Origin: Candidatus Saccharimonadota bacterium
GTDB lineage: Bacteria; Patescibacteriota; Saccharimonadia; Saccharimonadales; OFTM59
DNA length: 37,918 nucleotides
Assembly: GCA_029260855.1 (NCBI GenBank)
Contig: JAJDCK010000003.1
Location: 1 to 37,918, forward strand
Direction: 5' to 3'
The notes under the pieces were generated by a model that worked only from the letters and a program-made list of their open reading frames with translations, had not been told where the DNA came from and ran no database searches. Within the stretch, counting starts at the first letter, position 1. Every line of letters starts with the position of its first letter. The position numbers and the translations under genes are program-made. Below, piece by piece: positions 1 to 37,918 of the stretch.

Positions 1-24
1 GTGTATCTGTTAGACTAGTCGCTT

Positions 25-1311
25 ATGCAGATTAAGAAGAATTATTTATCAGAGACCGAAGTCAGTTTGACCGTTATAGCAGGGGCAGATGAGCTACAAA
101 AAATGAAAGACCACGTGTTGCGTCGTTTCCAGGCGCGGCTCAAGCTTGCTGGTTTTCGTGAAGGAAAAGCGCCGCTTGCGTTAGTTGAAAAGAATGTTGA
201 ACAGTCGCAACTACAAACTGAGTTTCTGGAAGAAACCATCAATCAACTGTACCCTCAGGTTATTCATAGCGAAAAGCTAAGGCCGGTTGCGCGCCCAGAA
301 ATCAGTATCACCAAATTCGTACCTTTTACGACCCTAGAATTTGAAGCCAAGGTGGCAGTCATAGGCGAAATGAAACTACCTGATTACAAAAAACTCAAAA
401 AGCCTATGCCCATGCCGAAGGTTGCATCTGAAGATGTAGATGGTGTACTTAAATCACTAAGGCAGCGGGCCGCGGAAAAGATAGATGTTGATCGTGCCGC
501 TAAGGTGGGAGATGAGGTGTGGATTAATTTTGTTGGTACAGACGCAAAAGGAACTCCAGTCAGTGGTGCGGACGGCAAGGACTACCCGATAGTCCTGGGT
601 AGCAAAACATTTATACCAGGGTTCGAAGACAACGTTGCAGGTATGAAACCACAGGGGTCCAAGACTTTTACTCTGACATTCCCAAAAGAATACAACTTAA
701 AAGCACTAGCCGGGAAAAAAGTTACTTTCAAAGTTGATGTTACGAAAGTGCAAGAAATACTGGAGCCTAAGCTTGATGACAGTTTTGCGTCTAAGATCGG
801 CCCCTTTAAAACTCTTCAAAATTTAAAGGACGATATTAAAAAGCAGTTAACAATTGAAAAGCAACAACAGGCAGAACGAGACTACGAGTCAGAGCTTGTC
901 CGTGAAATTGCCAAAAAAGCTAAAGTTGTCATTCCTGACGTGATGATCAACGATCAGATTGAGCGACTGACCCAGGAGCTAAAGCAAAATATAACTTATC
1001 GTGGCCTGACATATGAGGATTTTCTCAAAACAGAAGGCAAAACTGAATCAGAATACAAAAAACAAGTCTTAGCCCCACAGGCTGAGGAACGCGCTAAAAT
1101 CAGCCTAATCTTAGGTGATATTGCCGATAAAGAAAACCTATATATTACGCCTGAGGAGCTAGATATAAGGATTGAGTTACTGAGAGGGCAATACAAGGAT
1201 GCTGCTATGCAAGCCGAGCTTGAAAAGCCAGAAACACGCCAAGATGTGTCATCGCGCATGCTGACTGAAAAAGTGCTGGCCAAGCTTACCGGGTACGCTA
1301 ACAGTAAGTAG
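25..1311 (+). CDS. tig: Trigger factor (ribosome-associated peptidyl-prolyl isomerase)
   Basis: ORF 428 aa with N-terminal GFREGKAP ribosome-binding signature, central FKBP-like domain (VLGSKTFIPGFEDNVAGMKPQGSKTFTLTFP); followed by clpP as in many bacteria. Confidence 0.95.
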   Translation: MQIKKNYLSETEVSLTVIAGADELQKMKDHVLRRFQARLKLAGFREGKAPLALVEKNVEQSQLQTEFLEETINQLYPQVIHSEKLRPVARPEISITKFVPFTTLEFEAKVAVIGEMKLPDYKKLKKPMPMPKVASEDVDGVLKSLRQRAAEKIDVDRAAKVGDEVWINFVGTDAKGTPVSGADGKDYPIVLGSKTFIPGFEDNVAGMKPQGSKTFTLTFPKEYNLKALAGKKVTFKVDVTKVQEILEPKLDDSFASKIGPFKTLQNLKDDIKKQLTIEKQQQAERDYESELVREIAKKAKVVIPDVMINDQIERLTQELKQNITYRGLTYEDFLKTEGKTESEYKKQVLAPQAEERAKISLILGDIADKENLYITPEELDIRIELLRGQYKDAAMQAELEKPETRQDVSSRMLTEKVLAKLTGYANSK

Positions 1312-1341
1312 CTCAACCCAGAAAGTAAATTTAACGGTCAG

Positions 1342-1368
1342 TTGGCACTCTTGACTTGGGAGTGCTAA
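1342..1368 (+). promoter_or_regulatory. CIRCE operator (HrcA binding site)
   Basis: TTGGCACTC-N9-GAGTGCTAA; one mismatch to the consensus TTAGCACTC-N9-GAGTGCTAA. Confidence 0.9.
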
Positions 1369-1379
1369 TTCCATATCAT
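1351..1379 (+). promoter_or_regulatory. Sigma70-type promoter for clpP
   Basis: TTGACT (1351-1356) - 17 nt - TATCAT (1374-1379); the -35 lies inside the CIRCE spacer. Confidence 0.75.
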
Positions 1380-1385
1380 ACCATT

Positions 1386-1982
1386 ATGAGCATATTAATC
1401 CCGACGGTTATAGAAAATGAAGGTCGTGTTGAGCGAGCATATGATATTTACTCAAGGCTACTGAAAGACCGCATTATCTTTCTTGGCGATGATCTCAATG
1501 CGCATACGGCTAACCTCATAGTCGCGCAGTTATTATTCTTGGATAATGCTAACCCAAAAAAGGATGTTTTTCTGTATATTAATAGCCCAGGCGGTAGTGT
1601 TTATGATGCACTGGCGATCTACGACACAATGCAATTCATTAAAGCAGATATACAGACTGTCGGGATCGGTATTCAGGCCAGCGCAGCGGCATTTTTACTT
1701 AGCAGCGGCACCAGGGGCAAGCGTTATCTACTACCAAACTCGGCGGTAATGATTCACCAGCCATCGAGCGGAACGCGTGGTAAGGTTACCGACCAGGAGA
1801 TTGACCTTAAAGAAGCGCTACGAGTCAAAAAGCTCATGCAACAAATTATGGCTAAGAACACAGGGCAAAAAACGGAAAAGATACACCAAGATATGGAGCG
1901 CGACTTTTGGATGACAGCGGAAGAAGCTAAAAAGTACGGTATCGTTGACGCGGTTATTGCTACGCCCCCAAAAAGCTCTTGA
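1386..1982 (+). CDS. clpP: ATP-dependent Clp protease proteolytic subunit ClpP
   Basis: [16 protein letters not shown], catalytic Ser in [14 protein letters not shown], His in MIHQPSSG. The track start at 1356 lies inside the CIRCE/promoter, so ATG 1386 is preferred. Confidence 0.93.
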
Positions 1983-2133
1983 CAATAGAAAAACATTCGT
2001 TCAGACTCTAGCTAAGAAGTAGTGAACGTTGGCCAGTGCTGGTTTTATCATAATAAAGCACCAAAACCCCCACGTAGTGACCTTCGCCGACAAAATTCTT
2101 ATCTAAAACAAGTGAAATTTACATCAATAAATT

Positions 2134-2171
2134 GGGCTTCTTTTGAAATCGCGCGGAATCAAAAGCAGCCC
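2134..2171 (+). promoter_or_regulatory. Stem-loop in rpoB 5' leader
   Basis: GGGCTTCTTTTGA (2134-2146) pairs with TCAAAAGCAGCCC (2159-2171): 13-position stem with one mismatch, 12-nt loop, ending 18 nt before the rpoB ATG. Confidence 0.6.
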
Positions 2172-2189
2172 TAATGGGAGCACTATTTT

Positions 2190-5100
2190 ATGGCAAAAAG
2201 CATTGGCGCTAAGGTCAGCACCAAAAAGCGGACGTTTTATACAAAAGTTGACGATGTCATTAATCTACCTAACTTAGTAGATCATCAGAACAAGTCTTTT
2301 CAGTGGTTCGTTGAGGAAGGGCTAGGGGAACTTCTGTCAGAAATTAGCCCCATTGACGACTACACTGGAACAAAATTATCACTACGTTTCAAGGATTACA
2401 GGTTTGAGCCACCTAAAATGACAGAAGCCGAGGCGCATGAGAATAATATCAGCTATGACGCGCCCCTAAAAGCTACCGTAGAGCTAACAAACAAAATCAC
2501 AGGTGAGATAAAGGATCAGGAGATCTACCTTGGTGATTACCCGTGGATGACCGAGAGGGGGACTTTTGTTATTAATGGTGCTGAGCGCGTAGTTGTTTCG
2601 CAACTAATTCGTTCGGCGGGTGTGTTTTTTATAGCAGATCAACACGGCGCAACAAGTCGTTTTGGCGCCAAAGTTATACCTGGGCGTGGTGCTTGGCTGG
2701 AATTTGAAACCGCAGCAAACGGTGCTTTGTATGTAAAGATTGACCGCAAGCGCAAGATGCCAATCTCAACCCTTCTGCGGGCGCTAGGCCTAACTGACGC
2801 ACAGATGAAGGACGCCTTTAAGCATGTTGACGAAGGCAAGTTAAGCTATCTTGAAGCAACTCTTGAAAAAGACCCAAGCCGCGGCGTTAACGATTCTTTG
2901 ATTGAGGTTTACCGTCGCTTGCGCCCAGGCGATCTTGCGACAGTGGATAACGCACGTAGCTTGCTGGAGAATATGTTCTATAACTTCAAGCGTTTTGACT
3001 TCAGTCGGGTTGGCCGATATAAGATCAACAAACGACTCAATATTGACATTCCCAATACGATTGAAAATCGTGTTATGCGCATCGAAGATCTTGTAGCAAT
3101 TATTGCGGAGATAATTCGTCTGAATAACACTCAAGAACCCGCTGATGACATAGACAGCTTGGCTAATCGGCGCGTTAAGCTTGTTGGAGAGCTTGTGCAG
3201 CGTCAGTTTCGTATCGGATTGCTTCGAATGGAGCGAAATACTAAGGACCGTATGTCTATGAGTGAGATTGAGACCGTTACTCCGGCACAGCTTATTAACG
3301 CACGGCCGATAGTCGCCGCGGTGCGCGAGTTCTTTGCTAGCTCTCAACTCAGTCAGTTCATGGATCAAATTAACCCGCTAAGCGAACTGGCACACAAGCG
3401 ACGTCTGAGCTCAATGGGTCCAGGTGGACTGTCTCGCGAACGCGCAGGCTTTGAGGTGCGCGATGCTCATGCGACTCACTATGGACGTATTTGCGCGGTT
3501 GAAACTCCGGAAGGTGCAAACATCGGGCTGGTACTCAACCTAGCCAGCTATGCTCGTATTAACGACTACGGATTTATTGAGACTCCATATCGTACAGTCA
3601 CAAACGCTGTTACTGCTAAAGATTCAGTTGGCCACATCGCATCGGTAGACCTAGAGGATGAGAAGGGTAAGGTCATAGTCAAAGCGGGAGCAAAAATTAC
3701 TACTGACGCAGCCAAAAAGCTAGCGACTGTTAAGAACCAAGTTACCTGGCCGGTCAAGGCAAAGGTAACTAGCAATGTCGTCTATCTAGACGCTTCAGGA
3801 GAAGAATCAGCCGTTATCGCAAGTGCAGGCGAAGCGTTTGACGACGAAGGACACTTTGTGAACGATCGAGTAAGTGTAAGACGACGTCTTGTTGCTGGAG
3901 AGGCCGATGCTGATGAGGTTACGCATATGGACGCCAGTCGAATGCAAATCATTGGTTCATCAGCTTCGCTGATCCCGTTTATTGAAAAGAACTACGTTTA
4001 TCGTAGCCTGATGGGAAGCAACCAGCAGCGTCAAGCTGTTCCGCTTGTGTCTCCTGTTGCACCCCTTGTGGGCACCGGGTTAGAGGGCATCGCTGCTGCC
4101 AACACTGGTCAGCTTACGGTTGCCGATGAGGATGGTGAGGTGGTTAGATCTTCGGCAGACGAGGTTGTTGTTAAGTACAAATCCGGCACTGTTACATACA
4201 AGCCAATGCACTTCGTAAGAAGCAATGAAGGCAGTAGCATCAACCAAAAAGTTGTTGTAAATGGTGGCGAGCTAGTCAAAAAAGGCGACACACTAATTGA
4301 GGGCATGTCCATTGCTGATGGTGAGCTTGCCCTAGGCAAAGATCTCCTTGCTGCTTTTATGCCGTGGCATGGATATAACTTTGAAGACGCTATCATTATC
4401 TCGCGGAAAATTGTTGAAGACGACACCCTAACTTCTATACATATTGTTGACTACATGGTAGAGGTCCGAGAGACGAAACTGGGGCCTGAAATAGTTACTC
4501 GTGACATACCGAACGTATCAGAGGATGCGCTGCGGCACCTTGACGAAGACGGGATAGTCCGCATTGGTGCTGAAGTCCACCCTGGCGATATCCTTGTAGG
4601 TAAGATTACTCCTAAGGGTGAACAAGAGCTTAGTTCTGAAGAGCGGCTGCTGCGCGCTATCTTTGGCGAAAAGGCCAAAGAGGTCCGCGATACATCACAG
4701 CGTATGAGCAACGGTAAACATGGAAAGGTCGTTGGTGTAAAAGTTTTCTCAAGAGCCAACGGGCACGAGCTAAAAGCCGGTGTCATTATGCAGGTGCAAG
4801 TGTTTGTGGCGCAGATGCGAAAAATCGCAGTAGGCGACAAGCTTGGCGGTCGTCACGGTAACAAGGGTGTTATCGCCCGCATTTTACCAGTTGAGGATAT
4901 GCCATTTACTGAGGACGGAACCCCTGTTGATATTGTGCTGAACCCGCTTGGAGTGCCATCACGTATGAATATTGGTCAGCTATTTGAAACCCATCTAGGG
5001 ATGGCCGCACGAGCGCTGGGTCTGAAAATCGCTAGCCCGCCATTTAATGGTGTACCTACTGAAAAGATACATGAGCTGTTGAATGAGGCCGGGCTACCAA

Positions 5101-5753
5101 AAGACGGCAAGCAGCAGCTTTATGACGGTCGCACAGGCGAAGAATTTAAAGAGCGGACAACAGTAGGCTCAATGTACATGATTAAGCTTAATCACATGAT
5201 TGCTGACAAAATCCATGCTCGCTCCACTGGTCCATATACAATGGTGACGCAGCAGCCGCTTGGTGGTAAGGCTCAGAATGGTGGTCAGAGATTTGGCGAA
5301 ATGGAAGTTTGGGCGCTTGAGGCCTATGGCGCTAGCAACATTCTGCAGGAAATGCTAACTATCAAATCTGATGATGTTTACGGACGATCAAAAGCTTATG
5401 AAGCTATCATCAAGGGCACTGAAATTGTCGGACCAAAGATTCCAGAAAGTTTCAACGTCCTAGTTAAAGAACTGCAGGGCTTAGGTCTTAAGGTAGATCT
5501 TGTTACGTCAGATCAGCTTGTTGATGCCGAAGCTGTTCTAGCTGAGAACATAAAAGACGAAGCTAAGCACTTGGCAGATGTCCCCGTGCCAGAACCTGCC
5601 ATGTCAGATGTGGATGTAACAGAAGATGCAGCAGCGGACGAGTTTGTCGTGATGGAGCTGGATGACGAGATGCCAGCTACCACGGTAGTCCCAGATGATG
5701 ATTCGGACGACACAGCTCTTGTGCCAGACGATAAGGAAGAGGAGACAAAATAA
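2190..5753 (+). CDS. rpoB: DNA-directed RNA polymerase subunit beta
   Basis: 1187 aa; SSQLSQFMDQINPLSELAHKRR, GDKLGGRHGNKGV, RFGEMEVWALEAYGA. Confidence 0.98.
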   Translation: MAKSIGAKVSTKKRTFYTKVDDVINLPNLVDHQNKSFQWFVEEGLGELLSEISPIDDYTGTKLSLRFKDYRFEPPKMTEAEAHENNISYDAPLKATVELTNKITGEIKDQEIYLGDYPWMTERGTFVINGAERVVVSQLIRSAGVFFIADQHGATSRFGAKVIPGRGAWLEFETAANGALYVKIDRKRKMPISTLLRALGLTDAQMKDAFKHVDEGKLSYLEATLEKDPSRGVNDSLIEVYRRLRPGDLATVDNARSLLENMFYNFKRFDFSRVGRYKINKRLNIDIPNTIENRVMRIEDLVAIIAEIIRLNNTQEPADDIDSLANRRVKLVGELVQRQFRIGLLRMERNTKDRMSMSEIETVTPAQLINARPIVAAVREFFASSQLSQFMDQINPLSELAHKRRLSSMGPGGLSRERAGFEVRDAHATHYGRICAVETPEGANIGLVLNLASYARINDYGFIETPYRTVTNAVTAKDSVGHIASVDLEDEKGKVIVKAGAKITTDAAKKLATVKNQVTWPVKAKVTSNVVYLDASGEESAVIASAGEAFDDEGHFVNDRVSVRRRLVAGEADADEVTHMDASRMQIIGSSASLIPFIEKNYVYRSLMGSNQQRQAVPLVSPVAPLVGTGLEGIAAANTGQLTVADEDGEVVRSSADEVVVKYKSGTVTYKPMHFVRSNEGSSINQKVVVNGGELVKKGDTLIEGMSIADGELALGKDLLAAFMPWHGYNFEDAIIISRKIVEDDTLTSIHIVDYMVEVRETKLGPEIVTRDIPNVSEDALRHLDEDGIVRIGAEVHPGDILVGKITPKGEQELSSEERLLRAIFGEKAKEVRDTSQRMSNGKHGKVVGVKVFSRANGHELKAGVIMQVQVFVAQMRKIAVGDKLGGRHGNKGVIARILPVEDMPFTEDGTPVDIVLNPLGVPSRMNIGQLFETHLGMAARALGLKIASPPFNGVPTEKIHELLNEAGLPKDGKQQLYDGRTGEEFKERTTVGSMYMIKLNHMIADKIHARSTGPYTMVTQQPLGGKAQNGGQRFGEMEVWALEAYGASNILQEMLTIKSDDVYGRSKAYEAIIKGTEIVGPKIPESFNVLVKELQGLGLKVDLVTSDQLVDAEAVLAENIKDEAKHLADVPVPEPAMSDVDVTEDAAADEFVVMELDDEMPATTVVPDDDSDDTALVPDDKEEETK

Positions 5754-8700
5754 TGTTACGACGATACGACGTAGGCACTAATATTGCTGATTTTGATGCA
5801 GTTCGGCTAGCAGTGGCTAGCCCATCCGACATACAGGAATGGAGCTATGGTGAAGTCACGAAGCCCGAAACCATAAACTATAGAACGCAAAAGCCAGAGA
5901 GAGACGGGTTGTTTTGTGAGCGTATCTTTGGGCCTATAAAGGACATTAATCCCCACGATGCGAAGTACAAAGGAGTGCGATCACGTGAAGCTGCCGTTGA
6001 TAAAAACGGTGAAATTGTTACCAAGAGTATTGTTCGTAGAGAACGCATGGGTCATATTACCTTGGCGAGTCCAGTGGCTCACATTTGGTTTCTGAAAGGT
6101 ACACCATCTGCTGTCGGGCTCTTACTGGGTATGACAGTTAAGAACCTAGAACGCGTCGCGTACTTTGCTAGCTATGTGATTATGAGTGTTGATGCTGATA
6201 AGCGAGATAAGATGCTAGCAGATAAAGAGGCTGAATTCTCTGCCGCCCAAGAAGCTATCAAGACACGTTACGAAAACGAGGCACAGGCAGAAAACGCAAA
6301 TGTTAAAGCTCTAGCGGAAATGCAGACCAAGGAACTTGATGAGCTTAGCAAAGAGTTTGACGTTTTGAAAAATCAGCTTGTAGCCCTTGAAAGAGTGCGA
6401 TTGATAAGCGAGACAGATTACCGAGCTCTACCAGACGATGTTCAAGGCTTAATATCTGTTGGCATGGGTGGATCTGCCCTCAAAAGCCTTCTCGAACAAA
6501 TTGATCTGGACCAACTGATTGCAGAGCTAGCCGCTGAAGCTGAGGAAGCAAAGGGTCAACGCAAGAAGAAGCTCATGAAACGACTGCGTTTGCTTGAAAG
6601 TATGGTGCGAGCCGGCATTCGCCCGGACAGTATGTGTCTGTCGATTCTACCCGTAATTCCTCCGGACCTTCGGCCGATGGTTCAGCTAACCGGTGGTCGC
6701 TTTGCAACCTCTGACTTAAACGATTTATATCGTAGGGTAATTAACCGTAATAATCGTTTGAAAAAGTTGATTGAGTTGAACGCTCCTGAGGTGATCAGGC
6801 GGAACGAACAGCGCATGCTACAAGAAGCTGTAGACGCACTGATCGACAACAACAATGCACGTTCCGGACGGGCTGTAGCCGCAACTGGTCAACGCCGTAG
6901 GCTTAAAAGCTTGAGTGATATGCTTAAAGGCAAACAAGGCCGCTTCCGTCAGAACCTGCTTGGAAAACGAGTTGACTACTCTGGTCGCTCAGTAATCGTT
7001 GCTGGGCCAGAACTAAAAATTTTTGAATGTGGTCTTCCAAAGATGATGGCGCTTGAACTTTTCAAGCCATTTGTGATCGGATATTTAATAGCAAACGAGC
7101 ACGCGCATAATATCCGCTCCGCAACTCGCATGATTGAAACTGGCGAGATTGCTGTATGGGATGCCCTTGATGAAGTCATTAAAGGGAAGTACGTGCTACT
7201 TAACCGAGCTCCTTCACTTCATAGGTTATCTATTCAGGCGTTTCAGCCTCGCTTAATCGAAGGTAAGGCAATCCAGCTACACCCACTTGTGTGTAAAGGT
7301 TTTAATGCTGACTTTGATGGAGACCAGATGGCCGTGCACCTTCCATTGTCCGATGCAGCGCAAGATGAAGCGCGCAATATCATGGCTTCAAGTCGTAACT
7401 TGCTCAAACCAGCAGATGGTTCGCCGATCTTGCACATAGAGCAGGATATTGTTCTGGGCTGCTACTACCTGACGTATGACCGTGCTGGTAGCATGGCTAC
7501 CGATAAGCCCAAAGGCATAGCCAGTATCAATGAGGCAATTATGGCTCTTGATAACGGTTCAATCATGCTACAGAGCAGAATTCGCATACCATTCCGTGGC
7601 GAAACTCGCGAGACGACCCTTGGAAGAATTCTCTTTAACGAGATCTTCCCTGATGATTTCCCATTCCAAGACGAGCCTATGACCAAGAAAAAGCTGGGAC
7701 GTGCAATGGCTTTGGCTTACCAGAAATACGGCCAAGCTAAGACCGCTGAGATTGCGGATGACCTAAAAGACATTGGCTTTAGGTATGCGACTCGTTCTGG
7801 TATTTCAATGGGCATGGGTGACTTTACCGATATTAAAGGTCTTCACGATCTAACAGATAAGGGTGAGAAGCGTGCTACAGAAATTAGTGAACAATTTGAT
7901 CAAGGGTTCATCACCGACGAAGAAAGATATCGCCTGACAGTCGAAAACTGGACTGATGTTGTGGCGACCGTCCAAAAGGCCTTGTCTGAACAGTTCTCAA
8001 AAGAAGACAGCTCCATGTCTATAGCTGTGGTGTCTGGTGCTCGTGGTAACATCGGTCAGGTTATGACCGCTGTCGGTATGCTCGGTGTTACTACTGATGC
8101 AACGGGGCGCGCAATTGAGCTACCTATTCGCTCAAACTACAAGTCTGGTTTGACGCCACTTGAGTACTTTACTGCTACGCGTGGTGCTCGTAAGGGTATG
8201 ATTGACACCGCGCTCAAGACCGCTGACTCCGGCTACCTAACAAGACGTTTGGTAGACGTAAGCCAGGATGTCTTCACAATTGAAGAAGAGTGTGAAGACC
8301 CAGGGTTTCCGCTTTACAGATCTGACGCGGCCGAAATTGGTGTCACGCTCGGTTCTAGGCTTCAAGGACGCTTTTCGGCAGAAAAAATTGGTAAACACAT
8401 CAAGGCTAACGAGCTTATCACTCCAGAGCTCGCAAAAGCTATTGACGAGGACGACTCGCTAGATGGTGTACGCATCATGAGTGCGCTGAGTTGTACTAAT
8501 GTACGTGGTGTTTCACGTAAGTCATATGGTCTAGACCCAGCTACCGGCGAGCTCGTTGCGATAGCGCACCCTGCTGGAGTTATCGCTGCCCAGAGTATAG
8601 GAGAGCCTGGTACTCAGTTAACACTGAAAACCTTCCACTCCGGTGGTGTGGCTGGTGAGGATATCACGACTGGTCTTCCTCGCGTAGAAGAGTTGTTTGA

Positions 8701-9577
8701 GGTTCGTGCGCCTAAAGGTCAAGCATTTTTGGCTGAAATTGCTGGGGCTATATCAACCTGGGAAGAGGGAGATCATTACATAGTACAAGTTTCAGCCGAT
8801 AGCGAAGAGAAGGTAGATCTGAAACTAGAGGATCGTACAGCACAGATTGCTGACGGCACCGATGTTGCTATTGGAGATGTGGTCGCAGCGCAAAAAGACG
8901 GAGCTATGCCTCTTATAGCGCCTATAGCTGGCAAGGCCCATGTAGCTAAAACCAAGATTACAATTACTCCTAACGGTAAGAGCGTTGTTAAGTATGAGAT
9001 CCCTGGCTTCAAGCAGGTTGTGGTGAAAGATGGCGACCAAGTAGTAGCCGGCCAAAGGCTCACCAACGGCTCTATTAACCTGCATGAGTTGATGAGCTTA
9101 CAGGGTGTAGAAGCTACGCAGCGCTATATCATGAACCAGATTCTTGGTATATTTGCGTCACAAGGCCAAAACATTGCAGATAAGCACCTTGAAATCATTG
9201 TGAGACAGATGTTTAGCCGAGTCCAGATTGAGGAGGCCGGTGATAGCTCCTTTGTCACCGGTGATATCGTTAGCAAGCTCGCAGTAGCTGAAGCAAACGA
9301 GAAACTAGTTAATGAAGGCAAGCAGCCGGCTAAAGTCACGCAGTTGCTACTTGGCATTACAAAGGCTAGTCTTTCAACCGACTCATTCCTAAGCGCTGCA
9401 TCATTCCAAGACACTACACGCGTTCTGATTGCAGCAGCTACAAGCGGTAAAGTAGACCACCTGTACGGCCTTAAGGAGAATGTGATCTTGGGGCGTCGCA
9501 TACCAGTCGGGACAGGTTACAGAGCAAATGAGCTGAGAGAAGAAGAAGGCGAGATTGCAGAAGCCATTGAACTATGA
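5753..9577 (+). CDS. rpoC: DNA-directed RNA polymerase subunit beta'
   Basis: 1274 aa; catalytic FNADFDGDQMAVHLPLS, AAQSIGEPGTQLTLKTFHSGG; stop/start overlap with rpoB. Confidence 0.98.
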   Translation: MLRRYDVGTNIADFDAVRLAVASPSDIQEWSYGEVTKPETINYRTQKPERDGLFCERIFGPIKDINPHDAKYKGVRSREAAVDKNGEIVTKSIVRRERMGHITLASPVAHIWFLKGTPSAVGLLLGMTVKNLERVAYFASYVIMSVDADKRDKMLADKEAEFSAAQEAIKTRYENEAQAENANVKALAEMQTKELDELSKEFDVLKNQLVALERVRLISETDYRALPDDVQGLISVGMGGSALKSLLEQIDLDQLIAELAAEAEEAKGQRKKKLMKRLRLLESMVRAGIRPDSMCLSILPVIPPDLRPMVQLTGGRFATSDLNDLYRRVINRNNRLKKLIELNAPEVIRRNEQRMLQEAVDALIDNNNARSGRAVAATGQRRRLKSLSDMLKGKQGRFRQNLLGKRVDYSGRSVIVAGPELKIFECGLPKMMALELFKPFVIGYLIANEHAHNIRSATRMIETGEIAVWDALDEVIKGKYVLLNRAPSLHRLSIQAFQPRLIEGKAIQLHPLVCKGFNADFDGDQMAVHLPLSDAAQDEARNIMASSRNLLKPADGSPILHIEQDIVLGCYYLTYDRAGSMATDKPKGIASINEAIMALDNGSIMLQSRIRIPFRGETRETTLGRILFNEIFPDDFPFQDEPMTKKKLGRAMALAYQKYGQAKTAEIADDLKDIGFRYATRSGISMGMGDFTDIKGLHDLTDKGEKRATEISEQFDQGFITDEERYRLTVENWTDVVATVQKALSEQFSKEDSSMSIAVVSGARGNIGQVMTAVGMLGVTTDATGRAIELPIRSNYKSGLTPLEYFTATRGARKGMIDTALKTADSGYLTRRLVDVSQDVFTIEEECEDPGFPLYRSDAAEIGVTLGSRLQGRFSAEKIGKHIKANELITPELAKAIDEDDSLDGVRIMSALSCTNVRGVSRKSYGLDPATGELVAIAHPAGVIAAQSIGEPGTQLTLKTFHSGGVAGEDITTGLPRVEELFEVRAPKGQAFLAEIAGAISTWEEGDHYIVQVSADSEEKVDLKLEDRTAQIADGTDVAIGDVVAAQKDGAMPLIAPIAGKAHVAKTKITITPNGKSVVKYEIPGFKQVVVKDGDQVVAGQRLTNGSINLHELMSLQGVEATQRYIMNQILGIFASQGQNIADKHLEIIVRQMFSRVQIEEAGDSSFVTGDIVSKLAVAEANEKLVNEGKQPAKVTQLLLGITKASLSTDSFLSAASFQDTTRVLIAAATSGKVDHLYGLKENVILGRRIPVGTGYRANELREEEGEIAEAIEL

Positions 9578-9661
9578 TAGAATTTGAAAACTTTACTATA
9601 AGTAATCCGAGCACGGGCGACGGCAAACCCCGAGTAGCGGTAGATTACGCAAGGAGAACTA

Positions 9662-10075
9662 ATGCCAACTATTAATCAGCTAGTGCGCAAATCACGCACC
9701 AAGGTGACAACCAAAACCAAGTCGCCAGCGTTGCAGCGCGTTACAAACAACCTAAAGAACCGTAACTACGAAAAGCCAGCGCCGTTTAAACGCGGTGTTT
9801 GCGTCAAGGTCACGACCAAAACTCCAAAAAAGCCTAACTCAGCGCTTCGCAAGGTCGCGCGTGTGCGACTTCAGAATGGTCATGAAGTGTGGGCCTACAT
9901 TGGTGGCGAGGGTCATAACCTTCAGGAGCATGCAGTTGTATTGGTGCGTGGTGGCCGTGTGCCTGATCTTCCCGGTGTGCGCTATCATATTGTTCGTGGC
10001 TCACTAGACCTTCAAGGCGTCCAGGGTCGCAAGCAAAGCCGAAGCTTATACGGCGCCAAGAAAGAGAGCAAATAA
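9662..10075 (+). CDS. rpsL: 30S ribosomal protein S12
   Basis: [39 protein letters not shown]. Confidence 0.98.
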
Positions 10076-10077
10076 TC

Positions 10078-10557
10078 ATGCCTAGGAAAGTTACAGCTTC
10101 GCTAGTCAGAGAGATTCCTGCTGATCGTATCTACAATAGTGTTATGGTGCAGCGATTAATCAACCGCGTTATGCTAGATGGTAAGAAGCAAATTGCCGAG
10201 AGACTAGTATATAACGGTATGCAAAAGGCCGCCAACAAACTAAAAGTGCAGAACCCGTTGGAGGTTTTTGATATAGCTATTAGTCACATCAGACCAGCTA
10301 TGGAAACGCGTTCACGACGCGTTGGTGGTGCTAACTATCAAATTCCGTTTGAAGTAAAGGGCCAGCGCCAAAATCACCTGACTATGATGTGGTTTGTTGC
10401 AGCTGCTCGCTCACGCAAAGGCATGAGTATGGAAGACCGTATCGCTTTAGAACTTATTGATGCCTACAACAGCGCCGGTACAGCAGTGAAGAAAAAAGAA
10501 GATACCCATAAGATGGCAGAAGCTAACCGGGCCTTTGCCCACTTCGCAAGGTTCTAA
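10078..10557 (+). CDS. rpsG: 30S ribosomal protein S7
   Basis: PRKVTASLVREIPADRIYNS, INRVMLDGKK; str operon context. Confidence 0.97.
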   Translation: MPRKVTASLVREIPADRIYNSVMVQRLINRVMLDGKKQIAERLVYNGMQKAANKLKVQNPLEVFDIAISHIRPAMETRSRRVGGANYQIPFEVKGQRQNHLTMMWFVAAARSRKGMSMEDRIALELIDAYNSAGTAVKKKEDTHKMAEANRAFAHFARF

Positions 10558-10560
10558 TTT

Positions 10561-10710
10561 ATGCCTTCCGATCAAATTGAAAATCTTCCTGACCCATGCA
10601 AAACAGGCTGCACGATAGCGAACTTACCCGGTATAGAAGATTATCCTGCATTCAATCGATTATTTACTAAAGAGGACAGCGAACAATGGCAGCTAAGAAA
10701 TATCCGTTAG
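10561..10710 (+). CDS. Candidate 49-aa small [52 protein letters not shown] overlapping the fusA start
   Basis: ATG 3 nt after the rpsG stop; uninterrupted to TAG at 10708-10710; overlaps fusA by 25 nt in another frame. Confidence 0.35.
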
Positions 10711-12773
10711 GAAAAATACGTAACATTGGGATTATCGCGCATATTGATGCCGGTAAGACTACCACTACCGAAGGTATTCTGTACCGTACAGGGTTAAAGC
10801 ACAAGATTGGCGCAGTGCACGAAGGCGGAACCACTACAGACTGGATGGCTCAGGAGCGCGAGCGTGGTATTACGATTGTTTCTGCTGCTGTTACTTGCTA
10901 CTGGAAAGATCACCAGATAAACATTATCGACACACCCGGTCACATTGACTTCACGGTTGAAGTAGAACGATCCCTGCGCGTGCTAGACGGGGCTGTGGTC
11001 GTATTTGACGGTAAGATGGGCGTTGAATCTCAGTCTGAAACCGTATGGCGCCAAGCTCAAAAATACGGTGTGCCCCGAGTCTGTTTTATTAACAAAATTA
11101 ATCAGACCGGCGGCGACTTCTACAAGTCTCTTGAATCAATCCACAATCGCTTGTCGAAACGTGCCTTTCCGATCCATTTGCCAATCGGCTTTGAGCAAGC
11201 AATCAATGGCGTGGTAGACCTTGTCTCTATGAAGGCCTACACCTATAAAGAATTTACTGATCATGAACTAATTGAAGGCGAAATACCATCTGACATGATT
11301 GATCAAGTAAAGAAATACCGCTCACTGTTGATTGAAAATGCAGTTGCCGAAGATGAAGCAATGCTAGAGAAGTACTTTGAAGTTGGTGAAGACGGTCTGT
11401 CAGAGGACGACATCAAACAAGCTATTCGTGCAGCTGTGCTGTCTGGCAATTTCTACGCCGTAACTGGTGGTGATGGGCGCGGGGTTATTGTAGAAAAAGT
11501 ACTGGACATGGTTACTGATTTTCTTCCAAGCCCTGTTGAGCGTGGCTCTACGTGGGGAACGCATCCCAAGACTGGTGACGAGCTTGAGCGCAAGCCTAGT
11601 GTCACAGAGCCGTTTGCGGGCTTAGCCTTCAAAATTGCAACCGATCCGTTCGTTGGTAAGCTTGCTTATTTTCGTGTTTATTCGGGCAAGGTGACCGCAG
11701 GCTCGTACATTCTAAACAGTTCAACTGGCGAAAAAGAGCGTGTCGGCCGCATAGTCCGTATGCAAGCTGATAAGCGCGAAGATGTCGCTGAGGTCGAGGC
11801 AGGCGATATTGCTGCTATTGTCGGACTGAAGGGTACTACAACCGGTCATACATTGTCGGAAGCTACGAACCCTATAGTTCTAGAAAGTATTACTTTTCCT
11901 GAGCCTCCAGTATCTATTGCTATTGAGCCTAAGACAAAAGCCGACCAAGAAAAGATGGGTATTGCCATGCAGCGTTTGGCTGAAGAAGACCCGACCTTCA
12001 GGATTAAGGTTGACGACGAAACTGGCCAGACAATCATATCTGGTATGGGTGAACTACACCTTGAGATTATTGTTGACCGAATGAAACGTGAGTTTAATGT
12101 AGAGGCCAACGTTGGTGCCCCGCAAGTTGCGTATCGTGAAACCATCCGTAAAGATGGCGTAGAAGCTCAGGGCAAGTTTATCCGTCAATCAGGCGGTCGG
12201 GGTCAGTATGGCGATGTATGGATTCGTCTCAGCCAAAACGAACAAGGAAAAGGCTTCGAGTTCATTAATAGTATCAAAGGCGGCGTTGTCCCCAGCGAAT
12301 ATATCAAGCCGGTAGAAGAAGGAATTAAGGAAGCCATGAACAATGGAGTTGTTGCAGGTTATCCGGTCGTTGATGTTAAGGCTGAGATCTATGATGGTAG
12401 CTATCACGATGTTGACTCTAATGAGATGGCCTTTAAAATGGCGGGCTCACTAGGCTTTAAAGAAGCAATGAAAAAGGCAAAGCCGGTTCTGCTAGAACCA
12501 GTCATGAAAGTGGTTGTCGTAACTCCAGAAAGTTTCATGGGTGATGTGATCGGAGATCTGAACTCTAAGCGCGGCCGTGTTGAGTCAATGGAAGACCTTC
12601 AGGCGGGGATTAAAGAGATTACTGCTTACGTACCTTTAGGTGAAATGTTTGGCTATACGACAAATCTACGGAGCAACACACAAGGCCGTGCGAGCTCAAG
12701 CATGGAGCTTGCTCATTACGCTGATGTCCCGTCTCATGTTGCCGAAGCAATCCAAGCAAAAACATCAAAATAA
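10686..12773 (+). CDS. fusA: Elongation factor G
   Basis: [56 protein letters not shown]; between rpsG and tuf. G4/G5 motifs are atypical (see findings). Confidence 0.96.
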
Positions 12774-12837
12774 CTTCTCTCAGCTTTATCTTAACTTAAC
12801 GGTGTGCAATAATATACTTGCGTAGCGGGGAGTTTTG

Positions 12838-13938
12838 ATGAAAATTGCAGCAATGGTTAGGGGGTATATTCCAGCTCCCCGACCTCCAGATATGGTTTAT
12901 GCACCTATCGATTTAGCGGTTAGTATAACAGAGGGCTTAGCGAAGCTTGGTCATGACGTTACTTATTATGGCCCCAAGGGAACAAATCTTAATATTCCTA
13001 CCGAAAACTGCGGGTTAAGGCCGCTCGCCTCTAACAACAAGTCTTTTCAGGATATTCTGCACAACACGGATATGCTGATGCACTATGTTCCGATGCTGTG
13101 GGATTTGAAGCTTGCTCGTGCCATGTTTGAGGGTGCTGAGTCTGGTAAATATGATTTATTGTATTTTCATCATCCTGAAGTTGCATATCCCTTCGCCGTA
13201 AAGTATCCGAGCGTTCCTGTCGTTTACACCGTCCACGACCCACTCTATGACTGGTACAAAGAATCACTGGAACTCTACAAAACACCTAACCAATACAGGA
13301 TATCAATATCTAACAACCAACGAAAAGGCGGGGAGAACATAGAGTTTATCGACACCGTCTATAATGGGATTGATACTGACCTGTTTCCTTACACCGAAAA
13401 AGTAGGCGACTATTTGTTGTTTGCGGGCCGAATCGTGCCCGAAAAGGGCGTCAAAGAAGCTGTTGAAATTGCACGGAGATCGGGCGAGAAGCTTATAATA
13501 GCTGGACCTGTATTTCCGAACAGTCAGAGATACTTCAACAAATTTGTAAAGCCTTTCCTTAACGATAAAATTAAATATGTTGGCTACATAGAACGAGACA
13601 AATTAGCTGATTACTACAAAAATGCGAAAGCGCTGTTGTTCCCACTCCAATGGGAGGAGCCTTTTGGCTTGACATTGATTGAGGCTATGGCCTGTGGAAC
13701 CCCGGTTGTTGCGTTAAAACGTGGTTCAATCCCAGAGGTGGTTGAACACGGAAAGACTGGTTTTGTGGTTGATTCGGTCAATGAAATGGTGTTGGCTTTG
13801 CAAGACATAAAAAAAATTAGACGAGCAGACTGCAGGGCGCGTGTCTGTAAGAACTTCACCATTGATACAATGGTTAAAGGCTACGAAGAGGCATTTAAGA
13901 AGGTTTTGAAGCAATCAAAGAAAAAAGAGGCTGTCTAG
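12838..13938 (+). CDS. GT4-type glycosyltransferase
   Basis: AGRIVPEKGVKEAVEIARRSGEKLIIAGP and QWEEPFGLTLIEAMACGTPVVALKRGSIPEVVEHGKTGFVV, typical of the GT-B/GT4 fold; ATG 12838 preferred to the TTG at 12835. Confidence 0.9.
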   Translation: MKIAAMVRGYIPAPRPPDMVYAPIDLAVSITEGLAKLGHDVTYYGPKGTNLNIPTENCGLRPLASNNKSFQDILHNTDMLMHYVPMLWDLKLARAMFEGAESGKYDLLYFHHPEVAYPFAVKYPSVPVVYTVHDPLYDWYKESLELYKTPNQYRISISNNQRKGGENIEFIDTVYNGIDTDLFPYTEKVGDYLLFAGRIVPEKGVKEAVEIARRSGEKLIIAGPVFPNSQRYFNKFVKPFLNDKIKYVGYIERDKLADYYKNAKALLFPLQWEEPFGLTLIEAMACGTPVVALKRGSIPEVVEHGKTGFVVDSVNEMVLALQDIKKIRRADCRARVCKNFTIDTMVKGYEEAFKKVLKQSKKKEAV

Positions 13939-13946
13939 AATTGCCT

Positions 13947-15545
13947 ATGGCAAACAAAAATTCCTGGTTTTCGGGCTCAGTAATATACCAAATTTATCCA
14001 CGCAGTTTTTATGACACAAACAATGATGGTGTTGGTGACTTACGGGGAATTACCCAAAAACTTGATTACCTGGCTGGCTCAGACGGCTCACTTGGCGTAG
14101 ATGCGATTTGGCTTTCACCATTTTATGAATCGCCAATGGTTGATTTTGGCTATGATGTAGCTGATCATTGCGCTATAGATCCTGTCTTTGGCACAATGGC
14201 GGACTTTAGCGAGCTCATAGAAAAAGCGCATGAACGTGGTATCAGAGTAATTCTTGATTTCATACCTAACCATGTATCTGACCAACATGAATGGTTTCGT
14301 GAAGCCCGTACATCAAAATCAAGTCCAAAACGTGACTGGTTCGTCTGGCGTGACCCAAAAAACGACGGTACCCCACCATCAAACTGGCTTAGTGTATTTG
14401 GTGGATCAGCGTGGGAGTTCGACGCAACATCTAAACAGTACTATTTGCACACATTTCTCAAACAACAGCCAGATCTTAACTGGGATAATCCTAAAGTTCG
14501 TGGGGCAATGCAGGATATTATGAAGTTTTGGCTTGATAAGGGAGCGGATGGCTTTCGCGTTGATAGTGTCTGTTGGTTGTCAAAGAACGCGGAACTTCAA
14601 GATGACCCTACAAACCACGATTTTGACCCAAGAACAAATAGTTCGTACGACTCGCTAGATCACATTTATAGCCGTGACGGCACAAAACTTTATCCATACT
14701 TATCAGAACTTGCTTCAGTTTTAGATAAGTACGAAGACAGAGTCATTGTCGTAGAAGCCAACCCGAATTTGAACAAAGATAAGGGATATTATTTGAGTTT
14801 TTACAATAACGTAAGGCCACACGTAATGGCGCCTTTTAATTTCGCAGTCCTAAACATGCCGTGGGACGCAAAGTCTGTCAAACATTATATTGATGCTTTT
14901 CAGAAGGGCCTTAGTTCTGATAACAACCCGATTTATGTCTTGAGCAACCATGACAAGCCGCGTATTGTCACTAGGCTAGGAGGCAACGCTGCACGTACTG
15001 CAGCTGTACTACTTTTGACGTTGCCGGGATCACCCTTTGTGTATTATGGAGATGAGATTGGCATGGAGAACGGTGTCGTTATTGGTAGCAGTGCGCTGGA
15101 CCCAATCAGTGGCAGAGAAACATACACCGAAGCAGGTAGGGATCCAGAGCGAACACCCATGCAATGGTCGGACAGTGCCAATGCTGGATTTTCATCTGTC
15201 GCGCCATGGCTGCCAATCGGAAAGAAGTATTTGCAGGATAATGTTCTATCCGAAGAAGATGACGAAAGCTCTATGCTCAGTCTCTATAAACGATTGATCT
15301 CTTTAAGGCGCGGTTGTGAAGCAATTCATCATGGAAGATACGTACCGTTTGATGTCCCGGAAAAAGACATTTTTGGATTTAAAAGAATTGTTAACGATGA
15401 AACCATCGTTGTTCTACTAAACTTTGTGGCAGAAAGTAGAAATGTCAGGATAGACGGGGATATTCTACTCTCTACATGTTCTAATACATCGGCAGGGGTA
15501 TTAGCCCCGAATGAAGCTCAAATTATTAAACTACGTGAAATGTGA
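13947..15545 (+). CDS. GH13 family alpha-glucosidase / oligo-1,6-glucosidase-like enzyme
   Basis: YQIYPRSFYDTNNDGVGDLRGI, VILDFIPNHVSDQHEWF, DGFRVDSVCWL (nucleophile), VVEAN (acid/base), LSNHDKPR. ATG 13947 preferred. Confidence 0.92.
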   Translation: MANKNSWFSGSVIYQIYPRSFYDTNNDGVGDLRGITQKLDYLAGSDGSLGVDAIWLSPFYESPMVDFGYDVADHCAIDPVFGTMADFSELIEKAHERGIRVILDFIPNHVSDQHEWFREARTSKSSPKRDWFVWRDPKNDGTPPSNWLSVFGGSAWEFDATSKQYYLHTFLKQQPDLNWDNPKVRGAMQDIMKFWLDKGADGFRVDSVCWLSKNAELQDDPTNHDFDPRTNSSYDSLDHIYSRDGTKLYPYLSELASVLDKYEDRVIVVEANPNLNKDKGYYLSFYNNVRPHVMAPFNFAVLNMPWDAKSVKHYIDAFQKGLSSDNNPIYVLSNHDKPRIVTRLGGNAARTAAVLLLTLPGSPFVYYGDEIGMENGVVIGSSALDPISGRETYTEAGRDPERTPMQWSDSANAGFSSVAPWLPIGKKYLQDNVLSEEDDESSMLSLYKRLISLRRGCEAIHHGRYVPFDVPEKDIFGFKRIVNDETIVVLLNFVAESRNVRIDGDILLSTCSNTSAGVLAPNEAQIIKLREM

Positions 15546-15695
15546 TTGTTGTTACGCAGCACATCGAATGCCTAGTAGACTCAACACTTTTCCCTTTACA
15601 AACATCTTGGTTTCAGATAATATTCTCTGGTAACTTGTGTGGGTAGTGTATTGCCTGTGCAAAATAATTAAGTAATCAGAGGAGAAAACGCAGCA

Positions 15696-16877
15696 ATGGC
15701 GAATTTTGACAGAAGTAAACCCCACGTAAACGTCGGCACTATGGGTCATGTGGACCACGGTAAAACCACGTTGACCGCAGCTATCACACATGTTTTATCT
15801 AAGAAGTTGCCAAGCGATGTTAATAAACCCGTCAAGTACGACGAAATTGACAAAGCCCCAGAAGAAAAAGCTCGTGGTATTACGATTGCTACTTCTCATC
15901 AAGAGTATGAATCTGAAAAGCGCCACTATGCTCACGTTGACATGCCGGGTCATGCTGACTACGTCAAAAACATGATCACAGGTGCTGCACAGATTGACGG
16001 TGCTATTTTAGTAGTTTCCGCAGCTGATGGCCCCATGCCTCAGACTCGCGAGCACGTGCTACTAGCTCGCCAGGTTGGCGTGCCTTCTATCTTGGTCTTT
16101 ATGAACAAGATGGACCTTGCAGATCCAGAATTAGTTGAACTGGTTGAGATGGATATTCGTGAACTTCTTGGCAAGTACGAATTTGACGAAAACGCTCCGA
16201 TCATCAAGGGTTCTGCTGCTAAGGCACTTGAGGGCGATGCGGCCAACGAGGATTCAATAATGGAACTTGTAAAGGCTATGGACGATTATATCCCAGAACC
16301 AAAGCGTGATCTTGACAAGACTTTCCTTATGTCAATTGAGGACGTATTCTCTATCAAGGGTCGCGGCACTGTTGCGACAGGCCGTGTTGACCAGGGGATC
16401 ATAAAAGTTAACGAAGAGGTCGAGATTGTCGGTCTCCGAGATACAAAGAAATCTGTAGTTACTGGCGTTGAAATGTTCAAGAAGAACCTTGATCAAGGTC
16501 AGGCGGGTGACAATGTTGGTATTTTGCTACGAGGTATTGAACGCGAAGACATTGAACGCGGTCAAGTACTTGCAAAACCTGGCACAATTACACCACACAC
16601 CGAATTTGACGCAGAAGTCTACATCTTAACAAAAGAAGAAGGTGGTCGTCACACCCCGTTCTTTAAGGGTTACAAGCCTCAGTTTTACTTCCGTACTACT
16701 GATGTGACTGGTGAAGTTGAGTTACCTGCTGACAAGGAGATGGTCATGCCGGGTGACACAATTACCTTTAAGGTTAAGTTGCTGGCGCCTATCGCCATGG
16801 ACCAGGGTCTTCGCTTCGCTATTCGCGAAGGTGGACGAACTGTTGGCGCTGGTGTTGTGACTAAAATCTCTAAATAG
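15696..16877 (+). CDS. tuf: Elongation factor Tu
   Basis: [43 protein letters not shown] agaggag upstream. Confidence 0.98.
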
Positions 16878-16896
16878 GCCTCATATAGAGATTGCA

Positions 16897-16930
16897 AGAG
16901 CCCCGGCGATGCGGGGCTCTTTTCTTTTTA
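16897..16930 (+). terminator. Rho-independent terminator after tuf
   Basis: AGAGCCCCG-GCGATG-CGGGGCTCT stem-loop followed by TTTCTTTTT. Confidence 0.92.
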
Positions 16931-17031
16931 CTAGCAATATTGTACAATCACACTTATCAATTAATCGTTCTGAGAACTCGTTCGGTCACTCATCACTCCG
17001 TAAGAGGTTACAGAACAAGGAGATAGAAGTA

Positions 17032-17382
17032 ATGGCTGATGCCAAAAAACCCACACCCGTAAAAGCAGAGGCTAGCACAAACCAACGTGTTCGTATTCGC
17101 CTAAAAGCTTATGACCACAAAGTAATTGACCAGTCTGCTAAACAGATTGTTGACACAGTGATAAGAAGTGGTGCAACAATTGCAGGGCCGATTCCTCTGC
17201 CAACAAAGAAGACAGTATACACGGTCGTTAAAAGCCCACATGTCTACAAAAAGAGTCGCGAGCAATTTGAAATGCGAGTCCACAAGCGCCTAATTGATGT
17301 CCTGGAGCCGACGCCGAAGACGATTGACGCACTAATGAACCTTTCGCTTCCAGCTGGCTGTGACGCCGAAATCAAGATGTAG
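17032..17382 (+). CDS. rpsJ: 30S ribosomal protein S10
   Basis: [34 protein letters not shown] aaggag upstream of ATG 17032. Confidence 0.97.
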
Positions 17383-17392
17383 GAGATATATT

Positions 17393-17605
17393 ATGGATGA
17401 CGTTAACAGAGAAAATAATAACCCAGACGAGCTCTGTGCTCAAGAACTCGGGTTGGCTGAAAGACTTGGCGCAATGATTGTCAGAGGGCTTGAGAGTCTA
17501 GCAGACACGCAGCTCATAAGGTATGGCGAGCAAGCACGTAGCCGTGCATGGCGAATAGTAAGACTTCAAGAAAAAAATGCTCGATTTCCATATGACCCAA
17601 TGTAG
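17393..17605 (+). CDS. Hypothetical 70-aa protein
   Basis: ATG 17393 preceded by AGGAGA; MDDVNRENNNPDELCAQELGLAERLGAMIVRGLESLADTQLIRYGEQARSRAWRIVRLQEKNARFPYDPM; no family recognised. Confidence 0.6.
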   Translation: MDDVNRENNNPDELCAQELGLAERLGAMIVRGLESLADTQLIRYGEQARSRAWRIVRLQEKNARFPYDPM

Positions 17606-17713
17606 CGGCAAGCCTTGTTGTCAGCCGCCGAGAACAGATGATTTACGCGCTAGAAGTCATCGTGCGCAAGCGAGCGAGAACTAAGAGGCTGGTGGTCCTC
17701 GCTAGGCTACTTC

Positions 17714-18316
17714 TTAAGTAACCAGAACAAGTACTAGGATGCCGGCTGCGTTGAGCAGGAAGGTCACTATAAGCAGGCTTATCGTCGGGAGATGAGCGAT
17801 ACCAAGCATGCCTATACCAAGCTCGTCGGGCAAAGGTGAAGCGATCGCCAGCATCCCTAGGATAGTTGTGCGATCGCGGTTCTTCTTGCGCTGCAAACTC
17901 CTTAGAAAAGTTTTTAGGCGAAACTTCTTGGCAAGTGGTATGAGTTCGTAGCCGATTTTTTCTTCGAATACCTTTAAAATTATCCAGTCACCTATGACAG
18001 AACCGATCGCCCCATAAAATGCAATAACCAGTGGACTGTGGACCTCCGACATCTCTACTAACATGACAATTGCTGGAGCTGTAGTAAAAAATGACGTAAA
18101 AAGTGATCCTGCTATGATTACGCCTAGCAGACCAAGGCGCTCTATGGAATCAAGGCTCGCCTGAATAATGGCGGTATCCAATGCCAGGACAAAACCAGTA
18201 ATAGCCAGCAGCGCCACAGTCGTGTGCTTATATTCGTATCTTCGCCACCAGCGCGTAACAGATGTATGTCTGAAACGGTATATTCGTTTTTTTGTATTTT
18301 TATTCGGCATTACCAC
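17714..18316 (-). CDS. Conserved-looking multi-pass membrane protein, unknown function
   Basis: About 200 aa with several hydrophobic segments; GTG 18316 or ATG 18310 start; TATAAT on the minus strand at 18326-18321. Confidence 0.75.
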   Translation of the reverse strand: MVMPNKNTKKRIYRFRHTSVTRWWRRYEYKHTTVALLAITGFVLALDTAIIQASLDSIERLGLLGVIIAGSLFTSFFTTAPAIVMLVEMSEVHSPLVIAFYGAIGSVIGDWIILKVFEEKIGYELIPLAKKFRLKTFLRSLQRKKNRDRTTILGMLAIASPLPDELGIGMLGIAHLPTISLLIVTFLLNAAGILVLVLVT

Positions 18317-18560
18317 GATTATTATAACCCATGTCCTTATATTAAAAACCGGTCAGTTAAACTTGTGGAATTAACAACGCATTGACAGGAGTAGCAATCA
18401 GGTGTTACTCTTGTCCGGTATAACAACAAAAATGTTAAGTTTGGTGTCCGTGCAGGTCAATCCCAGAACATTGTTAACAGGGGTAGAAACCGCAGTTCAC
18501 CAAGTGTTATCTTTTTAGCGTTTAATTCACAAGGTCATATTTAAAGGTATTAAGGAAAGC

Positions 18561-19172
18561 ATGAAAGCACTAATTACTAAGAAGGTCGGCATGACAAGCA
18601 CCATCTCAGAAGATGGGGGCGCTGTTGCTGTAACGCTGCTTTCTGCAAGCCCTAATGTCGTAACACAGGTTAAGACCCTTGATACGGATGGCTACACAGC
18701 CGTACAGGTAGGTACGGGTGAATCTAAACTAAACAAGGCTGAGACTGGTCATTTTGTGAAGTCCAAGATCAGTCCGAGCGTTGTGCGAGAATTCCGTGTT
18801 CCGGAAGTCACAGAAGACCTCCAAGTTGGCGAAAAGCTTACTGCAGAGGTCTTTTCAGTTGGAGATATAGTTAATGTTACCGGTATCAGCAAGGGTAAGG
18901 GCTGGGCGGGGACCATTAAGCGTCATAACTTTCACCGAGGTCGCAAGACCCACGGTGGTGGCAGTTATCGACGGCCCGGTTCTATCGGCTCAATGTACCC
19001 TCAGAAAATTTTTAAAGGCAAAAAGATGGCAGGCCAGATGGGCCACGAACAAGTGACAGTTCAGAACCTAAAAGTAGCTATTGTCGACATGGAGCTTGGC
19101 GTTATCGGTGTTATAGGAGCCGTACCCGGACCTCGTAAAGGGGTAGTTTTAATTAAAGGGGCAGAAAAATAA
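18561..19172 (+). CDS. rplC: 50S ribosomal protein L3
   Basis: GKGWAGTIKRHNFHRGRKTHGGGSYRRPGSIG, KGKKMAGQMGHEQVTVQNL. Confidence 0.97.
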   Translation: MKALITKKVGMTSTISEDGGAVAVTLLSASPNVVTQVKTLDTDGYTAVQVGTGESKLNKAETGHFVKSKISPSVVREFRVPEVTEDLQVGEKLTAEVFSVGDIVNVTGISKGKGWAGTIKRHNFHRGRKTHGGGSYRRPGSIGSMYPQKIFKGKKMAGQMGHEQVTVQNLKVAIVDMELGVIGVIGAVPGPRKGVVLIKGAEK

Positions 19173-19834
19173 TGGCAGTTTCAACATTTACTGCTACTGG
19201 CAATAAAGCTACGACAGCTGCCAAATTAGATAAATCAATCTTTGGTTTGAGCGTTAACAATCACGATCTACTAAAACAGGCCTATGTTGCTTACCTCGCT
19301 AACGGGCGGCGCAATCTTGCTAAAACAAAAACTCGCGGTGAGGTCATCGGTAGCAATATCAAGCCTTGGCGCCAAAAAGGCACAGGACGCGCTCGTTTTG
19401 GTTCGCGCTATAACCCTATTTGGCGAGGTGGTGGTATTACCTTTGGTCCCACGGGAGAAGAGAACTATAGTCACAAATTAAACGTTAAGGCTAAGCGCCA
19501 AGCTACTCGCCAGGCTTTAAGTATTGCTAACCAAGATAACAAGATATGCGTAGTTGAAAAATTTGATCCAAAAGACGGTAAAACATCTTCTGTCGTAAAA
19601 CTTCTTGCTAAGATTACCGCAACCGGAAACGTCTTAATAGTAGTTGAAGACAAGACAGACAATATCAGGCGATCTACAAGCAATCTCTCTAGTGTTATAG
19701 TCGTTCAAGCGAAGTACGTTAACGTCTATGACGTGATAAATGCAGATATGGTGGTTATCACTCAAAAGGCTCTAGACGTGATGAACACATGGTTGGGTGA
19801 GACCGAACCAGCGAAAATTGAGGGAGCAAAATAA
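19172..19834 (+). CDS. rplD: 50S ribosomal protein L4
   Basis: [28 protein letters not shown]. Confidence 0.96.
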
Positions 19835-20202
19835 TGGACATGAGCATGCTACTCAAACCCCGCATGAGCGAAAAGGCATATGCCGGATCACAAACTGGTG
19901 GCGTATATGTGTTTATGGTACCTCAAAGTGCAAATAAGCATTCTATTGCAAGCGCGGTTACTACCCAATTTAAAGTAACCGTAACTAATGTAAATGTAGT
20001 TAACCAAGCCGGTAAAGCAAAACGTACTGTACGAAAAGGTGGTCGCGCAATCGCTGGACGTACAGCTGATCAGAAGAAAGCGTATGTAACCTTGAAGTCA
20101 GGCGACACAATTCCTGTATTTGCTGCGGTTGAAGAAGCAGAGCAGAAATCAGAAAAGATGGAACAGGTTGCTGCTAAAGCTGCCAAGAAAGGGAAGAAAT
20201 AA
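19834..20202 (+). CDS. rplW: 50S ribosomal protein L23
   Basis: LLKPRMSEKAY, VNVVNQAGKAKRTVRKGGR; operon position. Confidence 0.94.
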   Translation: MDMSMLLKPRMSEKAYAGSQTGGVYVFMVPQSANKHSIASAVTTQFKVTVTNVNVVNQAGKAKRTVRKGGRAIAGRTADQKKAYVTLKSGDTIPVFAAVEEAEQKSEKMEQVAAKAAKKGKK

Positions 20203-21056
20203 TGGCTATTCGCATCCATAACCCTACTACTCCTGGCGAACGCGGCATGACAAGCGCGGACTTCAAGGAAGTTACCAGCAAACGGCCATTAAAGTCGTTA
20301 ATCAGCATCAAGCAAAAGCGCAGCGGCCGCAACAACCAGGGTCGGATCACGACCCGTCATCGTGGTGGAGGCACTCGTAAGTTCTATCGGCATGTTAATT
20401 TCAACCTGCCAGTTGGTATGGAAACTGTTATTGAACAGATTGAATACGACCCTAACCGCAGCGCCCGTATAGCCCGTATTAAAGACCAAACTGGTCATTA
20501 CCATTACATTTTAGCTGCTAACGGTATGAAAATTGGACAAAAAATAACAGTTGGCGAAGAAGTCGCAATTGAAACTGGCAACCGTTTGCCACTAAAGAAT
20601 ATTCCTGTTGGCAGCACAATTCATGGTATCGAACTACAACCAGGTAAAGGCGCCCAGCTAGTAAGATCTGCCGGTAATGGTGCTCAACTTATGGCCAAAG
20701 AAGGCCAATATGCACAAGTTAACTTGCCAAGTGGCGAGGTACGATTAGTGAGCGTTGATTGTATGGCCAGCATTGGTGTGCTTGGTAACGAGCAGCATCA
20801 GAATATTAAAGTTGGTAAGGCTGGCCGTAAACGCCACATGGGTATTCGCCCAGGTGTTCGTGGAGTTGTGATGAACGCAGCCGATCACCCTCATGGTGGT
20901 GGTGATGGTGGACGTCATGGTGTTGGTGGTGGTAAGACTCATGGCGCCGCACCGCGTACGCCATGGGGTCAGAAGACACTTGGCTACAAGACACGCCGGC
21001 GTAAGAGTACAAGTCAATTTATCGTAAGAAGCCGCCACGCGGCGAAGAGGAAATAA
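20202..21056 (+). CDS. rplB: 50S ribosomal protein L2
   Basis: [53 protein letters not shown]. Confidence 0.98.
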
Positions 21057-21058
21057 TA

Positions 21059-21331
21059 ATGAGCCGATCACTTAAAAAAGGGCCGTTTATTGACCCTAAG
21101 CTTGCAAAGAAAGTCGCGGCTCTTGGCAATGAGGACCGTACTATTATTAAAACGTGGGCTCGCGCCTGTACGATTCCACCAGAGTTCGTAGGCCGTACGA
21201 TTGCTGTACATAACGGCAAGGTTCATGTACCTGTGTTTGTTACCGAAAATATGGTTGGACATAAGCTTGGTGAATTCAGCCCTACACGTAGGTTCCGCCG
21301 TCACGGTGGTAAGTTAGCGAAGGGAGCTTAG
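21059..21331 (+). CDS. rpsS: 30S ribosomal protein S19
   Basis: [38 protein letters not shown]. Confidence 0.98.
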
Positions 21332-21334
21332 ACC

Positions 21335-21718
21335 ATGGCTGTTACAGCATTAGCTAAAGGCGTTCGTATTAGTCCACGCAAAGTCAGCGCTGTCGCAGCG
21401 CTTATCCGTGGTCGCACAGTTAGTGATGCGCTTATTATCTTGAGTCACACCCCACGCCGCTCGGCCGTTGCGGTTCGAAAAGTTGTTGAGTCTGCCAAGG
21501 CAAACGCCGACCACAACCATAATTACAAATCAGACACATTACAGATTGTTCAAATTAGTGTTACGCCCGGTCCAAGCCTAAAGCGCTTTCGCCCGGTATC
21601 AAGAGGTATGGCCCACCCATTCCAGCACCGTACAGCACACATTCGTGTTGTAGTTGAAGGTGAACAGCGCGCTTCAAAAAAGCCAGTAGTTAAAGAAGAC
21701 TTAAAGGAGACCAAATAA
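21335..21718 (+). CDS. rplV: 50S ribosomal protein L22
   Basis: RISPRKVSAVAALIRG, HRTAHIRVVV; operon position. Confidence 0.96.
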   Translation: MAVTALAKGVRISPRKVSAVAALIRGRTVSDALIILSHTPRRSAVAVRKVVESAKANADHNHNYKSDTLQIVQISVTPGPSLKRFRPVSRGMAHPFQHRTAHIRVVVEGEQRASKKPVVKEDLKETK

Positions 21719-22350
21719 TGGGTCAAAAAGTTAATCCAATAAGTATGCGCTTGCAGGTCAATAAGGACTGGCGAAGTAAATGGTTTGCAAATAAGCGCGA
21801 TTATGCGAAACTTCTTGGTCAAGATTTGGCTGTTCGCCGCTACATAACCGACAAGCTTGGTTCAAGAGCAAGTATCAACAAAGTTGATATTGAGCGGTCA
21901 CCCAACCTCGTGTCAGTTACTATCACGACCGCTAAGGCAGGTGTGGTTATAGGTCGTGGCGGCGCAGGTGTACAGGAGCTAAAAGAGGCCGTAGAGAAAA
22001 TCTTTGGTATTCCTGCCCGCGTAAATATTGAAGAGGTAAAAAAACCAGAGCTTTACGCCAAGCTCGTAGCAGAAAACATAGCTCATCAGCTGGAGAGACG
22101 CATATCGTTTAGGAGAGCTATGAAATCAAGCGCAGCAGCTACTATGCGCGCAGGCGCTAAAGGTGTTCGCGTTGAAATAGCTGGCCGGCTAGGCGGAGCA
22201 GAAATGTCGCGGCGCGAAAAAGAAGTCCAAGGGAGCGTACCCCTACATACTATTCGAGCAGATATTGACTTCCACCACGCAAAAGCCAGATACCCTGGCT
22301 CTGGCATTATTGGTGTAAAAGTGTGGATTTATAAAGGGGAAGTCTCATGA
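21718..22350 (+). CDS. rpsC: 30S ribosomal protein S3
   Basis: MGQKVNPISMRL, VVIGRGGAGVQEL, RLGGAEMSRREKEVQGSVPLHTIRADIDF. Confidence 0.98.
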   Translation: MGQKVNPISMRLQVNKDWRSKWFANKRDYAKLLGQDLAVRRYITDKLGSRASINKVDIERSPNLVSVTITTAKAGVVIGRGGAGVQELKEAVEKIFGIPARVNIEEVKKPELYAKLVAENIAHQLERRISFRRAMKSSAAATMRAGAKGVRVEIAGRLGGAEMSRREKEVQGSVPLHTIRADIDFHHAKARYPGSGIIGVKVWIYKGEVS

Positions 22351-22441
22351 TCTTGTCATTGTACTTACCATACCCCAACCACATGTCGCGCAATTTGATT
22401 AACGGTAGCTGTAGGCCGGTAAATATTATCGGAGGTAGCAT

Positions 22442-22855
22442 ATGTTAATGCCCAATCGCACCAAGTACCGCAAGGTACGAAAAGGGAAAATTCGCGGTGA
22501 TGCAACCACTGGCAACGAAATTGCCTTTGGTGACTATGCACTGCAGTCACTAGGCATGGATCGTATTACTTCACGACAAATCGAATCAGCTCGCCAGGCA
22601 ATGACGCGTTACATCAAAAGAGGTGGAAAGATATGGATTCGCATATTCCCTCACACACCTGTCACCCGCAAACCTCAAGACGTTAAGATGGGTAGCGGCA
22701 AAGGGAATCCTGAGTTTTTTGTTGCTAAGGTACGCCCCGGGACTGTCTTGTTTGAAATGCAAGGTGTTAGTGAAGAGGTAGCCCGTGAAGCTATGCGACT
22801 CGCTGGGCATAAACTACCTATCAAGACACGGTTCTTGACGAAAGACGAGGTATGA
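22442..22855 (+). CDS. rplP: 50S ribosomal protein L16
   Basis: [46 protein letters not shown]. Confidence 0.97.
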
Positions 22856-22860
22856 TTATT

Positions 22861-23061
22861 ATGAAAATAACTGACATCCGCAAGAAATCTACTAGCGAGC
22901 TTACAAGCGAGAGCACTAAGCTGCGCGAAGAAATCGTAGAGATGCGAAGACGTCTACACACTGGTGAAAGCCAAAATGTACGTGTTATCCGTAACAAACG
23001 CAAAGATCTCGCAAGGATGCTGACCGTACTCAGCGAACAATTAGCAAAGGAAAATATCTAA
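22861..23061 (+). CDS. rpmC: 50S ribosomal protein L29
   Basis: MKITDIRKKSTSELTSESTKLREEIVEMRRRLHTGE; ATG 22852 is an alternative start. Confidence 0.9.
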   Translation: MKITDIRKKSTSELTSESTKLREEIVEMRRRLHTGESQNVRVIRNKRKDLARMLTVLSEQLAKENI

Positions 23062-23372
23062 TGGCAAAATCACTTATTGGTATCGTGGCATCAGACAAGA
23101 CGGATAAAACCATTGTCGTGACTGTTCACACCCATAAAACTCATCCAATTTACAAGAAGCAATATCCTGCAAGCAAGAATTTTATGGCTCACGACGAAAA
23201 TAACGAGGCCAAGATTGGCGATAAAGTCCTCATTGTGGAGACAAAGCCGTTAAGTGCACGCAAGCGTCACACACTCAAACAGATTGTGATTAAGGCAACC
23301 ATAGCGCATGACCAAACCGTAGAAGCAATTACAGCCGAACCTAATGACTCTAAGCCAGAGGTAAAAAAATGA
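23061..23372 (+). CDS. rpsQ: 30S ribosomal protein S17
   Basis: [40 protein letters not shown]. Confidence 0.95.
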
Positions 23373-23737
23373 TTCAGCAGGAATCACGACTATTAGTATG
23401 TGATAATTCAGGGGCTAAGGAAATACTCTGTATCCGAGTGCTTGGTGGTACGAGGCGCCGTTACGCGCGTGTTGGTGACACTATCGTTGCAACAGTTAAG
23501 GAAGCAAACCCTGCCGGCGGAGTCAAGAAGAAGTCTGTTGTTAAGGCTGTAGTAGTTCGTACACGAAACGTAATTCAGCGTAAAGACGGTTCAACTATCC
23601 GTTTCGATGACAATGCTGCGGTTATACTAGCTGACGACAACATGCCACGCGGGACGCGCATCTTCGGGCCAGTGCCAAGAGAGTTACGCGACCAGGGATA
23701 TAGTAAGATTATCAGTCTCGCACCGGAGGTACTGTAA
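23369..23737 (+). CDS. rplN: 50S ribosomal protein L14
   Basis: [40 protein letters not shown]. Confidence 0.98.
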
Positions 23738-24063
23738 TGAGTATTTTCAAAATTCGTCTTAAAAAAGGTGACACCGTCGTGGTTCGCTCAGGCAAATACA
23801 AGGGCAAGACAGGTAAGGTTTTAGCTACACACCCTTCTGAGAACAAGGTTACTGTAGAGAATGTCAATCTATACAAGAAACACGTTAAGCCGAACCGACA
23901 ACACCCTCAAGGCGGCATCATAGAGATGACCCGCCCAATCGACGTCAGCAAGGTTGGCATACTGGACCCTACCTCCAAGATGGCTTCTAGGATAGGTTTT
24001 AAAATTGATAAAGAAGGCAAGAAGATACGAGTATTTAAGCGCGGTGGAAAGGACATTAAGTGA
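23737..24063 (+). CDS. rplX: 50S ribosomal protein L24
   Basis: KKGDTVVVRSGKYKGKTGKVL (KOW), VNLYKKHVKPNRQHPQGGI. Confidence 0.96.
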   Translation: MSIFKIRLKKGDTVVVRSGKYKGKTGKVLATHPSENKVTVENVNLYKKHVKPNRQHPQGGIIEMTRPIDVSKVGILDPTSKMASRIGFKIDKEGKKIRVFKRGGKDIK

Positions 24064-24671
24064 TGGCTACTCCCACGAAAGTTAAACTAGCATCTGCCCC
24101 CATAAGGCTAAAAGAGCTGTATAACAGCACCTACGCGCCAGAGCTTGTCAAAGAGCTAGGGCTACAGAATGTGAGCCAAGTGCCAAAACTTGAAAAAATA
24201 GTCCTAAATATCGGGCTCGGGCGAGCTAAAGACGATAAGCGAGCTTTTGAGGTTGCTCACAATACATTGCGTAAAGTAACCGGTCAACAGCCTGTTGAAA
24301 CATTTGCCAAGCAATCCATCGCTGGCTTCAAACTACGTGAAGGCAACAAGATAGGGTTGAAAGTAACTCTGAGAGACACCCGTATGTATGAGTTCATGGA
24401 CAGGCTCATAAATGTTGTTCTCCCGCGCTTACGCGACTTCCACGGCCTAAACTCAAAAGCTTTTGATAAGTCTGGTAATTTCAGCATAGGGCTAAACGAC
24501 CAGTCAGTATTTCCTGAGCTGACATTTGACGAAACCACACTCACACATGGCTTGCAAGCGATATTTGTAGTCCGTAACGAAGACAAAGCGCACTCCCGAG
24601 CATTACTCGAGAAATTTGGAATGCCATTTGAGAAGCCAGCAAAAGTAGCAGATAAGGAAGGTAAGCAGTAA
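24063..24671 (+). CDS. rplE: 50S ribosomal protein L5
   Basis: [42 protein letters not shown]. Confidence 0.96.
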
Positions 24672-24940
24672 TGGCAAGAAAATCTAACATAGCACGCGAC
24701 CTTAAAAGGCAGAAGATGATAGATAATACACGCGCAAAGCGGGCTGAGCTAAAGGGCCTAGGCGACAGAGAAGGCTTGCACAAGCTACCCCGCAATTCGT
24801 CGCCAACTCGCTGGAAGAATCGCTGTACTGAAACAGGACGACCACGTGGCTATATGAGACAGTTTGGTTTGAGTCGCATTTCATTCCGAGAACACGCAAG
24901 CAAGGGAGAGATTCCTGGCATAACGAAGTCAAGCTGGTAA
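24671..24940 (+). CDS. rpsN: 30S ribosomal protein S14 (Cys-poor form)
   Basis: [39 protein letters not shown]; lacks the CxxC zinc pairs. Confidence 0.95.
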
Positions 24941-25062
24941 AAGATAATGACTAATTTTACATTTTTTCTTTCATATTTTTCAGACAGTAGAATTTTACAT
25001 CTACACATTATTAGAGTTTTTTGTGGTCAATCAATGATAAATACCTCTGAAGGAGGTGCATA

Positions 25063-25464
25063 GTGTCAACAGTAACAACCGATCCAATAGCAGATATGCT
25101 AGCTCGTATTCGCAATGCCGTTGCGGTTAATAAAACCGAGGTCGTGCTTCCGCACTCCAAGGTAAAAGAATCTATAGCCAAACTACTCAAAGATAATCGC
25201 TACATTGATGGTGTTTCGGTAACAGATGTAAGTATTGGCAAAAGCCTTAAGCTGGTGTTAAACACCGAAGACGCATCGTCAAGAATTACTGAAATCGTAC
25301 GCTTGAGCAAGCCGGGACGTCGACAGTACACTGGTTCTGACAAGATCCCAATTGTCAAACGCGGCCGTGGCGTAGTTATAATATCAACGAGCAGGGGCAT
25401 GATGACTGGTAGCGATGCCAAGAAGCAGCACCTTGGTGGCGAATTAATTTGTAGAGTTTATTAA
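25063..25464 (+). CDS. rpsH: 30S ribosomal protein S8 (GTG start)
   Basis: DPIADMLARIRNA, SKPGRRQYT, GVVIISTSRGMMT; SD AAGGAGGT. Confidence 0.97.
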   Translation: MSTVTTDPIADMLARIRNAVAVNKTEVVLPHSKVKESIAKLLKDNRYIDGVSVTDVSIGKSLKLVLNTEDASSRITEIVRLSKPGRRQYTGSDKIPIVKRGRGVVIISTSRGMMTGSDAKKQHLGGELICRVY

Positions 25465-25481
25465 GGAATAAAGGAAATATA

Positions 25482-26021
25482 ATGAGTCGAATAGGAAAAC
25501 TACCAATCGATATACCGAGCGGTGTGACAATCACTGTCGATAATGGAATCGTCAAAGTCACCGGTACCAAAGGCGTACTTGAACAAGTAATACTACCAGG
25601 TATTACCGTCACTCAAGACGAAAATCAAATTATTGTCACCCGGGCCAATGACCAGCCAGACAGTCGTGCAAAGCACGGCCTGATGAGATCACTGATATAC
25701 AATATGGCTATCGGAGTAAGCCAGGGCTTCAGCAAGAAGCTTGAACTTAATGGGGTAGGATACCGTGTAGCCTTGGCCGGAGCTGACCTCCGCTTAAATA
25801 TAGGTCTGTCTCATGATGTGACCTTTAAGGTCCCAACCGGTATCACGGCCAACGTAGAGCAAAACTTGATTACCATAAGTGGCTTTGATAAGCAACAAGT
25901 GGGCCAAGTAGCAGCTGAAATCCGGGCTCTCAAAAAACCTGAACCGTACAAGGGCAAAGGTATCAAATATCAAGACGAACGAATAATCCGCAAGAGCGGT
26001 AAATCAGGTAAGGAAAAGTAG
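25482..26021 (+). CDS. rplF: 50S ribosomal protein L6
   Basis: MSRIGKLPIDIPSGV, GVGYRVALAG, PEPYKGKGIKY. Confidence 0.97.
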   Translation: MSRIGKLPIDIPSGVTITVDNGIVKVTGTKGVLEQVILPGITVTQDENQIIVTRANDQPDSRAKHGLMRSLIYNMAIGVSQGFSKKLELNGVGYRVALAGADLRLNIGLSHDVTFKVPTGITANVEQNLITISGFDKQQVGQVAAEIRALKKPEPYKGKGIKYQDERIIRKSGKSGKEK

Positions 26022-26029
26022 GTATAGTC

Positions 26030-26386
26030 ATGAATCGCATCGAAAATACATTACATAAATTGGCACGGCGTAAACACCGTGTCCGCGCAACGGTTTCTGG
26101 GACAAGCGAAAGGCCAAGATTAAATGTGTTCGTGAGCAACACACACGTGACAGCTCAGATAATTGACGACACCAAGCATCAGACACTCGCCTACGCTACA
26201 ACCGTTGGTCAAAAGAACCTTCCGCGCACAATGACAGAAAAGGCATCTTGGGTCGGTACAGAGATTGCTAAAAAAGGCAAAGTCCTTAAGCTGAAACAGC
26301 TGGTTTTTGACCGTAATGGCCGGCTGTATCACGGCCGCGTAAAAGCTCTGGCAGACGCTGCTCGAGCGGGAGGAATGGAATTCTAA
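26030..26386 (+). CDS. rplR: 50S ribosomal protein L18
   Basis: RVRATVSGTSERPRLNVFVSNTHV, FDRNGRLYHGRVKALADAARAGGMEF. Confidence 0.96.
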   Translation: MNRIENTLHKLARRKHRVRATVSGTSERPRLNVFVSNTHVTAQIIDDTKHQTLAYATTVGQKNLPRTMTEKASWVGTEIAKKGKVLKLKQLVFDRNGRLYHGRVKALADAARAGGMEF

Positions 26387-26462
26387 TGAAGCACCTAACG
26401 ATTACTTATAATTTGATGAGCGTACAATCTAAAACGATAATTACCTCTGAGGGGAATGTATA

Positions 26463-27041
26463 ATGGCATACGACGATAAACGAGGCCGCAGAGGCCACGA
26501 CCAGTCAACTGAAGAAAAGCAGTTTGATGAGCGCGTAGTCAATATTGACCGTGTGGCTCGTGTGGTTAAGGGTGGCCGACGCTTCCGCTTTCGTGCTCTT
26601 GTGGTTGTTGGTGATCACAAAGGCAAGATAGGAATCGGCATATCCAAGGGCAGCGACGTTACAACGGCCGTCTCAAAAGCTGTTGAGGTTGCAAAGAAGA
26701 ACTTTGTAAATATTGGAATTATTAAAGGCACACTAGCTCATGAGGCAGAAGCAAAAGTTAGCGGTTCACACATTCTGATCAAGCCAGCAGCGCCTGGTAC
26801 GGGCTTGATTGCAGGTGGTACGGTACGTACCGTACTAGAGGTGACAGGAGTTAGTAATGCACTATCAAAATCTTTAGGCTCATCTAACAAAATCAACACA
26901 GCTTACGCCACGTTAGCTGCATTACAGAGTATTCAGCCGCGTAGTAAGTGGCTGACAGCTCAAGTTGAATCTAAAAAGAGCCGCACAGGTACGGTGGACA
27001 AAAGTACTGTGAAGACCGAGATAGCTGGAGTAAAACAATGA
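26463..27041 (+). CDS. rpsE: 30S ribosomal protein S5
   Basis: VVGDHKGKIGIGISKGSDV, GSHILIKPAAPGTGLIAGGTVRTVLEVTGV. Confidence 0.97.
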   Translation: MAYDDKRGRRGHDQSTEEKQFDERVVNIDRVARVVKGGRRFRFRALVVVGDHKGKIGIGISKGSDVTTAVSKAVEVAKKNFVNIGIIKGTLAHEAEAKVSGSHILIKPAAPGTGLIAGGTVRTVLEVTGVSNALSKSLGSSNKINTAYATLAALQSIQPRSKWLTAQVESKKSRTGTVDKSTVKTEIAGVKQ

Positions 27042-27496
27042 AATACAACGAGCTTAACGTAACCAGTAATCGTTCTTCAAGAAGAGTAGGGCGCGGTATT
27101 GCCGCTGGTCAAGGCAAAACTGCGGGCCGGGGAACTAAAGGTCAAAGTTCACGCACCGGCAAAGGGCGACGTCCAGGCTTTGAGGGCGGACAAAATCCAC
27201 TAATGCAGCGTCTACCTAAACTACCAGGCTTTACCTCAAAAAGACCCAAGGCTGAAGTTATATATACCGGACAACTAGAGATGATCGGCTCTACAGTTGA
27301 CAACTTTACCGCCTTTAGTGCTGGGTTTGTTTCCAGTCCCCATGTACGAGTAAAGCTAATATCTAAGGGTGAGGTCAGTAAAAAAGTTACTGTCACGTTG
27401 CAAGCTGCTAGCGTATCGGCTGTAGCAGCAGTGCAAAAAGCCGGCGGAACATTTACTATGACGCCGCGCATCAAGCGATTAGCCAAGGAAAAGTAG
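27038..27496 (+). CDS. rplO: 50S ribosomal protein L15
   Basis: RRVGRGIAAGQGKTAGRGTKGQSSRTG, FEGGQNPLMQRLPKLPGF. Confidence 0.96.
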   Translation: MKYNELNVTSNRSSRRVGRGIAAGQGKTAGRGTKGQSSRTGKGRRPGFEGGQNPLMQRLPKLPGFTSKRPKAEVIYTGQLEMIGSTVDNFTAFSAGFVSSPHVRVKLISKGEVSKKVTVTLQAASVSAVAAVQKAGGTFTMTPRIKRLAKEK

Positions 27497-27503
27497 TTTT
27501 CTT

Positions 27504-27512
27504 TGGTATAAT
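27504..27512 (+). promoter_or_regulatory. Extended -10 element upstream of secY (TGGTATAAT)
   Basis: TGn-TATAAT immediately after rplO; no clear -35. Confidence 0.5.
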
Positions 27513-27562
27513 ACGCTTAAAGACTTAATTTGTTTTAGAGGGGAAAGACTTAGTAACAGCCT

Positions 27563-29044
27563 ATGAGTTGGAAAATTATCTGGCAGTCACTCAAAAATGC
27601 TGACATGCGAAAACGTATATTGGCCGTGTTGGGCATGTTGCTTGTTTTTCGTATTCTAGCTCATGTCCCAATCCCGCTTGAGGACCCTACTACGCTTAAG
27701 CAAATTCTAGATAACCTGTTTTCTGTAGATTCTCCCCAACTTTTAAGTTTTATTAATGTTATATCCGGTGGCGCACTAGCAAATTTTTCTATTATGATTG
27801 TCGGACTCGGTCCTTACATCAACGCGTCTATTATTATGCAGCTACTGACTAGAGCGATACCCAAACTTGAAGCACTAAACAAAGAAGGCGAGTTCGGGCG
27901 CAAGAAGATCAATCAATACACCCGTATGATTGCGTTTCCGCTCGCTATAATTCAGTCCGTAGGGGCCATATACCTTGTCCGTCAAGCCGCAGTGCAAGTC
28001 AGTGGCATCGGCGATATCACGGCTGGGATCAGTATAGGCCACTGGGTATTGATGGTCACCGCCCTAACTGGTGGCGCCATGATCTTGATGTGGCTAGGTG
28101 AGCTTATTACAGAGCAAGGTGTTGGCAACGGTATATCGTTACTTATCACTGTCGGCATAGTCAGCCAACTACCCACCACTATTAAGAGTATCGTTGAGGC
28201 AATCACAACCGGAACAGATAAAATCAACATATTTGGGTTAGAGATGGCCTTCAATAAGACCCAGGCTATATTCGGGCTTATAATTACGGTGGTTACCGTG
28301 GTCGCGACCATTTTAATTGTGAGGCTCAATGAGGCCTCTAGGAGGCTGACGATACACTACGCAAAACGAGTGCAGGGCAATCGTGCGTATGGTGGCGTCA
28401 CCACTGCTTTGCCGATCAAATTAATCACTGCTGGAGTTATACCCATTATCTTTGCTGTGGCGTTCTTGAGCGTTCCAAGTTTCGCAGGACAATTAATGCA
28501 AGGCTCAGAACGCTTCGGAGAACTTGGCAACAATCTTATGATATGGTTTGCAAACCCAAGCCCTCAGACATTTCAGCAGCCCGGCTTTATCCCATACGTA
28601 TACCCTTTGGTGTATTTTTTATTGGTATTTATGTTCACCTTCTTTTATACAAGCATTACATTTAACTCAAAAGAGATTGCCGAGAACCTTCAGCAGCAAG
28701 GCGGATTCATAGAGGGGGTGCGTTCCGGCAGCCAAACCGAAAAGTACCTGGGAAAAGTAGTGAATCGTCTTACGTTATTTGGGGCTATTGCTCTTGGCCT
28801 TATTGCACTAACCCCGATAGTAGGTCAGGCGTTTCTAGCTAGCAATATTGCCCTTGGTGGCACAAGTATATTAATCCTTGTGTCTGTTGCGCTTGAGACG
28901 CTACGCTCTGTTGAGTCCAGAGCTCTCATGGTTACATACGACCAATACGAGCAGCCTGACTTCTTTTATGAGCCTGAAAGCCTCGGTCTGGGTGGCTCTG
29001 CCAGTGGCATAATGCGCTTCGGCCGAAAGCGGAAGAAAAAATAA
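27563..29044 (+). CDS. secY: Preprotein translocase subunit SecY
   Basis: 493-aa polytopic protein; LGPYINASIIMQLL, TEQGVGNGISLLI, PSFAGQL, GTSILILVSVALETLRSVESRALM. Confidence 0.97.
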   Translation: MSWKIIWQSLKNADMRKRILAVLGMLLVFRILAHVPIPLEDPTTLKQILDNLFSVDSPQLLSFINVISGGALANFSIMIVGLGPYINASIIMQLLTRAIPKLEALNKEGEFGRKKINQYTRMIAFPLAIIQSVGAIYLVRQAAVQVSGIGDITAGISIGHWVLMVTALTGGAMILMWLGELITEQGVGNGISLLITVGIVSQLPTTIKSIVEAITTGTDKINIFGLEMAFNKTQAIFGLIITVVTVVATILIVRLNEASRRLTIHYAKRVQGNRAYGGVTTALPIKLITAGVIPIIFAVAFLSVPSFAGQLMQGSERFGELGNNLMIWFANPSPQTFQQPGFIPYVYPLVYFLLVFMFTFFYTSITFNSKEIAENLQQQGGFIEGVRSGSQTEKYLGKVVNRLTLFGAIALGLIALTPIVGQAFLASNIALGGTSILILVSVALETLRSVESRALMVTYDQYEQPDFFYEPESLGLGGSASGIMRFGRKRKKK

Positions 29045-29104
29045 TGTTAGTAAAAAACTTTACAAGAGGCGAATCCTCTGGTAGACTTCAGTGACGTTAT
29101 AGTT

Positions 29105-29323
29105 ATGGCCACGAATAAAGAAGTTATCGAACTCTCGGGAGTAGTGAAAGAGGCCCTCCCAGGGACTCAATTCCGTGTAGAGCTCGAAAACGGCCACCAG
29201 ATTATAGCTCATGTCGCCGGGAAAATGCGAAAACACTACATTCGCCTTGTTCCGGGAGACGGCGTTACGGTTGAGTTGACTCCTTACGATCTCAGTAAGG
29301 GTAGAATCACCTATCGCAAGTAA
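29105..29323 (+). CDS. infA: Translation initiation factor IF-1
   Basis: [63 protein letters not shown]. Confidence 0.97.
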
Positions 29324-29477
29324 TCAATTTAAGCAGTGAGTCATTGCCCCCCAAGGAGGGATGATCCGCATAATGAACAGCCTACAAGCTGCGAACATTA
29401 TAGCGTGCAACTATCATGAAATATTTATACAACAACACGACATTATGCATATCGTATGAAGCTATAGGCCAAGTACG

Positions 29478-29594
29478 ATGAAAGTGCGAGCGAGCATCAA
29501 AAAAATAAGTCCTGATGATAAGATTGTCCGTCGTAAGGGTCGTCTTTATGTTATCAACAAGTTGAAACCTAAACATAAGCAGAGGCAGGGTTAA
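29478..29594 (+). CDS. rpmJ: 50S ribosomal protein L36 (Cys-less form)
   Basis: 38-aa ORF missing from the supplied track: [38 protein letters not shown]; between infA and rpsM. Confidence 0.95.
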
Positions 29595-29596
29595 GT

Positions 29597-29983
29597 ATGG
29601 CGCGTGTTTCTGGAGTCACTATTCCTGACGGCAAACAAGTACAGATCGCACTGACTTATATTTACGGTATAGGCCCCCTTACGAGCAGGAAAATCTTGGA
29701 TATCTCTAAGATCGATCCGACCATTCGCGTTAAGGATCTAACAGACGCGGAACTTGGACGGATCCAAGAAGCGATTAGTGAGAGCTATACAGTAGAAGGC
29801 GAGCTACAAAGAGTCGTAACCGGCAATATTAAGCGCCTTAAGGATATCGGCACTTATCGCGGCTTACGTCACAAACTAAGCCTACCCAGTCGGGGTCAAC
29901 GCACCCGAACTAATGCTCGTACAAAACGAGGCAAGAAAGTTACTGTTGGTGGCACAAACAAGAAAGTTGCGGCTAAGACCTAA
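29597..29983 (+). CDS. rpsM: 30S ribosomal protein S13
   Basis: GVTIPDGKQVQIALTYIYGIG, RLKDIGTYRGLRHKLSLPSRGQRTRTNARTKRG. Confidence 0.98.
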   Translation: MARVSGVTIPDGKQVQIALTYIYGIGPLTSRKILDISKIDPTIRVKDLTDAELGRIQEAISESYTVEGELQRVVTGNIKRLKDIGTYRGLRHKLSLPSRGQRTRTNARTKRGKKVTVGGTNKKVAAKT

Positions 29984-29991
29984 GGTTTACT

Positions 29992-30444
29992 ATGACAGAC
30001 ACTAACGAAGCACCAGTAAAAGAAGAGATTCAGCAATCAGCAACCGTGGCCACACCAGTGGCTGCCCCAGCTAAGCGTAAAAAGGCAAAACGATCAGTCC
30101 CTGCTGGACAAATGCACGTTCTTGCGACCTTTAACAATACTATTGTTACTTTTACAGATCCGAACGGTGGAGTATTAACGACAGCTAGCGCCGGTGGTTG
30201 CGGTTTTCGTGGCTCCAAAAAGGGTACAGCATATGCGGCACAGGTAGCTACAGAAAAAGCCGGACACATGGCTAAACAGCAGTATAGTTTATCGAAAGTA
30301 TCGGTCTATATTAAAGGGATAGGTCTCGGGCGCGAGGCGGCAGTCCGTGCATTAGTTAACCTAGATATTTTTGTAGATAGTATTCAAGACGTAACCGGTA
30401 TCCCGCATGGCGGAGTACGACCACCGAAAGCACGGAGGGTCTAA
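29992..30444 (+). CDS. rpsK: 30S ribosomal protein S11
   Basis: HVLATFNNTIVTFTDPNGGVL, VTGIPHGGVRPPKARRV. Confidence 0.97.
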   Translation: MTDTNEAPVKEEIQQSATVATPVAAPAKRKKAKRSVPAGQMHVLATFNNTIVTFTDPNGGVLTTASAGGCGFRGSKKGTAYAAQVATEKAGHMAKQQYSLSKVSVYIKGIGLGREAAVRALVNLDIFVDSIQDVTGIPHGGVRPPKARRV

Positions 30445-30448
30445 TAAA

Positions 30449-31066
30449 ATGGCACGAGACACACAATCAATCGTTAAAATGAGTCGCCGCGAGGGGTATG
30501 CGTTACATCCGAAGGCCCATAAGGCTTTAGTGAAACGACCTTCACCTCCAGGCATGCAAGGTGGTAGGAACCAACGAAACAAGCCTAGCCAGTATGCACT
30601 ACAGTTACGAGAGAAACAGAAGGTTAAGCGACTCTACGGATTACTGGAAAGACAGTTCAGTAATCTAATGAAAGAAGCATCCCGTAAGCAAGGACAGTCC
30701 GGACAACTACTACTTCAACTGCTTGAACAACGAGCTGATAATGTTATTTACCGAGCCGGCTTCTCCACTAGTAGAAGAGGTGCTCGTCAGCTTGTGACCC
30801 ACGGGCACTTTATTGTTAACGGCAGACGGGTAGACATTCCGTCTATGCGATTATCGGCCGGAGACGTTGTTGCCCTAAGGGAGCACAGCCAAAAGAACGA
30901 GTACTTTAAGCGGATAGACGATGTAAGCCCAGCCCCCTCAGCACTACCGGCTTGGCTCAAAGTCAATCGCAAGAAGTTTGAAATTCAGATCACTGGACTG
31001 CCGACACGCGAAGAAGCGGAACCGGATATTAACGAGCAATTAATTGTTGAGTACTACTCACGCTAA
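30449..31066 (+). CDS. rpsD: 30S ribosomal protein S4
   Basis: QYALQLREKQKVKRLYGLLERQF, LLQLLEQRADNVIYRAGFSTSRRGARQLVTHGHFIVNGRRVDIPS; ATG 30449 avoids overlap with rpsK. Confidence 0.97.
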   Translation: MARDTQSIVKMSRREGYALHPKAHKALVKRPSPPGMQGGRNQRNKPSQYALQLREKQKVKRLYGLLERQFSNLMKEASRKQGQSGQLLLQLLEQRADNVIYRAGFSTSRRGARQLVTHGHFIVNGRRVDIPSMRLSAGDVVALREHSQKNEYFKRIDDVSPAPSALPAWLKVNRKKFEIQITGLPTREEAEPDINEQLIVEYYSR

Positions 31067-31083
31067 AAGGAGACGTTCACTTT

Positions 31084-32025
31084 ATGTCAAAAATCATTCA
31101 CACACCAGGACTAGTCAGCGTAGATGAGCAAGATGCCCAAAGTGCTACATTTACCGTAGAGCCTCTGCACACCGGCTACGGCATGACCCTAGGCAACAGT
31201 ATTCGGCGTGTTTTGCTGTCATCTATTGCCGGCGCCGCAGTAACCTCTTTCAAAATTGAAGGAGCTACGCACGAATTCACCACGATCAAGGGCGTTAAAG
31301 AAGATATAGTAGACATAATGCTAAGCCTTAAAGGAATCCGTTTTCGTATATTTGGCGACGACGTACACAACCTTCGTATTGTTAAAAAAGGTAAGGGCGT
31401 AGTCACCGCCAAAGACATAGAGACAAATGCAGACGTAGAGATCGTAAACCCCGAACACGTTATCGCCCATGTTGACGACGACAAGACTTCGTTCGTTATG
31501 GACTTGGTTGTAGAAACAGGCCGAGGATATAGAACAATTGAAGAAGGTACCGCTAAGAAGGCGAGCGACATGATTGCCTTAGACGCAATCTTTAGCCCGG
31601 TTCAGCGCGTACGATACAAGGTCGAAAACACTCGTGTCGGACAAATGACCGATCTAGACAAGCTAATCCTTACGATCACGACAGACGGTTCAATCACTCC
31701 GCGTGATGCATTTGAGGAAGCCTCGGCTATACTGGTAAATCAATACACCGCCCTAGCCGGTCAAACACGCATAGAAGCATCAGCTCCTCTTACTTTGTCA
31801 GGCGACGCACCGGAAGCGCCTAACGAAGACGAGCCAACTGAATTAATGACGTCAATTGAGGACTTGAATCTATCCGCTAGAACAACTAATGCTTTGATCA
31901 ACAATGAGATTCATACACTCAAGGACTTATTTTCGCTTAGCGACGCTGAACTGCGCGAGCTAAAAGGCTTTGGCAGCAAAGCACTTGATGAAGTGAAAGA
32001 GAAGCTAGCGGAGCTGGAGCTTTAA
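31084..32025 (+). CDS. rpoA: DNA-directed RNA polymerase subunit alpha
   Basis: FTVEPLHTGYGMTLGNSIRRVLLSSI; C-terminal HhH domain with SARTTNALI and LKGFGSKALDEVKEKL. Confidence 0.98.
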   Translation: MSKIIHTPGLVSVDEQDAQSATFTVEPLHTGYGMTLGNSIRRVLLSSIAGAAVTSFKIEGATHEFTTIKGVKEDIVDIMLSLKGIRFRIFGDDVHNLRIVKKGKGVVTAKDIETNADVEIVNPEHVIAHVDDDKTSFVMDLVVETGRGYRTIEEGTAKKASDMIALDAIFSPVQRVRYKVENTRVGQMTDLDKLILTITTDGSITPRDAFEEASAILVNQYTALAGQTRIEASAPLTLSGDAPEAPNEDEPTELMTSIEDLNLSARTTNALINNEIHTLKDLFSLSDAELRELKGFGSKALDEVKEKLAELEL

Positions 32026-32028
32026 ACA

Positions 32029-32493
32029 ATGCACCGTCACGGATACAAAGGAAAAAAATTCAACAGAGAGCGTGACCAACGCAGAGCTCTTATTAAGAGC
32101 CTGGCAGAGTCACTTATTAAGTATGAGTCAATTGAAACAACCCTACCAAAGGCCAAAGAGCTCGTGCCGTATGTTGAACAGCTTATCACAAAAGCTAAGA
32201 AAGGCGATCTACACAGTCGCCGACAGATCATAAGCGCGCTTCAGACAACGACTAATGCCCATAAGTTAGTTGACGAAATAGCCCCTAAACTAAGTGGCAG
32301 GACAAGTGGGCACTTGCGCGTTTCCGCCACTCGTACTCGCCGTGGCGACAATAGCCAGTTAGCAAGAGTTAGTTTTGTTGATGACCTAACAAAAACCGCG
32401 GCCAGCAAACCAGCTGCAAAGAACAAAGAAAAGACAACTATCAAGACGGTCTCTACACCTAAACCAAAAGCTGCAGCCAAGGAGATAAAATAA
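32029..32493 (+). CDS. rplQ: 50S ribosomal protein L17
   Basis: RDQRRALIKSLAESLIKYESIETTLPKAKELVPYVEQLITKAK; Lys/Ala-rich C-terminal tail. Confidence 0.96.
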   Translation: MHRHGYKGKKFNRERDQRRALIKSLAESLIKYESIETTLPKAKELVPYVEQLITKAKKGDLHSRRQIISALQTTTNAHKLVDEIAPKLSGRTSGHLRVSATRTRRGDNSQLARVSFVDDLTKTAASKPAAKNKEKTTIKTVSTPKPKAAAKEIK

Positions 32494-32933
32494 TGAAGAC
32501 TTACAGCGCCAAGCCAACAGACGTTCAGCGATCGTGGTACCTTGTTGATGCTAGCGAGGCGCCTTTAGGAAGAGTTTCTACGCACGTTGCCAAGTTATTG
32601 ATAGGCAAAGATAAACCAATGTTTACTAAGCATATTGATTGTGGTGACTACGTTATTGTTATAAATGCCGACAAGCTCGTCGTGACCGGTAAAAAAATGG
32701 ATGACAAGATTTATTATCGTCACACTGGGTTTCCTGGCGGGATCAAATCTAGGCCACTTAAGGATGTTATGGCCAAAGACTCGACAGCAGCCGTGTTCAA
32801 GGCTATACGAGGCATGCTCCCAGTTAATAAGCTACGCTCTGACCGTTTAGCTCGTCTTAAGATCTACACAGGTTCTGAGCATGGTCATGAAGCCCAAAAG
32901 CCGAAAGAATTTTCAGTTAAGGAAGGTAAATAA
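32493..32933 (+). CDS. rplM: 50S ribosomal protein L13
   Basis: WYLVDASEAPLGRVSTHVAKLLIGK, YYRHTGFPGGIK, AIRGMLPVNKL. Confidence 0.97.
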   Translation: MKTYSAKPTDVQRSWYLVDASEAPLGRVSTHVAKLLIGKDKPMFTKHIDCGDYVIVINADKLVVTGKKMDDKIYYRHTGFPGGIKSRPLKDVMAKDSTAAVFKAIRGMLPVNKLRSDRLARLKIYTGSEHGHEAQKPKEFSVKEGK

Positions 32934-32935
32934 CT

Positions 32936-33337
32936 ATGGCCACCTCAAACTATTTTTATGCATTAGGCAGGAGAAAAGCTGCAACCGCCCGAGTACGACT
33001 AATGAGCGGCAAAGGTAACTTCACTGTTAATGGCATAGACGTCAATGAATATTTAGCTGGTAGTAAAAATCTGCTTCATGAACTTACGCGTCCTATGAGC
33101 GTACTAGAAATGGAAAGTGCAAAGTACGATATAAGTGTCGTTGTATCAGGTGGTGGACACCGCGGACAAGTTGAAGCTATCCGCTTAGGTATTGCTAAGG
33201 CTATCGTACTAATGAACGAAGATAACCGTTCTACACTAAGACGCGCAGACCTACTTGGCCGCGATACCCGCGAAAAAGAACGCAAGAAGTTCGGCCTCAA
33301 AGGCGCCCGAAAACAACGCCAGTTCACAAAACGCTAA
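32936..33337 (+). CDS. rpsI: 30S ribosomal protein S9
   Basis: ALGRRKAATARVRLMSGKGNFTVNG, GGGHRGQVEAIRLGIAKA, ARKQRQFTKR. Confidence 0.98.
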   Translation: MATSNYFYALGRRKAATARVRLMSGKGNFTVNGIDVNEYLAGSKNLLHELTRPMSVLEMESAKYDISVVVSGGGHRGQVEAIRLGIAKAIVLMNEDNRSTLRRADLLGRDTREKERKKFGLKGARKQRQFTKR

Positions 33338-33396
33338 AAATCGCATCACATACTTAGTAGTTCGCATATAGTAGTAGGCAGAGACGTACAAGAAAG

Positions 33397-33424
33397 TTGA
33401 CAAACTTGACAAGTATGGTAATGT
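33397..33424 (+). promoter_or_regulatory. Predicted promoter of the trpS leader
   Basis: TTGACA (33397-33402) - 16 nt ending in TGG - TAATGT (33419-33424), extended -10 type; ATG follows 7 nt later. Confidence 0.45.
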
Positions 33425-33431
33425 ACACCTT

Positions 33432-33506
33432 ATGTCAAGTATGACACAACAGGACAAGTATTGGTTTACCGACACTATTGTGGCGGTTTGTTCTGTGTGT
33501 TCATAA
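33432..33506 (+). CDS. Candidate 24-aa Trp-containing leader peptide MSSMTQQDKYWFTDTIVAVCSVCS
   Basis: Short ORF starting just downstream of the predicted promoter, ending about 20 nt before a terminator hairpin; Trp codon at 33462-33464. Confidence 0.45.
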   Translation: MSSMTQQDKYWFTDTIVAVCSVCS

Positions 33507-33525
33507 AATTTATTAGAAAATACTG

Positions 33526-33551
33526 AAAAGACCGCTACCAGGCGGTTTTTT
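33526..33551 (+). terminator. Rho-independent terminator between rpsI and trpS (possible attenuator)
   Basis: AAAAGACCGC-TACCAG-GCGGTTTTTT, 10-bp stem with one G-U and a T tract. Confidence 0.85.
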
Positions 33552-33576
33552 GCAATTTTAAACAGAACAGATCATT

Positions 33577-33737
33577 ATGGAAGAAAATGAAGCAGGACTA
33601 CTTGTAAGAAAGCACGGTGTGTCGCTGGGGATATCCGCGATCAAAGCACATATGCAGATGTCGCAAAACGCTGCGGACTAATACCAGAGCCAGAGCAGCG
33701 TATAATTAAGCAGAATGAAGAAGTTACGGTAGAATAG
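33577..33737 (+). pseudogene. Frameshifted small CDS upstream of trpS
   Basis: MEENEAGLLVRKHGVSLG in frame from ATG 33577, then DIRDQSTYADVAKRCGLIPEPEQRIIKQNEEVTVE* in the -1 frame from 33630; the break is at a GGGG run. Confidence 0.5.
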
Positions 33738-33744
33738 AGTGAAG

Positions 33745-34824
33745 ATGGCAAAACAGGTAATTTTGACGGGAATTCGCGCGAACAATGACCTTCATATAGG
33801 CAATTATATGGGGGCTATGTTGCCCATGATTGATATGGCGACTAAGCGGGCCGGAGAATACCAGGTCAATCTGTTTGTACCGGACTTACACAGCTTCACA
33901 ACGCCTATTGACCATCACAAGCTTCAAGATGCAATAATGAACAATTTGCGCGTATTTGTGGCCGCAGGGCTGCCGATAGATAGCCCAGATGTGCACATAT
34001 ATCGTCAAAGTTACGTATCAGCTCATTCCGAACTAACAGTAATACTGGACGGCTTTACAGGCTTTGGCGAAATGTCACGTATGACCCAGTTCAAAGACAA
34101 GGCTAAAAAGCTGCATGATGATTTGCAGGAGTATGTTGATGGGGTTGATGTTTCAAAATCAAACAAAAATGTGTCTGTAGGGCTTTTTAACTACCCAGTG
34201 CTTATGGCGTCTGATATTTTGCTGTACGGCACCACATATGTACCTGTGGGCGACGACCAGACCCAGCACATTGAATTTGCACGTGACATTGCCGAGAGAA
34301 TGAACAGACTATTCGGTGAATTATTTGTAGTGCCAAAGTCCGTTAAAGAACAGCACACATTTTTTGGCAAAGACCAAGGTTTACGTATTAAGGATCTTGT
34401 TGATCCGACTAAAAAAATGAGTAAAAGTGATGGGTCAGGACGGGGAGTCATCTTCTTAAACGACACGCCAGAAATTACTCGCAAAAAAATTATGAGCGCC
34501 ACCACTGATAGTATCGGTCGGGTCGGCTACAACACTGATCAGCCCGGTATCAGCAACTTACTCGAGTTATTGTCGTTATTTAGTTCACGTTCGCTTGCCG
34601 AAGTTCGTAAAGAGTTTGAGGGCCAAACCCAGTATGGACTATTAAAAGAAGCTGTGGCTGATTCTGTCGCAAACTTCTTAGCGGACTTTCAGGCTAATTT
34701 AACTAAAGTTAACGACAAAGCACTGAAAGACAAGCTTGAGACATCAGAAAAAGCCATGAACGCCATTGCAAACAGAACCCTTTTAAAAGTACAGCAAGCC
34801 GTCGGCCTACGTCCGAAGGATTAG
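33745..34824 (+). CDS. trpS: Tryptophanyl-tRNA synthetase
   Basis: DLHIGNYMGAMLPMID (HIGH) and PTKKMSKSDGSGRGVIFLND (KMSKS); the track start at GTG 33739 is an alternative. Confidence 0.96.
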   Translation: MAKQVILTGIRANNDLHIGNYMGAMLPMIDMATKRAGEYQVNLFVPDLHSFTTPIDHHKLQDAIMNNLRVFVAAGLPIDSPDVHIYRQSYVSAHSELTVILDGFTGFGEMSRMTQFKDKAKKLHDDLQEYVDGVDVSKSNKNVSVGLFNYPVLMASDILLYGTTYVPVGDDQTQHIEFARDIAERMNRLFGELFVVPKSVKEQHTFFGKDQGLRIKDLVDPTKKMSKSDGSGRGVIFLNDTPEITRKKIMSATTDSIGRVGYNTDQPGISNLLELLSLFSSRSLAEVRKEFEGQTQYGLLKEAVADSVANFLADFQANLTKVNDKALKDKLETSEKAMNAIANRTLLKVQQAVGLRPKD

Positions 34825-34826
34825 TA

Positions 34827-35678
34827 ATGCTCTACACATATATGCACGACCGCCCAAAACGTTTAGACGTGTTTATGGCCGAGCAGCTGCCTGACCTAAG
34901 TCGCGCGTATATTAAGCGCCTTATAGAAGAAGGCAATATGCTTGTTGATGACGAACCGCAAAAACCAGGATATAAAATCCGTGTCGGCGAAAAAGTAAAT
35001 CTAACAGTAGACTTACAAGCCCTTGAAAAAATAGACGACATTGAGCTACCAGTTTTGTATGAAGACGAGAACGTATTAGTTATAGATAAGCCTGTAGGTG
35101 TGATAAGCCACAGCAGGGGCCGATATTGGTATGAGCCATCCGTGGCATCTTTTGTGCGTCAAAAGACCGGACAAGAAGGTGATCGCAGCGGGATTGTTCA
35201 CCGTCTAGACCGTGCGACATCAGGTGTAATGATATGTGCAAAAAATCATGAGACATTATCGTTTTTGCAAAAGCAATTTGGCATGCGTACTGTTAAAAAA
35301 ACATACTTAGCAATTGTTGCGGGCCATATGAAAGACTCGCACGCCATTATTGACATGCCTATTGAGCGCAACCCTAAACAGCCCCAGACCTTTCGGGTTG
35401 GCAGTAACGGCAAAGAGTCTAGCACTGAATACCAGGTAGTCCAAAGCTATAGCAAGCACGACAAATTACTATTAAAACCTTTGACTGGACGCACTCATCA
35501 GCTACGCGTCCACCTAAAACACATAGGGCACCCTATTGTGGGTGACACATTATACGGCAAAGAGCTTTTTGCAAGGTTATTGCTGCATGCATACTCCCTT
35601 GAACTAACTCTTCCTGGCGGTCACCGCTCAACGTTTACAGCATCGGAACCAGTAGAATTTGGTGATTTCAATGACTGA
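34827..35678 (+). CDS. RluA-family pseudouridine synthase with N-terminal S4-like domain
   Basis: SGIVHRLDRATSGVMICAKN catalytic motif, LTGRTHQLRVHLKHIGHPIVGDTLYG. Confidence 0.94.
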   Translation: MLYTYMHDRPKRLDVFMAEQLPDLSRAYIKRLIEEGNMLVDDEPQKPGYKIRVGEKVNLTVDLQALEKIDDIELPVLYEDENVLVIDKPVGVISHSRGRYWYEPSVASFVRQKTGQEGDRSGIVHRLDRATSGVMICAKNHETLSFLQKQFGMRTVKKTYLAIVAGHMKDSHAIIDMPIERNPKQPQTFRVGSNGKESSTEYQVVQSYSKHDKLLLKPLTGRTHQLRVHLKHIGHPIVGDTLYGKELFARLLLHAYSLELTLPGGHRSTFTASEPVEFGDFND

Positions 35679-36513
35679 TTCGTTATTACACCCGTTGACC
35701 AAGCAGGCACTTGATCTGGCTGTATTAAGCGCTCATCATTCTATCGCATTTATAGGGCCGTATGGAGCCGGGAAGGGACATCTTGCATCAGAGCTGTCTA
35801 AGAAGTTTCTGGGCAAGGGATACGCGGAGCACAAAGTGTTTAGGCTAACCACTACCCAATCTATAAGCATTGAGGAGATAAGATCACTACAGTCTTTTTT
35901 GCGACTTAAAACAACAGGTGACCCAATTATTAGGAGAATAGTAATAGTAGAAGACGCACAAACATTAACGGTTGAAGCCCAGAACGCGCTACTTAAAACT
36001 TTAGAGGAGCCACCGGCAGATACAAAGATCATTCTGACCGTTACAGATACAAATTCATTAAAAAAGACTGTTTACTCAAGGCTACAAACTATACATGTTC
36101 AACCCTGTACCAAAGAACAAATACTCGCATATTTTCAAGCACCAAAATATAACCAACAAACAGTGGAAAAAGCTTATTTAATAAGCGGGGGCTACATTGG
36201 CCTTTGTAGCGCGCTTATAACTGACAGCGAGCACAGTTTGGTCGGCGCCATAGCAGAGGCTAAGTCATACTTAAGTTCTACATCCTACGAAAGGTTACTA
36301 AAAGTTGAAACGCTCGTAAAAGACAAAGAAAAAGTAACTTTATTGCTTTTTGCAACAAAGCGAGTTCTTTCGGCTGCAATGCAAGGAGCCAAAGACGACC
36401 GAACAATTAACTCCTTAATTTCACGCATGAAAGTCATTTATGCCAGCGAAGGCTCCTTGCAGGCAAACCCCAATATGAAGCTGTTTCTAACCGACCTATC
36501 TTTGGCACTATAA
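35671..36513 (+). CDS. DNA polymerase III clamp-loader subunit (delta'-like AAA+ protein)
   Basis: RRIVIVEDAQTLTVEAQNALLKTLEEPPADTKIILTVTD, SRLQTIHVQPCTKEQI; ATG 35671 preferred. Confidence 0.85.
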   Translation: MTDSLLHPLTKQALDLAVLSAHHSIAFIGPYGAGKGHLASELSKKFLGKGYAEHKVFRLTTTQSISIEEIRSLQSFLRLKTTGDPIIRRIVIVEDAQTLTVEAQNALLKTLEEPPADTKIILTVTDTNSLKKTVYSRLQTIHVQPCTKEQILAYFQAPKYNQQTVEKAYLISGGYIGLCSALITDSEHSLVGAIAEAKSYLSSTSYERLLKVETLVKDKEKVTLLLFATKRVLSAAMQGAKDDRTINSLISRMKVIYASEGSLQANPNMKLFLTDLSLAL

Positions 36514-36521
36514 CAATGTAG

Positions 36522-36527
36522 TATAAT
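36522..36527 (+). promoter_or_regulatory. -10 element TATAAT just upstream of the TPR gene
   Basis: TATAAT followed by ATG 9 nt later. Confidence 0.5.
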
Positions 36528-36536
36528 CCTTAGCAT

Positions 36537-37190
36537 ATGTTTGAACTTTTGCTGCTCGCTGGATTTGGGGTATTCGTTATCAGGAATATTCGGCCGCGGG
36601 ACGAAGAGTTTTCAATGTTGCCCCGAAAGATCAGCGATAAGCTGGGTAAACTCTGGGACATAGCACATCAAGGCATGCGGGAGAACCGATTTCTACGCGC
36701 CGAAAAAGCCTTGCTTACCATATTAAAAATTGATGAAAAGAACGCAGCAGCGTATAACCGGCTTGGGATCCTATACGCAAAACAAAAGGAGTACAAGGAT
36801 GCTATTGACTGTTTTGAAATTGCTTCAAGCATTGACCCGAGCGCGTCCAGCCTGCACAACCTTGGCCTTATATATTATGAAACCGAGAATTATCAAAAAG
36901 CAGCTACAGCATTTGAGCAGGCTATCAAGCTAGAAGAAGGTATGGCGGCGCGCAATATTGCCTACGCCAAAGTCCAAGAAAAGCTAGGAAATTATAAGCT
37001 TATGCTAGAGAATCTGCAACAGGCGGTTGAGCTAGAACCTAGTCACGAAAGCTACACACTGCTGCAAAGAGCCTTTGAAAGCCTAGGCATGCAAGCTGAT
37101 GCTGACCAAATAGCGCAAAAGATCGAGAAACATATTGTCCCATCCGGGCATTCAAGACGAGTCACAAGACCAAAACGAGTTGTTATTTAG
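36537..37190 (+). CDS. TPR-repeat protein with N-terminal hydrophobic segment
   Basis: AAAYNRLGILYAKQKEYKDAIDCFEIASSIDPSASSLHNLGLIYYETENYQKAATAFEQAIKLE tandem TPR motifs; MFELLLLAGFGVFVI anchor. Confidence 0.9.
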   Translation: MFELLLLAGFGVFVIRNIRPRDEEFSMLPRKISDKLGKLWDIAHQGMRENRFLRAEKALLTILKIDEKNAAAYNRLGILYAKQKEYKDAIDCFEIASSIDPSASSLHNLGLIYYETENYQKAATAFEQAIKLEEGMAARNIAYAKVQEKLGNYKLMLENLQQAVELEPSHESYTLLQRAFESLGMQADADQIAQKIEKHIVPSGHSRRVTRPKRVVI

Positions 37191-37247
37191 ACGGCATTTA
37201 GTGGACAATGATTTTACGGGTTGAAATAAGTATGTTCGGATAACATA

Positions 37248-37550
37248 ATTTTTGGTGGGCTGGTGGTTGATACGTTTAATGTTACGTACGACAAAACCCG
37301 TAAACTCGCGCCAACACCTCTGGAGTCTGTCCTTGGTGATAATGATTTTGATTCAACCGAACTACTATAAGTGGCTGGGCTCGTTTACACTCAAGAAGAA
37401 TTAGAGACGATTAAGGCCTTGTCATGATACAGTTTTCAAGATTGAGCACACGATTACGAACGCCCAAAACTCAGAATGTCCTGAAGGTCGAGTTACGAAA
37501 ACCCAAAAGTTTCTTATACAACTAGGGCTTAGCAGACGCTAAACAGCAGT
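37248..37550 (+). pseudogene. Decayed coding region
   Basis: GGLVVDTFNVTYDKTRKLAPTPLESVLGDNDFDSTELL*VAGLVYTQEELETIKALS* continued in another frame as DTVFKIEHTITNAQNSECPEGRVTKTQKFLIQLGLSRR*. Confidence 0.35.
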
Positions 37551-37626
37551 TTCAACGATCAACTCTACGCTCAGCGGATGTGTTGTTATCTAACACCTTA
37601 TCTGTTACAATTTTCCAGTTGTTCAT

Positions 37627-37702
37627 GCCGACGTAGCTCAGTGGTCAGAGCGGCTGTTTTGTAAACAGCGGGTCGTGGGTTCGACTCCCTCCGTCGGCTC
37701 CA
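37627..37702 (+). tRNA. tRNA-Thr (anticodon TGT)
   Basis: Acceptor GCCGACG/CGTCGGC, anticodon arm GCTGT-TTTGTAA-ACAGC, T arm GTGGGTTCGACTCCC, encoded CCA. Confidence 0.95.
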
Positions 37703-37703
37703 C

Positions 37704-37728
37704 GTCCTAGTTTCTTCCAAGCTAGGAC
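37704..37728 (+). terminator. Stem-loop after tRNA-Thr, terminator-like
   Basis: GTCCTAGTTT-CTTCC-AAGCTAGGAC, 10-bp stem with one G-U; TTTTT follows a few nt downstream. Confidence 0.5.
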
Positions 37729-37789
37729 TAGAGTTTTTAAAAACAAGTTTCAAAAACTATAGCCCTAGCTCTCGCAGAACTACTCCTTT

Positions 37790-37827
37790 AAGTTTTGTAA
37801 ACAGCTAAAGCTGGGTTTACAAAACTT
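37790..37827 (+). repeat. Perfect 13-bp inverted repeat between the tRNA genes
   Basis: AAGTTTTGTAAAC (37790-37802) and GTTTACAAAACTT (37815-37827). Confidence 0.85.
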
Positions 37828-37830
37828 TGA

Positions 37831-37916
37831 GCAGGGATACTCAAGTGGCCAACGAGAGGTGACTGTAAATCATCTGGCTTACGCCTTCGGGGGTTCGAAT
37901 CCCTCTCCCTGCACCA
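37831..37916 (+). tRNA. tRNA-Tyr (anticodon GTA)
   Basis: Acceptor GCAGGGA/TCCCTGC, anticodon loop CTGTAAA, long variable arm, T arm GGGGGTTCGAATCCC, encoded CCA. Confidence 0.95.
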
Positions 37917-37918
37917 AA

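Follow-up and report, generated by a model that had tools for sequence, protein, structure and literature searches.

The segment at 33397-33551 of the window (the whole stretch of DNA analysed, 37,918 nucleotides long, from Candidatus Saccharibacteria) is very probably a ribosome-mediated transcription attenuator, as judged from its sequence and from that of its relatives. It is flanked by rpsI (PF00380) and trpS (TIGR00233, above cut-off). Comparison with other genomes establishes its conserved parts, its reading frame, three covarying helices, and a match between leader codons and the genes behind them.

Table 1. Features of the element and of the sequence up to the end of trpS, in window coordinates
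Feature	Position	Strand	Description and basis
Promoter, sigma-70-type	33397..33424	+	TTGACA-16 nt-TAATGT with extended TG; sequence and relatives
-35 box, TTGACA	33397-33402	+	read from sequence
-10 box, TAATGT	33419-33424	+	preceded by TGG; 16-nt spacer from the -35 box
Leader ORF, predicted leaderless, MSSMTQQDKYWFTDTIVAVCSVCS and stop	33432..33506	+	24 codons; ATG at 33432, after a gap of 7 nt from the -10 box; stop TAA at 33504-33506; frame test in 91 relatives
Sensor codons Tyr-Trp-Phe (TAT TGG TTT)	33459..33467	+	conserved as (Y/F)-W-(F/Y), with synonymous changes; the only Trp codon of the leader at 33462-33464
Region 1 (ACCGACAC)	33468..33475	+	fold and covariation; partner of region 2 without a stalled ribosome
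Region 2, core GTGGCGGTTT and inner stem	33480..33505	+	5' side of the antiterminator, within the leader ORF; covariation and interior-shuffle test
Region 3 (AAAAGACCGCTACC)	33526..33539	+	common to antiterminator and terminator; GACCGC at 33530-33535; covariation
Region 4 (GGCGG and T-run)	33541..33551	+	3' side of the intrinsic terminator; T-run ends at 33551; covariation
Remnant small ORF, 34 codons	33577..33681	+	out of frame here, and differently so in the sister genome
Candidate trpS promoter elements	33701..33735	+	-10 TAGAAT at 33730-33735; alternative TATAAT at 33701-33706
trpS, tryptophan--tRNA ligase, predicted read-through target	33745..34824	+	TIGR00233, 267.9 bits (cut-off 176.75)

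The first-pass annotation had read the promoter (TTGACA-N16-TAATGT with TGn), the ORF, its Trp codon, a duplicated arm and the terminator, all of which are correct to the base. The duplicated arm, GGCGGTTT, occurs at 33482-33489 inside the leader ORF and again at 33541-33548 in the terminator. Chance does not account for this design. Against dinucleotide shuffles of the window sequence, the leader fold has a z of -4.1 and the antiterminator segment alone a z of -5.3, and the design recurs, with covariation, in about a hundred genomes.

A generic promoter and terminator scan did not flag the element's sites on the + strand. It missed the promoter because its -10 rule demands at least 4/6 matches and TAATGT scores 3/6, so that the promoter is called on comparison with relatives. 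Many of these have better -10 boxes in the same place, and the second genome of the genus shares 23 of the 28 promoter positions. An inverted repeat, ACTTGACA (33403-33410) and TGTCAAGT (33432-33439), flanks the -10 box and the leader start, and could be an operator or a product of chance.

Leader reading frame and competing helices

The same element lies upstream of trpS in six further genomes, each with an ORF containing Trp-Phe, a GGCGG core and a terminator; in most, a clear promoter stands directly before the leader ORF. A covariance model built from these seven copies (the window and six relatives) finds a match at E<=0.1 in 190 of the order's 391 genomes, though chance accounts for part of the weakest matches; about half of the 391 genomes searched lack a match. 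The studied set comprises 98 loci with E of about 1e-4 or better, and roughly half of the matches between 1e-4 and 1e-2 are real by inspection. All these sequences are related, and the counts given here are not counts of independent events.

By comparison among copies, the leader ORF is real. Of the 91 copies whose anchor codon is Trp, 88 have an ATG 4-13 codons upstream in the Trp frame, with that frame open for 8 codons, whereas the two alternative frames score 2 and 0. If the ATG must also be preceded, at 5-9 nt, by a -10-like hexamer, the counts become 66, 0 and 0. The leader start is therefore predicted to be leaderless, as the first-pass annotation had proposed, and in relatives the leaderless ORF, Trp codon, duplicated arm and terminator are kept together. 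A short leader ORF upstream of a terminator is one hallmark of trp-type attenuators, and here its translation is predicted from the frame preference.

Three helices can form from the four regions, namely 1:2, the antiterminator (2:3) and the terminator (3:4). They were assessed in an alignment of 101 copies that had not been fitted to the antiterminator. For the antiterminator, 80.9% of cells are paired, compared with 75.0% in shuffles, which leave relatedness in, and 31-47% when the helix is slid, a control that keeps relatedness; double changes occur in 15 of its 17 pairs. The terminator is 95.9% paired, with double changes in 7/8 pairs, and helix 1:2 is 86.6% paired, with double changes in 6/6. 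Slid controls lie far below the real helices. When the interior of the antiterminator is shuffled and its cores are held fixed, the real sequence is more stable than the shuffle mean in 81 of 101 copies (mean z -1.4). Antiterminator and terminator have an arm in common and are mutually exclusive, as had been suggested from the window alone; both covary, and so does the third helix, 1:2, which competes with the antiterminator in the window fold.

Predicted folds follow the logic of attenuation. With no ribosome, the window sequence folds into helix 1:2 and the terminator; freed from 15 nt past the start of UGG, it folds into the antiterminator, and freed from 15 nt past the stop, into the terminator. 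Among 88 copies with a ribosome placed at the stop, the terminator is predicted in 88. The expectation that this position leads to termination is thus upheld in its outcome, but the ribosome would cover the inner part of the antiterminator and not GGCGGTTT itself. With a stall at UGG and region 4 not yet made, the antiterminator is predicted in 87 of the 88 copies, which agrees with the earlier proposal that a stall at the Trp codon leads to antitermination. If the full-length minimum-energy fold is taken instead, 49 stalled copies form the antiterminator and 39 the terminator. Since 39 of 88 prefer the terminator by energy alone, the order of synthesis matters, as it does in classical attenuation.

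In the proposed mechanism, for which we infer the start site, the stalling, the efficiency of termination and the degree of trpS dependence, RNA polymerase would start at or next to the ATG, so that the transcript opens directly with the leader ORF. When Trp-tRNA is short, a ribosome would stall on the Tyr-Trp-Phe codons and cover region 1; shortage of Tyr- or Phe-tRNA would presumably cause the same stall. Region 2, 20 nt further on, could then pair with region 3 while region 4 is still to be transcribed, no terminator would form, and transcription would continue into the remnant small ORF and trpS. With ample charged tRNA, the ribosome would read through region 2 to the stop and block the antiterminator, and after its release region 2 would pair with region 1. 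Either way, 3:4 would form and transcription would stop. The spacing suits such a mechanism: UGG and GGCGG are 19-23 nt apart in 66 of the 70 copies with an exact core, slightly farther than a ribosome held at the Trp codon would cover.

Since the element lies behind a ribosomal protein gene and contains an intrinsic terminator, it might simply end the rpsI operon, its ORF and the repeat of its terminator arm being fortuitous. This is extremely unlikely, given the frame counts of 88/2/0, the element's own promoter, and the covariation of both the antiterminator and helix 1:2; moreover, copies away from rpsI keep the design before other genes. A plain terminator with a chance ORF was ruled out by frame conservation and covariation.

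Leader codons and the genes they precede

The leader consensus is M-(8-10)-(Tyr/Phe)-Trp-Phe-Thr. Among the 91 leaders, 80 have a Tyr or Phe codon (TAT, TTT, TTC, TAC) directly before Trp, and 84 have one for Phe or Tyr directly after. The model is anchored on Trp, whose conservation therefore carries no weight here, whereas that of the flanking residues carries some. Conservation of TTTACC may partly reflect the RNA and not the peptide, as this sequence also lies in helix 1:2.

Several leaders that depart from the consensus precede genes that fit their codons, so that, as in trp-type attenuators, sensor codons match the metabolism controlled. Two come from the unselected set. The leader MKSFNGNTYLYTDYILAVFAVRS (G366:C30), with Tyr codons and no Trp, lies before a biopterin-dependent Phe hydroxylase, and MINLNVAQSYLVPYYLAD (G064:C6), likewise with Tyr codons and no Trp, before a prephenate dehydrogenase. 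The probability that both unselected Tyr-enzyme loci would fall by chance among the three Trp-less leaders is 6e-4. A third Tyr leader, MSSIIINSTYYVRIYLADYYSVS (G116), precedes a prephenate dehydrogenase. A weak fourth, with three Tyr codons before chorismate mutase and prephenate dehydrogenase (G039), is not independent, as it was found by looking at the prephenate dehydrogenase/chorismate mutase gene. A search of 148 genomes for the Phe hydroxylase family gave no further Tyr cases, the single one having come from the RNA search; the gene is therefore rare. In G375, a leader with Trp-Arg-Trp precedes a TrpB-like enzyme.

A phylum-wide RNA search gave weak matches outside the order, probably mostly chance. 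Of those inspected, L199 is convincing and L200, L201 and L203 are not. L199 (G593:C1:536090), from a different order of the phylum, has a predicted leaderless leader, MRLTLMQISFNWWTTSLWR followed by a stop, with Trp-Trp before trpB. Attenuation may accordingly reach wider in Patescibacteria. Another locus outside the order, L204 (G510:C21), carries a pair of candidate leaders, 0.7 kb apart, that have aromatic codons and terminators of the GGCGGG type; the second precedes a 443 aa ORF. L276 (G016:C9) has several Phe codons and no Trp (AVFFGFTSFIQAV within the leader), lies before a 65 aa ORF and a 337 aa protein, and is a possible Phe-tuned member.

The Tyr/Phe flanks, together with Trp-less Tyr leaders before Tyr-forming enzymes, make the element better named an aromatic amino acid attenuator. 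The mechanism of trp-type attenuation, as first proposed for this DNA, is supported, but the sensor is probably the aromatic Y-W-F triplet and not one Trp codon. We regard as an even proposition the broader reading that these are modular, leaderless attenuators of Saccharibacteria, which read the three aromatic aminoacyl-tRNAs through Tyr-Trp-Phe, are retuned to Tyr, Trp or possibly Phe by codon change before other genes, and perhaps extend more widely, given the one WW leader before trpB.

TnaC contains W-F, and many of the present leaders read YWFTD, which is reminiscent of it; a C-terminal AVCSV(R/C)S is also conserved in a subset. The element could on these grounds encode an arrest peptide that senses free tryptophan, with a nascent W-F-x-D stalling the ribosome at the stop when Trp is high. 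Such a peptide should have conserved nascent-chain residues, including its C-terminal part, and these were not found: the C-terminus changes in frame and content between copies as the RNA arms stay, and Asp at +3 is present in only 39 of 91. The genes concerned are biosynthetic or charging genes, expected to be on in starvation, and the Tyr variants swap codon with gene. A TnaC-like peptide is thus very unlikely.

Relation to known attenuators

Many aminoacyl-tRNA synthetase genes of other bacteria are under T-box control, which invites a T-box, riboswitch or protein-binding leader as an explanation for an element before trpS. The probability of this is negligible. No Rfam family reaches cut-off here or in relatives, and the conserved part consists of a translated-looking ORF and three short helices. 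Against Rfam release 15 (leaders, T-boxes, riboswitches), only tRNAs reach the gathering cut-off and the element's matches lie far below it; identity with an Rfam T-box or known leader was ruled out on this basis.

The attenuator resembles E. coli trpL in its short leader ORF with Trp codon(s), its helices 1:2, 2:3 and 3:4, and its intrinsic terminator with an exclusive antiterminator. In contrast to trpL, it is predicted to be leaderless, has one Trp codon between Tyr/Phe and Phe, carries region 2 inside the leader ORF, adjoins trpS and varied cargo instead of trpEDCBA, and has no Rfam match. The single Trp codon, where trpL-type leaders usually have at least two, counts against the attenuator reading.

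Aromatic amino acid attenuation is also known from pheA and pheST of gamma-proteobacteria, and so includes a synthetase operon. These respond to Phe only and lack a Y-W-F triad, and to our knowledge none has a leaderless start. The pheST attenuator is mentioned in PMC1262725, which predicts a classical attenuator before the tryptophanyl-tRNA synthetase gene trpS2 of Streptomyces avermitilis. This is one case, in Actinobacteria, where the trp leaders have two or three UGG codons, and it is not known to come with family-wide covariation or Tyr variants. The trpLE(G) system of Sinorhizobium meliloti has a leaderless trpL, with a transcript that starts at the leader ATG, and is subject to Trp attenuation (PMC7298713); unlike the present element, it has consecutive Trp codons and controls trpE(G), in an unrelated lineage. 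Attenuation of trp genes, the trpS2 attenuator of S. avermitilis and the leaderless trpL of S. meliloti are already known or predicted.

A literature search that covered few subscription papers and no preprints gave no description of an attenuator in Saccharibacteria or other Patescibacteria (CPR), nor of a ribosome-mediated attenuator for Tyr, which is weak evidence of absence. Gene regulation is little known in the Candidate Phyla Radiation, whose very small members depend on others for many amino acids. If the present reading is true, a conserved starvation sensor at trpS and at aromatic synthesis genes would mean that these organisms monitor tRNA charging by attenuation through a leaderless leader peptide. 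With Tyr-tuned members, ribosome-mediated attenuation would extend to a further amino acid, the codon-gene match would be a natural experiment on changes in attenuator specificity, and the model could suggest the pathway of unknown genes behind such leaders.

Neighbouring genes and the place of trpS

The element is followed by a same-strand trpS in 83 of the 98 loci, 46 of which also have rpsI upstream. A search of the window's own genome gave no further copy of the element, the second match there being the same palindromic terminator on the opposite strand. Two attenuator copies in tandem are seen at L112 (G015), L130 (G082), L085 (G007), L132 (G013), L146 (G083), L126 (G119) and L124 (G205).

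Control of trpS, as first proposed, holds in part. The gene would be a read-through target, but a -10 box matching at 5/6 positions or better stands immediately before 77% of 77 trpS starts, compared with 6% of control ATGs. Most of the Saccharibacteria examined thus have a separate leaderless promoter for trpS, and one objection named in the first-pass annotation, a trpS promoter located after the terminator, partly applies. The attenuator would therefore only add a starvation-responsive read-through transcript, and its effect on trpS may be small.

The working attenuator might then serve the gene directly behind it, an aromatic synthesis enzyme or a small protein, with trpS incidental and expressed from its own promoter. 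The next gene mostly starts 15-40 nt past the terminator, with a Shine-Dalgarno-like motif in 72 of 90 starts, and the frequent -10 box before trpS is also in line with this reading. We nevertheless consider it possible but rather unlikely. The placement of the element ahead of trpS, in the same orientation, in 83 of 98 loci speaks against it, and in some copies (G028, G284, G366:C3) trpS follows the element with no full-size gene in between. In the window's genus, the small ORF at 33577-33681 is broken here and, through other indels, in the sister genome. The element is 47/48 identical between the two from Tyr-Trp-Phe to the stop (98%) and 67% identical in the preceding leader codons. A broken ORF in both genomes and a preserved core favour trpS as the remaining, and obvious, target in the genus.

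Genes between element and trpS were grouped into BLAST clusters, with one or a few members of each checked in Pfam/NCBIfam. The clusters include DAHP-synthase-like proteins (18 loci), class II DAHP synthase (3) and prephenate dehydratase (6), and genes of aromatic synthesis recur as first cargo. Other cargo comprises prephenate dehydrogenase, chorismate mutase, TrpE after DAHP synthase (G184), Asp/Glu racemase, an aspartoacylase-like protein and a LysE-type transporter. In addition, about fifty small ORFs of <130 aa lie between element and trpS; two of their proteins were tested and matched no Pfam family. Small proteins of this kind (window 33577-33681, L202, about 50 loci) lie directly behind the attenuator, are fast-evolving and 50-110 aa long; several share a sequence resembling EAR..L...GV..DI.DHRSP.EIL, with SPYFVK or NPYFA as the tail. 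A protein of about 345 aa also recurs behind aromatic attenuators (L129/L205 in G316, L137 in G146, L124 in G205, L309 in G028), and the member tested had no Pfam match. The leaders before it carry FYIF, GYWF, NWY and YYRHWH, and it is followed by what appears by eye to be an M20-type peptidase.
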